This document shows, one piece after another, positions 1-64,000 of a stretch of 64,000 bases of DNA. How positions within the stretch are numbered: the stretch's first letter is position 1; each line of letters opens with the position of its first letter. This DNA is from Pyropia yezoensis (lineage: Eukaryota; Rhodophyta; Bangiophyceae; Bangiales; Bangiaceae): NCBI GenBank assembly GCA_009829735.1, contig CM020619.1, forward strand, positions 183,925-247,924. The letters are read 5' to 3'. The notes under the pieces were generated by a model that was given only the letters and a program-made list of their open reading frames with translations, searched no databases and was not told where the DNA came from. The translations under genes were made by a program, and so were the position numbers.

Positions 1-524
1 TGGTAGACGGTGTAGATGCCACAGGTGTAGGCCGAGACAAAGACGGGGGCGTCACGCCGAAAGGCGGCGCAAGTCCCATCCCGCGTGGCCGCCTGGCGCT
101 TGTCGTCTGGGAAGCAATACGAGCCGGCGCCATCGTCAAAGCGGTAGATGGGCACGTACTTCACCGCCTGCAGCCGCATGTCCCCCGTCGACACAGTCAC
201 GGGGGCGGCCTTCATGATCCCACACACTGCTCCAGCGGTGGAACTGCGGATGGCCGCCGTCGCGCCGCGGCCCTTCAACCAGCACGTGCCGCCCGCGTAT
301 GGGGTCCACGCAAAGTGCGTGCACCCCTGCGTGCGGCCGCAGGCGCCGGAGCAGTCCTCCCCACGCACGCGGGCGGAGCCAATGTCGCGCCCGGCAAAGT
401 CACACGCGGGCGCCCAAGATGCGTCGGACGACTGGCGCCAGGTGATGGCAGTGGCGGCGGTGGTGACGAGCAGCATCACCAGGGCCACGGGTACCACCAC
501 ACGGACGGCGGCGTGGGGCGTCAT
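1..524 (-). CDS. Secreted PAN/apple-like protein, 3' end outside window
   Basis: The start codon is at 524 and the frame stays open to the window edge, giving about 174 residues so far. The first 26 residues are a clear signal peptide: MTPHAAVRVV, then a hydrophobic core (VALVMLLVTTAATA), with likely cleavage just before ITWR. A cysteine-rich segment follows at about residues 40-105. It carries the hallmarks of PAN/apple-like modules: CDFAGRDIGSARV, CSGACGRTQGCTHFAWT, GGTCWLKG and a closing AVCG. In known proteins these modules bind proteins or carbohydrates outside the cell or on its surface. The second part (about 115-174) has further cysteines in YCFPDD and AYTCGIY and is not recognised. 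I infer a secreted or wall/surface protein. No intron is needed in the visible part. Family assignment rests on motif pattern only. Confidence 0.6.
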   Translation of the reverse strand, partial: MTPHAAVRVVVPVALVMLLVTTAATAITWRQSSDASWAPACDFAGRDIGSARVRGEDCSGACGRTQGCTHFAWTPYAGGTCWLKGRGATAAIRSSTAGAVCGIMKAAPVTVSTGDMRLQAVKYVPIYRFDDGAGSYCFPDDKRQAATRDGTCAAFRRDAPVFVSAYTCGIYTVY

Positions 525-2089
525 AGTGCTGCCAGGGGTGGGGTGGGGGGGGGGGGGGGCGGGGGACATCTCGGCAGAGAGTTAGGGGGCAAAGCGGGGG
601 GGGGGGGGGGGGGGCGCGGAAGGCGGGTGTCGGACCGGTGGACGGTGTGCAGGAGTGTGGTGTCGCTGTCGTGACGGGTGCGGCAGCCTGTATGCGAATG
701 CGCCGGGGGCAGGGACTGATGTGGCCACCGTGCCGGCGGTGCCCCCGGGCGCTGGCCAAGGCGGGGGGGGGGGGGGGAAGCCCGTCGGGCGCGCCGTCGG
801 GCGCCAGAGCAGCCTCTGGGCGTGCGAGCTCCGCTTGCCCGTCGCACGCTGCCCCGTAGACCCGCCGCCACCTTGGAGCCGTGCGGGAGCTGACGAGGTC
901 ACCCGCCCACCGCGGGATCTCCCACTGGCAAGAACACTCCCCCCCCCACACCGGAGGACTCTCCACCGACGGGGACACCCGTCCGCCGGGGGATCTCAAG
1001 CCGACGGGGACACCCCCGCCCCCACCGGGGGATCCTCCGATGGGGAGGGTGTCCCGGCCTTCGCCCAGCGTGGCTGGACCCCGGGTGGCACTGGCGACAG
1101 CGGATGACCAGAAAACGGTGCAGCCGGCATGGCGGGCGGCGATTTGGGGCGGGGCGGGGGGGTAAGGCCCCAACCCCCGCCTCCCCCGACCTAGCCCCGC
1201 AGCCAGCCGCCCACCAGCGCGTTTGAGGCTTGGAAGGGGTGCCCCTTGCCGCCGGGCGCCAGCCGCCCGCCCCTTCCCGCCCGCGCAGGGGCCCGCACGC
1301 AGCCGCCGGCATGGGGGGCACGCACCACTGCAAGACCAACCGGCCCCTTCTCGTTCGCCTGACACCACCACGTGGTCCACGTCTGTCTCTTTTTTCTAGA
1401 AAAAGCACATGAGCGTGAAGCACAAGCTGTGAGAATCACACCGGCGTGCAGCATGCAGCACAAGGATGGGGAGCTTCCATGGCAAGACCGTCCCGTCTTG
1501 TGTCTTGTTGTTGCCTAGTATGGGGTTACGTACGCTGGCCTGGTGGGTGGCTTGCCTGTCTCTGCATGACCATCCTATCCTCCCTTGGACTGGAGTGTAT
1601 TTGATCGGGGGTATTGGTGGGACTGGACTGCTCACTATCCATCTCCCACCCAGCCATTTGTCCCTTCACTGCGACAGAAGGGGTTGGCGAGGGACGTTGC
1701 CGCCGGCTGCCCACGGCCGGCACGTTCGTTTGCCCTCGCGCCCCGCCCGCCATCCCGGCTCTCGCCCTTCGGCGTCGCCTACGGCGTGCGCCGTCATACT
1801 ATTTGCCTGCCTCCGCCCGCAGTTGCACGCTGTTTACCCTCTGTTTGTGGGCGCTGGCTTTTTCCCGCGCCCCGGGGCCATTGGTGGCGATCTACGGGCA
1901 CACTTAGCGGCTACGGCCGTCTGGCCCCTATTAAATGTATCAACTGGCACACCCGCATCGAAGGCAGGGAATAAACTGCAGGGGGGGGTTATGGGGAAGG
2001 GTATCTAACAAACTGCGAATTTTACTCATCGAATTGCGAACTTAGCGCGCTGACCCTTGGTCTCGAACGCAATGCTTCAGGCCGAGTGA
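525..2089. other. Gene-free GC-rich stretch upstream of the PAN-like gene
   Basis: I find no gene here that I can support. The region has G runs near 541-558 and 590-615, which presumably lie in the promoter or 5' UTR of the PAN-like gene. At 900-1080 there is a loose repetition of a GGGGACACCC / CCGGGGGATC theme, echoed again near 3260-3340. Open frames here are GC-driven and resemble no protein family. Confidence 0.4.
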
Positions 2090-2549
2090 TCATGCGGCGG
2101 CCTGGTTCATAACCCCACCGCGGGCGCCGGACGCCAGGGCCGTCTCCTGATCACACAGGTGGTCGTCCTCGAGCAACAAACAGTAGGGTGTGGTGGTCTC
2201 AGCGACCATCGCGTTGCGACCGACGCTGGTACCCACATTCAGCGGCAGGGTTACCGCGTCCAGGACGGGGTACTGCATGTACTTTTAGTCAGCCCCTGCG
2301 GATGTGAAAGCCAGAGTTGTATGTGAATATTTCTGTGTGACTCATTGCACCTTGGTGCGTGCGTCGGTGCATGAGAGCTGGACCCGGCTCAACGGTTGGC
2401 ACATGTTTTGGAATCTCCCAAGAGTGGCTGCTCAAGACCCGCGCATCATGCTATCCACCCGCATCACCTTCACTGCCGAGGCTGACTCTTGGCGTCGGGT
2501 ACCGCTCGCGGACGCTGCGCAGAGAACGGTGAGAGGAGACCCTCGACAC
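2090..2549 (-). pseudogene. Fragments of a GT2/B4GALNT-like glycosyltransferase
   Basis: Two coding-like blocks lie in order on the minus strand. The first (about 2549-2470) reads RSLRSVRERYPTPRVS, like the 'LLRSIRxxYPxxxVxVxDDS' strand of family GT-A glycosyltransferases of the beta-1,4-GalNAc transferase type. The second (2272-2090) reads LPLNVGTSVGRNAMVAETTT followed by PYCLLLEDDHL, matching the 'xGLSAGRNxLVxxxxTPYxxxLDDDF' motif with the metal-binding DxD-like triad (here EDD). The second block is preceded by a possible acceptor (ATGCAG) at 2273-2278. The in-frame stop at 2090-2092 comes before the usual catalytic C-terminal part, and I cannot find the remaining exons. It may be an exon pair of an intron-containing gene or, more likely, a remnant. 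Confidence 0.4.
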
Positions 2550-4740
2550 AGTCGTCACACACGTACTGTACTACTTAATGCCAATCGTCAAGTCCGTGCC
2601 GAGCTACCGCCGCGTCAGCGACCGCGCCCAGCGACTGTGGCCCGCATCAAGGGACAGCGCTGCGCCGAGCGCGGCGGCCGTCTCGACGTGGCAGGCTGCG
2701 GAGAAGAAGAGCGACCGCGCCGGCCGCTGACGGGTACAGAGCGGCGGTCAGCGCACCAGTCACTCTGGCCCGGAAGGCCGACTGGTTGTGGCCGCCGTGG
2801 ACGGAGGCGGCGACTGCCGCCCTCGCGAGGCGCATAGGCGGGAGTCAGCGCGCTGTGGCGGGCGGGAAATGGCGCATCTCCATCTGCTTGGCACCACCGC
2901 GGCTACGAGGGCAAGGAGTAATGCTCGTTCCATAGGACGTCTGACTTGCACATAGCGCGGCGGAGGAGGAAAACGGACCACCTATCCTGCGCTGGGAACG
3001 GCGAGAGGATGGAAGGACGAGCCCTACGGGAAAAACGCTGGATGATGAGTTACCTTGACTGCCGGATGAGTCACCTCTATGTTATTGGCCAGGATATGCG
3101 ACAAATCCACCTGGGACAATAATTCGGCGGGCTGTCGTGAGTGGTGCAGGGCGCGGAGAGGCTTTTCGTGGAAGGGGAGAGGTGTGCGCGTCTGCCAAGT
3201 GCAAGGAGCTTCGTCGCCTGGGAGCCCGGCCGGCTCCCTCTTTCTGAGGGGGCACAACCCATCCCCCGGCCGTCTCCCTTCCCCCGGCCGTGTCCCCTCC
3301 CCCGGGCTGGGGTGGGACTTGGCCCCTGGGGAGGGTGTCCATCTCCCTCTGGAATTGGTGTGTGGCATGAACAGACCCCACTCCCAGTGGCCGCTCATGC
3401 CGTATATCTGGCTCCCCCCTTTGACGTGCATGCCCTTGTCGCCCGTTGTCCCCCTCCATTCGCCTTCACTACCCTCCACGGCCATGCCCTGGCACGCCCT
3501 TCCTCCTGTCGCTACTCCCCCCCCCCAGTCACCCGCCCCCCCCCCCCACCCCCACTGGCAACTCTCCTCGCCCCGGCCACCGCCTGCTCACCCGCTCCCT
3601 TTTCTTGTTCCCGCCTCGGTTTGCCCTTGCGTATTTCTTTTCCCTCCCTTCTCCCCTCCGTCCAAGACGTCCCTGCGCTTGTGCTCGGTGCCGGCGGCCA
3701 TGTTGCGTCCGCGTAGCGGCTGAAGTTGGCGTCGTGGCTCGCTGCGAGGCGGGCGTCTCTCCCGTCGACGGTGTCGGAGAGCCAGAGCTTGAGGACGGGC
3801 GTGGGGCGGGGGGGCATGGCGCTCGGATGCCGGGGGAGCAGGGCGACAGGTGTCTGGGGGTGTTGAGGGGTTGGGAGTTGGTGGTGCTGTGGTGGTGGCT
3901 GGGGCAGAAGCCTGGGAGTGAGGGTGGAGGGGGGGGAAGCGGTTGGCGATAGCGATAGCGAGGCGATGACGGCGTGGATGAAGGCATGCGAGAGAAGGCA
4001 GGACGAGGAGGGTGAGGAGGGGAGGGCGGCCCTGGTGCAGGTTCGGGAGTGAGACGGTAAGGGAGGGCTGAGGCTGGGGGGGAGGTGGGCAGCGGTGTGA
4101 GGGGGGAGAGGGGGCAAGCGGGGTGGTGTTCGCTGGGCGGCGACGGCGGAGCAGCTCAAGGCGTAGGAGAGGGGATAGGGGGCGGGTGGTAAGGGGAAGG
4201 TAGGGCGGCGCTGGTGCAGGCATGGTAGTGAGAAGGTGAGGTGGGGAGGAAGGAGGGGGTGAAGTAGGTGGCGGTGAGTAGGTTAGAGTAAATAAAAGTC
4301 ACGTTGTCGATGTACCGTACAAACTAAAGTACGCAGAACCCGTCAATATTGAAGAGAGCATGCGCAAAAAGAAAATGTCACGCTGCTCGTGTGACAGCCA
4401 ATAGGATCGCTGGGTTGTGGCATTCTCAGAGGCCAAAATACCTGGATATTCAGTTAAGACGACTCGATCGTCAGCTCAGGCCACCCGATTATCCCGTCCT
4501 ATTGACTGCTTATCGAGTTAAAACTGCCCTCAAAGGCAGTCGTTTTTTTCCCGTAGGGGAGGGGCGCCGCTGTGGGTGCCAGTGGCCATCTACTGGGGAG
4601 TGAGTGACGCCGCTGGCTGTGGCGGCAACCCGACGGGGGTTGTCCCTGCAGCTGCTTCTGACAACAAATCGGTGGAGCTGGGAGCGTCCCCGTTGCTGCC
4701 TTCAACATCAACTGTAGCGGGGTTGACAGCCCACCCCCAA
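2550..4740. other. Non-coding or unresolved; CT/GA-rich tracts
   Basis: No recognisable gene. From about 3450 to 3690 the plus strand is pyrimidine-rich and from about 3790 to 4260 purine-rich. One minus-strand stretch near 3690-3807 reads PVLKLWLSDTVDGRDARLAA then SHDANFSRYADATWP, with more protein-like composition than its surroundings, but I do not recognise it and see no convincing splice frame. At 4300-4560 is an island of lower GC with nothing identifiable. Confidence 0.3.
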
Positions 4741-4754
4741 CCACCCACCTGCCA

Positions 4755-5125
4755 CAACCTGCACGGCGGCGGGCGGCCGGCGGGGGGCCGGTGCACACCT
4801 CTCCCCCCCCCGCCCCCCCCCCGCCCCTCCCTCGCACTTGCCTTGCCCCCCCCCGCAGCGGCAGACTGCAGGAGGTGGCTGGCGAGCCGCCACTTGCCTT
4901 GCCCCCCCAACATGCACGGTGGCGGGCGGCGGGCGGCGTCCGGGAGGCGGCTCGCCTCTCCCACCCTGCACTTGCCTTGCCCCCCCCCCCCCCCCCCCCG
5001 CACGGTGGCGGGCGGCCGGCGGGGGGCCGGTGCTCACCTCTCCCCCCCCTCACCCTTCCGCCCTGCTCTGGCGGTGGCGGGCGGCGGGCGGCGTCGGCGG
5101 TGACGAGTGGCAGGTGGCGCCGGAG
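4755..5125. repeat. Imperfect GC-rich tandem repeat
   Basis: Copies of a module built from CACGGTGGCGGGCGGC, GGGGGGCCGGTGC(A/T)CACCTC and CACTTGCCTTGCCCCCCC recur at about 4757, 4893, 4970 and 5070. Spacing is irregular and C runs separate the copies. It is followed at 5230-5340 by a GGCGGACGCGGC-type repeat. No coding assignment is possible. Confidence 0.55.
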
Positions 5126-5730
5126 GTGACGAGTGGCGGCCGGCGGCCGGCAGAGGGCTTGCCACCACGCAGACCACGGTCAAGGATCTCGTCGGCTGTG
5201 GTGGTGGCGGCGGGGAACCAAGCCCACCGGCCTGCCCCCGTCGGTAATGGCGATGGTAACGGCGGACGCGGCGGCGGACGCGGCTGCGAACGCGGCGGCG
5301 GACGCGGCGACGGTCGGGGCGACGGACGGGGCGGCGGCCGGGGAGGCCGTGCTGGCGCCTGTCGCGGTGGCTGCAACGGTGATGACAACGGCGGTGGGGG
5401 TGGGGACCCGCCCGCCCCGCCCCCCCCCTGCCCAGCTCTGTGTTCTCATGGAAGCCGTTCATGAGCGGGAACGCGAGCTGTACGAGGTCTACGTTGTGGA
5501 CGCGGATCCAGCGCAATCGCGCTTCTGCTGCGCGCTCCAACATGAGGCGGGCTGAACGGCCCAGGCGGGCAGCAGCCGCAGCTGCGGGCGCTGCGGGCTC
5601 TGAGAGCTCTGGGGATGGGCAGCCCGCAGAGTGAGGCCAGGGGTGGTGGGTGGCCGGGGTGCGGGGTGGGGCGGCGTGCCGGGCGGGTGCGGCGGGGCGC
5701 GGGGCGGAGGGGGGGGGGAGGGGGGGGGGC

Positions 5731-7134
5731 GTGTGGCGGTAGCACTCCCGCCGGGGTGAGCACTGCCCATGTGGCGGTTACACTCCCGGCGGGGTGAGCA
5801 CTGCCTGTGTGGCGGTAGCACTCCCGGCGGGGTGAGCACTGCCTGTGTGGCGGTAGCACTCCCGCCGGGGTGAGCACTGCCCATGTGGCGGTAGCACTCC
5901 CGGCGGGGTGAGCACTGCCCATGTGGCGGTAGCACTCCCGCCGGGGTGGGCACTGCCTGTGTGGCGGTTACACTCCCGGCGGGGTGAGCACTGCCTGTGT
6001 GGCGGTAGCACTCCCGCCGGGGTGAGCACTGCCCATGTGGCGGTAGCACTCCCGCCGGGGTGAGCACTGCCTGTGTGGCGGTTACACTCCCGGCGGGGTG
6101 AGCACTGCCTGTGTGGCGGTAGCACTCCCGGCGGGGTGAGCACTGCCTGTGTGGCGGTAGCACTCCCGCCGGGGTGAGCACTGCCCATGTGGCGGTTGCA
6201 CTCCCGGCGGGGTGAGCACTGCCTGTGTGGCGGTAGCACTCCCGGCGGGGTGAGCACTGCCTGTGTGGCGGTTACACTCCCGGCGGGGTGAGCACTGCCT
6301 GTGTGGCGGTAGCACTCCCGGCGGGGTGAGCACTGCCTGTGTGGCGGTAGCACTCCCGGCGGGGTGAGCACTGCCTGTGTGGCGGTAGCACTCCCGCCGG
6401 GGTGAGCACTGCCTGTGTGGCGGTTACACTCCCGGCGGGGTGAGCACTGCTTGTGTGGCGGTAGCACTCCCGCCGGGGTGAGCACTGCCTGTGTGGCGGT
6501 AGCACTCCCGCCGGGGTGAGCACTGCCCATGTGGCGGTTGCACTCCCGGCGGGGTGAGCACTGCCTGTGTGGCGGTAGCACTCCCGGCGGGGCGAGCACT
6601 GCCTGTATGGCGGTAGCACTCCCGGCGGGGTGAGCACTGCCTGTGTGGCGGTAGCACTCCCGGCGGGGTGAGCACTGCCTGTGTGGCGGTTGCACTCCCG
6701 GCGGGGTGAGCACTGCCTGTGTGGCGGTGCACTCCCGGCGGGGTGAGCACTGCCTGTGTGGCGGTAGCACTCCCGGCGGGGTGAGCACTGCCTGTGTGGC
6801 GGTAGCACTCCCGCCGGGGTGAGCACTGCCTGTGTGGCGGTTGCACTCCCGGCGGGGTGAGCACTGCCTGTGTGGCGGTTACACTCCCGGCGGGGTGAGC
6901 ACTGCCTGTGTGGCGGTAGCACTCCCGGCGGGGTGAGCACTGCCTGTGTGGCGGTAGCACTCCCGCCGGGGTGAGCACTGCCTGTGTGGCGGTAGCACTC
7001 CCGGCGGGGCGAGCACTGCCCATGTGGCGGTTGCACTCCCGGCGGGGTGAGCACTGCCTGTGTGGCGGTTGCACTCCCGGCGGGGTGAGCACTGCCTGTG
7101 TGGCGGTAGCACTCCCGCCGGGGTGAGCACTGCC
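5731..7134. repeat. 38-bp minisatellite, about 37 copies
   Basis: The unit is TGTGTGGCGGTAGCACTCCC + GGCGGGGTGAGCACTGCC (38 bp). It is repeated head to tail for 1,404 bp with little divergence. Copies differ mainly at three variable sites: TGTGTGG or CCATGTGG; GTAGCAC, GTTACAC or GTTGCAC; and CCCGGCGG or CCCGCCGG. A few copies carry single changes or a 2-bp deletion (near 6720-6730). Because 38 is not a multiple of 3, three units make a 114-bp super-repeat, so every minus-strand frame encodes the same 38-residue cycle (motifs AVLTPPGVLPPHRQCSPRRE and CYRHTGSAHPAGSATATQ). No minus-strand frame meets a stop within the array. Confidence 0.95.
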
Positions 7135-7574
7135 GACACGCAGCCGGGGATACTGGCGGGGGCGGTGGGCGCCGTGGCGGCGGTGTTTGGTACGGTGGGC
7201 GTGGCGGTGGCGTCGGGCTCAACCGAGCCGGAGGCGGCGTAGGACGAGTCGCCCGAGGGGGCGGAGGAGGACTCGCCGGACGAGGCGGCCGACACGACGG
7301 ACGCACCGGGCTGAGTGGGTGGGGGCTGGGTGCCGTCGGGTAGCAGAGGGCAGGGTGGTGCGTAGGGAGGTAGTAGTTTCAATATTCGCATCGGCACCGC
7401 TCCCATAAGGTGGCCACCTTTGTTGGCATACAAAAGAAACGGACTTTTAACGCGCCCCCCCATGGCGAGCATGACGGGCACAACACAACGTTGGGGGCGC
7501 AACCATCCTGGGGAGGGGGCGGTCAAGGCCCCTATCCCGCAGCGCACCTTCTCCACTTGTCCGCCCCGTTGCCG
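7135..7574. other. Flank of minisatellite; possible minus-strand coding segment
   Basis: On the minus strand, about 7405-7140 reads as Ser/Ala-rich sequence (GASVVSAASSGESSSAPSGD, then SSYAASGSVEPDATATP) that runs without a stop into the minisatellite. It could be the N-terminal part of a protein carrying the repeat, starting for instance at the ATG at about 7407. I recognise no family, and it may be chance openness in GC-rich DNA. Confidence 0.25.
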
Positions 7575-8691
7575 TCACCCCGATCCTCCCCCCCCGACGC
7601 CATCGTCCCCGCCTCGCGACCGTGACGGACCCGTCACACACCCCCCCCACCGCCACCCTCCTCCGCTGCCGCCGCCGGCCCACTCCCCGACCTCCCCCCC
7701 CCCCCCCCCCCTGGCCCCCCCTCCCCCTGGCAGCAGCCACGTCAAGCGCGCCCCCCCCCCACCTTGCGCTTGGTGCCACGCCCCCCTCCCCCCCCCCCCC
7801 CCTCCCGCCCCGGCGCGGTCCGCCGCGCCCCCCGCGGGCGCACGGTCCACCTTTGCCCGCACCCGCGGCGCCTTGGCGCCGCCCCGCCCGCCGGCGGCGC
7901 CGCCCGCCCGCCGTGCCGCGGCGGTGGTGGCGCCGCCGGCCGGGTGCGCGCCGGCCGCGGCGGTGGCAGCAGCAGCGGCAGCGGCAGCGGCGGCGGCGGC
8001 GGCGTCGGCGGGGGTGGCGTCGCCAGCGTCCGCGGCGGCTGCCGCCTTGACCAAGTCATCAGGCGTCTCTGCGACACGTGCTTCGGGGGATGCCGAAGGC
8101 GGCGGTGCCTTGTCGGCCGGCGTAGAAGGCGCAGCAGTGGCCGTCTCGTCCGATATCAGCCGCACGAGGCCGACGAGATATGGAGTGGCGCCAGCGCCAG
8201 GCTCGTCCCGGTCACTGTCCACCAGCTTGAGGATACGGAAGCGCTGGACTCCGTCAGAGAGGGTCATCATCCGCCCGTCGGGCAGGTTATCCATGCGAGT
8301 CATTTCGGCTACGCAGCCGTAGCGAGCGAGTGTGCCAGCATCCTTGTCGTACATAACTGTAGGGCCAAAAGAGAGGAGGGGACCACATAGGGTAGGGGGG
8401 GGGGGGGGGGAGTGGGGAGCAATCAGACCAAGACGGAGAGCGTAAGCCACAAGAGAAATACAAACGTCAGTCGCGCACGCGAGGAAGGCAACGCGCACCA
8501 CCCGTCTGACAATAGGCAGCGACCAGGGCACCAGACAAAACACGGCCGGGGGCAGCCACGCACAGCTGTAGTGGGACACATTACGTACCAATGCCAAACC
8601 GCTTGTCACCGTCACTGATCCTGTTAAACAGCAGCTGCAAATCCGCAACCGGCAGTGGATGACACGGGCACCAAAAAACACAGGAATCCAT
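7575..8691 (-). CDS. LON substrate-binding (LON-N/PUA-like) domain protein, two exons
   Basis: Exon 1 is 8691-8589 and exon 2 is 8356-7575. The 232-bp intron (8357-8588) has a GTACGT donor and a CTACAG acceptor. Joined, the frame gives about 294 residues. The first 70 or so form most of a LON-N domain: LLFNRISDGDKRFGIV, YDKDAGTLARYGCVAEMTRM, LPDGRMMTLSDGVQRFRILK and PYLVGLVRLISDE. This domain binds substrates in Lon proteases and in stand-alone plant and bacterial LON-domain proteins. The usual opening strand ending in IFEPRYR is missing: the ATG at 8691 gives MDSCVFWCPCHPLPVADLQ instead. An alternative is an acceptor (TTGCAG at 8635-8640) joined to an upstream exon I could not find. The C-terminal 200 residues are Ala- then Gly-rich and pass several C runs, so that end is uncertain. 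No AAA+ or protease domain is visible. Confidence 0.65.
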
Positions 8692-9148
8692 GCAGGGTCA
8701 GTGCCTCGGCACGCACGGCAGCGCCTCAGCCCGTGGCTACTGGCCGCGCTCTCCCCTTCCCTGTTCCCCCTTCACTCTCGCGTCGTTCCCTTGCCCCTTC
8801 CCGCCTCCACTGTCGTACCTGTTTCCCTCCCCTCCCCGCTCTCCGTAGCAGCCACCGCCCCAGCAGCCTCTCCGCCGCCACCGGGCGTCCCTTTCGCCTA
8901 ACACCCCAGTTCACTTTGGGCGTCCAGAGGCTGCCGTCGTCGTTCTGCGCTTGGCCGTGCGTGTCCTCTTTGCGCTCTCTCCCCCCCCCCCCCCCCCCCC
9001 CCCCGCTCTCCTGTCGGCAGCGCTATTGAGTTCCTGACGCGGCCGCTGCAGCGCGTCCAATCTACACCCCGTGCTCGACAGGCCGACTGGTCTGGCAAGG
9101 CATCTGGTGCCCTGCCCCCTACCTTCCGCCCCCCTCGGCGTACCAGAG
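8692..9148. promoter_or_regulatory. Shared upstream region of LON-domain and ABCG genes
   Basis: This 457-bp interval separates two head-to-head genes and so should hold both promoters and 5' UTRs. It has a pyrimidine-rich tract (8750-8880) and a C run of about 24 (8981-9004). I see no clear TATA box on either strand. Confidence 0.4.
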
Positions 9149-10885
9149 ATGAATGCCGATGGGTTCCCCGTGGTCCCCGTCGGGGGCCACAGCGGCCATG
9201 TAGAAGCCGACTATGGAGACATTGGCGGCAAGCCCGCTGACGTGGTACGTTTTGGGGGAGTTCTCATGGATGGATGGGCCTGCTTACTTCGTACCTTTTG
9301 GTGGTCCTCTCGGCAGCAGCAGTGGCGGTCGCTGCGTGACGGCATGGTGCATGCGTGTGGACGAGGGCTTGAGGGCTGGGCTTGTGCTGACGGCTGGTTG
9401 TGTTCCCTTTCCTGCCTGCTGTTGGCCAACCCGCTGCCCTCCCCGTTTTCTTTTTCCTCTTTCTGTTCATTCAGCATCCTCGTCTGCCCCCCGCCCGACC
9501 CCCTCTCCTAGACGGACGACCAGTCCCTGTCCCAGTCCATGTCGCGCGTTGCGGCCGCGGATGGGACGGACATCTCCTTTGACCCCTACTTTGCCACCCG
9601 CGAAGACGCCAACCGCAACCAGTCGACCACGAAGTACAACCGGCAGCCGCTGACGCTCAAGTGGGAGGACCTCAAGTTTGAGGTCCCCGTCGGCCGCTCC
9701 GCCACCGGGTTGCCCTGCCTCAAGGGCAATGAGGAAAAGGGCATGAAGACCATCCTGTCGGGCTGCTCGGGGGAGATCAGACCTGGCGGTCTTTTGGCCA
9801 TCATGGGCTCTTCAGGCGCCGGCAAGACCACTCTGCTCAACCTTCTCGCTGGTCGAGTCACGTCGGCCAAGGGCTCCCAGTCTACCGGCCGCGTGCTGGT
9901 GAATGGGGAGAAGCGTGACTTTTCCAAGTTCCGCCAGGTGGCGTCCTATGTGCTGCAGGATGACGACCTCTTTGCAGAGCTCACCGTCCGTGAGCAGGTT
10001 GAGTTTGGCGCCATGCTTCGCCTCCCCAACACCATGCCCGTCGAGAAGAAGCAGCTGGCTGTGGACCGTGTCATCACGGAGCTCAGCCTGTCCAAGGTGG
10101 CCAACACCAACATTGGCAACGAGCTGGTGCGCGGCGTCTCGGGTGGTGAGCGCAAGCGTGTCAGCATTGGCACAGAGCTGGTGACCAACCGGAGCATGCT
10201 CTTCCTTGACGAGCCAACCAGGGGGCTGGACGCCTTCAATGCTCTCAACGTCATCTCGACGCTACGGCGGCTGGCCTACAATGGCCGAACAGTCGTGACG
10301 ACCATTCACCAGCCGCGGAGTAACATCTACTCGATGTTTGACATGCTGCTGCTGCTGAGTCAGGGGCGGGTCATGTACTTCGGCCCCGCCAAGGACGCCG
10401 TTGCCTACTTCTCCGCCCTCAGCTTCCACTGCCCGGCACAGTTCAACCCCGCCAATTACTTTATTGACCTCGTCAGTGTCGACAGCCGCTCCCCCGACGC
10501 AGAGGCGGTGACCAAGAAGCGGGTGGCAGTGCTGGCGGACAAGTACTCCAACTCGGCCCCCATGATCACCGAGTATGGGGAGGACTCGGAGGCGGGCAGC
10601 CAAAGGATTGCCAACGAAGCGGACACCCAGCTCCGCAAGCGCAAGTACCAAAACTCATGGTTCACCGAGGTGCGCTACCTCGCCGTACGGGCTTGCAAGC
10701 AGATGGTTCGGGAACGGACGGCCAACTTCTCCCGTCTTGGTCAAACCATCGTCTTTTCCATCGTGTTGGGCTTGATTTGGCTGAACGCGGGGCGCAATGA
10801 CACCGCAGCCGATGCCAGGAGCCTCGTTGGTATCCTCTTCTTCCTCCTCATCAACCAGTGTTTTGGCGGCGCGGTTGCTGTCTAG
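9149..10885 (+). CDS. ABCG-family (WHITE/PDR-type) half transporter, truncated C-terminus
   Basis: Exon 1 is 9149-9244 and exon 2 is 9512-10885. The intron (9245-9511) has a GTACGT donor and a CTCCTAG acceptor; joined, the frame gives 489 residues. The nucleotide-binding domain is complete: Walker A GSSGAGKTTLLN (about 130), Q-loop region YVLQDDDLFAELTVRE, signature VSGGERKRVSIG (about 240), Walker B SMLFLDEPTRGLD (about 260) and H-loop TTIHQPRS (about 295). The NBD-before-membrane order is the G-subfamily order. Only two membrane segments follow (VFSIVLGLIWL and [14 protein letters not shown]) before a stop at 10883-10885, whereas family members of 600-700 residues have six. No missing segment is found in any frame before the NDUFS7 exon at 11306. 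The gene is either truncated and probably non-functional, or its last exons lie elsewhere. ABCG half transporters dimerise to export lipids, sterols or xenobiotics; the substrate here is unknown. Confidence 0.85.
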
Positions 10886-11971
10886 CGGTGCCTCCCCGCC
10901 AGCGCCTCTGACTCGTGCCGTGCCGGCGGGCGGTTCCAGATCGAGGGATGGCTCCCCGTCAGGGCCAGGGCTGCTCCGGCAGAAAGCTGCTTCTGCCCTG
11001 GACTCGCCTGTTGCACATCTGGAGGGAGCACAGCCGGTGGGTACAGCAGAGTATGCGGTACGTTTGCCTGCTCCACTCTTTCGCGCTACTGCAGCTTACG
11101 GGTTTCGTGTATGTGCCTCCAGTGTCGCTTTTTTCCATATCTGCGGATGTGTACTGCTGCGGGGCGGTCTTCTTAAGGCTTTCTTGGTTCGCTGCATCCT
11201 ACCTTCGTCCCTCCACATTTTATTTGGCTTACTGGCAAAACAGAATGCAACACCGAGAGGATGACCTGTTCTCGTCTTTGTTGCATATTTGCATCTGGTC
11301 CGCAGGTGACGCGCTTGGATGACCTCGTCAACTGGGCGCGCAGCAACTCTATGTGGCCCGTGACGTTTGGGCTGGCCTGCTGTGCGATAGAAATGATGCA
11401 CGCTGGTGCCTCTCGCTACGACTTGGACCGCCTGGGTACCTTTTTCCGTCCATCTCCGCGACAATCTGATGTAATGATCATTGCCGGCACCTTGACCAAC
11501 AAGATGGCCCCTGCGCTTCGCAAGGTCTATGACCAGATGGCGGAACCGCGGTGGGTCATCTCCATGGGCAGCTGCGCCAACGGGGGCGGGTACGTATTAT
11601 TGTGTCGCCAATGCCCCTTCTGCGTTCGCCGCGGTAGTCGAGTGGCTGTGGGGTGTGCTCCATGTCTCAGCTGACAATCATGTTGTCTGGCGATTGATTG
11701 CGCCCCCCTTGCTTGACTTACTGACGCTTTGCTGTCCTTTGCTGAACTTCGTGAGCGTATTGACCGGCGCCACTCCTCTCCTGTGCTGGCTGCGGTTTGC
11801 AGATATTACCACTACTCTTACTCGGTGGTCCGCGGCTGTGACCGCATCGTTCCTGTGGACATTTACGTTCCCGGATGCCCACCCACGGCCGAGGCTCTTC
11901 TGTACGGCCTGATGCAGCTACAGAAGAAGGTGCGTCGCCAGAATACGATGCTGTCGTGGATGAAGAAGTGA
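10797..11971 (+). CDS. NDUFS7: NADH:ubiquinone oxidoreductase PSST subunit (complex I, NuoB type)
   Basis: Three exons: 10797-11057, 11306-11589 and 11803-11971. Both introns (248 and 213 bp) start GTACGT and end CAG. The product is about 237 residues. After the presequence the conserved core runs [76 protein letters not shown] and [12 protein letters not shown]. All four cysteines that hold iron-sulfur cluster N2 are present (the CC pair, SCANG and PGCP). N2 passes electrons to ubiquinone at the inner mitochondrial membrane. The first 85 residues are Ser/Ala/Arg-rich, like a mitochondrial presequence. Their only in-frame ATGs (10797, 10812) lie inside the end of the ABCG frame, so the 5' end is uncertain; a start on an upstream exon is possible. 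The reading joins phase-correctly as EYA|VTR and NGG|GYY. Confidence 0.9.
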
Positions 11972-12614
11972 GCAACCCGTTTGCACGGCTCTGCGCATTC
12001 GTTGCGCACTTCTTGCGGTCTCGCCCTCGGGGCAGGATGAGAGCGCTGCCCTATGAAGCTACATTGAGACACTCATCTGAGCCAGCAGTCTTTTCATAAG
12101 TTTCTCCAAATTTTATGCTCTTGCGTTTCCCGGGGCGCTTCCTCTCTAGATACCAGACGGGGCCGCCTTTGGGGCTGAGCACATCACGGTGTACTGTGCA
12201 CAAACGTCCTCGTTGATGTCGTAACCGAGCGGGCTCTCATGAATTTTTTGGGTACGCAGCAGGGTAGGCAACGCCCGCTCGGAGCCGCCGCCCCTGGGCA
12301 CAAAAACAACGACACGCAGCCCGCAAACACGCACTGGCGGAGATGGACCCGTACGAGGCGGCAAGCCGCAGCTGCCCCTCCCGCGCCCTTCCTCCCCGCA
12401 CCCGATCCCAACTCATCCCACCCTTTCCCCCCCCCACCCCTCCTTGCTACATGGCATGCACCCCTTTCCCTACGGTCCATCGCCCTCCTTGCCCCTTCTA
12501 CACCACCCCGCCGGACAGCCAATGTGCACCCCGCCCTCCCCTCCCCACTGGTCAGCGTCGCAACCTGCTCTTTGGGTGAAAGGGAGGGGAATCAGTTGGC
12601 CTTGCGCGGCCGCC
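11972..12614. other. Downstream of NDUFS7; one unassigned minus-strand exon, otherwise nothing
   Basis: Apart from the exon-like segment at 12154-12293, described separately, the interval is a pyrimidine-rich tract (12380-12560) lying 3' of both NDUFS7 and the GATA gene. Confidence 0.35.
12154..12293 (-). CDS. Unassigned internal exon
   Basis: A 140-bp minus-strand open segment is bounded by an acceptor (GCCCAG, 12294-12299) and a donor (GTATCT, 12148-12153). It reads GGGSERALPTLLRTQKIHES followed by PLGYDINEDVCAQYTVMCSA. The balanced composition differs from the Ala/Gly/Pro shadows around it, which suggests real coding. I do not recognise the family, and no flanking exon could be joined with confidence. 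It could belong to a separate gene downstream of the GATA gene on the same strand. Confidence 0.35.
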
Positions 12615-14791
12615 TCATCTGTCCACCTCACAGTCCCGCAGGCGGAGAGTGTCCATCAGCACGGAAAAGGACGGCAGCGGCCCGACTACCGGCACCACGG
12701 GTACGAGCGACCGCGGCAGGGGGGCGAGCAACGCCGGGGGGGGTGCAGGAAGGGCCACTGCTGGTGTAGCCGCCGCAGCCACCAGCCCCTCTGTCGGGCG
12801 GCGACAGGGGAAAAGGGGGGGGGGCGGCTTGCGCGTCGGTACGCTGCCGCCCCGTGACACGCCGCCGCCGCGGCGGCGGATACCGCCGCCGCGGACACCA
12901 ATGTCTCCGCCCGTCCACCCCGTGGGGGGCGCCGTCGTGATCGCTGGCCGTGCGGTGGCGCGGCCCGCCCGCCGCTGCAGCGGCGGCGGAGGCGGCGGTG
13001 GCGAAGTCGGGGTGGTCCAGCAGTGGAGCGGACCCCCCTGGCGGGCTACAGCCGGCAGGGACATCCACATGGGGGACGGCGGGGAAGCCCACGGAGTGAG
13101 AGGCGTTGCACCGCCCGTCGACGGCGGTGGCAGGGGGGACGTGCACCCAAAGGGACTTCCCGCCACCGCCGTCACACCGCCGAGCATCGGCGCCAGCACC
13201 GTCGGCCGTTCACTGGTTGCAATCCCCATGAGGGTGACAGCGGCGGTTGTGGTGCCGCGACGGCCGTGGTCACCACGGCGGCCGGCGCTTTCATCGTGGC
13301 CGCCGCGGGCGGGGCGGGCAGGAGCACCGCAGCCGCTGCCGCCGCCGCCGCCGCCGCCGCCGCCGTCTCCACTGCCGCCACTGCGGGGGGGGTCACGCCG
13401 CCGGCGGCTGCCCTGGGAGGGCTTGGAGATTGCCCCGGGAGGGGGGGGTGGCTTGGCCCGACGGCGGGGTGTTGTCACCGCCCGCCGCAGCCGGATGCCA
13501 CACGCTGTGGATGAACAGAGGGGGAAGAGCGAAAGAGGTTTTGGTGAGCGGCGGGAGCAATAGCATTCGTGTATCCATCAGAGGTAGAAGGGTGGCGCAG
13601 ACAAAATGTGACAGCGAGAGGACAAGGGAGTGGCCGTCAGTGATGCGGTTCGTATCTGGGCGTGGGCGGCCTCGCACCCGCCTCTTCTGCGGCGCCATGG
13701 CGCTCTGTGTATTCTCCGAACCACAACAGCGGGCGTGAGACCACCCCCTCGACCCCCCCCTGGTATGATGCCTCGCCGCAAGACCCATGTGCGTCTCGCG
13801 CAAAAAGGAAAACAATAAGACCCAAGCGGTCCTATGTACCAGAGTCAAAAACGAGAATAAAATGAAATAGAAATCTCAATACGCCAAGAAAAACAGACTT
13901 CGAAGACGTACCGTTGCACAGGGAGTCGAGGTCCCGGAGGCCGCTCCGCCACTGCGTCGTCGAGCACGTGCCGCACTCCTCGCACTTCCGGGGGTTGGAC
14001 GGCCCGTGGCCACACTTGTCGGCAATGCGTGAGCGGAAGCGCCCACTCGAGCCGCGCAGGCGAGACGCGCCGCGCCACCCGCGACCGCCGTCGTCGCTGC
14101 GGCTGCCGCTGCCGATGCCGCTGCCGCTGCCGCTGCCGCTGCCGCTGCCGCTGCCGCTGCCGCTGCCGCTGTGGCCATCCCATTCTTCAGCGGCGGCAGA
14201 CGCGGCCGAGCCCGCCCGGGAGACGGGTGATGGGGTGCCGGCAAGAGCGCGAGGCGGGCCCGCCGATGGCGCCGTCGCGGCCAGCGACGCGGGAAGCGGT
14301 GCCATCCACGGGAGCGGCGGCGACGACAACGGCAGGGGTGGCGGAGAGGGCGGGATGGGGCGACGATGGCAGGCGCCACTTGGGTGGGGAGCAGCCGCCC
14401 ACGGAGCAACCCCGTTCCCTGCGATGGACGACGGCGGGGTGGCACCAAGGAGCACGCCACACCCCCGGAGCGGGGGAGCGCTGGGCGGCGGCGGTGCGCA
14501 CATCCGTGGCATGGGAAGGGCGGGCGACGACGGCGACGACGAGAAGGCCGCAGCGCGTGCGCCAAAGGCGGGTGGCGCGGCGGCCGCGCACGTCTTCCAG
14601 GCGGGCGGCGGCGGCGTCCGGAGGGAGGGCGGAGACAACAGCGGCGGCGGCGCCTTGGACAGGTAGCGCGGCTCGTCCGACGCCGCAGGCGGCGGTGGCG
14701 CCTTGGACAGGTACAGCGGCATCGCCGGTGGTGGGGGGGCCGTCAGGGTGTTCATGGTGGCCGCTGGGCCCGAGAGGGGGGAGGCGTCCAT
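12615..14791 (-). CDS. GATA-type zinc-finger transcription factor
   Basis: Exon 1 is 14791-13912, exon 2 is 13504-12615, and the 407-bp intron has a GTACGT donor and a CCACAG acceptor. The joined frame gives 589 residues. The intron falls inside the zinc finger: exon 1 ends CEECGTCSTTQWRSGLRDLD then SLCN, and exon 2 continues ACGIRLRRAVTTPRRRAK. The result is a single C-X2-C-X18-C-N-A-C finger, the 18-residue loop typical of plant GATA factors, followed by the usual basic tail. It should bind (A/T)GATA(A/G) sites in the nucleus. The N-terminal 250 residues are Pro/Ala-rich, with a duplicated YLSKAPPP motif (about residues 27-55) and a (GS)n stretch encoded by a CCGCTG hexamer repeat (14100-14170). 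The C-terminal half is Gly/Pro/Arg-rich. The finger and splice junction are secure; the low-complexity ends are less so. Confidence 0.8.
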
Positions 14792-17700
14792 GACGGTCGC
14801 GGCTTGAAGTGGCCTTGGCAGTGGTGGGGGTGGTGGCGACTAGGTGAAGCACGGTGGGGCAAGGTGACGTGCGTGGCTCTTTGCGCGAGGGGCTCCGTGG
14901 TTACAACAAGTCCGTCCCCGAAAGTGTGGACGCCAGGCGGTGGGCGAGCACCATGGGTAGCGGTGAGAGCAACAACAACAACAACGGCGCGCAACCCAGC
15001 CCCTTTGGCGGACGGAGAGAGGCAAGACCAAAGGAGAACGGCACGGACCAAAGAGAGTGCGGGGGATACAAGATGTGTGGGGGGGAACAGATGCGCCGGA
15101 GCGTGGGGCGGCCGCCTCGCTAGGCAAGCCAGGCACCTTTTCGACGTAGACTCGCCGGCGCCCCCCTCTCGACCGATTCACACCGACAGCTGACGACCGG
15201 CGACCGACACGGCGCCTGCGGGCATGGCCACAAACACCACTACCACCCCCTCCCCTTTTATACGCACGCCGTCCGTGGGGTGGGTGAAGACAGATGCGGC
15301 AGCCGCCGCGGTCGCTCGCCAAGGCACGAGCGAGCGTGGCGGGGGCGTGGGTGCCGGCCGTGCTGTCCCCGCGGCAGGCACCTGCGGCGGTGGGGTGCCA
15401 CGGGCGGGCGGGCAGGGGGTGGACACCTCGACCGCCCGAAGGGGGGGGGGCGAGCGCTCGCCGCTGGCCTCTTCCGTTCCCCTTCGCCCCCCCCCGCCCG
15501 TCTTCCCCCGGCCGCTTTGCTTGTTTCAGTCGTTGCCGTTCCGCCTCAGACGCTCCCGCCCTCACCCCCGCTCACGCGATAGACACGGCGGGTGGTGGAA
15601 AAATAAGCACGCGCACAAGAGCCAGCACCGACGCGATAACGGATGGACCAGAGGACCCACGTTGCCGCCTGCCCCCCCGCCCCGCCGCGTACCTGCCTTT
15701 GACATGCCACGAGGCGGGGCGGGCGGGGGAAACCAGGCAGGGATTCTGAGGGCACTGTGGGGGTGGGGGGCAGCTGGAAGCTCCCACCACCACCACTACA
15801 ATCACCTCCGCTCCCCACGCAAGACCTGCGTGGGCCCTCTCTTGCTTGAATGCTCGAGCATGCCCGGTGCAAGAAAAAAAAAAGGAGTCGTCCACTGGGG
15901 GGAAGGGGGCCGGCGGTGGGTGGTGGGCGGGCTCAGGAGGCGCTCGAGGCGCCGCCCCCGCGGCGGTTTCTCGTTGGTTGAATCTCCGCCCCTGGCGGGG
16001 GGTGCGCTGGCGGCAGCGAGACGGGGGGGGGGCGCAGGGGACGAGCGCCCAGAGGGGGGGCCGCCACGCGGCCACTGTCCAGTGACGTCGCCCCGCGTGG
16101 GCGGCGACCAGCGCCGGGGGAGCCGGATTTCGCCTTGACGGGGCGACGCGGAGGGGACGCGGGTGCGCCCACCTGCCGCGGGGCGAGCGCCGGGCCGTTT
16201 GCCTGCAGGTCGGGGGGGGAGGAGATGGGTGGGTGGCACTGCGGCACCCCCGCACACACCCCTGGCCACTGACGTCAGGGTGAGAGGGGGTGGGGGGGGG
16301 CCCGGCCCAACGCCGTCGACGGGTTTTGTGCTTGGGCAGTGCCGTAGAGAGGGGGGGGGGGGACGGAGGGGACGCGGTGGCGGCCCCGCGGCGGCAGCCC
16401 CTATCTTGTCCAGATGGCATCTCGGGAACTGTGGGGGGGGGGTTGTGGGGGGGGGGCGAGGGCGGCCGGAGGGGAAGAGCGGCCCGCGGTCAAACTCCAC
16501 GGGTGGTTGGCCTCTGCGCGGCGGTCTGTTGGCGGCGCCCCGCTGGTCTAGACGCCGGGTTTTGGCTGCACGGGTCACCGCTCGACGCGCGGCGCGGCGG
16601 GCCCGGGGGAACAGCCAGTCGGGGGCGGGGGCTGGGAGGGGCAACAATCGCCATGGCTCGTCTGCATAAACCTGACAGCGGGAAAGAGAGGCTGGGGCGG
16701 CCGGCGCGGCGCACGGATCATCCAGCAGTGGGCCGCCACCACCCCCCCGCGGCGGCGGGCCACTGGCCAACGGCAAAAGTTGCATCATGCACCAGACGGG
16801 GGTGGGTCACGAGAGTGGGGAGGGGTCCTGCGCCAGCGCAGGCTCCACTGGCCATGCACGTGGGCGCCAGAGCGGTGGGCGCGGGGTGGTGGGAGGGTGG
16901 TCTTTGGTCCCGCCAGGGGGGGGGGGGGGGGAGGGGGGTCACCCCCAGCGTCAAGGATCGACCCGTGGGCGAGGGACCAGGAACGGTCAACGACGAGGAC
17001 AGGCTATCGTGGTGGTGTGGCATCTGTTTAGTGGTGGAGAGGGGGGCGGCGACAAAGGGAGCGAAGGGGGCGGGGGGGGGGGGGGGGTGTGTGGGAGGAG
17101 GTGTCCGGGGCTCCGGCCGGGGGGGGGTTCCCGCCCCCCGCCGGTCCGTCACCGTGGCGTTTGCGGGTGCGCCCGCTGAGCCAGGGGTCGGGCGCGACAG
17201 CGACGGGACGTGTCTGGGAGGGCCCTGCTGCCAGGACACCCCGCCGTCGACGCCTGGCCAGCCGGTGCCAATAACCCGCCCGCTGTGGCCGTGGCTGCCC
17301 CGAGGGGGGTGGGGAGCGCAGCGCCAATCTGCGAGCGGCCGGGCGGGCTGGAGACTGCCGGCGGCACCACCCGTGGGTCTTACCGCCCGTCAGCCCGCAA
17401 CTGATAGAGAGTGGCTGCGGCGGGTACGAGGTGGGGGTGGGGGGGTGGCGACGTGGACGCCCGCGAGGCGCCAGCTGCTGCGCTCGCAGGGAGCGCCTTT
17501 GGCGTACCCGCAACCGGCGGCCCGCCTCGTGGAGGCTGGGCGGCCAACGTGGCCGCGGCGGCCGCCACACGTCGTCATGGGCTGGTGGCCGACGACACAC
17601 GGGAGAAGGGGACGGAGAGGAAGGTCCACGGTAGGAGAGGGGGAGGAGCGTCAGGGCCCTGGCCGCTCCCTGCAGGCGACGTCGGATGCGACTAAGGTCC

Positions 17701-19901
17701 CCCCAGCAGAGCCCCGCGAGGCGTCAACCACCTCCGCTTTCAGTAGTGGCGGCCCGCGGGGCGGTCCCACTTGCGGCTCGTGCACCCCTCGGACGGGTCG
17801 CGGACCCCTGCCCACCACAAAATCTGGGGGCACAAGCCACATCCCTCTGCCCCCGTGGCTCCTGTTGCGAGATGGGGGCTAGCCGACGTGGCTCCCGCCA
17901 CCGCCACCCCTTTTGCACCGTCAGTGGGAACGAAGGGACATCACTCCAAGTGGCAAGTGCTCCCACCGCCGCCACCCGCCACCACCCGCCGCCACCAGCG
18001 CAACCGCCGCCGCCGCCACCGCAGCTCCCCCGCCTTGCCGGGTATTTCTTGTTTGGTTCCGCCGCCCCGCGCCGTCATGGCGGGGGGGAGCTCGACGAGC
18101 AGGGGAACGGATGGCGTGCGGACCGTACGGCACGCGGCGGCCCGCGGCGGTCTCTCTGCGTGTGGGAGGACAGCTGCCGGAAGAGGAGGGGGGGGGAGGC
18201 GGTCTGCGCGCCATAGCGCACGACGCGGGAAGGGGGAGGAGGAGGAGGAGCGTGGGGGTCTGGCCCGGCTGGCTGGCGATTTGGGTGGCTATCGCGCCGG
18301 GCGGCGCGTGACGCGATTTTGCTAGATTCATTTCAAGTGTTTGATCACTCGGCGGCCCGGGGGGGGTGGTACCAGCTGACACTGGTGCCCGACGGCACAG
18401 TGACGCCCCTAGCAGCCTCATGATGCCACTGCGGGTCCGATACAACGTCTGTCTCCAGTCAGGGGCAGGAGGCGCCTGGGAACAAGGAGGGACAGGTGCT
18501 CGACCGCAGGGTCGTAGTATTTCTTGAAAGGACATTAAGAACAGCCCTGCCTCTGACAGCCATGTTGGCAAGCGCAACAGCTTGATGCCAAGCACCTGCC
18601 TGGCGAGAAGGAGGGGCTCGCTGGGGGGAGTGTGAGACCTGCTGCTCGTCCTCTCACCATCGGTTTAAGGCTGTCGCTCCGAGAGAGGCTGGACCACGTC
18701 TGTTGCACAAGAGTGCCCACAGTGGCATGTACGTACGTATCGTGCGAGCGCGTCCCTATAGAGACAGCTTCGCGCCGAGTTCGGTCTGTAGACGACGTTC
18801 TCCACCGTGAGGGGTGCAGACCTGCGCAGTAGTTCTTTAGCTCTGAATTTCTGCTGTTCACGGCTGGCTATGCCAGAGCCGCCGAAGGGTCCACTACCGA
18901 CTCCGCCGTACCGCTTGCTGCACTCTCTCCGCCAGTTGCATCCCACCCACCAATTGACGTCTCTGTCACTGCCGTACCACCAGTCAACCTTCTGGGAAAG
19001 CCTTGAATCGATACTCCTGCATGGCACCTACGCATATGGACACAGGCCGTCTGCGTTCCTGTCGAGCATTTTGAAAGGGGCTGGGGGAGACTGGCAAAAA
19101 GGACGACAGGTGCTCGACGGTAGGGTCCGCTGAAGAACACCTTAGGAACCGCGAGTGCTCCGTTCCAGCGCAAAGTGTGCGGTACGTTCGAAGCTGCACC
19201 AGCTGATGATGCGAGCGGCTCGATTCCACAGTGAATGACGGCTGGTGCTGATGTGTGGCAGATGACCCAGCTGGGCACCTGACTCAACAACCTGCGTCAC
19301 TCCCGCGTCAAGACATGGGGTGGGAGGGACATGGGTCGCTTGGGTGTATGTTGCGAGTTGCCGAAAGCTATGTGTTAAGTGACGAGCCATTTTGCAGTTC
19401 ACTATACGGAAATACATGTCGCACTAGTAGTTAGCGTCTCACAGTCTGAGAGAGTAGCAACATCCTGGCTGCGACACTTTGCGGAGACTTGTTGACCTAG
19501 ACTTGACTGACACAGGTCGATCAAACCACAAGTACAAGCAGTCCGAAGGGTCGAATGAATTCGGGTACTGTCTGGGCCAATCAGCAGCGCGCTTGCATCG
19601 GGGCAAGTACGGAACCACGTCGTTCCACAGATTGGTCGAGAGGCGTGGCGGCGGGTCTGAGGCGGGAGGAGGGGTGTGCCCGAAAAACGACTCCCGCACC
19701 TCGTGTGCCTGCTGGCCAGGCCGTGTGGGCCACACCCGCGCACCGTGCGTGAGCATTGTTGTTCTGGTGACGACCCCAGCCTGTCCGCGGCCTTCACCGC
19801 CAGCGCGGCCGTTGGGGCCTCTGGGCTTCTACACCGCGCGCTGCGCCTCGGTGCATGGCCCGGGGCCGCCCCCGTAGGTGGTGTGCCGACCATGCGTGAT
19901 C
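14792..19901. other. Long gene-poor interval between GATA and lipin genes
   Basis: Apart from the TATA-like site I find no supportable gene. Between 15.2 and 18.3 kb the DNA is extremely GC-rich with many G runs, so frames stay open on both strands, for instance 16290-17882 plus and 15802-16788 minus, without family resemblance. From 18.4 to 19.9 kb composition is more even. There a short phrase (AGGTGCTCGAC(C/G)G(C/T)AGGGTC) recurs at about 18495 and 19108, hinting at an old duplication. The 19.4-19.9 kb part should hold the lipin promoter and 5' UTR. Confidence 0.4.
15256..15263 (-). promoter_or_regulatory. Possible TATA box of the GATA gene
   Basis: The minus strand reads GCGTATAAAAGG, a near-consensus TATA box about 465 bp upstream of the GATA start codon. 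It would imply a 5' UTR of roughly 430 bp. No other TATA-like sequence lies between it and the gene. Confidence 0.35.
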
Positions 19902-22900
19902 ATGAGCCAATATGTCAACCGATTCTTCAGCGCGGTGGGGTCAGCGCTCGAGTTCAACGCCGCGACGCTGTCGGGGGCTATCGACATTATCGTGGTAGAG
20001 GACGACGATGGCGTTCGGCGGTGCTCCCCGTTTCATGTGCGCTTTGGGAAGCTGCAGCTGCTCAAGTCTCGCGGCATGGCCGTTGATGTGTGGCTGAACG
20101 ACGTCAAAACTGACCTAACCCTGCGACTAGGCACGGCCGGGGAGGCCTACTTTGTGGCCCCCGAGCCAGACGCGGTTGTCACTACGACCACTGCCTCTCA
20201 CCCTTCGTCGCCCCCTTTGCCAACTGACGAGCAAGGGCGGCCCGCTTCACCGCCAGTGCAAGCTGGGTCCACGGATGGCTCGGGGGCTGCCCCCACGGTG
20301 CCCCTTCAAGGGCGTGACCAGACATGGCCCGCGGCGGATGGAGCCAACCGGCACTCGGACGTGACCGCGGTTGTGCGTTCGGACACGGACGCCCTTGCGG
20401 ATGCAGGCACGAAGCGCAGTGGGGACGCGTCCGTAGACGCTTCCGCGGTCGAGGGTGCGCCCACCTGTGCAGAACCTGGAGCCAAGGCTACGCCTATCGG
20501 TGCAAACGTGAGTGCGGGTGGGTGTGCGAGAGCCGGCTCGGAAGTGGTCGTGCTCTCACACTCGGATGGTCAAGGGGATGCTGACGCTGGTTCAAGTGCT
20601 TGTGTTGCTGCTGACCGCCGGGTTGTCCCAGCGGTGGACGCGACTGCCAGCGTGGTTTCCGAGGTGAGCAACGCAGGTGCTGGTGCTGGTGCGGATTTCC
20701 GGCTTGATGAACTGGCGGGTGGTGGCAGCAGTGGGGGCTCTCTGGCCAACAGCGCTGGCAGCAGCAATAGCAAGCAGCAGCCCGATGCGGATATCCCGTT
20801 GGATGGGGCGGGCCCCCGGAGAACACCCGTCGAGCCACCCGGCTTCGTCGCTGGGGATGCGTCTCCCACTCCCTCGCCACCATGTCCAGAGGAGGATCCG
20901 GCAGCACACATCCTGCACTTCCAGCGCAGCATGCGCCACCGGAGTGCGTCCAAGTCGACCAGCAGGAGGAGAAGAAGACGGAGGCGATCGTTGTCGCAGC
21001 CCGCGTTGCCTCGGTCGCCGCTGCAGAGCCAAACCCGTGGAGGGCACATCCGCTGCGCCTCCAGCGTCGACCCGTCTGTTCGCAGTGTGGCCTTGAGCGG
21101 AGACGAACGAACCGAGTCATTGTCTGCGCCGCTTACTCGTCAGTTATTTGTGCGGGACGCGTCGTCGGGCTCTCTGGTCGTCCGGGACGTTGTGGAGCAG
21201 GACGCAGACGATGGGAGCCAGGGCTCGTCTGCCGGCGAGGATGTGCTTGCACTTTCCCTATGCGGCAGCTACATCACCCCTGGGCTGTCGCATGAGGAGG
21301 TCATGGCCATCTTTGAGCAACATCGGGTAGCCTACTCGGAGTTTGCTGCGTCCCCGTCTCGAATCTTTGCCAACGCGGACCTCCGCTGCATGGTGGACCG
21401 GCGGCTTGTGCCATGGGCCATTGCGGCCCCGTACATTGTGTCAATGCTGGCGTATGGAGTGCCGCTGGACCTCGATCGGCTGACCTCTCCGTGTGGAACG
21501 GGCGCGACGGCGGATGTGAGTGAGGAGCGGAGGGCCGTGCTGGAGGCGGAGGCCAAAGACGCTGCCGCAGCCGCCAAGGCCGAAGCGGCCGCGGCTGCGC
21601 CGTCATCGGCAGACACGGAGCCGCGTCGCCGCTTTTCCTGGTTTGGTCTTCGCTCCTCTTACTCCCAGTCGGATGTTGGTCGTGGCCCCGAGGATGGTTC
21701 GGGCCCTGCCGCTGCGTCAGAGCAGGCACCGGCTCCTGGTCTGTGGAGTAGCGTCACGTCGGCAGACGAGACTGACCGGTCTTCTGGGGAGCGCCTGGTC
21801 GTGCAATCGGCTTCCCTCTCGACTCCCTCCCCATTGATGGACGACGACGACTCGTCTGAGGACCTCGACGGTGGCGACGAGGGCGTCCCCGATCAAGGGC
21901 ACCGCCGGACGACCAAGCGGGAGGTAACGGGTGCTGTGGCGGCGGCAGTCAAGGGCGCGGTGACCCACCCGCTGCACCCGCTGTCAGCTGCCGACGCCGC
22001 GGCCACTGCGGTGGAGGTTGCAGTGGAAGGCGGGGAGCTTCTTCCCCGTGGGCGCCTGTCCATGCGTCCGACTGCAGCCGAGCTGTCTGTGCTCCCCCTG
22101 CGGCCAGGGGATAATGACGTGCGGTTTGTGGTGCGGTCGACCCTGCAGGGCATCCAGGAGGTGTCTGCCAAGCTCTTTCTGTGGCATGCTGACGACCGTG
22201 TGGTCGTTAGCGATGTGGACGGCACGATCACCCGGTCAGACCTGCTGGGCCACCTGCTCCCCCGGGTGGGCCGTGATTGGTCGCACTCTGGGGTGGCTGG
22301 CCTCTACACCCGCATTGCGCGTAATGGTTACAAGATTGTGTACCTCACGGCGCGCCCTATCGGCCAGGCCGCGTCCACGCGCGCCTTTCTGGCGTCGTTG
22401 ACCCAGGCGCGGGGCCAGCAGCTGCCGCTTGGCCCACTGGTAATGTCCCCAGACAGGCTGGTGGAGAGCCTCACGCGGGAAGTCATCCGGCGCACCCCGC
22501 ACGAGTTCAAAATTGCGGCGCTGCGGGACATCCAGCGCCTGTTTGTGCCAGACGAGGACGAGGACGACGCGGAGGCGCCCGAGAACGAAAAGGCGGTTGT
22601 GGCCAAGGAGGTGCGACCTGTCCACGAGGATCGCGTCATCCCGTCGCAGCCGGCAGTGGACGAGCCGGCGCCGTCGACGAGCTCGCCCGCCGACGGCGCG
22701 GCGGCCTCATCGTTCCCCCCGGCGGCGGAGGCACCCCCTGGGGCTCCACCCAGGGGGGGCCCACCCGGGGTGGGCATTCGTACGCGCGCCACGTCCGCAA
22801 CGGGCAGCGGGGCGGCGACGCCCGAGCGGACGGGCGGCAGCTCGTCGCTGTTGCGGAGCCTGTCCGAGGGGCACTATGGGGTCAAGCAGCTGGTCTCGTC

Positions 22901-23576
22901 TATTCCCGCCATCTCCCTCGGGCCTGCCTCCCACGCGACCGCCTCCCTGGCTGGCGAGCAGCTCGCCAAGCCACCCGCACCCGACAACACCCTCCGCCCA
23001 TCCGCGACGGGTCCGCTCCCGTCGTCGTCGGCGGGTTCGGGGGGGGGGGGGCTCGCCGCGTCGGACCGCCGGGAGCTCCAGTCGGTGGCGGCCGCCCGGT
23101 CTCGGTCGCGGCGACCGTCGACGCCCTTTCACGCGGGCTTTGGCAACCGCGCCACCGACGAGCTGTCCTACCGCACCGTCGGGCTGCCGCCGCAGCGCAT
23201 CTTTACGATCAACCCCGCGGGGGAGCTGGCGGTCATGAACGCCCTGTACGAGTCGACGTGCAGCTACAGTAACCTTGAGGACCTCGTGGAGAGCGTCTTT
23301 CCCGACGTTGGCGTCCGTCCATTGGCTCACGGTGGCGGCACAGGTGGCGGTGGCGGCGGTGGCGGCAGCGAGGGTCGTAGCGGCGGCGGCGGCGGCAGCT
23401 GGGGCGGCGGGTTCGGGGCTGGGTTTGGCGGCGGTGGTGGGTTGGCCGCCGACCGGGGTGGCCCGCCGGCAGTGGTGGCGCGCGCGGTTGCCGCGAGTGA
23501 CTCGTACAATGACTTTCACTACTGGAAGCCGCCGCTGCCGTCGGTGGCGGTGGACGAGTTTGATAGTCTTTTGTGA
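19902..23576 (+). CDS. PAH: Lipin-type phosphatidate phosphatase (PAH), insertion in catalytic domain
   Basis: A single uninterrupted ORF of 1,224 residues. I start at the ATG at 19902 because MSQYVNRFF opens the N-lipin domain; an ATG eight codons upstream adds unrelated residues. Residues 1-86 are N-LIP (NAATLSGAIDIIVVEDDDG, CSPFHVRFGKLQLLKSRG). A polybasic stretch with eight arginines lies near 343-366 and could act in membrane or nuclear targeting, as in other lipins. A middle block (LSLCGSYITPGLSHEEV, RLVPWAIAAPYIVSMLAYGV) matches plant PAH. The LNS2/HAD domain starts at about 740, with the catalytic DVDGT motif at 771-775. It makes diacylglycerol from phosphatidic acid with Mg2+, for triacylglycerol and phospholipid synthesis at the ER. 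The domain is split: IQRLFVPDEDEDD (about 880) is followed by some 190 Ser/Pro/Gly-rich residues before PFHAGFGNRATDELSYR (about 1075), where homologues join directly. A Gly-rich tail ends the protein. Confidence 0.92.
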   Translation: MSQYVNRFFSAVGSALEFNAATLSGAIDIIVVEDDDGVRRCSPFHVRFGKLQLLKSRGMAVDVWLNDVKTDLTLRLGTAGEAYFVAPEPDAVVTTTTASHPSSPPLPTDEQGRPASPPVQAGSTDGSGAAPTVPLQGRDQTWPAADGANRHSDVTAVVRSDTDALADAGTKRSGDASVDASAVEGAPTCAEPGAKATPIGANVSAGGCARAGSEVVVLSHSDGQGDADAGSSACVAADRRVVPAVDATASVVSEVSNAGAGAGADFRLDELAGGGSSGGSLANSAGSSNSKQQPDADIPLDGAGPRRTPVEPPGFVAGDASPTPSPPCPEEDPAAHILHFQRSMRHRSASKSTSRRRRRRRRSLSQPALPRSPLQSQTRGGHIRCASSVDPSVRSVALSGDERTESLSAPLTRQLFVRDASSGSLVVRDVVEQDADDGSQGSSAGEDVLALSLCGSYITPGLSHEEVMAIFEQHRVAYSEFAASPSRIFANADLRCMVDRRLVPWAIAAPYIVSMLAYGVPLDLDRLTSPCGTGATADVSEERRAVLEAEAKDAAAAAKAEAAAAAPSSADTEPRRRFSWFGLRSSYSQSDVGRGPEDGSGPAAASEQAPAPGLWSSVTSADETDRSSGERLVVQSASLSTPSPLMDDDDSSEDLDGGDEGVPDQGHRRTTKREVTGAVAAAVKGAVTHPLHPLSAADAAATAVEVAVEGGELLPRGRLSMRPTAAELSVLPLRPGDNDVRFVVRSTLQGIQEVSAKLFLWHADDRVVVSDVDGTITRSDLLGHLLPRVGRDWSHSGVAGLYTRIARNGYKIVYLTARPIGQAASTRAFLASLTQARGQQLPLGPLVMSPDRLVESLTREVIRRTPHEFKIAALRDIQRLFVPDEDEDDAEAPENEKAVVAKEVRPVHEDRVIPSQPAVDEPAPSTSSPADGAAASSFPPAAEAPPGAPPRGGPPGVGIRTRATSATGSGAATPERTGGSSSLLRSLSEGHYGVKQLVSSIPAISLGPASHATASLAGEQLAKPPAPDNTLRPSATGPLPSSSAGSGGGGLAASDRRELQSVAAARSRSRRPSTPFHAGFGNRATDELSYRTVGLPPQRIFTINPAGELAVMNALYESTCSYSNLEDLVESVFPDVGVRPLAHGGGTGGGGGGGGSEGRSGGGGGSWGGGFGAGFGGGGGLAADRGGPPAVVARAVAASDSYNDFHYWKPPLPSVAVDEFDSLL

Positions 23577-24091
23577 GGCGCGACGGCGCTCTGCTCCCTG
23601 TGTGCTCCTCCGCTGGTCATGGTTAGCCCCGCATCCCTTGTTTCTTTTCTTCTTTGTTGTTGCTTGACCCGTGTGAGCGCGCCTTGCCTTGTCTCCTTCC
23701 CCCGAGTCCCCGCTTGCCTCCCTGTATATTATTCTGCACGCGGCTCACGGGGAGCGCGGGGAGCGCGCTCCCCATCCCCGCCCATTCCCTTCAAAAACGG
23801 TCCGTCGCCCAGACCTCCAAACCCCACGCCCACACGCGCGCCTGTGGCGCGCGTGTATACCAATGCCAAGCCGCCACCGCCCCCAACCCCCAGCCCTCCC
23901 CCCCCGCCGCGGCCCCCTGCAGTACGGTGCCGCCGCCGCCGCCACCCCAATCGGGGCGGCAGCGGCCCGACGGCCAGCCTCGCTCGCAGCCACAATGCCC
24001 CCCACAGTGGGAAACTGCGGCCGACCGCGGATGCGGGGGGAGGGCGTCTCCAGTTTCCGCACCCGCGCCGCTGGCCTACCGCGCCTACGGC

Positions 24092-24123
<32 letters not shown>

Positions 24124-24251
24124 AGAGGCGACGGCACCGACCGGCGCCTGCCCACCCTCGGCGACGCGGCGGCCGGCGAGCGACGGCCGTCGCCGCCGCA
24201 GCGTCGCCCGTCGGGCGATGCTGCCACCGCCGCTTCCACCAACGCGACCGC

Positions 24252-24282
<31 letters not shown>

Positions 24283-24590
24283 CGCCCAGGGGCGCGTTCA
24301 ATGCAAAGGGGGCAGCGGGGGGTGACCGGACGGGTGCCCCCGCCCCGCTGCAGGGAAGGCACACCGCCCACAGCGCCCGCGCCGTCTGCCGAGAGCAAAA
24401 CGCCCACGGCGGCTACGTCACGTTCGTAGGCGGGGGGGGGGTGAAAAAGAGGGGGAGGCGGGCACACACACACGGCCAACCGCCCCGGAGGGGTACACGC
24501 CGCATTGTCACGGCACCGCGGGGGGGGATGCGTCGCCGCACCGCGGGGGGACCTCATCGCCGCACCGCGACGGGGACGCGCACGCGCCGC
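23577..24590. other. Convergent 3' region of lipin and CAP-H2 genes
   Basis: It contains the 3' UTRs of two convergent genes, triplet-rich low-complexity DNA (24080-24125) and a (CA)n tract. No gene is supported. Confidence 0.4.
24251..24280. repeat. (CA)n microsatellite
   Basis: About 14 uninterrupted CA dinucleotides. Confidence 0.9.
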
Positions 24591-24904
24591 GGCAAGGCGC
24601 GCGGGCAGAGGGTGAGACCCGGAGGCGGCGGCAGCCGCGTCTCCCTCCCCTCCCCCCCCCCCCCCCCCCCCCCCCCACAATAACAACTTGCACGACTGCG
24701 GCAGCAGGGGGCAGGTGGCTGTGAGTCCTCCCCCTCGCCGGCTTAGCGGCAAGGCGCGCGGGCAGAGGGTGAGATCCGGAGGCGGCGGCAGCCGCGTCTC
24801 CCTCCCCTCCCAGCCCCGCCCCCCCCCCCTCTCCACTATAACAACTTGCACGACTGCGGCAGCCGGGGGCAGGCGGCTGTGAGTCCTCCCCCTCGCCGGC
24901 TTAG
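24591..24904. repeat. Two-copy 157-bp tandem duplication at the CAP-H2 stop codon
   Basis: Copies start at 24591 and 24748, each with GGCAAGGCGCGCGGGCAGAG, CAACTTGCACGACTGCGGCA and CCCCTCGCCGGCTTAGC. They differ mainly in the length of the central C run and a few bases. The TTAGC at the end of copy 2 is the CAP-H2 stop codon (TAA on the minus strand), so the duplicated unit is that gene's proximal 3' UTR including its stop. Confidence 0.85.
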
Positions 24905-25250
24905 CCGCGGCGACGACCCGGGGAGGAGTCCCCCCCCGCGTCCATGGCAGCCACGACCGCGTCGCCGACGCGGGTGCGCACCACCCCCGGGTCGGCCACC
25001 CCCGCCGCCACGTCGAGCACAATCTTGCCGTCGGCGGCCAGCTGCAGGGCGGCGAGGAAGCGGCGGCAGACGTCCACCTTGGGCGCCCCGCCAACGACAC
25101 CCGACAGGGGGGCCTTGCGGCGGCCGGGCGCAATGGCGGGGCCACCGCCCGGGGAGCGGCGGCCGGCGTCCTCCCCCGACTCGCCCGACTCGTCCTCTGC
25201 GCCCGACGCGTCGTCGTCGTCGTCATCGTCGTCGTCGTCGTTGTCGCCGC

Positions 25251-25283
<33 letters not shown>

Positions 25284-26079
25284 TGTCGTCGTCACGGTCC
25301 GCAAACGCGTCGGCGCCCGGCGCACCCGCCTCCTCCGCCGCCGCCGCGGTGGCGAGCGTCCCAAACCGGACGAGCACGTCCACCCCCACGGCGGCGATAT
25401 CAAACGGCGGCCGCACCGCCTCTGCCTCGAGGGCGGGCGTGACGCGGGCGGCCCACTCGGACACCCGCGACGCGAGCGCGGGGTCCGCCGCGTGGCGCTC
25501 CCACGCCGCCGCCGACTCGGCCACGTACCGCCGGCAGGCGGCGTCGTAGGCGGCCGCCAGGCTCCGCACCGCGTCCTCCGTCTCGTCGGCGGCGGAAAAG
25601 TCAAAGTCGGGGGCGTCAAACGGGTTGGTGGACCCACCGCCGCCGCCGCCACGAAACGGGGAGGAACCACCCCCCCCCCCCCCGCGGCGTCCACCCCGCC
25701 CAGGTCATCATCCCCATCAGGGTCGCCGCCAAAGACCCCCCCTTCCCCAGCGTACGCGTCGTCGTCGTCGTCGGCGAAAAAGTCCCCCTCCTCCAGCCCA
25801 TCGTCCGCGGCCGCCGGCCCCCCAGGTGCGGCCGACGCTGCCGACGCTGCCGCCGCGGCGGCGGCGGCGGCGCGGGCCCGCGCCAACGCCACCCGCCGGC
25901 GGGAGGCGGCCATGGCGGCGGCGAGCGCGCGGACGGCGGGCGCCAGCTCCGCCACCCCCACCCACCGAGGGCCCCGGCCGGTCGCGGGGGGGGGTGCACC
26001 GAGAGCGGCGGTGAGGAGCCACCCACACGACGTCATGTCCGCGGCAAGGGCGCCCAACAGCGACGGCACCGGCGGGGAC

Positions 26080-26126
<47 letters not shown>

Positions 26127-26650
26127 ACCGTCGAGCGGCGGCCGCCGATAGGTGATGGCGCGCCGCAGCGGTCGGGACGGCGCGGCGGGCCGCTCGTGGG
26201 GGTCGTACAGGCGAAAGTCCGCCACCGGCGGCCGTCTTGGCAGTGGGGGGGGCGGGGGGGCACCCCCACCGACGCCGGCCGCGAGCGCCGCGGCGGCGGC
26301 CGCGGGGTCCCCCCCGCCGTCGGGCGGACCACCAGCCCAGCCGCCGTCACCGGCGTCCACATCCATGGCGGTGCCATCGACGACGCCGCCGGCGGGGGTG
26401 CCCCCACCAAAGTCGGCGGGCCCGTCGTCGTCGGCGCCCCAGTCATCGCCGCCGCCGCCGCCGCCGCCGCCGTCGCCGTCGCCGTCGGCGGCGGCGGGGT
26501 CGCTAAACGCGGCGATACCGCCCATAAACCAGCTGTCGCCGGCGGCGGCGGTACCGGCGGCGGGGCCCAAGCCGCCAGCGTCCCCCACGTCCTCGTCCAG
26601 GAGCAGCGCCCCCGACGGGTGCACCGTCGCAATGTCCATCCGAAAGTCGC

Positions 26651-26682
<32 letters not shown>

Positions 26683-27325
26683 CCCCCCCCCCCCCCCCCG
26701 CCCCCCCACCCCCACCACTGGCGGTGGTGGCGGGGGTCTCCCCCCCGCCACCCCCGCCAACCACCCGCCGCACCGGCTGGGGCGGCAACAGCGCAATCGG
26801 CACGACGGGGAGGACATAGTCGCGGCCAATGCCGGCCACCGGCTTTGGCGGCGGCAGGTCCAGGCCGTCGCCCGCCTGTGGGAGGCTCCCGTCCAGGGGC
26901 CCCCACTCCACCTCCACGTCGTACAGGTCCCCAGCCGCCCGGCGGTCCCTGCCGCGGCCGCCGCCGCCGCCGCCGCCGTCGGCGCCCGCGTCACCGTCGG
27001 CGACGCCGCCGCCGCCGCCGCTGCCGTCGCCGTGGGTGCGGAGCAGGTCGAGCGCCCGGAAGACCAGGGAGTAGAGGTGTTCCACCTTGCGTGCGTAGAC
27101 GCCCGCAGAGCCCTGCACCAGCAGGGCGGCAGTGGTAAAGTCCGTGGCGGACAGCGCGGCCTCTGCCGACTCAATGTCCACCAGGTACGACTCGAGCTCC
27201 GCCGCCACGTCCACCGCCCAGTTGGCCGCCACATCCCGGATGGGCTGGAGGAGGTGCGCAAAGCGGCTGGGGGGGGGAGGCGGGTCCCCGCCGCCCGCGC
27301 CGCCCCCGCCGGTGGGGGGACGCAT
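24901..27325 (-). CDS. NCAPH2: Condensin II subunit CAP-H2 (kleisin beta), frame broken at two C runs
   Basis: The start is at 27325 and the stop at 24901-24903, about 808 residues once two frame changes are allowed. The N-terminal block reads SRFAHLLQPIRDVAANWAVD, LVQGSAGVYARKVEHLYSLV, the CAP-H2 signature that contacts SMC2. The frame changes inside a C20 run (26680-26699). It resumes with DFRMDIATVHPSGALLLDED and LYDPHERPAAPSRPLRRA, both CAP-H2 family motifs. It changes again at a C14 run (25670-25683) and resumes with NPFDAPDFDF. The C-terminal block (WAARVTPALEAEAVRPPFDI, KVDVCRRFLAALQLAADGKI) is the winged-helix part that binds SMC4. Both breaks sit in homopolymers and coding quality is intact on each side, so sequencing or assembly length errors are likelier than a pseudogene. 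Condensin II compacts mitotic chromosomes in the nucleus. Poly-Asp, poly-Ala and poly-Gly stretches are extensive. Confidence 0.85.
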
Positions 27326-28024
27326 GGCGGGGAGCCAGGCACACCAGGCCGGGGGGGGGGGGGGGGGGGGGGGGGGCGGACGGGGGGGACGCCGCGGGGG
27401 GAGTCAGTCGAGGCGGGGACTGGTGTGCTTCCCACTTCGCGCGCGCTTGGCCTCGGACTGGATCGGTCCAAGGGCGCCCAAAAGGCACTCGAGTTTGCCC
27501 CGACGCAACTACGCAGAGAAAACGCACCACCAACTTGCATGAACTCTAAAAGTACTTAGAAGGAGTGCGACGACTTTGCCTCATGCAGTTTGGACAGGCC
27601 GAATAGTTTCGTACAGCAGTGCACTCTCTGGCGACGAAAAGGGGCTATTCTCCATGCGAATCATCGTGGGGGGCTGTATGTTCGGTATCGTACAGCAGCC
27701 TGAACAGAGCCGCAGCCGTGCGGCTTGATGCATTGCTGGGCTCGGCGGCAACACACCCTCCGCTTGGGCCTCCGCTTCGCGCCTCCGCCCTCGGTGCCAA
27801 CAGGCGGCCGTCTTCCCACCGTCGCCCCGGCCTTCAGCACCCGTGACCAACCCACACACGCCCCGGCCGACGACGCTGCCTTGCAAAGTGACGACCACCT
27901 GCTTGTTCGCCGACGGTGCTGCCTCTGGCATCAACTGACGGCCGCCCGCGCTGCCCTTGTCGCGTCGCCCGCGTCCTCGTCGCGCTCCGCGGACCATCCC
28001 CACCCGGCCGCGAAGCCGCTCGCC
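27326..28024. promoter_or_regulatory. Bidirectional upstream region of CAP-H2 and VTA1
   Basis: These 699 bp separate two head-to-head genes. It holds a G run (27351-27377) just 5' of CAP-H2, an island of ordinary composition (27440-27720), and a direct repeat TCGTACAGCAG at about 27608 and 27690. I see no TATA box. Confidence 0.4.
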
Positions 28025-29197
28025 ATGAGCGCCGCGGCGTGGCCGCCATGCCTTGCGCCCATCGGGCGGTACATTGCGCGGGCGGCGGAGATTAAGGACG
28101 TCGAGCCCGTTGTCGCCTACTATTGTATGTTGGGTGGGTGGGCGGGTGGGTGGGTGGGTGGGTGGGGGCGCCCCTGGCGGTGCGCTCCTGGGTGTTGGAG
28201 GCGTCTGCGCGGCGACCGCCGTTCTTTTCCTGCAGGGGCGGGACGGCAGCTCCTCGCCGCGCCTATCGCGATATTGATGGGTGCCCATCGACCGCCGCCG
28301 TGTGGTGCCGCTCCCCCCCGGTCGCGAACCGTCTCTCACCCTGTTCTCGTGGGGCTTGGCTCACTCTTGTCGATTTTTTTCCATGGCTGGCGTGCTGCGC
28401 TCCCCCCCCGTCCCAACCCCCTCCCTCCGTGACCTTGTACCCCACTCTTTTTTTATCTTTTTTTGTGCCCCCACCCCCCCCCGCACAGGCCACCTGTACG
28501 CCCTCCAGCTGGGCCTAGAGCTCCGCGAACCGTCGTCCAAGCCCGCCACCGCCGCCCTCACCGCCCTCCTCGACACCATTTCGGCGCTCAACAAGACGCT
28601 CAACATCTCCCCCGCCGACGCGGCGGCCAACGCGCCCGTCGTCCAGGACTTTGCGTCGGCCGTCTTTGACGCGGCCGACGCAGAGGACCGCACCCGCGGG
28701 AGCGACCGGGGCACGGCGCGGGCGTTTTACGCGGCCGTCTGCTTCTTCGAGGTGTGCGGCTACTTTGGCCAGCTGCCCGTGCCCCTCGCGGAGCGCCTTG
28801 CGTACGCGCGGTGGAAGGTGGCGGATATCAGCAAGGCCGTGCGGGAGGGGCGGGTGCCCCGCAAGGGCGGGCCCGCCGACTGGCAGCGGGAGGAGGCGGC
28901 GGCGGAGCGTGAGCGGGAGGGCGGGCGGGAGGGCGGGGGGGGGGGGGACAGCAGCGTCGACGGGGACGGCCGGGGGGGGGGGGGGGGGGGGGGGGCGCCC
29001 CCCGGCCCCCCCCTCCCGCCGCCGGCCAGCCCACCGCCGCCGCCGGCGGGACCCGCCTACCCGTCGGTTGGTGGGGGGGGGGCGTACGGCGGGCCCAGCG
29101 GCGCGCCGCCCTACCCGTCGGGCAATGGGGGTGGCGGCGGCTATGGCAATGGCGGCGGCTATGGCGACGGCGGCGGCTATGGCGACGGCGCGCCCCG

Positions 29198-29239
<42 letters not shown>

Positions 29240-29771
29240 AGAGCCGTCGCCGCCGCCGAGCCCCGTCATTCCAGGGGACGATGGTGGCTTTGGCGGCGGC
29301 GCCGCTGCCGACGACGGCCGCGGCGGCGGCCGTGGGATCTATGGCGGTGGCGGTGGTGGTGGGGGGGGCGGTGGATACGGCGGCGGTGGGGGCGGAGGCC
29401 GCGGCGGCGGCGGCGGCGGCGGCGGCGGCCGGGGTGACACGGATGAGGAGTTCCCGTCGGCCCCCGCGCTGCCACTCTACCAGTCCCTCGCGACGCTGTC
29501 GGTCGGGGACGGGTACCACCCCGGCGGCGCCGCCGCCGCCGCCGCCTCGCGCCTGCCCCCCGTCGCAGAGGACGCACCCGCCCCCGCGCCCGCGGTTGGG
29601 GGGGGCGGTGCCGGCGCGGCGGCGGCGGCGGCGGCGGCGGCGGACCCGGCGGTGATGGGGGCGGCGCAAAAGCTGGCCAAAAACGCGGCCAGCGCGCTCG
29701 ACTTTCAAGACGTGGCGACGGCGCGCCAGGCGCTCGCCGACGCGCTCGCGCTGCTCGGCGGGCCGCTGTGA
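28025..29771 (+). CDS. VTA1: VTA1/LIP5, ESCRT-III and Vps4 cofactor
   Basis: Exon 1 is 28025-28124 and exon 2 is 28489-29771. The 364-bp intron has a GTATGT donor and a GCACAG acceptor and falls between YY and C in VVAYYCHLYALQLGLEL; the product is 460 residues. The N-terminal 170 residues are the two-MIT VTA1 fold: IARAAEIKDVEPVVAYYC, VQDFASAVFDAADAEDRT, ARAFYAAVCFFEVCGYFGQL and LAYARWKVADISKAVREGR. A long Gly/Pro-rich linker follows. The last 45 residues (MGAAQKLAKNAASALDFQDV, RQALADALALL) are the conserved VTA1 C-terminal dimerisation helices that activate Vps4. The protein acts on endosomes in multivesicular body sorting. The linker (about residues 190-400) is longer than usual and passes many G runs, but the frame stays open to a correct C-terminus. 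Confidence 0.9.
28125..28170 (+). other. G-quadruplex-prone GGGT repeat beside the VTA1 donor
   Basis: Directly after the GTATGT donor the intron reads TTGGGTGGGTGGGCGGGTGG and continues as GGGT units. These supply well over four G3 runs with one-base loops, a textbook quadruplex-forming pattern in the nascent RNA. Confidence 0.6.
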
Positions 29772-31152
29772 GGCGGTGGGAATGGCCCGCGGGGGGGTGG
29801 GTGGGCGGGTGGGTGAGGGACTGCTTTCGGGGGGGGGGGGGGGGGGGGGGGCGCGTGGGGGGGGGGTTGGGCGTGGGGTGGGGGATGGGGTGTGGGGTAG
29901 GGTGGGGGAGGACGAGTAGTGGCGGAGGGGGGTTACGAGTGACACGGCTGCCTCCATGCCCCCAGCCGCCACCCCCCCAGCACTCGTCCTCGACTCTCCC
30001 TTCTTCCTTTTTACATTCTTCTTTTGTGCCTTTTTTTTTTCCCACCTCGTGGCTACCATGCCCCGTGGGCGCTACCACCCCCCCCGCGGCCACCTCCGCG
30101 GGGCTGCCGCGGCACCGCGGCCGCCCCGCGTGGGGATTTTGGCCCCCCCCCCGTGTTGCTCGGCTGCACCCCTAGGCCGGGGCAGCCAGCCTGGTACGTA
30201 CGCCCCACCCGCTGGGTGCCTGGGCGGTCCTGCCTCCTGCCCCGCCGCCCGCTCTTGCAGTCATGGGCAAGCCGGGGCGCTCGCGTCTGCTGCTGCCCGC
30301 CCCGCCGGCGTCAGGGACGGTCGCCCCGTCCGACAGGTTAGCACCAGCGAAATGTATGTACAGTACATGTACATAGATATTTACCGCGGGCGGTGCTACC
30401 TCCTCCAGCGCCACGCCCCCTTTGGATGGGGTGGCCGAGGGTGCTCGTGCCTGCCTGCCGCCGGCGTCAAGGGCGGTCCCCGCCACCGCGGCGGGGGACC
30501 AGCAGCTGGGTGTCTGGGATGCTGCCGCCCCCTCCAGTCCATACGTACTGTACGCGCCTGCCAGCCACTCATGCCAGAGGCGGGTCGCCCCCGTCGCGCG
30601 GTGGTGGCGCCAGGTTGGGGTGGGTGCGGGTGCTGGCGCGGGGGAGGGAAGTAGGGGGGGGGAGGGGGGGGGGGGGGGGAAGGGGGGGGAGGCTGGGAAG
30701 GGGTGGTGCCGCAGACGGCTGCCAAAACGGGGCCCCGCGGCAACCTGCCCGGCCGCCCGCCCCCCCACCCGGCCGCCTGCCCGGCCACCACGCCCTCTGG
30801 CAACGAGGCCGCCTCGGCAGTGGAGGGCCCGGGGGGGGGGGGAGGGTGTGGGGAGGGAGGGGGCGCCGCCCAGTCCACACTGCCCAGGCGGCGGCAGCCA
30901 CGCTGCGGCGGCGGCGAGGCCCTGCCGGGGCCCGCGGGGGAGGGCGCCATCCCCCGGCTGTCCGCCATGGGAGGGTCGCCTGGCCGGCGGGGGCGGGGGC
31001 GGCAGACCCCTTTGCCCCGCCCCCCGCAGGAGGCGGGGCAAAAGAAAAAAGGGAGAAGGGGGGAACCGCCGCCACGCGCGCCTTGCGGTGATGGCTGCTG
31101 CCGGCGACGGGGACGAGCAGCAGGCCGGTGCGCGGTTTGTGTGCCGCGGTGA

Positions 31153-31189
<37 letters not shown>

Positions 31190-32305
31190 GGGGCGGTCGG
31201 CGGACCGGCCGGCTGCGGCGGGCTGTCGGGCAGGCTCCTCTACTGCACTGTCCACGGGGGTGCGGCGGGGTGGCTGGCTGCCCGCAAAAGGGAGAGGGGT
31301 CCAGCGGGGGTGGCTGCCCAAAGCGGGGCGGTCTCGCGGCCGGGGTGGGGCCACGGACGCAAACACCGTGTGTCGTTGCCGGGGGGGGGGGGGGGGGGGG
31401 GATTGGTCCTCGGTGATGGGGGAGGTGGCGTTGTCCGCACGGCCGCGGCCGCGGCCGCGGTGCGATCAGCGCCGGTGCCTGCTGCACCTGCTGTAGCGGC
31501 GGGGGTGGTGGGTGGGGCGGGGGAGTGACGCGTCCCCCCGTCGCGCGGGGGGTGGCCAGACAGTGTGGCGACCAGTGGGGCCACGTCAACGGGGAGGGGG
31601 GGGGGGGGGAGGGGGGGAGGGGAGGGTCGTGGCCAGTGTGGCCATGACGGGAGCGGGGTGGGTGGGTTGCGTTTGGCGGGGGCGGATGCATCGTCCACCC
31701 TATAGGAGCGAGGACGGGGGGGGAAGAAGGAGCGGGGGGCGTGGGGGAAGGAGGGTGGCCGGGGGGGCGCGCCGGCCGGTGGGGCGGGTGCATGACGAGG
31801 AAGTAGGTACCCCCCCGTCTGTCGGGGTTGGAGGTCGACTGGCCGCGGTGACCAGTGGGGGGCCGCGCAGGGGGCCAGTTCCACCCCGAGGCTGGGGGGG
31901 GGGGGGGTGGGGGGTGGGGATCAAGGTGGACCATGACGGAAGCCACGGTGGGAAGGGTGGCGCGTGGCGGGGGTGAGGAAGGGAGCAAGCAGTGGCGGTG
32001 GAAGAGCTGGGGTTGGGGGGGGGCGGAGGGGGGGAACACGGTGGCGGGAGGATGGGGAAAGACAGCGTGGGGGGGGGGGGGGGGGGGGGGGGGGAGGGGG
32101 GGGGGGGAGGACCCATGGCGACCGCCGGGGGCGGCGCTCCCATCCACGCACCACCCACCCCAGCTTCCGCAGGGGGGAAACGTCAGTGGGGGCGCACCGG
32201 GCTGGGGGGGGGGGTAGTCGCGGGCAGGGCGAAGCGGGGCGCCGCCTCTGCCGTGCGGCCAGTGCACGCACCGTGTGGGCGCGTAGCTGACGACTGCCGC
32301 GCCTT

Positions 32306-32306
<1 letters not shown>

Positions 32307-32342
<36 letters not shown>

Positions 32343-32356
32343 AGGCAGGCAGGCAG
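32307..32356. repeat. (AGGC)n microsatellite
   Basis: About 12 AGGC units with one AAGG interruption, followed directly by a G run. Confidence 0.9.
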
Positions 32357-32697
32357 CGGGGGGGGGGGGGGGGGGGGGGGGGGTGCACGGCCGCCGCTCC
32401 CTCTTGGCGCCTACCTACCGCCACCCGGCCGTCGACGCTACCACCCACACCCCAACACCGCTGCCGCCTACCACCTCCCCCCCTCCCTCCCACCCCCGAC
32501 TCGCCCATTCCCCCCCCCGCCCGTGGTCTGCGTTGCTGCCTGCCTGCCTCCGTGCCAGCCTGCCTGCCACCTCTTGGTGGGGTGGCCGCCATGTGAACGC
32601 CGGGGGGGTTGGTCGGCAGGCGGCGGCAGCGGCGGTGACTTGCTGTCAGAGCCGGGAGCGGAAGGCGGTTGGAGGCGGCAAGAGGTGGAGGCGATGG

Positions 32698-32860
32698 GGT
32701 GGGGGTGGGAGTGGGGGTGGGAGTGGGGGTGGGGGTGGGTTGGGGGTGGGGGTGGACGGAGGTCGGGGATGGTGGTGATGGGGGTGGTGGTGGTGGGGGT
32801 AGGGGGGGGGGGGTAGTGGTGGTGGTGGTGATGGTGGTGGGGGTGGGTGTGGCTCGACAG
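32698..32860. repeat. GTGGGGGTGGGA-type and GGT-type repeats
   Basis: A dodecamer-like GGGAGTGGGGGT repeat changes into GGTGGTGATGGTGG triplets. Purely simple sequence. Confidence 0.8.
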
Positions 32861-34490
32861 ACGAGATACCATGAGGCGGGGGGGGGGGGGGGGGGGGGGT
32901 GGGGATAGGGAGGGGGATGCGTGGGACAAATCTAAGGGAGTGGGGGCGGGGGGCGGTGCGGGTGAGGAAGGGGGGGGGTGAGGGAATGAGTGGCAGGGCG
33001 CCCGGGGGGGGGGAGCCGGCGGCAGCGCGGGCGGCAGCAGGGGGGGGGCAGGCGCGTCGTGTGGCCACCGCCGTGGCCCCCACCGCTCCCCCGCCGGCCG
33101 GCGGCGCCGCGCCTCCCCCCTGCCCCGCCCCGCCCGCCCCGACGACGACGCACGCACGCGGCGCGTGGCCCGCCCGCGCGCGCCCAGGCCGCCCACCCAC
33201 CCGCCCGCCCGCCCGCCCGCCCGCCCGCCCGCCCTGCCCTGCCCTGCCCTGCCCTGGCCGCCCTCCCCAGCGGGTTGGGGGGAGGTAGATAGGGCGGTGT
33301 GGCGGCAGGCAGGCCGGCAGGCAGGCAGTGACGCCAGCCGCAGCTGCAGCGTGTCGGTGGTCCGAGGTGGGGGTGGGGGGTGGGAGGAGGAGGCCGAGGG
33401 GAAAAGAGAGAGGAGGATTCGGGGGGGGGGGAGGGGCGCTGCCGTGGGGGGGGGGGGGGGGGGGGGGAGGGGGGGGAGGGGCGGTGGAGGTGTGCGGGTG
33501 TGTGTGTGGTCACCGTCGTGCGTCGTAGGGGGGCGCCGCCGGTATGGATGGTGGTGGTGGTGGTGGTGGTGGGGACAGGCGGCAGCGGCGGCGGCGACGG
33601 CGGTGACGGTGGCGGCGGCGGCGCCGGGCGGCGGCTGGGGAGGACCGCCGGGGGGGGGGGGGGGGGAGTCCCGCCCGGCCGCGTGTCTGCCAGCGGGCGG
33701 CCGTCAATGACCGCGCCAGCTGGAGGAGGTGGCGGGGAGGGGGCGTGTCCTCGGCGGCAAGGGGTGGGGCGGGGCGGGCGGGGTGGTCCCCACCTCACCT
33801 CACCTTACAATATCCCTTCCCCCCTCAACGGGCGCGCGGCGGCCGGTGCCCCCCCCCAGCCGGCCGGGACCCCCCCCCCCCCCCCCCCGGGCGCTTCTCC
33901 CCAGCCGCCGCCCGGCGGCGCCGCCGCCGCCCTCCGCCGCCCCGACCCGTCGCTCCCCGTCTGCCGGTGCCGCCTCGGGCGGCGGCAGGGTGCGTGCCAG
34001 CCAGCCAGTCGCCGGCATGCGGTCACCACGCCACGCACAGATTGAAGGGACGGGGGGGGGGGGGGGTGGGCACATGGCCCAGCCCGCCTACCTGTCAGAC
34101 TCCTCCCCCACCCCCCCCCCCCCCGTCTCATACCACCACCCTAGAGGGTGGTGGCTACCACCACCCCACCATGACCATATCGCGCGGCGGTCGGGCGGCC
34201 AGCTATCCAGGCACACACCGGGGTAGGTAGATATGCCGCCCCCCGCCGCAGTCGCCGCTGTGCCCTCTCCCCCCCCCCCCCCCCCCCCCCCGCCGGCCGT
34301 GTGCGCACCGTCGCGGCGCGGCGGGGTGGCCGGCCGGCCGGTGACTGCAACGCCGCTGACGCACTACCGCGGCGTCACGGAGGGGTTGCGTCGACGCGGA
34401 GCAGGAGAAGGGGTGGTTGTTGGCCGCGGGGAAGGGGAAGATGGTGGGGGGGAGGGGCCAGGGGGCGGGTGGCTGTCCCCTCCCGTCGCG

Positions 34491-34531
34491 CTCTCTCTCT
34501 CTCCCTCTCTCTCTCTCGCTCGCTCGCTCGC

Positions 34532-34583
<52 letters not shown>

Positions 34584-34588
34584 CTCTC
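34491..34588. repeat. (CT)n microsatellite with internal (CGCT)n
   Basis: About 98 bp of CT dinucleotides interrupted by four CGCT units at 34516-34532. Confidence 0.9.
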
Positions 34589-35546
34589 CCCGCAACCTGC
34601 CCACGCGACTGACCGCTGGGGTCATCACGCACCGCGCACGCTCCGTCTGCCCGCCGCTCCTCCACACGCCCGGCCGGGAGCGGGGGAAAACGCGCCCCGC
34701 CCGTCGCCGCGTCGTTGTGGGGACAAAAACGACGACGACGACGCGGCCGCCGGTGCGTCGGCGGGGCTAGAGGGGTATCCGACCCCGCCCCCCCCCGCCC
34801 CCTACCCCCGCTCTCCCCCCGTCCCTCCCTCTGCCGGTGGTGCTGCCGTCTGGGGGGCGCCGCCGTCGTCCTGCCCCCCCTCCCCCCCCCGACGCCACCC
34901 CCGCCACGGTGGAGGGGGTCCGCCCCTGGGGGTCGTGGTCGGGGAGGGAGGAGGGGGGGGGGGGGGGGGGGGAGGGGGGCTCCTCCCTGAGAGGGGCACG
35001 TCCAAGGAATATCCACCCACACAGGGGGGGCAAGGGAAGGGGGGGGGGGGCGTGTGGGCGGTGGGGATGGGGGGACAACGCGACGCGCGCCGCACCTCGC
35101 GGGGGGGGGGCGGCGGGCTGCTGCTCGCCGCTCCCGGCCGGCCGCTGCCATCCGGCACACGGCCGTGTGTCCACGGTGGGGCGTGGAAAACGCTGCGCGG
35201 CACGGCTGTACAGGCCATCCCCCCCCCCCCCACACGGACAGCCCCTCTCGCCAGAGGGAAAGAGGAGGTGAGGGGGGGTGGGGAAGGGGGAAGGGAGGGA
35301 GGGAGGGAGGGAGGCTCCTTAGATATGTGCGCAGGGGGGGGGGGTGAGAAGCATGGGGTTTGGTATTAATAGACCGAGCGTCGTCCACTCCCCGCTCTGC
35401 TCCCCCCCCCCCACCCCCCCCTTTCCGCGCTGCGCGCGCCCGCGAGCGCGCTCGCGCGCGCGTGCGCACGTGCGCGTGGTGGATGCGCTCGTTTCTCGCT
35501 TGACAGGCCGCACAGCAGACTCCCGGGCCCCCTCCCTCCCTCGCGT

Positions 35547-35741
35547 CGGTTTTTTTTTTTGGTTCTCTCTCTTTTTTTTCTTTTTTTTTCCTACCCCCTC
35601 TTGTTGTTCTCCATCGCTCTCCCCCCCCTAACGGCCTCGAGCGGCCGCCAACTTGGCCGTCGGCCCGCGCGCGGAGCACCTCTCTTTTTCTTTCTTTTTT
35701 TTTCCTTCTCCCCTTTTTTTCCTTTTTTTTTTTTTCTATCT
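35547..35741. repeat. T-rich tracts
   Basis: Several T runs of 8-13 separated by CT-rich spacers. This polypyrimidine region is unusual in so GC-rich a window. Confidence 0.7.
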
Positions 35742-35760
35742 TCATCATTCCTGCCCCTTG

Positions 35761-35790
35761 CTATGCTATCTAGCTAGCTAGCTATCTATC
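35761..35790. repeat. TAGC/TATC tetranucleotide tract
   Basis: Reads CTATGCTATCTAGCTAGCTA and then GCTATCTATC, a short tetranucleotide repeat. Confidence 0.7.
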
Positions 35791-36353
35791 CACCTCTGAG
35801 TTGCGCATGCGGTTGCCTCTCGTGCCACCCCTCCTTCCCTCTGGCACACACACTCTCACGCGGAACGCTCGGGGGCACAGCAGCGGGTCTCCTCCTCCTC
35901 TCCTCCCCCCACCCCTCCCTGCTCTTCCTCTTCCCCGCCTGCCGCCCCCTCCCAAACATGCACCCTCGCCCCCCTCTGCTGCACCCTGTCCACTCCCACT
36001 CCTCCTCCCTGCCACGCATCCTGCCGTGCATCGGGTGTGGCAACGGCGCGTTGGCAACTCCTCGTCAACAACCTCCACGACGGGGGGGGGGGAGGGAGGG
36101 AAGGGGAGGGGAGGGGAGGGGGGAGGATAGGGAGGAGGGGGGGGGGGCGGGAGGAGGGGGGGGGGGGTGGGGGGGAAATGGACGGCGACCCGTGCACGAT
36201 GCGTGGACGCGCGCGGCGGGCGGGGGAGGGTGATCGGTCGGCCGGTCACTCGACAGCCTGTAGGGGGCCGGTGAAGGGGGGGGGGGGGGGGGGGGGGGGG
36301 GGGAGTGGCCGCCATCCGCCATTCAGCGGGGGTGGCCACGTCGCACTCAGGGC

Positions 36354-36468
36354 TGGTGGTGGTGGCGGTGGTGGTGGTGGGTGGGTGGGTGGGTGGTTGT
36401 GGGTGGGTGGGTGGGTGGGTTTGTGGGTGGGTGGGTGGGTGGGTGGTCGGGTGGGTGGGGTGGGTGGA
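36354..36468. repeat. (GGGT)n repeat
   Basis: About 115 bp of GGT and GGGT units, similar to the repeat in the VTA1 intron and strongly quadruplex-prone. Confidence 0.9.
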
Positions 36469-36953
36469 TATGTACCTTCACGGCCACTTTCCGTGGCTCG
36501 CCACGGTCACCCTCGGCGGGCGCAGGGGCGGAGATGGACCGCGGTCAGTCAGCCGCAAGCCCCCTCTCTCCCCCCTCCTCTCTCCCCCCTCCCCCTCCCC
36601 CCCCCCCCCCCCCCCAACCAACCTCCATAAAACCCCTTCCGCTGCCGGCTGGCGCACACGTGTGTCAGCCTCTACTACCCTGTGGTGGTCGGGGGGAGGG
36701 GGGGAGGGGGGAGGGGGCGCTGCCGAGACTCTGTACCTAGGGCCCTCCCTGTGGCCGGTCGCGTTGCGGTACTGCAGGCTCCTCCCACACCCACCATCGT
36801 GCGAGGAGATGGCGTACGCATGGCCGACGGCAGCGGAGGTATGTATGTAGGTCACGAGCTGTTCTTACACGCCGCCCGTCGGCGGCGTGCTGCAGGGATT
36901 CCGTGTGGGTGGGTGCTGTGCGGAGTAAGGGGTGCTGTGCCAGGCATGGGGAA

Positions 36954-36996
<43 letters not shown>
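36954..36996. repeat. Uninterrupted G43 run
   Basis: Forty-three consecutive G, the longest homopolymer in the window. The length in the assembly is unlikely to be exact. Confidence 0.9.
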
Positions 36997-37000
36997 CGAG

Positions 37001-37060
37001 GCGGAGCAGGGCGGAGCAGGGCGGAGCAGGGCGGAGCTGGGCGGGGCTGGGCGGGGCGGG
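37001..37060. repeat. 10-bp tandem repeat, six units
   Basis: Unit GCGGAGCAGG, with the last three copies drifting to GCGGAGCTGG, GCGGGGCTGG and GCGGGGCGGG. It directly follows the G43 run. Confidence 0.85.
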
Positions 37061-38265
37061 GCTCGGGGACGAGACAAGAAAGAGCCCCCAAAAGAGGCTC
37101 GTGTAACGACGCCACGGCAAGGTCCGTCGACAGGCACGAATGAGACGTGGAAGGCCCGCCCCAAACTGTTCAGGAACGCTCTTCCATATTGGTTTTCCAG
37201 GTAGCACTAGAGGGGGGAGTGAGGGAATCAACCTATGTAAGCCGAGGTCGTTACTAGCGCCGGCACGAGGAGGGAAATGTTCAATTCATTGACTAGGAAA
37301 ACCCCATGAAAAAACAAAACGGCGCACGACGGTGGGGGGGCCTGCAAGTGCAGGAGGGTGGCCGCAGCTGCTGGGAAGCCGCCCAAGCTGCTGGCAGCCG
37401 CCAGCCTCCAGGCCCACGTGACTGCTGCGGTGGGTCGCGGTGGAGGTGGGGGTGGGGGGGGGGGGGGGGGGGGCCGCAGCGGAGCGGAGGTCGTTGCGTG
37501 CCCCAGCTGGAAGCAAAGGCCGTTGGGCCACGACGTTGCAAACAGGGGGGTCGCGGCGCCCGTCGTCTGCAGAGGCTCCTCAGCACGGCAAAGGGGGGCA
37601 CACGCCATGGCAGCCCGCCCAAAGCACGCCTGCCCGCCTGCCCGTCTGCCCGGCCTCGACCGAGGCAGACGGCTGTGCCACCGAGGCCCCCCTGTGCACT
37701 CGCACCCGTTTTTTTGCCCGTCCGTTGCAGTTCCACGGCCGACACCCCCTCTCACCCGTCGGCCCGGCCTGGCGAGAGCAGCAGAGGTTGGGGGGGGGGG
37801 TGCGAGGGGGGGGGTACCCTTGCGGGAGCGGAGAGTAAAAGAAACTCTCGCGCCCCACTTTTGCGAGGGGGGAGGGGGGGGGGGTGGTTGGGGCAGAGGT
37901 ACTAAAGGGAAGAACGCCGACTGACTGACGATGTGTGTTGATGGCCGCCACCGTTTAAGGAGAAAAAAAAATTAAGGGTGTGGGGATGCCGAGTGAGCAG
38001 AGACAAGCCTTGAGACGGGAGGAAGACCGTGCCGCTACTCCCACGCCGGTTCGCTCGGGGGGGGCGCCTCGCGAGGTCTGCCAGGGGTTGGGCGCATGCG
38101 AAACGAACACCGTCCTGGGCTTGGCGGGTGGAGAGGCGTGCGAGCGTGGCCAGAACCAATGAAGGGTGGAGAGAGGGGCAGTGCAATGCGCCGTGACCAC
38201 ACCCACGGCGGGGATGTCGGGGTGGGGTCACGGACCCGTGTGCATCCGAGCATCTCTGCGGCAGC

Positions 38266-38508
38266 AGCTGTGGCTGGGTGGAGATTGTCGAGGGGATACG
38301 CCCCGCGGCAGGGACTGGTCATCCTCTGTTCCCTATCGTGGAAAAATCATATACGGAGGTTGTGAACCAGATAAACCCGAGTGTGAGGCGCAACTGTGAT
38401 GTCAGTGGCTGGAGTGGCAAAAGGTGCTGGCCTGCGCCCGCGGCCGGCCGTCTCGGGAGAGAAAATGGTATCCACGTGGAAGAATCAGCGAGCGCTGGGA
38501 TCTTTTGA
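38266..38508 (+). CDS. Unassigned coding-like segment
   Basis: After a possible acceptor (GCAGCAG near 38259-38265) the plus strand reads VEIVEGIRPAAGTGHPLFPI then VEKSYTEVVNQINPSVRRNC. It stays open to a stop at 38506-38508. Balanced amino-acid use argues for present or past coding. I do not recognise the family and found no partner exon. Confidence 0.25.
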   Translation, partial: SCGWVEIVEGIRPAAGTGHPLFPIVEKSYTEVVNQINPSVRRNCDVSGWSGKRCWPAPAAGRLGRENGIHVEESASAGIF

Positions 38509-38678
38509 TGGATTGCTGACTTATCGATTTACGAAATCGTGACCGATTTTTCTCTAGCTTTGGCTGGATTGACTGTCGGGACCACCACGCGCTCTTGGGA
38601 AAAACCGTGAAAGAGCACCCGCGTTCTGTCCCGGGGGGAGCCTCACAATGAGCACCAGCCGTCAGAGCGCCCTTGCTA

Positions 38679-38750
38679 TGAAAATGTTGGCTCGAGAGCG
38701 CATGTGCACTGCCCTGAAAATGCTGGCTCGAGAGCACATGTGCACTACCT
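38679..38750 (+). repeat. 36-bp tandem duplication
   Basis: Two units of TGAAAATG(T/C)TGGCTCGAG + AGC(G/A)CATGTGCACT(G/A)CC. Being a multiple of 3, it encodes a 12-residue repeat (KMLARE(R/H)MCT). Confidence 0.8.
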
Positions 38751-38880
38751 CAACCCGCCACCCCTCATTGGAAGACCCGCGGTCGGCAGGAGTGGCGGTG
38801 TGGTCAAGGCGGCCCCGTACACACTCACTCAGCAGCCCGGTCAGAAGCACTACAAAACATCTCTCAACGTCACTCTGCGA

Positions 38881-38888
38881 GTATATAG
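38881..38888 (+). promoter_or_regulatory. TATA-like site
   Basis: GAGTATATAGTA lies upstream of the exon-like segment that ends at 39060 and could be its promoter element. It could equally be chance. Confidence 0.2.
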
Positions 38889-38904
38889 TACAATACCACC
38901 CCCC

Positions 38905-39060
38905 GCCCGTCCCCACTATCAATGCTTACGCACCCGCTTGGCAGCAGCAGTCGAGGAGGCCGAGTCCGAAATCCGCACCATCCACACGCTCCTGAGGCAC
39001 CTACCTCATCTGGCCGCCTTCATTCCGACGGGCTTGCCTCCAAGTCTCCAGGTCATTGGA
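38905..39060 (+). CDS. Unassigned exon with strong donor
   Basis: The plus strand reads RLAAAVEEAESEIRTIHTLL then RHLPHLAAFIPTGLPPSLQV and ends IG at a consensus donor (GTAAGT, 39061-39066). The helix-like pattern and the donor in the right place suggest a real first or internal exon. I recognise no family and cannot place the next exon. The 5' boundary is not defined. Confidence 0.35.
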
Positions 39061-41774
39061 GTAAGTAGCCAGAGGAGTCATCTGAGTTATTCTGATGATA
39101 GAGTGCGGTGGCGGGGTGCCCCCGCCCTGGGACAAGAGACTCAGTAGTCAAGGGTCCAAGCGGCGGGTGGGAGTGGGTGGAACCGAGACGGTGACGTCCA
39201 CTCAGAAGGCGTGCACATTCGCGGCTTCATGAAGCCACAGTGTCATTGCCATTGGCAATGATGCCATGCTGCCGTCCTCAACCAAAGACTCACTTTGCAA
39301 TCCTGCAAGATCAAAACTTCATTTAGCCAAGCGAACAAGAGCACACAACACATTTGAACTACCGGGAGAATATTGGTTTTTGTCAAAATGTTTAAGGCAA
39401 GATTCCTCACGTTGACCGGACGCAAGAGGTGACGGGATTGTGTTCAGCACGCAAAAAGCCAGAGCGGTCAGCGACGCAGAAGATTCGGGTACGTGCCACA
39501 GTGCCCGTTCATGAATGCCATCGAGAGAGGATCGAGACGTTGGCTGACTTCTGATGCAATCGTGGCCTCAGATCAAATGCTAGAGCCCCACGCTTGGAAG
39601 CCTGCGTGAACGCTTGACTGCTCTGCCCGTCCAGTCCGAACACTCTAAAGAGCCACAACGGTTTGGTCTTATCTCGTGTTCACTCTCCAGATTGTCGGGG
39701 AGGAGTACCCACCGCAGCAAAGAACCGTCTAAACGCGGTGTTGTTGGAGGCGAGGTTCGCCCGTGCCCCCGTACGAGTCGTGGAAGGAAGCAAGCGTTGT
39801 CCACCCCTCTGTCCGAGAGAGACGGCCGGTGGTTATCAGGTGCACAGCATGTTCGCCAGCAGTCCTGACAGTCGTACATCGTCTTTCATTAATAGACTCC
39901 CGGACCACCGTGAGTGGTCAGAGTGCGCCCCACCAACCTGGTCCGAGTGTTTCCCACCCACACTCGGTGTACATAGATCCGAGTACACTACGTTGCGTTT
40001 CGGGAGATGAAGGGAATATTCAATCAGCGCAACAAAACGTGTTTTGCTGTAGTTTTGATGCAGCTTTGAATGGATCGACTTTTGTGGACTTTTACGGAAT
40101 CACACAATGAGTGGTGTGATCGCGAAGTTTTACATCAGCGGAGCGGTCCCCCGGCACCAGCAGTCTGAACGCTCTTGCATGTCAAGACACTTAGCCTTTG
40201 CGGCGCTCTCCCCACCCATGTTGCAGAACGCCGCCGAGGGCATGCGGCCGCCAGTGGCCCTCGTCGGATATGCGCCCCGTAGGCAAAAGGTCAGACAACC
40301 CAAACGACTTGTGGGAGGCAGTGGAGAAGACGAGGTGGACGAGCCAGGTGGGGCGGACCCGAGGGGTGTTCGCGCCGGGCGGGGCCCGACAGAGAGCAGC
40401 CGCAGGACCCGCTACCGATCTGTGCTGGTGAACCAATGGTCGAGCTGTAGAGTGGAGCGCGTGGACGAGAAGTCAATGACCACGGCCACCTGGCTGTGTT
40501 GTGGCAGACGTCCAAAAGCCGGCCAGAAGCGCTGCCAGCGTGCTGCTCGGACGGGATTCCGAAGCTTTCGAATGAAAGCTTTCTGGCAGGTGTCGAGATC
40601 TAATCTGTCCAACAGTGTGCAACAAAGGTTTACCAATGCCCGAAAGGCTCGCTGCGAGAAGCAGAACCAGAGCACTCGAATTTGGAATGTAGACATGGAC
40701 AGAACGCTGCATTCGTTAGACAATGTCTCTTGAGCTAAGTGAGGCGGTTCATTTGCCATGCAGGCCGAAGATCACTTGGCAGACCCGAGACGATTCTACC
40801 ACATTGGGAACAAGAGGGTCTGTAGATATATTTGGTTTTTCTTCAGTTGCGCCTGACTGCCCGTTAGTTAAGCAATACCTCCATCTCCATCCCACTCGGG
40901 GCGAAACAGCGCCCACTCCTTCTGGACGTCTGCGCTCCGCCCGTTTATGCGGGCAGCAATGTGATTGGCAGACAGGCAGGGGTGCGCCACAGCCGGTGAG
41001 CAGCGTCCCCCCGCCGCGTGGTACCCTGCCTCGCGAACTCGCGGGGGCCAGCTCAGCGCACACGCCGGGACTTCAAGAGGCCAAGCCTGTGCCAGACACG
41101 GGCCTCGCCCGTGCGCCCGCCCCCCCGCAGTCTCCGCGTGTTCCTCTATGGCTGCGCAGGCGGGCGCAAGGCGGGGGGTGCGTGGGGGGGGCCTGTGGGC
41201 AGGTAAGTGTGCCTTGTGTGCCCGTGCTCTTCAGGCCAGGCGGGTATTTTTAGGGCACCCACGCCGCCTGGGGTGCCTCAGAATGTGCGCGGAAACCCTC
41301 CGCGCATGTGTCGTGTGTCCGTCCCCGCCAGGCGCCTGGGGCAAACCACGTTCACGCCCCCCTACCACAGTCTCTCTCCCCCCTCAGACTGTGCGTGGGG
41401 GCGTTGACGACGCTACGCCCGGCAAACGCGACTGGCCCGGCTCCGCCTCGTCGCTCACGTCCAGCGCGCCCCCCGCCCGGCGCGCGCTCACTCGAGCCGG
41501 CCGACCCCCCTCCCAGCCGGACGTGCGGGTGGCTTGCTTGACCGGCCCGGGATGGCATCGCCCGTCTCTGTGCGCGCACGGGGGGGGGGGGGGGGGTCGG
41601 TGTGCGCGGCACGGCAGGAGCCCTGCGTGTGTGCGACGCCCCCCCGTTCCCGCTCAGAGGCGTTCATCAAACGACTGACCCCAGTTGGTGGGGTGGCCGG
41701 CCCACTGTGCCGGTAGTACAAGAGCCCAGCGGCTGGGACGCTCCAACTCATCCAAAGCCTTCCCCACTCAAAGT

Positions 41775-42078
41775 CATCTCATCTTCCATCCCTCCTCCTC
41801 AACCCACCCTCCACCTCCACCTTCGTCAACCAGCTCTTTCCGCAGCCACCACCTTCTTTCGCGCCTACGCCTTTGCGACCACCAAGCCCGGCTTCCCGTC
41901 TTTCTCGCTTCCGCCGCAACTTCTCTGCCGCTAAGCCGCTGCTCTACCCGCAGCCAGCCGCCTTTCTTGCGAGCTCCCACCCCCCCCTCACGCCACCATG
42001 ATTTCCGTGTCGCCGTTCTCCAACATCTTCTCCTTCTTCTCCCGCTACGCCACCAAGGGCAACCGCCTGTCCCGGTGA
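41775..42078 (+). CDS. Pyrimidine-rich leader and short first-exon candidate
   Basis: A 220-bp CT-rich leader (41775-41997) ends in a perfect Kozak context, GCCACCATG, at 41998. The frame reads MISVSPFSNIFSFFSRYATK then GNRLSR and meets TGA at 42076-42078. The same position offers a GT (GTGATG at 42076), so these 26 codons may be exon 1 of a longer gene rather than a micro-ORF. The product is not recognised. The interval given includes the leader. Confidence 0.35.
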
Positions 42079-43001
42079 TGGCTTCCGACGGGGCCTGCGG
42101 GGTGGACGCTCACCTCGACACCTCCCCCAACGCCTAGCAAGCTGCCATCCCCTCCCGCCATTGGCGGTGCACCATGGCAGCCGGTGCGGCGGCGCGCACG
42201 CAACGTCGCGGGCCCGCACGCGCCTGCGGCCGACCCGACGCCCGCCCTGCTGCTGTGTTGCCACGCATGCCCACCTGTACATGTGTTACTGGGCAGACTG
42301 CATTGGTCCGCTCCCGGCGGTGGGCCATCGAAAGGCGTGCCCGGCCTGGGTCTTGCGCCGCGAGGCGCGGTGACACCTGTGGCTAAGCGCTTGCGGCTGC
42401 GACAACGCGCACATGGGCCGCGTCGCGCGCCACACACTGCTTTTCAGACTGCTGTTTCGAGGCCCTCTTGGCATCACGGCTGGCGACGACGACAAGGCGG
42501 TTTTTGTACAGATGTAGCTTGTCGCTTTCGCTCCCCGCATGTACCTACGGCCTCTTGAGTGTGAGAGAAAACCAAACAAACAATTATTATTTATCAAGTC
42601 CCCTTTGCCACGCCGACGACCTGGTGCGCCCATACGGACAAACTCGCCTGCTTGCAACGAACACACTGGCCCGGCCCGGCCTACCGACTACAAGCTATGC
42701 ATTCGAGAACTGCGGCCAAGGCTACGACCGTTGTACACCCACCTAGGGGATGCTCGCGCTCCCAAGCAAGGCACCTGCGCTGCTAACCGCCTTCAAGACC
42801 ACGCCGCGGACGACGCGGGCGGAGACCCTGCCACGACGCCTGCCTCGACAAGAGCGCAGCGACAAGCGGCGGCGTGCGCGGGGGGCGCTCCCCTGGGCGA
42901 GGCCCTCGCAAACTGGTGTTCAAGGCCACTCCGTGGAAGACCCTCCACGGGACCTCCACGCTGGGAACGGTAAGCGGCGCCCCGGCCACATTCACCCTCT
43001 C

Positions 43002-43380
43002 GTCAAGAGCGCAACCATTGCACGGTGCGCGAACGAGCGCCTGTGCAGGGAGCCTCGGCTCCACGCGCTCCACGCAACCTCGACGATGATGACGGCAGAG
43101 CGGCGCCCTGGCCAGATGCACCGCCTCCCACCCTGGCGAAACCCCTCGTCAAGAGCGCTACCATGGCCCGGTGCGCGAACGAGCGCCCGTGCAGGGAGCC
43201 TCCGCGCCACGCCCTCGACGCAACCTCGATGATGATGACGGCAGAGCGGCGCCCTGGCCAGAAGCACCACCTGGCCACCCTGGCCAAAACCACCTCCTCT
43301 CAAGAGCGACAATGATGGTGGCAGAGCGGCGCCCTCGCCAGAACCGCCACCATTACGTCAAGAACGCAACTTTGGCCAAG
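43002..43380. repeat. 146-bp imperfect tandem repeat
   Basis: GTCAAGAGCGC(A/T)ACCAT + GCGCGAACGAGCGCC(T/C)GTGC recurs at 43002 and 43148, exactly 146 bp apart. Each copy continues to CAACCTCGA(C/T)GATGATGACG and GCAGAGCGGCGCCCTGGCCA. A third copy from about 43300 lacks its centre, and a fourth trace begins near 43353. Confidence 0.8.
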
Positions 43381-46300
43381 TCAGTGGACGGCTACTCTTG
43401 CAAAGTGTACGTCCGTGCCACGCCTTCCACGCGGACTTGACAAAATCGACGTCAAAGAGGGCGCTTTGCCAGAACCGCCACCACGACAAAAGCGTAACTA
43501 TATTCCTGCGTGTGGTTGGCCGCCCGTGCAGTGATTGTTCGCGCCACAAACGCAACGTGCGCACAACGGCAAGCTTCCACGGCGGCTGACGCGGCGGATG
43601 ACGGCATCGTGCTCGGGGGCACTCCCGCAAGTACGAGCGGGCGCTGCGTCGACCACAAAACAAGGATCAAGGGGGAAAAAACCATTTTACGTCCGAGTTG
43701 CTCACACCACGACGTCACCGGCAAAGTCAAGCAACATCAATGCATCTGTTGCCTGCGGCAATAACCTCACCGGGAAGGGCGGCCAACCCGCGAGTGCTGG
43801 CTACCGCAGCAGGGTGGCGTAGCTCGGCGAGGGAAGCAGCGGCGCATCTGCGCGTACGGCATCACAAAGAACGCGACTCCAAGGGGCCGGACCGACAAGC
43901 GGAAGCAGCCGCAGCAGCGCGATTACCGTGCGCCGCTCGAGGCCGCGTCGAACCTTGGTCCACCCGCACACCGCAAGTCACGCGGTCCGCGTATGCCGAC
44001 GAGCGTACCATCGACAAGGTCGGGCGAGCACACGGCGTCAACAGGGCGTGAACGGCCGGGCGCAGTCGCATCCGGGCTGAAAAAGCAGCGGAGCAGCGGA
44101 GCAGGAGAGAAGCAAATGACAGGAGGAGATCAAGGGCGCGCGTGGTAGCACCAGCTTGAAGGTTCAAGAGTGCAGCAGCATCCCAGAGCATGCAGAAAGG
44201 TGCATCCACGGCAACGGCGATAAAAACAATCAGAGCGCCACGGCCACGGGAAGTGAGCGCAGCGGCGGCCGCTAGACTCGCGACGCAAAGTGCGTCCCCA
44301 GGGCATGCCCTCCACGGCCCCTGGCACTTCCACTCGCGCCGCGTTCGTGGTGCAACGACCACGCGCACAAGCCCAGTCTCCTCGTACACGCCCCACCAGT
44401 AGCTGGGTCTGCCGGCGGCGAATGCATTCGTCCTCTCGACTCCCTTGCCGACTGGAGAGATCTCGTCCTCAAGGTAGAATGGCACACGTGACGCCAGACA
44501 ACAAAAGTGCGTACGGCAAGCGTCGATGAACAACAACATGAGGAGCCACCCGTCGCGCCTCCTGCCGCCTCTTGCCTTTGGCCGCGCCATGAAGCCGGGC
44601 ACAAAGGCCGAGAGGACGTGCCGAGGTGAAAAAAAAAAAAAGCCCCACAAAGATGCCGACCGCCACCGCCTGTGCAGGCGGCGCAGCCGCTGGCAATCAA
44701 AGCGTGGGATGAGCAGGCACCCACCTACCGGTCGGGCAGGGCGCAAACGGAAGCAGAAAAGGCCATGATGTGGTGCTGCCAGAAACGCTGCCGCCGCCGA
44801 CAGATGTTCGTGATACAGCGTGCAGCCGTCAACACGTCGTCATGGTCAGCCCGCCAACTGCGTCCGACAAGCCCACCAGCGGGCGCCTTCATCCATGGCA
44901 AGGGCTAACGCATCACAGTGATGGAGCCCAGTCGAGGTGGTGGCCGACGGACCGTCCGTGGCTGTGGACGTGTCCTTGATGGGCCCCGCCGCACCTCATC
45001 CACGAGCGAACAACTGCAGCAGCGCACCGCACGAGACCAACGCAGATGGGCAGCGTCAAAGGCGAGGAAGAGCGAGCGTGGAGCACAGGAGAGACACGAC
45101 CGTGATGGGGGGGGGGAGGGGAGGGGACGAATGAGCTCTCACGCGTAGGGTGGAAACGCGGCGTGGTGGTTGGGCGGACGGCGTCGCGGCGCGGGGGGCG
45201 GGAAAACGCCGCCGGTGGATGGCGGAAAACACCGCCGGCAGGGCGTGTCAGAAACGCCCCCAGGACGACACCGGCCGGTGGCGCGGCAGTCGCCCGAGCT
45301 GCGGGACTCCCGCGCGGCATTCGGCGATCTGCCGGCATCGGCGTCGTGGTTGGCCTTTGCTTGGCAACGCAGCCGCCATCCGCCACCACTACCTGCGCGG
45401 GGTGCAGCGGAGCTCCGTGGTCAAATCAGTGGATTCCTGGTCTGCGGCAAATCGTGTGTATGTACTTGAGTGGGGGATATTATCGGTCCGTGGTGGCGGA
45501 TGTGAAGCTCCTGGAAAATGCTCACTCGGCTGGCCCCTGCCATTGCCGAGTTGCCTACATCCACAGTCTGGGCTTGTTAAGACCGGCTGAGCGTTGTCTG
45601 TCGTACTTTTGCACAGGCGTATTTTTTTTCTGTCCTCGGCGTGTGGCTTGCCCCACCTTCCCACCAGTGTCTGCTTCGCAATCCGCCCCTCCCCCGCCGG
45701 CACGACAGCCGCAGCGGTGGCCGTTCTGCAGCGGCGGAGGGTGGTCGGTAGGGGGGAGCTCGCCCCACCCCACCCCACCACGGTGGGATGGACGTCGCCG
45801 CGACGGGCCGCCGCGAGCCAGCCGCGCTTCGGAACGAGCAGGTGGGAGTCGTTGTCGTTTGAGCCGTGACGCTTCGTCGCAACAGGGGGAACGGCGCCTG
45901 GCACTGCGACGCGCAGCGCCTGAACGGCTAGCGGCGCCTGGCCGGGAGCCGTGGAGGGCGGCGGGCATAGAGGGCGCACCCCAGGAGGAGGGGGAACGGG
46001 GTAGGGAGGCCCGGGCTCTTGTCATCAAGCTCTTCCACGCGCCCCACTTGTCGAGCTTGCCCACCGTCGACTGCCTCACCCCTCCTCTCAGACTGGAGAG
46101 CCAGCCCGAGCCGCCGACCTCCCCCCCTCCCCCCCCCCCCTCCCCCTGGTGAGCGCTTCCAGGAAGCGTCGAAGCTCCTCGGCACCCACACCCCCCTCCT
46201 CCCCACGGGTGAGACAGGCCAACGCAAGAGTGCACCCCCCCCCAAACCTATCACACCACGCGCTTGCCGCCCAACAGGGAGTGGGGGGGAAGGGTCTTTC

Positions 46301-47249
46301 GGCAGCTAGTCGGCCGCCTCTCCTTCTGGAGGGAAACAAAGCCTTCCGTCCCCCCACTCGCCTCTCCCCATGCAGAGACCGAGGCTGCCCCCTGTTCTAG
46401 AGACCACCAGCACCAACCCCCAGACAAGCGGCGGCGGGCGGGGAAGCTCACACGCTCAGGCGTCACTTCACACAGCGCTCCCCCCCACCCCCTCACGTGG
46501 CCAAAGAACCAAGATAGGCGTGGTGATCCTCGGCCACCTGCGACGCGACGCAGCGCGGCGAAGGTGGCTTTACGCAACCTCCTGCAGATGAGCCCGCGTG
46601 TGGAGTCGTGGGAGGAGCAGCTATTGCTTGCAGGGGGAGGGGGGGGGACGTGCATACACGTCGCTGCCAGCATGCCTCCTTCCTCCCTCGTCGAGGCGAG
46701 CATCCCCCCCCCACCCCCCCACCGCAGAAGCACGCGTGGGGGGGCTTGGAACCTTGAGGGGGAGGCCGGCCGTGCCAGGCGAGCCCCCAAGTTGGGGCCG
46801 CCGGCCGGGCGGCCAGGCACGCCGCCCGTTTTTGTTTGTTTTTAGGTCGACCGGCCCGCGGCCCGGCTGTGTTTTTCGTGGGCCCGGCCCGCCCCGGCGG
46901 TCACGCGTCTGCCGGCCGGCCGTCCATGCGCGCTGGATCTGTGGTTCTCGAGGCCGCCCTGGATACCCACCCCGGCCGGCCACTGGCCTGGCCGCGGCCA
47001 GTCGGCCGCTGCCGCCCACGACCTCGAGAGCAGTGGCACACCTCGATACTAAGTGTGGAGTTACGTATTGATTCGCGTTGTACAAAGGAAGACTTGATGA
47101 TGCTGCCGTCGACGTGGAGGGGGATCACTCGCCACGCCGCGTTCCGAGCGGTCTCGTGAGTGAATAATACACACACAGATATCATTGGTTGAAAATACTC
47201 GGCAACACCCAGAGATAGTGGAAGCCGCGCAACAGAGACACAAACGGGC

Positions 47250-47331
47250 ACCTGACGCCAGGCTGACGGGAAGAAGCACCAGTGCCAAACACCTGACGCC
47301 AGGCTGACGGGAAGAAGCACCAGTGCCAAAC
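47250..47331. repeat. Perfect 41-bp tandem duplication
   Basis: Two identical 41-bp units (ACCTGACGCCAGGCTGACGG + GAAGAAGCACCAGTGCCAAAC), with ACCT starting a third. Complete identity implies a recent event. It lies about 0.5 kb 3' of the MenF-MenD gene. Confidence 0.9.
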
Positions 47332-47825
47332 ACCTTTCAGATGCGCTATTCTACGTATGAGCTCCTCTTTTTTATGCGCCATTTTTCTTGTCACCGTCGT
47401 GTGTGCTTCACTCTGCTTCACGGGGCACAAAGCCAGATGACCGCAAACAGGCCCTCTTAACTGGGCCCACACGCCCATGGGCGTGTCGCCACCCGCGCCC
47501 GACCCCACCCTTCGCTTCCGTGTGTGCCGCACAGCCACTACGCCACTCGTGGCCGCCCACCCCCGCCACCACCCCAGTCCCGTCGTAGTTGCCCAACCGA
47601 CACCCCTCTCTTTCACCGCCGTCGCCACCGCACTGAGGCGGGGCAGGGCGCTCCGCCGGCGTTTGCAACCGACCGATGGGCGCAGCGTGTCGCGACGCGG
47701 GGGTGGACGCTGCCCCCAACGGAATGTACCCTGGCCGTTTGAGACCCCCTTTCCCCCCCCCACCCCTCCCCCCCGCTGGGCACACGCACACGCGGCCGCC
47801 ATTTTCAGGAAATACACAGGCCCTT

Positions 47826-48907
47826 TCAGCCCGCCCGGGAGCCCGCTACCCGGGTGCCCCCCCTCCCATCGGTTTTTTTTTCATCCACCCGTCTTGCGGC
47901 GCCCCCTCCCGCCGCCAACACCGCCTCGGCAGCGGCGGCAAGCACCCCCACCAGCCGCGCGTGCTCGGCCACGTTGCTGCCGTGGTCCCCCCCGACGGCC
48001 GCCTCAATGAGCACCGTCTGGCCAGCGCCCGCGGCGAGCGCCGCGACCAGCCCCGCGGCCGTGGTCACCCGCGCGTGGGGCACGCCAAACGCGGCCGCGA
48101 GCGACCCAAAGTGTGCGTCGTGGGGGGTTGAAAAAGCGCGGCCAAAGACCGCTGCCGACGACGCGACAGGGAGGAACGAAAAGATGCCGCCGCCCCCATT
48201 GTTGACCACCACCGTCCGCAGGGGGGGAAGGGCAGGCGCCCCACTGCCGCCGCCTCCGCCGCCGTCTCTGCCGTCGCCGCCGCTGCCGCTACCGCTACCG
48301 CTGCTGCTGGATGCCGCGCTCAGTCCACCAGCCCCCCCCGCGTTAGCCCCATACAGATGAAAGCCGCAGCCGTCGTGGAGAAGGGCCATGTCGCCCACCA
48401 GCAGCGTCGTTGGCGACCCAGACCCCACCGCCCACCCAATCGCCGACGACACAATGCCGTCAATGCCGCTCGCACCCCGGTTGGCCGCCACCGTCGCGCC
48501 CACCCAGCCGCCCGCCGCGGCATCGCCCACACCCGCCGCATCGCCCTCATTGTCGGCGGCGGCGGAGTTGGTGGTGATGGTGGTGGGGGCGGAATGGGGC
48601 GCACCCCCAGCCGCCGCCGCCGCCGCCGCCGCCGCCGCTCCGTCCCCGCCGCGGCCGGCAAACGCGTCCACATCCCGCACGGGCATGCTGTTGGAGAGGA
48701 AGAGGGACTCGCCGGGCGGGACGGCGGCAGCCACCAACCGCGCGACGAGGGGCTCTGTCAGGCGGCCCGCGGGGGCGTCACCGGCAGCGACCGCGGTGGC
48801 CACCTCCCGGTCTAGTGCCGCCGCCACCGCCGCCGACAAGTCGAGCAGAATGGACAGGCCCTGGTCGCGGCTACTGCTCGACCCCCCATCGTGGCTGTCG
48901 TTGACGG

Positions 48908-48942
<35 letters not shown>

Positions 48943-51900
48943 CCGCCGCCCCTGCAGCCGCCGCCAGGTACCCCGTTGGGCACCAACGCAGGGCGGGCGT
49001 GCCCGTTGGCCAGGGGCACCGCCGCTGCCGCCGTCGACAATGGCGGCAGCGACGGCGATGGCGACGGCGACGGCAATGAAAAAAGTGGCGGCGACAGGGG
49101 CGGCAGCGGCGCCGCGGGCGTCACCTCCAGCGCCGCCACCAAAGCCGCGGGGGAGACGGCCAGCCGGTGCGTTACCGCCGCGTGCTCATCCAGGCGCCCC
49201 CCCGCGTCGCCCGCCACCGTCACATACGCGGTGGAGGCGGCGGCGGCCCAGGCGGCCACGCGCTTGGACACCACCCGCCCGCCCACGTGGAGTACCACGT
49301 CGGGCGGCGCAAGCGCAGCGGCGAGGCTGGCCAACAGCGGCGGCGACAACGCTGCCGCCTTTTTTGCGGTGGCCGCCAGCAGCGGGTCAAGGTGCTCCAC
49401 CACCCCGGTGGGCGGGGCGGTGGGGCCGTCCGCCCCACTCCCCCCGCGCCCCCCGGCCAGACCATACGCGCGGAGGCCCGACGTGGCGTCGGCCACGACG
49501 GGCCAGCCCAGCCGCGCGCCCAGCGTCAGCACCGCAAACCGGTCGCCGCGGCGGCGGCACAGCCCCCCCCCAGCGAGGATCACCCCCCGGGCGGCGCCGC
49601 GGAGGAGCGCCAGCACCGACGCGTCCACCCGCCCCCCCCCCGCAGACGCTGACGACGACCGCCCGCCCGAGTACACCGTCCACGGAGCCCGCGAGCGCGC
49701 CCAGCGGTCGGTGCCCGCCAGCACGGACGCGGTGGGCCACGGCACCACCACTGGGTGGAGAGGCTCCCGAAACATAAAGTTGAGGTGCACCGGCCCGGGC
49801 TCGCCAACGCCCGCCACCCCGACTGCCGCCGCAACGGCCGCGTCCACGTCTGCCAGCAGCCGGCGGAGGGGCACCTCGGCCGTCGGGCAGGGGACGTCGC
49901 GAAACGCGCGGAGGAGCCCCCCGCCCGCCGCGCCGACGCCGCCACCGCCCAGCAGGCCCGCCTGCTCAATCGTCTGGTTGGCGCCCGTCCCCCGCGCGTC
50001 GGACGGGCGGTCGGCAGTGAGAAGCAGCAGCGGCAGCGCCGACGCGGCAGCCTCAACGACGGCGGGCAGCAGGTTGGCCACGGCGGTGCCCGACGAAGTG
50101 ACCACCGCGACGGGGCGGCCGCCCGCCGCGGCGGCGGCGGCGGCAGCGGCAAACGCCGCGCCCCGCTCGTCGTGACCAATAATGACGGTCGCGTGGCGGG
50201 AGGCGGCGAGCGCGCCCGCCAGCGGCGCGGACCGGGAGCCGGGGCAGACGAAAAAGGGGCCGACGCCCAGGCGGACAAGCTCGTCCACCACCGCCGCGCC
50301 CCAGAGGGCGTTGAGGTTGGGCGCGGCGGCCAGGTTGGCGGGATCAAAGGGGACCAGCCCGGCTGCCGGTATGGCGGCCGCCGCACCGGGCTGGGAGGCG
50401 GGGGGGGGGGCGGCCGCGGTGAGGGACACCACGCGACCATGACCATTGGCAACGGGGGAGCCGGCCAGGAGTGCCGCCGCCCCTTTCCGACGACCGGGCG
50501 ACGCCACCACCGTCGCCATCGCCATCCCCGCATCGCTGGTGAGCCCACTTGCGTCCACAATCCCGTCAACGGCGCCAATACGATTGCCCACCCCGCCGCC
50601 GCCGCCGCCGCCGCCACCGCCGCCGCCACCGCCACCGTTGCCGCTGCTGCCGTCAGCGCCCGCAGCATCGCCATCGTCGCTGCCACTGCGCTCGCCGCTC
50701 GAGTCAATCCCTGCAAGTCCCTCCCCCCCCCGCGCCAGCGCCTCAACCGACACGTCCGCGTCCACGACGGTACACACCCGGCGGTGGGGATGAAAGAGCT
50801 CCGTAAAAGGCGCCATCTTGAGCTCCGCCTCGTCCCACTCGGAGCGGGACGACGACCCCGCCACCACCCCCGACCCCGCATAGGCCGTCACCGTGTCGCC
50901 CGCCACGACCGCCGACCGCAGCGCCACACAAAAGTCTGAGGCGGTGCGGGAGAAGCAGCCGAGCGGGCCCGCGTAGAGGCCCCGGTCAAACGGCTCGAGC
51001 GCGCGCAGGACCGCCTGCGTCACGGCCCGGGGGGTGCCGCACACCGCAGGGGTGGGGTGCATCCGTGAGAGGAGAGCGTGCGCCTTGCGCGACGGAACAC
51101 CCGTAGTCCCCACCCCCCCGCCCCCCCGCGCGCCGTCTCCGTCACCGTTGCCGTCACTGGAAGCGCCGTCACCGCCGCCGTCATTGTCGGCAAAGCTCCC
51201 ACTGATCTGGGTGGACAGGTGGAGCAGCTGCGGCAGCCGCACAATCACCGGCCCCGTCGTTGAGACGGTCGCGCCACAGTCGCCCATCGCGCGGGCCACA
51301 TAATCGACCACGTACGAGTGCTCGGTGCGGTCCTTGCGGCTGCCCAGCAGCGCTCGCGCCGCGGCCGCGATGCCCGCGTCGACCGCGCCGAGAGCGGTTA
51401 TCGCGTCACGGGCCACCGCGTCATCGCCGGGGGTGTCTTCAGGTGTGAGGGGCGCTCCCCCCCCCTCTTTGGGACTCTCCCCCCCAACCTTGATTCCGTG
51501 GGTAATGGGGGGGGGGGCGGAAGGCGTTGCCGCGGCCCCCGTCCCCCCGCCACCCTCCCTGGTGCCCACACACCGGATGGTACCCGCAAGGGCCTGGGAC
51601 GAGATGCGCATCCCGTCGAGGCGAAAGAGCCGCTCTGGGGTGCACCCCACAAACGCGGTGCCGTCGGCCAGCTGGAGAACAAATAGGTAGGTGCCCCGGG
51701 CGGCGCGCGCGGCGGCGGCCTGCCGCGCCTCGAGCGCCGCCGCCACCGCTACCGCGTCGGGCGGGGAGGCAAATCGAAACGCCTTGCGCCGGGCGAGCAC
51801 AATCTTGTCGTACGTACCCGCCGCAATGGCCGCCAGGACGGTCGCCATGGACGACCGCCACCGCCCATACCCGTCCACATCGATCACAGACGTGGCGCGG

Positions 51901-53021
51901 ACGGTCGTGTGCGGGGGGCCGAGTGCCACGGGCGGCGCCCCGTCGGTGGCTGCCGCAACCGCCGCGGCCGCCGCGGCAATGACCGCCGCGTCATCTGCAA
52001 TGATGTTGACGGCAAGGACGGAGCGGGCGCGGTTAGGGTCGCCACCGTCGAGGCGTTGGAGCTCGAGGGCGGGCAACACAAAAGTGTAGCCCCGAAAGGC
52101 CGACCAATCTCCTGGCTTTCTCGAAGCACCACCGCCACCGCCACCGCAACCGCCACCGCCACCACCACCACCACCGCCACCGCCACCGCTACCGCCGTCG
52201 CCGTCACCGCCAACGTCTTCGCCGTCGCTGCTGCTTCCCCCCCCCCCCTCCCCCGCGTCAAAGCGGATGCCGCCATAAAAGCGAGCCAGCGGCGCCTCTG
52301 GGGGCAGCAGCTCAATCAGCGCCGCGTGGGCGGCGGCGCCGTACCCCCCCGCCTCCGACGCGGTGACCGCAAACCCCGAAGCCGCCGTCTCGTGCCGCCC
52401 GTCGCGGCAGCGAAAGTAGAGGCGCTCCCGAGGAGGCTGGCAGCGCAGCCACCTTAGCGGCGGGACTGTCGGGTCAACGTCAAGCTCCAGGCGCGCCACC
52501 GGACAAGGAGGGTGTGGTGGTGATGGTGGTGGTGGCGGTGGTGGTGGTGGTGACGGTGGCGTTGGCGGTGGCAATGAACGTGGGGGAGGGGAAGAAGCGG
52601 CGGAGGCAGAGTCGGTGGTGGTGGCGGCGGTGGTGGCGGTGGTAGTGGCGGCAGTGGTGGTGGCTGCGGTGGTGGTGGCTGCGGTGGTGGTGGTGGTGGA
52701 GGTTGTGGTGGTTGCAGGCGCAGTGGCGGTGGCGACGGCCGCAAAAACAGCCGCCGACGTGGCCGCTTCGGCCAGCCAGTCAGCCGCCGCGGCCAGCGCG
52801 AGCGACAGCGGCAGCGGTGGCGGGCCTGCGGGCGGCCGGCTGACGATGCCCGCCGCCGCCGGTGGTGCCCGCCACGGGTCGCCGCGGGGGGCGCTCCCAG
52901 CACCAGCTCCGGCACAGCCACTGGCATCAGCATCAGCACCGGCGCTGGCGGATGCGGCGTCAAGGCCACTCCCGCCGCCGCCGACGCCGCCGCCACTGGC
53001 TGTGCGTCTGTGCGCCACCAT
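47826..53021 (-). CDS. MenF-MenD fusion: isochorismate synthase / SEPHCHC synthase
   Basis: A single 5.2-kb ORF, 1,731 residues. Residues 1-200 are low-complexity and may include a plastid transit region. About 205-735 is isochorismate synthase: WLRCQPPRERLYFRCRDG, YDKIVLARRKAFRF with the catalytic-region lysine, GCTPERLFR, ALAGTIR, EHSYVVDYVA, MHPTPAVCGTPR, LYAGPLG and EWDEAELKM with metal ligands. After a Gly-rich linker, about 895-1700 is MenD: CPGSRSAPL, GHDERGAAFAA (the ThDP-activating Glu), VTSSGTAVANLLPAV, LLLTADRP, NQTIEQAGLL, SNSMPVRDVDAF, NRGASGIDGIV, GDMALLHDGCGFHLYG and VVNNGGGGIFSFLP. Together they turn chorismate into SEPHCHC, the first two steps towards phylloquinone or menaquinone. 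Plant PHYLLO proteins add MenC and MenH domains in the same chain; this ORF stops right after MenD. A coding-looking frame at 53284-53050 (VPLELIPQV, GVWRLNPLRC, TVDATLGWW) lacks an ATG and may be the true N-terminus joined by a frame change or intron. Confidence 0.92.
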
Positions 53022-55087
53022 CCCAACGTCGCATCGACGGTGACAGAGCCGCCCGGTGGGGAGGAGCCAGCGGCGGCCAGTCGACAGCGGAGGGGGTTGA
53101 GCCGCCAGACACCTTCAGGGGTGGGGAGCGCGGGTAAAGCGGGATCGACGTGGCAGAGGCGGGGGGCGGCGGGGATGACCAAGGCTAACAGACCCCACCC
53201 CTGTCGCGAAGGCGCCGGAGCGCGACGCACTTGGGGGATGAGCTCAAGCGGCACGCCCCAGCCGCCGAGGTCACAGGCGACCAAACCGAGAAGCTAGCGG
53301 TCGGTGATTCACTTAGCAAGGGCCTGAAATGTGGCAATGATCATCCACAACTGGTGGCGAGACCTTCCACTTACCCTCTTGGCATCGGCCGCAATGAAAG
53401 CTCATTCGGGAAAACAGCCTGAGATTTTCTGTATCCCTTGTCCCATGTCTCTCATGCAGGCTACTTCATTGCAAGTACGCTTGTCGAAATCTATGTAGAT
53501 ATGTCGCGCCTCACGATTGAGACCTCATATAATTACTTTATCGCTGTGATCGAGTTGCTCTTCAGATGACAAAAAAAATATATGTATGAGGTTTCTATCG
53601 CAATGCGCCACACATATGTGGCCCGCAGCCTTCACTATCCATGTACTTACAGGGGGTCGGAGGTGTAGATCTGCATGATGTCAAGGAACACTACATTCGT
53701 GAATTTTCCTTTTTTTTCTGCTTTCTTGAGGGCACCCGCGCAGGCCTGTGGCCGAAGCCCGTCACTTTTTTTGGGGGGGGAGAGACCAGACGTCACTGAG
53801 TCCCCCCGTACCTGTAGCCGCGCTGGAGTGTAGCGGAAGAGTGAAGAGGCGGTCCATGTGCACAGGCCCGCCGTTTCCCCAAGCACGGGAGTTTGGGCGC
53901 CGTACCGAGACACGTCCTGTGCCCCGTTCACACACTCAGACTGGCGCTCAACGTGTCCCTACACTGGCACTCTGGGCGATCAGCAGTCCCCCTTCTCCTT
54001 CGCCACCTGCACCACCAGCCCCAACGCATGACAACACCTGCCCGTCCACCGCCGCGTGCTCGTCCTCTGCTGCCGACGCGCCGCCGGCAGCCACGGCGGC
54101 GGCCCACCGTCGCGGGTAGCCCACTGCAGCGACTGCCTCGGTGGCACCGCGGGCAGGCACGGCGCCTTTATGGGAAGTGGCGGCAGCAGCCCCGGCGGTG
54201 GGCGGGGAAAGCAAACGGCGACGGGTCGACCCCCGGCACACATGCACCGCCCCACCGCCAACCCCGCCAACGACGCCGCCGACCTCCAGTGCCGGCCTGT
54301 CCGCCGCCGCGTGCCGAGCTTCTGCCACCACCACCGCACCGCCAAACACCACCAGCATCGTCCATCACGGTAGTAAGACAACGTGCTGCCTCCCGACTAG
54401 GGTGAAAAGCCGAAACAGGGACACCCACACACCGACAGCCAGCAGCGGGGCGCCTTCGGCCGCCCGGGCATCAGGCAGCAAGCGTGCAGCCGCGCCAGTG
54501 GCGCCGCCGATCGACGGGCGCGGGGGGCGGCCGCTGCCGCGGCGTGGCGCGCGAATACGCCACACAACAGCTGCAAGGGGTGGGGCAGCGCGCAGGCAGG
54601 CAAAGAGGGAGCGCCGACAGCCGCGAGGGCGTCAGGCACAAGAAGGGCAGCCGCGCCCGTAGCGCCGCGGAACCGCGGGCACGCCAAGCGGCCACCGCCG
54701 CTGCGGCCGGGCGCGGAGAGAGCACCGAGCTAAGGGCAGCGGCCGGCGGGCTTGCCGCAGAGCGATGGCCAGCGGGAGAGGGCGGCGAAGGCAGCGGGCA
54801 AGGCAGGACCACAGGGGCAATCGCGCGAGCAGCGACACCCGCGCGACGCCACGCCGCGACGCTGCCGCAGCGACGCTGCCGCTGCGTCGTTGCTCGCGAG
54901 GAAATCGTGCAACAAAAGGGGCGGAGGAGGGGAGCTGATGGCGGTCACGCGAAGCTCGGCGACCTGGCGGTGGAGCGGCAGGGGGGGGGGGGCGGCGGTG
55001 GTGAGCACCATGCTGGCACCACGAGGGGCGGGAGCATCGTGGGTGGTGGGGGGGCGACGGCCGGGAGGGTGCCCACGAGCGTCGGTG
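53022..55087. other. 5' flank of MenF-MenD and unassigned GC-rich DNA
   Basis: 53.3-53.7 kb is AT-richer and is the likely MenF-MenD promoter region, although no clear TATA box is placed. From 54.0 to 55.1 kb all frames are low-complexity. Two diverged copies of a roughly 75-bp module lie at about 54434-54510 and 54596-54670; on the minus strand both give ATGAAA(R/L)L(L/V)PDA(R/L)AA. Confidence 0.4.
53651..53717 (-). CDS. Unassigned short exon
   Basis: A minus-strand segment is bounded by an acceptor (GAAAGCAG, ending at 53718) and a consensus donor (GTAAGT, 53645-53650). It reads KKGKFTNVVFLDIMQIYTSD P. It lies upstream of MenF-MenD on the same strand and could be a first-part exon of that gene or belong to another gene. 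The family is not recognised. Confidence 0.3.
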
Positions 55088-55335
55088 TAAGGTTGGCATA
55101 TACCGATCGGTACGATTTTCTGTACCGTTTAACGGGCGGTATACCGATTTACCGATTTCGTATCGGTATCTCGGTACGATAAATTTAGAGAATAATTCCA
55201 GTTCGTGCACTCAACCGCTGACGCCCAACCTGCGGATCCACACAAAGACCGGGTCCCCCCGGGCGCCTGCGCCCACTCGACCCCCCATCTCTTCACCCTC
55301 ACCCATGGTTTCCAATGCCCGCGAAACCTCTCCCT

Positions 55336-55614
55336 TTATTCATCACGCACCAAAGCACACATGTCCACAACAAGAAGGTGGGGAGCCATCCTATCCGCCC
55401 GCCCAGGGAGAGCCTCCGCAGGGTGGGCGACGTCTATCTTGGCAATAGCCTCGTCGCCGTTGCAGGCGGCTACAGCTTCCCGGTACCGCTCGTAGGAGGA
55501 CTCGCACGCAATACAGTACGCAGCCCAGTAGTTGGACGCCTTGCCGTCACCCCGCTTGTAGCGCTTGGTCGTCCGCCGAAACACCTTCCACACGGACATC
55601 GTCGTGGCCTGCAT
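55336..55614 (-). pseudogene. hAT transposase fragment with BED-type zinc finger
   Basis: The minus-strand frame reads MSVWKVFRRTTKRYKRGDGK, then YWAAYCIACESSYERYREAV and GRADRMAPHLLVVDMC. This is the W...C-X2-C...H...C layout of the BED fingers that open hAT transposases, including the 'MxPHL..C' ending. The stop at 55336 comes soon after the finger, and the catalytic RNase H-like and C-terminal dimerisation (hATC) parts are absent. It lies within the outer element, to the left of the inserted mariner copy. Confidence 0.5.
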
Positions 55615-55959
55615 CGTCCAGCGGGCGAGGGGGTTCGGAGAAGGTTGGGCGGAGGAAAGGGAAAAGCAAAAGGGGAGCCAGTGGAGGGTGCACAGGAGGA
55701 CAGGGTGCTCCACAGCATGTGTGGGGATGCGGGAGGGCGTCCTGCACCTGCCGCGGAATGGAGCAGTGCGCGGCGACCTGCCATCGCGGGAGCTGTTAGG
55801 ACTCGTACGGCTTTGATCCGGTGCCACGCATCTGCGCCGCAGCCCCAGTTGAGCCAACGCAAGGCTGCATGGCCAGTGACTGAGAGCAGGTGTGGCCACG
55901 GGGCCAGGAGGACTGGGGCGGGTGCCTGGCTGTGTGTGCCCGGGGCGCCGACGAACGTA

Positions 55960-56716
55960 CAGTTGGTACCCAATGTTATTTGCCCACCATGGCGGATCAC
56001 TTTTTACACCAAATCGACCACGGACGAGATCCAAAAAGCGGCCAAGGTGGTGCCGCTCTGGCGCATTGCAGTCACTTGGGCGCAGCGTTGCGGGGCATGG
56101 TGCTATAATGAAGCGCCCATAGCTTCTCTCCCAGCGAAGAAAAAAAAAAGCAGCACCATGGGCGGCAAGGGCAGGACCTCCCTATGCCCCCAGGAAGTCG
56201 GCGCCATCAAGACCATGGTCACGAACAAGAAGTCCAATGGGGCCATCGCGACCGCGCTCGGCATCCCCAAGTCGGTGGTCAGCTACCACGCAGCCAACGC
56301 GCTGCGGGCGGCGGCCACTGCGCGCCAGGACAACCGAGGTCGGCCGAAGCTCCTCAGCCCTCGAGAGCTGCGCGGGCTCCGCCGGGTGGTGGACGGCAAC
56401 CCTTTCGCCTCAATGGCGGAAATCGCCGAAAAGGTCAACCAGGGACGAACCAGCACCGCAGTCGGGCCCCCCCTCCCCAAGACAAAGGACGAGCTGTTCA
56501 CTTCCCTGCAGGAAGAGTGGGCGTCGATACCGAGCGCCTATTTCCAAGCACCTGACCGAGAGCATGTGCCGCCGTGTGCGGGGGGTGGTGGAAGCGAACG
56601 GGTCTGGCACCAAGTATTAGCGTGTTTCTTGCATTGGAAATGGACGGTCGCATCGAGTCAATATAAATATCAGGATCTGACGGTTGGGGTGGGCAAATAA
56701 TATTGGGTACCAACTG
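55960..56716 (+). mobile_element. Tc1/mariner deletion derivative nested in the hAT-like element
   Basis: A 757-bp element flanked on each side by TA (55958-55959 and 56717-56718), the Tc1/mariner target duplication. The inverted repeats begin CAGTTGGTACCCAAT(G/A)TTAT and match over about 28 bp with one mismatch. Inside is a transposase remnant with its DNA-binding start and its last residues but no catalytic middle, so the element is non-autonomous. Confidence 0.85.
56158..56620 (+). pseudogene. Tc1/mariner transposase, internally deleted and frameshifted
   Basis: From the ATG at 56158 the frame gives the N-terminal helix-turn-helix: SLCPQEVGAIKTMVTNKKSN, GAIATALGIPKSVVSYH. The second DNA-binding part follows (RGRPKLLSPRELRGLRRVVD, NPFASMAEIAEKVNQ). 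After RTSTAV it jumps directly to LPKTKDELFTSLQEEWASIP, the start of the family's C-terminal tail. The DDE/DDD catalytic core, well over 100 residues, is missing. A one-base loss near 56545 shifts the frame, after which ESMCRRVRGVVEANG ends GTKY at the TAG at 56618-56620, matching the usual tail. A normal transposase is about 340 residues; only about 154 codons remain. It cannot be catalytic. Confidence 0.8.
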
Positions 56717-56920
56717 TACATATGTTGCCTGTTTGAAATATAGGCACAGGTCATTTGGCAGTGGGGGGTAGAGGTCTCGAAGTATTTTTTTAAATACCTA
56801 TATCACTACCCTACCGAACTATACCGACATGTGAGCATATGGACAATACCGTTTACTGATCGGGATACCGACCTTTACCGATTTCGTTTACCGACCGAAA
56901 TTACTGATCTGCCAACCTTA

Positions 56921-59900
56921 GTCGGTTGGGGTGAGGAAGCCACGTGGTCGCCACGTTTCTGATCTGTGATTGGTGCATTTGCCTTCGTTCTACTGCGGAG
57001 CCTTCGATCTACTGCAGCAGCGGATCGAAGGCTGTGGTCTTCCTGGTTGCGAAGCCCGCGGAGGGGGGGGGGGACGGCATGCCCCTTGAGAGCGAATATA
57101 TTAGGATGTTTCACGACCGCAAGTTCCGGTGCGGAACCGTAGGGGGAGAAATCTGCCCAAGTTTTGGGATCTTTGAATTCGTCAACTACTTTTGTTCGTG
57201 GCTCACATTCTCCCCGTGTTGACTCACGAAAACGCTGGATGGACCCCTGGAGAAGCCGGGGGGTGCGGCGCAGAAGGGGGGGTTTTCACGACAAAAACGA
57301 TCCGGCCGGAAAAAACCGCACCCCCCCCCGTCTTCTCCGCATCCCCCGCCTCAGAGGCTTGTGATGGGGATAGCCCTGGGAGATATAAGTATGCTTTTTA
57401 TAGGAGGAAAAACCGCTCATACGAGAAGTTCCTAGCTGAGAGGCACGGGCGAGTCCCCCCCCAGGCCCCCTCCAGGGGCGGGTAGTGGTTGAGGCGGTGC
57501 GGGAGGCGGGTGGACGCTCCGCTTTCCGTGGGCGCAAAGACAGCACAGGACAAGAAGGGAGGGTGCATGGGAGTGAGGCTGACGAAGGGTGGTTGCGGAA
57601 GGGCTGGGTGGCGCGGCGCGTCTCTGCGGGCGGCGGGAGGGGTGAAAAAGGTGCCTGCACTGGGTGGGCATGAGGACAAGGGGGCGACGGGAAGTATAGG
57701 AGGGGCAGTTGCAGCGGCGGTGATGGCTGCACTTGATAGCATGAGGTCCACGGGTGGGAATGGGATTGGGCGACGGCAGGACAGGGGGTAGAGGGGAAGG
57801 CGGCAAGGGGGCAATAGGGAAGGCCAGGGCGGGGCAAGGGGAAGGTGAAGGGGAGGCGCCCCCACCTGCCCTTGGGCGCGCTCCCTCCCACCTGCACGTC
57901 AGCCGGTGGGGGGGGGGGCAGAGGGGAATGAGGGAGGGGGACAGAGGGAAAGGCCGGGGGGAGGGGCGGGCATGGGGCAGGTGGAAGGGGGGCACGGGGA
58001 ATGTCAAAGGTAGATGGGGTGCAGGGGGAGGATCCTCCGATGCGCCCCCAGCAGCGCGGGGGGGGGGCCCGCGGGGGTGCGGAAAAACCCCCGCGCTGCT
58101 GCCCTGCCGCACGCCCCCCCCCTTGTCTGCCTGCCGCACCCCCCCCCCCCTTGTCCGCCTGCCGAGGGCGTTGGGGGGCCCCTCTCGCGCTTTCAGGAGG
58201 CTACCCAGATCCGACCACTTGTGAGAAATTCTCTCGACCGTATATTCGTTCGCTCATGTTCTTGTGCCCCGCGGGTGTCCGTATGCTGCGGAAAAACCCC
58301 CTGCAGGATTTTTTTTATCGTGAAGCAACCTAATGGGGGGGGGGGGGGGGCCGCGGGTCTGGTGGCACGCCGCCGCTGCCGCTGTCTCCACCCACCCGCC
58401 CGTGGTTACCTACAAGCGCAAACGTGCGGCCGCCCGCCGCACCGCCGCCACCACCGCTGCCACCTGCGAGCATCCGTTGGGGGGGGTGGGAGCGGGCGTG
58501 CCGCCCCCCCGCCGCCGACACGACCGCCGGCGCCACGGCGCGTAGGTATCGTGGATGGGCGGGGGGGGGCGGGGGTGTGGGGGAGGGGTGGAGAGGAAGA
58601 AACGGCAGGCAGGCCAACTGGCCGGCTGGCCGGCTGGCGGGCGGCAACACAGCGGGCGCGCACCACCGTCTTGATCTTCGGATTTGTACACAACGCGGAT
58701 CCTTGTCTACGGTCTTCGTTGGCCTCTGTCCGCGAGTAGGCCCCAGTTTTGTTACATTGGTTCTCAGCAGCTGGACGTGAGACTGCTCTGCGACTTCCCA
58801 TTGGCTCACGCCACCTCTGCGCGAGACGTCGAGACGCATAACCTCCGCGTGCCAGGACCGTGGTTGGATCCACGAGCGGGCTATCGAACGCTTCATCGAT
58901 TGCGGGAAAACAAAGTAAAAAATCGGTGTCGGTAGGTCATTCCCGGATGGAGCGTCTTATCCGCCGGTCGACAACGTCCCAGACGACGGCAGCGGCGGTG
59001 CAAGGTCCCACCCCCCGTCCCCCCCCCCTCCCTCCTCCCTGTGCCCAACATCCCGTGAGTGTCCCACCGGCCGCTGCCAACCGCCCGTGGCGGGGCGGCA
59101 TCGTGCCCCTGGCGCGGCGGGGGGGGGGGGGGGGGGGGTCACGGGGAGCCGCCGCCCCATCCCCTGCCCCATCACAGGCCCCCCCCTCCCCCCTCCCCCC
59201 ACTTTAGACCCTCCCTGACCACCCCTGATGCCCCCCCCGCCGCCGCTAGCTGCCGCCGCCGCCGCCGTCGCCGCCGCCGCGTGCGGTTGGTCTCCCACCC
59301 GCGGCTCTGGGCGGCAAGCCGCCGGCGCGACAGGGGGGGGGGGGGCGGGGGGGAGGGGCGACCGGCCGGCTCTGTGGCGGCGGCGCAGCCACACCAGCCG
59401 GCGTGCCGGTGTACCCCGCCACACGGTGCCTGGCGGGAGGGCCCCTCCCCGCCCCCCTCCCCGCCCCCCCCCTGGGCGCCGGCACCCCGCCGCACCACCA
59501 CACCACCACAGACCGGCTCCCGCGTGGGGGAGAGGAGAGACGACGCCGTGACGGTGGCCGACCGCCCGCTGCCTCGGTTGAGGTCGGCGGTGCGTGCGGG
59601 GGACGGGGGGTGGGGGGGGGGGGTGCGGGGGGGGGGGGGGAAGGTGGTGGCCAAGGGGTGGTAGATAGGTAGTGCGTAGTGGCAGTGGCGGTGAGGATGG
59701 TAGGTCGCCGCCGACATGAGTCATCCATCCGCCAAAGGGGGGGGGGGGGGTTGGGGATGGGAGGGTGCGCGCACGGGGGGGTGGGGTGGTGTCCCCAAAG
59801 CGGTGGCCAGTGGCAGCGGCGGCAGCGGCAGCGGCAGCGGCGGCGGCAGCGGCAGCGGCAGCAGACACCAACCGCTGCAGCGGGTGCAGCAGGGCACCGT

Positions 59901-60491
59901 GGGTGGGGAGGGGGGCAGTGGTGTCCCCCTCACCCCGGCCCAGTGGGGAGGGAGGGGTGGTGGGGGGGCGGCAGCGCCCGTCGGCGACGGTCATGGCAAC
60001 AAGGTGGGCGCGGGGGGGCGGGGAGGGGGGCAGAGAAGACAGACGGTCACGGGTTGTTTTGTTTTGTTGGTCCGTCTTGTGGGCGGGCGGCCACCACGAG
60101 GGCGCGAGGGCGGCCCGTCCGACGGCGGGTGCTTGCAAACACACGTCCCAGTACACTCCCACACACACACACACACACGCACACACAGCGCACACACGTA
60201 GCCACACGCACAACGACATGCACCATCGAAAAAATGAAAAAGTGATAACCATACAAGCGAGTCAAGACACCCCCCCCCCCCCGTGCCCGACAAGGGCCGC
60301 CGACGCCCACGTCGGCAGGCGCGCAAGGTAGGTAGGGGGTGGCAGTAGCAATAAATAGCACACCATACACAGACACACATAAATAGGCAGGCGATGATAC
60401 ATACACAGTGATACATACATAGGTAGATATATGCAGCCAGGGGACAGACAGCTGGCAAAGAGGAGCGGCCACAGGGGGGGGGGACGACGTC
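56921..60491. other. Gene-free interval with simple repeats
   Basis: No gene is supported. It has G runs (for instance 58334-58350, 59119-59138), a GCAGCG hexamer tract near 59812-59870 and a (CA)n tract near 60160-60180. The 60200-60490 part is AT-richer and is the likely 3' UTR of the C2H2 gene. Long minus-strand frames here are Pro/Ala-rich shadows. Confidence 0.45.
57001..57031. other. Short perfect hairpin
   Basis: CCTTCGAT and ATCGAAGG form an 8-bp stem around a 15-base loop rich in CTGCAG. Function unknown. Confidence 0.4.
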
Positions 60492-61552
60492 TCAATAGTA
60501 CCCCAGCGACGGGTACTCGTACACCGCGCCGTCGAGGCCGGCGTCGAGGCGCAGCCAGTCGGCCGCCGGGTCCTCGTCGGCCACGGGTGCCGCCGCCGCG
60601 GCCGCCGGGGCGCCCGGCGGTGGCGCCGCCGCCGCCGCCGCCGCTGCCGCGGCGGCGGCCGCCGACAGCGCCGCCACCGGCACGTCCATCTCCACATCAT
60701 CCACCGGAGGCCGCGCGGGCGGCCGCGCCACGCCCGCGGCAGCCGCCGCCGCCGCCGCCGCGGCCGCCGACGTTGCCGCTGCTGCTGCTGCGGCGGGCGC
60801 TGGCGGCACGGCCGACAGGGGCAGCATCGACGTCAGTGGCTGCGGCGGCGGCGGTAGCAGCTGCGGCGACGAGGACGACAAGAGCGGCAGCGAGGCGGGG
60901 GCGGGGGCGGCGGGGGCGGCGGCGGCCACCACCGCCGCCGCCTTGGCCGCCGCCGTCACCACCGGCACGGCCGCCCCGCTGCCGTCGGCAGACGGGAGGA
61001 AGAGCGTCTCCGCGTCGCGCCCATACACGCTGACGGGGCTGTACGTCTCGGGGGTGTGCGAGTAGAAAAAGGACTTTACCGCCGTCACCGCGTCCTCGCA
61101 CCGCACCGCCATCGGCGACGCAAAGAGGCCACCCCCGCCAATGACGGTGGGAGGGGTGCCCTTGACGCCGCCCCCGCCGCCACCGCCGCCGCCGCCGCCG
61201 CCGCCCAGGGTGACGCCCCGAAAGAGCGCCGCCCCAGGGTCGGCCTTGGCTGCCACCCCCCCCCCCGGCGGAGAGGTGAGGGCCCCCAGGTCGAGCGAAA
61301 ACGACTCGGACCACGTGGTCGTCAGCGGCGCCGGGGGCGGGGGTGGCGGCAGCGACGAGGCCGCCGCAGCGGCGGCCGCCGCCCGCGCCTGCCGCCGCGC
61401 GGGCGGGGCGACGGGGTACCGGCCGCCGCCGCCACCCGCCGCCGCCGCCCCCCCCGACGGCGCCACCCCCCGCGAGGGTGGCGCCCGCCCCCGCGGGGGT
61501 GGCGGCTCCACCCCTGCGGCCCAGCCACCACCGCCGCCGCCACCGCCGACGC

Positions 61553-61607
<55 letters not shown>

Positions 61608-62707
61608 GCCGCGTCCGCCAGTAGCCACCGCCGCGCCCGTGGCGCCGCCCGAGGCGGCGCGGTAAGCAGCCGCCTGGCGGGCAGCGCGGATTTGCTGCTG
61701 CCGCTGCGCGGCGGGCACCCCCGACAGGCGCTGCGCGGCGGCCGGCGGCGGCGGCGCCGCCGCCGCACCCGCCGACGCCGACGGCGTCACGGCCATGGGC
61801 GCGCAGCCGCCCCCCCCGGCGGCGGGGGGTGCCCCCCGGGCGACGGCGGCCGGCGGGCCGCCCGGCCCGTGGGGGGCTGGCGGGGGGGGCGCCCGCGGGG
61901 GGTGCCGCGGCGGCGGCCCCGCCGTCGGCGGCGGCGCCGCGGCGAGCGCGGCGCGCACCGCCGCCTGGCGGGCGAGGACGGCGGCGTGAAAGTCGGCGGC
62001 CAGCCGGGGGTCCCCGCCGAGGCCCGCCGACGCCGCCGTCGCGGCCGCCGCCGCAGCCGCTGCCGCCGCCGCCGCCGTGGCGGGTCCTCCTCCCCCCCCG
62101 GCTCCTCCCCCGGCGCCACCGCCGCCGCCGCCCCCCCCCCCGAGCCCCCGTGCGGCGTCGGCGCCCTCTTGCCGTGCCGCCCGGAGCACCGCGTTTTGGT
62201 GTGCCCGCTTGTGGTGGGAGAGGCTGGACCCCCACTTGAAGCGCTTGCCACAGTTCTCCACCGCGCACACGTACGGGCGCTCGCCCGTGTGGCGCCGCAT
62301 GTGCACCCGCAGGTTGTACTTGCGGTCAAAGAAGCGCGCGCAGCCGGGGTGGGTGCACACGTAGTGGACGGCGGGGGAGGAGAGGACGATGGGCGTGTTG
62401 ATGGCCACGTCCAGGGGGGGGGGGAGCGACGCGGGGGGGGTGGGGGGGGAGCTCGGGGGGGGGGGGGTGGGGGACGCCCCAGCCCCCGTGGCCCCACCGC
62501 CGCCACCGCCGCCGCCACCACCGCCGCCGCCACTGCCATGGCCACCGCCGCCGCCGTTGCCGCCGTTGCCGCTGCCGCCGTTGCCGCCGCTGCCGCCGCC
62601 GTTGCCGCCGCCGCCGCCGCCGCGGGGACCAGCGCTGGAGCCGCCACCGGGGGTACCTCTTGGTGAGGGCACCGTCGTAGGGGGCGGGGCCAGGGCAGGT
62701 GCCAACA
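60492..62707 (-). CDS. Two-finger C2H2 zinc-finger protein
   Basis: The frame is open without interruption from 63044 to the stop at 60492. I give the ATG at 62707 (MLAPALAPPP) as the likelier start because the sequence upstream of it looks like leader; starting at 63044 would give 850 residues. Two adjacent fingers follow: YVCTHPGCARFFDRKYNLRV ending HMRRH, linker TGERP, then YVCAVENCGKRFKWGSSLSH ending HKRAH. The C-X4-C-X12-H-X3-H spacing and TGERP linker are those of DNA-binding fingers. A conserved-looking block near the middle of the second half reads AVTAVKSFFYSHTPETYSPV then SVYGRDAETLFLP. The protein ends in DWLRLDAGLDG and YPSLGYY. The rest is poly-Ala, poly-Gly and poly-Pro. A nuclear transcription factor is the natural inference; targets are unknown. 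Confidence 0.75.
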
Positions 62708-63228
62708 TGGTAGCCGCGGCGACCGTCAGGCGGGGTTGAGGGGGGGGGGGCGTGGGCCACCCGCCGCCAAGCAGACAAAGAAAGAGAGGGGGGGGGGAAG
62801 GGGGATGTGGCAGGGATCGCAAAGCAGGGTCGGGTTGGCCCAGCAGAGGTGGGGGGGGACGAGCAAGGGGGATGGATGACCGAAAGGGTGGCGACTGCCG
62901 TTTGCCGTTTGCCGCTGCCGACAGCTGGGAGAGAGAGCTGGTGGAGGGGTGGAGGTTGGCTTGTGTGGGCGTGCGTTGGCTTCCGTGCCCCACGCGGGCG
63001 GTGCGCGCCGTCCACAGGGGGGGGGGGCAGTTGACGTTTTTCACGTCGAGCCGGTCGCGGGGTTGGCGGCCGCAGGGCGACGGGGAAGGGGAAGGCGGAG
63101 ATGATGGGGGGTGGTAGCGTCGTAGTGGGGGGGGTGGTGGTGGGGGTCGTCGCCAACCTCACCACGCAAAAGACGTGCCGGGGGGTGTGGGGGGGATGGG
63201 GGGGGAAGAGGGGCGGGGCGGGTGCCAG

Positions 63229-63235
<7 letters not shown>

Positions 63236-63285
<50 letters not shown>
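63236..63285. repeat. (GA)n microsatellite
   Basis: About 24 GA units, reading as CT on the coding strand of the C2H2 gene, in its probable 5' UTR. Confidence 0.9.
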
Positions 63286-63288
<3 letters not shown>

Positions 63289-63420
63289 TGGGGGAGAGGG
63301 GGGGGGGTGTGGGGGGGGGGCAACGCGTCGGGTGTCACAGGCGCCGGGACCGCAATGGAAATGCGACGGTGTGATGGAGCGGCCCACCCACCGCGGCCCA
63401 CCCCGGCCAGCCACCCCACA

Positions 63421-63430
63421 CCTATATACC
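63421..63430 (-). promoter_or_regulatory. Probable TATA box of the C2H2 gene
   Basis: The minus strand reads GCGGTATATAGGTG. It lies 716 bp upstream of the ATG at 62707 and about 380 bp upstream of the one at 63044, and is the only TATA-like site in this GC-rich flank. Confidence 0.4.
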
Positions 63431-63439
63431 GCGCCGCCG

Positions 63440-64000
63440 CCGCCGCCGCCGCCGCGGCCCCCCCGGCCGCGGAGGTTGCGGGGGGCAGAGCGGAAGCGGG
63501 GGATCCACGCCAGGGGCACGGCCATCCTCCCCCTCGCCCGCCCCCCCCCCCCCCCGCCTGCCCAACCCCGCGCGCCACCCACGGACCCCCCCCGCCCCCC
63601 CCCCCCCCCCCCCCCCCGGCGCTCACGCAGACGGGTGGTGGGGGTGGCCGCCCGCGGCGGCGCGCCGCTAGCACGTGGGCGCACCCAGCGTGCAGGGGGG
63701 GGGGGAGGGGGGGGGAGCAGGAGGAGGAGGGGGCAGGAATGCAGGCCGGGCGGCCCCCCCACGCCCCCCTCCCCCCCCCCCCCACCTCCCGCAGCCGCAG
63801 CAGCCGCAGTAGCAGCAGCTGCGGTAGCAGCCGCCGCCGCAGCAGCCGCGCAGCCGCAGCCGCCGCAGCAGCAGCCGCAGCGCCTCTGCCGGCGTGACCG
63901 GCGGCGGCACGCCACGCACGGCCGCCGGCACCACGGGCGGGCCGGCCGGCCGCCGCGCCGCCGCCCGCCCGCCCGCCCGCCCGCCCGCCCGCCCGCGGGG
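63440..64000. other. Low-complexity right edge
   Basis: GCC triplets (63432-63460), long C runs (63540-63618), a GCAGCC/GCAGCA tract (63788-63885) and a closing (GCCC)n tract (63960-63995). The GCAGCC tract may be an exon of a neighbouring gene coding for repeats, but nothing in the window tests this. Confidence 0.4.

Follow-up and report, generated by a model that had tools for sequence, protein, structure and literature searches.

The closest described counterparts of the locus analysed here are the DNA transposons of the Tc1/mariner and hAT superfamilies and the internally deleted P elements of Drosophila, among which KP elements act as repressors of P elements. In the red alga Pyropia yezoensis, we examined a window of 64,000 nucleotides (C2:183925-247924) against the genome (107.48 Mb, 11 contigs) and found two such elements, one inside the other. 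The inner element resembles the Tc1 branch (DD34E) of Tc1/mariner in its TA duplication and in a terminal inverted repeat (TIR) that starts with CAGT, and its relatives carry HTH and DDE_3 domains, the DD34E spacing (in copy L004) and a match to Sleeping Beauty; it departs from that superfamily in the absence of the core from its short copies and in favouring GTAC over plain TA. The outer element resembles hAT transposons in its short TIR, its subterminal repeats and the hAT C-terminal dimerisation region of its longer relatives, but its target-site duplication (TSD) is 7 bp rather than 8 bp, its TIR reads TAAGGTTGGCA, and its divergent transposase leaves the solved hAT structures unmatched. 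As in KP and other deletion-derived P repressors, internal deletion has left a DNA-binding part and a reading frame, although the truncated inner frame is without sign of selection and the superfamilies are different.

Repeats account for ~48% of the P. yezoensis genome according to the genome paper (PMC7423979), and a two-element nest is ordinary for a genome of this composition. The word 'mariner' was not found in the main text of that paper. Literature searches returned neither nested Tc1/hAT MITEs in red algae, among the matches listed, nor an algal hAT element with a 7-bp TSD.

Organization of the locus

The inner element is a 757-bp non-autonomous copy of the Tc1 family (55960-56716; 763 bp with the flanking G and C) that begins with CAGTTGG, ends with CCAACTG and is bounded by TA dinucleotides on both sides (55958-55959 and 56717-56718), as the sequence-only reading of this stretch had claimed. 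Its TIRs (55960-55988 on the forward strand, 56688-56716 on the reverse strand) lie within 32-nt arms (55957-55988 and 56688-56719) that are 97% complementary and match each other at an E value of 4e-9 in a BLAST comparison within the window. Between them are the remains of a Tc1 transposase (56158-56700, forward strand), comprising the N-terminal DNA-binding part and C-terminal codons, with a frameshift and without the core; the internal-deletion scar (56476-56484) marks the loss of 597 alignment columns relative to the longer relatives. The HTH matches of the window frame are weak and stay below the Pfam cut-offs, whereas those of the longer relatives exceed them, in keeping with the proposed Tc1-like nature of the translation of 56158-56620.

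The outer element (55088-56920; 1,833 bp including the inner insert) ends in a perfect 11-bp repeat (55088-55098, forward strand; 56910-56920, reverse strand) inside a 14-nt pair at 93%. Both inverted-repeat pairs described earlier are present at their reported positions, and TACCGAT-like units, also described earlier, occupy subterminal zones near both ends (55099-55161 and 56847-56887; direct repeats D2 and D11). The element is flanked by GTCGGTG on the left (55081-55087) and GTCGGTT on the right (56921-56927), which agree at six of seven bases and form its 7-bp TSD. Within the left arm, a 92-codon open frame on the reverse strand (55336-55614) consists of an N-terminal piece of a hAT-like transposase joined in frame to the last codons, with an internal-deletion scar at 55373-55378 that is common to five other short copies. 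All six short copies that are readable at this point (window, L010, L011, L012, L013 and L016) share the junction, and the relative at C1:10247732-10251013 holds ~2.2 kb there. These alignments indicate that the outer element is itself an internal deletion derivative, which had gone unseen in the sequence-only reading.

Elsewhere in the window, a 1,762-codon open frame (47826-53114, reverse strand) encodes chorismate-binding and thiamine-pyrophosphate-enzyme domains in the MenF-MenD order, as PHYLLO does in plants. A Lipin-like open frame (19878-23576, forward strand) contains Lipin_N, Lipin_mid and LNS2 domains, and self-comparison revealed a long tandem array with a unit of ~38 bp (5731-7134).

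Copies of the two elements in the genome

Genome-wide searches were carried out for both terminal repeats, as had been proposed, with the outer left arm (55088-55956) and right arm (56720-56920) searched separately; the resulting match lists for both families are lower bounds, and counts drawn from them are to be read as minima. Outer and inner ends each recur over the genome, so neither end pair is a chance repeat. At least 15 places, among them the window, match 750 or more of the 763 inner bp at 91% identity or more, other matches being partial or more distant. Alignments spanning the insertion point covered eight other outer copies (L010, L011, L012, L013, L014, L015, L019 and L054), none of which contains the inner element. 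Two of these, L019 and L054, are more distant (~81-86% identity over pieces), the right-arm match of L012 is limited to 28 bp, and four bases are missing from L011 at the insertion point; a ninth outer copy (C3:2261452-2265304) has, by its coordinates, no space for the inner insert. The nesting is real: a hAT-like element lies outside, a Tc1/mariner element inside, and the outer one was there first, as originally suggested, with the outer sites lacking 55960-56716 that had been named as a check on it present in all eight alignments.

The window copy of the outer element diverges by ~7-10% from the other short outer copies, and that of the inner element by ~3-8% from its short relatives. Since the two ranges meet, divergence is a weak guide to relative age, and the order of insertion rests on the nesting itself.

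Further members of both families are split by other DNA (C1:22096219-22101073, C3:22455852-22470537 and C2:3109453-3115579, by ~4, 14 and 5 kb), so nesting is common for the inner and outer families. Inner-family copies L074/L085 (C3:845356-846680) and L068/L086 (C2:26643658-26645280) are broken by a related insert that starts with TGTGGCAGTATTGG; the insert in L085 ends with GCCACA and has TTTCT on both flanks, resembling a solo LTR between the two copies of a 5-bp duplication. Copies L078/L080 and L079 stop at a different insert (L087 and L088, 96% alike), which starts with TGTGGCAGTATTGACCCCC and is perhaps also an LTR.

Relatives of the inner element and the loss of its core

Longer relatives with the same TIR are represented by L004 and L061, which match DDE_3 (2.2e-12 and 1e-12, respectively) and HTH_Tnp_Tc3_2 (4.3e-11 and 1.4e-9); L004 also matches Sleeping Beauty SB100X at 1.9e-29. 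Its catalytic residues are D163, D254 and E289, with the spacer of 34 that defines DD34E, and the stretch missing from the short copies corresponds to its residues 107-305 of 352, which include all three. The earlier description of the inner transposase as one whose catalytic core is deleted is thereby borne out for the window frame. By DNA, L061 is the nearest full-length relative, with a broken frame; L004 has an open frame but is ~83% alike to the window copy. Open Tc1 frames in the genome comprise L004, whose TIR is the same, and many others that are more distant, five of which obtained equal scores (411 residues, 55% identity).

Alignment of the 25 inner copies fetched, the window copy included, showed one deletion junction common to 21. 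The remaining four are L004 and L061, in which the core is present, L077, which has a different junction, and L079, which ends before the junction. Because L069 and L071 share flanks, as do L078 and L080 (segmental duplicates), the 21 copies represent 19 independent insertions. The same junction in 21 of the 25 copies means that the deletion was inherited rather than made in place, and the alignment indicates that the catalytic core was gone before insertion, not after. The 85% alike relative L077 (C3:5267279-5268038) carries an in-frame deletion at nearly the same place with its own junction; here the core may have been lost a second time, independently.

A single mismatch between the inner TIRs had been taken as a sign of a fairly young insertion. 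The same variant is found in the copy at C3:7095057-7095819, which the tree keeps apart from the window copy (a recurrent mismatch is also possible); being shared with another copy, the mismatch is not a measure of time since insertion and provides no clock.

Target sites

Inner copies with readable ends have the TA duplication on both sides, and in the empty sites there is one TA-containing site. Where the flanks can be read, and with two duplicates set aside, the left TA has a G before it in 20 of 22 copies and the right TA has a C after it in 15 of 16; both are the case in 12 of the 15 copies in which both flanks can be read, against a background of 148 GTAC among the 976 TA sites of the window (one-sided binomial p = 4e-8). 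At the insertion point, the empty outer copies read GTAT (four copies, one of them GTATGC), GTAC (two copies) or another sequence (two copies).

After the right TA, the window carries four extra bases, CATA (within 56717-56722), that are missing from the empty outer copies. An excision footprint of Tc1 would read TA-CA-TA. The extra CATA might be the footprint of an earlier Tc1 visit, or simple slippage; two empty copies have a small repeat, ACGTACGT, at this site, and the empty copy L011 shows a 4-bp loss there.

For the outer family, 13 copies with both ends, paired by eye, gave a 7-bp TSD, with matches at 83 of 91 bases and seven copies exact; at 8 bp, 25 of 104 bases match (24%), so that the classical 8-bp duplication was not found.

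Domains and truncated frames

The Dimer_Tnp_hAT domain scores above its Pfam cut-off in two longer outer relatives (1.8e-5 and 1.4e-5), falls below it in two further ones (0.0064 and 0.00068) and is absent in the other pieces, and DUF659 is below its own cut-off in four relatives. A profile of five outer relatives compared with solved structures matched no hAT transposase. By eye, outer relatives contain a D, then C-x2-H and then a C-terminal SVERLFK stretch, an order of motifs that we take to be hAT-like. A BED finger had been reported in the outer element; zf-BED of Pfam had no match in the pieces scanned and that label stays unconfirmed, a C-x2-C...H-x3-C pattern being visible by eye in relatives.

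The deletions in both families preserve the parental frame on both sides; by chance, a break is in frame in one case out of three for each deletion. The whole 153-codon inner frame is intact in nine of the 21 short copies and broken in the window copy, and the outer frame is intact in three of the seven copies looked at. For dN/dS, we used 20 inner copies, namely the 19 independent ones with the shared junction and L079, leaving out the segmental duplicates L071 and L080, the core-bearing L004 and L061, and L077. These hold 57 synonymous and 158 other changes, giving a dN/dS against the family majority of 0.97, or 1.05 (p = 0.76) when corrected for the mutation spectrum of the element itself, and two shifted control frames did not differ (0.99 and 0.88); nonsense changes numbered six, against 6.2 expected. 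This analysis of 20 copies revealed no sign of selection on the 153-codon frame after insertion, the test being one that detects mainly post-insertion change and has little power on master copies.

Alternative explanations

The 1.83-kb unit might be one composite element that moves as a whole, as the outer ends flanking all of it would allow, although nothing further points that way. Every outer copy aligned at the insertion point is empty, the inner element stands full length at no fewer than 15 places, and among the genome matches listed there is no second copy of the unit and only the window has, by coordinates, an inner copy inside an outer one. The indivisible 1.83-kb family, against which the sequence-only reading had weighed its proposal, was accordingly not seen among those matches, and we give the composite unit next to no chance, rejecting it on the strength of the empty outer copies unless unlisted copies differ. 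The last step of the chronology proposed there, hAT-like element, then mariner, then decay, does not hold up. Core-bearing longer relatives do exist, so a complete mariner could have inserted and lost its core in place, but the same junction at different places would require that loss to recur many times; this order is almost certainly wrong and was rejected in favour of core loss that preceded insertion.

The outer element could instead belong to another superfamily with a 7-bp duplication, given its TSD length, its single modest hAT domain and the missing match to a solved hAT transposase. Against this, Dimer_Tnp_hAT exceeds the cut-off in two relatives, and the Repbase paper names '7-bp TSD' hAT families as a class and uses them as a search example, so that we do not take a 7-bp TSD as excluding hAT. 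A non-hAT origin seems unlikely, and the outer family probably encodes a divergent hAT transposase with a 7-bp TSD, a membership based on that one modest domain match. By analogy with KP, the short elements might also have been kept because they code for truncated DNA-binding proteins that act as repressors of the parent elements. Both deletions are in frame, as is the second, different junction of L077, and among the 21 short inner copies nine retain the whole frame; however, the inner dN/dS values resemble those of the controls, nonsense changes are as frequent as expected, and the frame is broken in the window copy itself. With a dN/dS of ~1, no different from that of the control frames, no sign of selection on the truncated inner protein was seen, and its retention as a repressor appears quite unlikely. 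A reading in which both short families owe their persistence to in-frame truncated DNA-binding proteins that damp the full-length elements, and in which two KP-like repressors from different superfamilies would be nested at this locus, we regard as very unlikely.

Origin and significance of the nested elements

The locus very probably arose when a Tc1-family element of 757 bp, already internally deleted, inserted at a TA of a hAT-like element that had likewise lost internal sequence. Each deletion would have arisen once, in a master copy, and the short forms, having both ends, would have spread in trans, by cut and paste, through the transposase of full-length relatives. A short hAT-like copy would have landed here first, leaving the 7-bp duplication, followed by a short Tc1 copy that entered it at a TA; since then, both would have drifted through point mutations and small indels. 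Neither element encodes a functional transposase. The inner and outer elements belong to small families that were already non-autonomous when they landed, and both look like ordinary members of these families.

The known picture of how such elements move is unchanged by this locus, which provides a clean, checkable nested insertion in a red alga, complete with empty-site controls, and places two small non-autonomous families alongside their longer relatives. For the annotation of such elements, the 7-bp duplication and the preference for GTAC are helpful.
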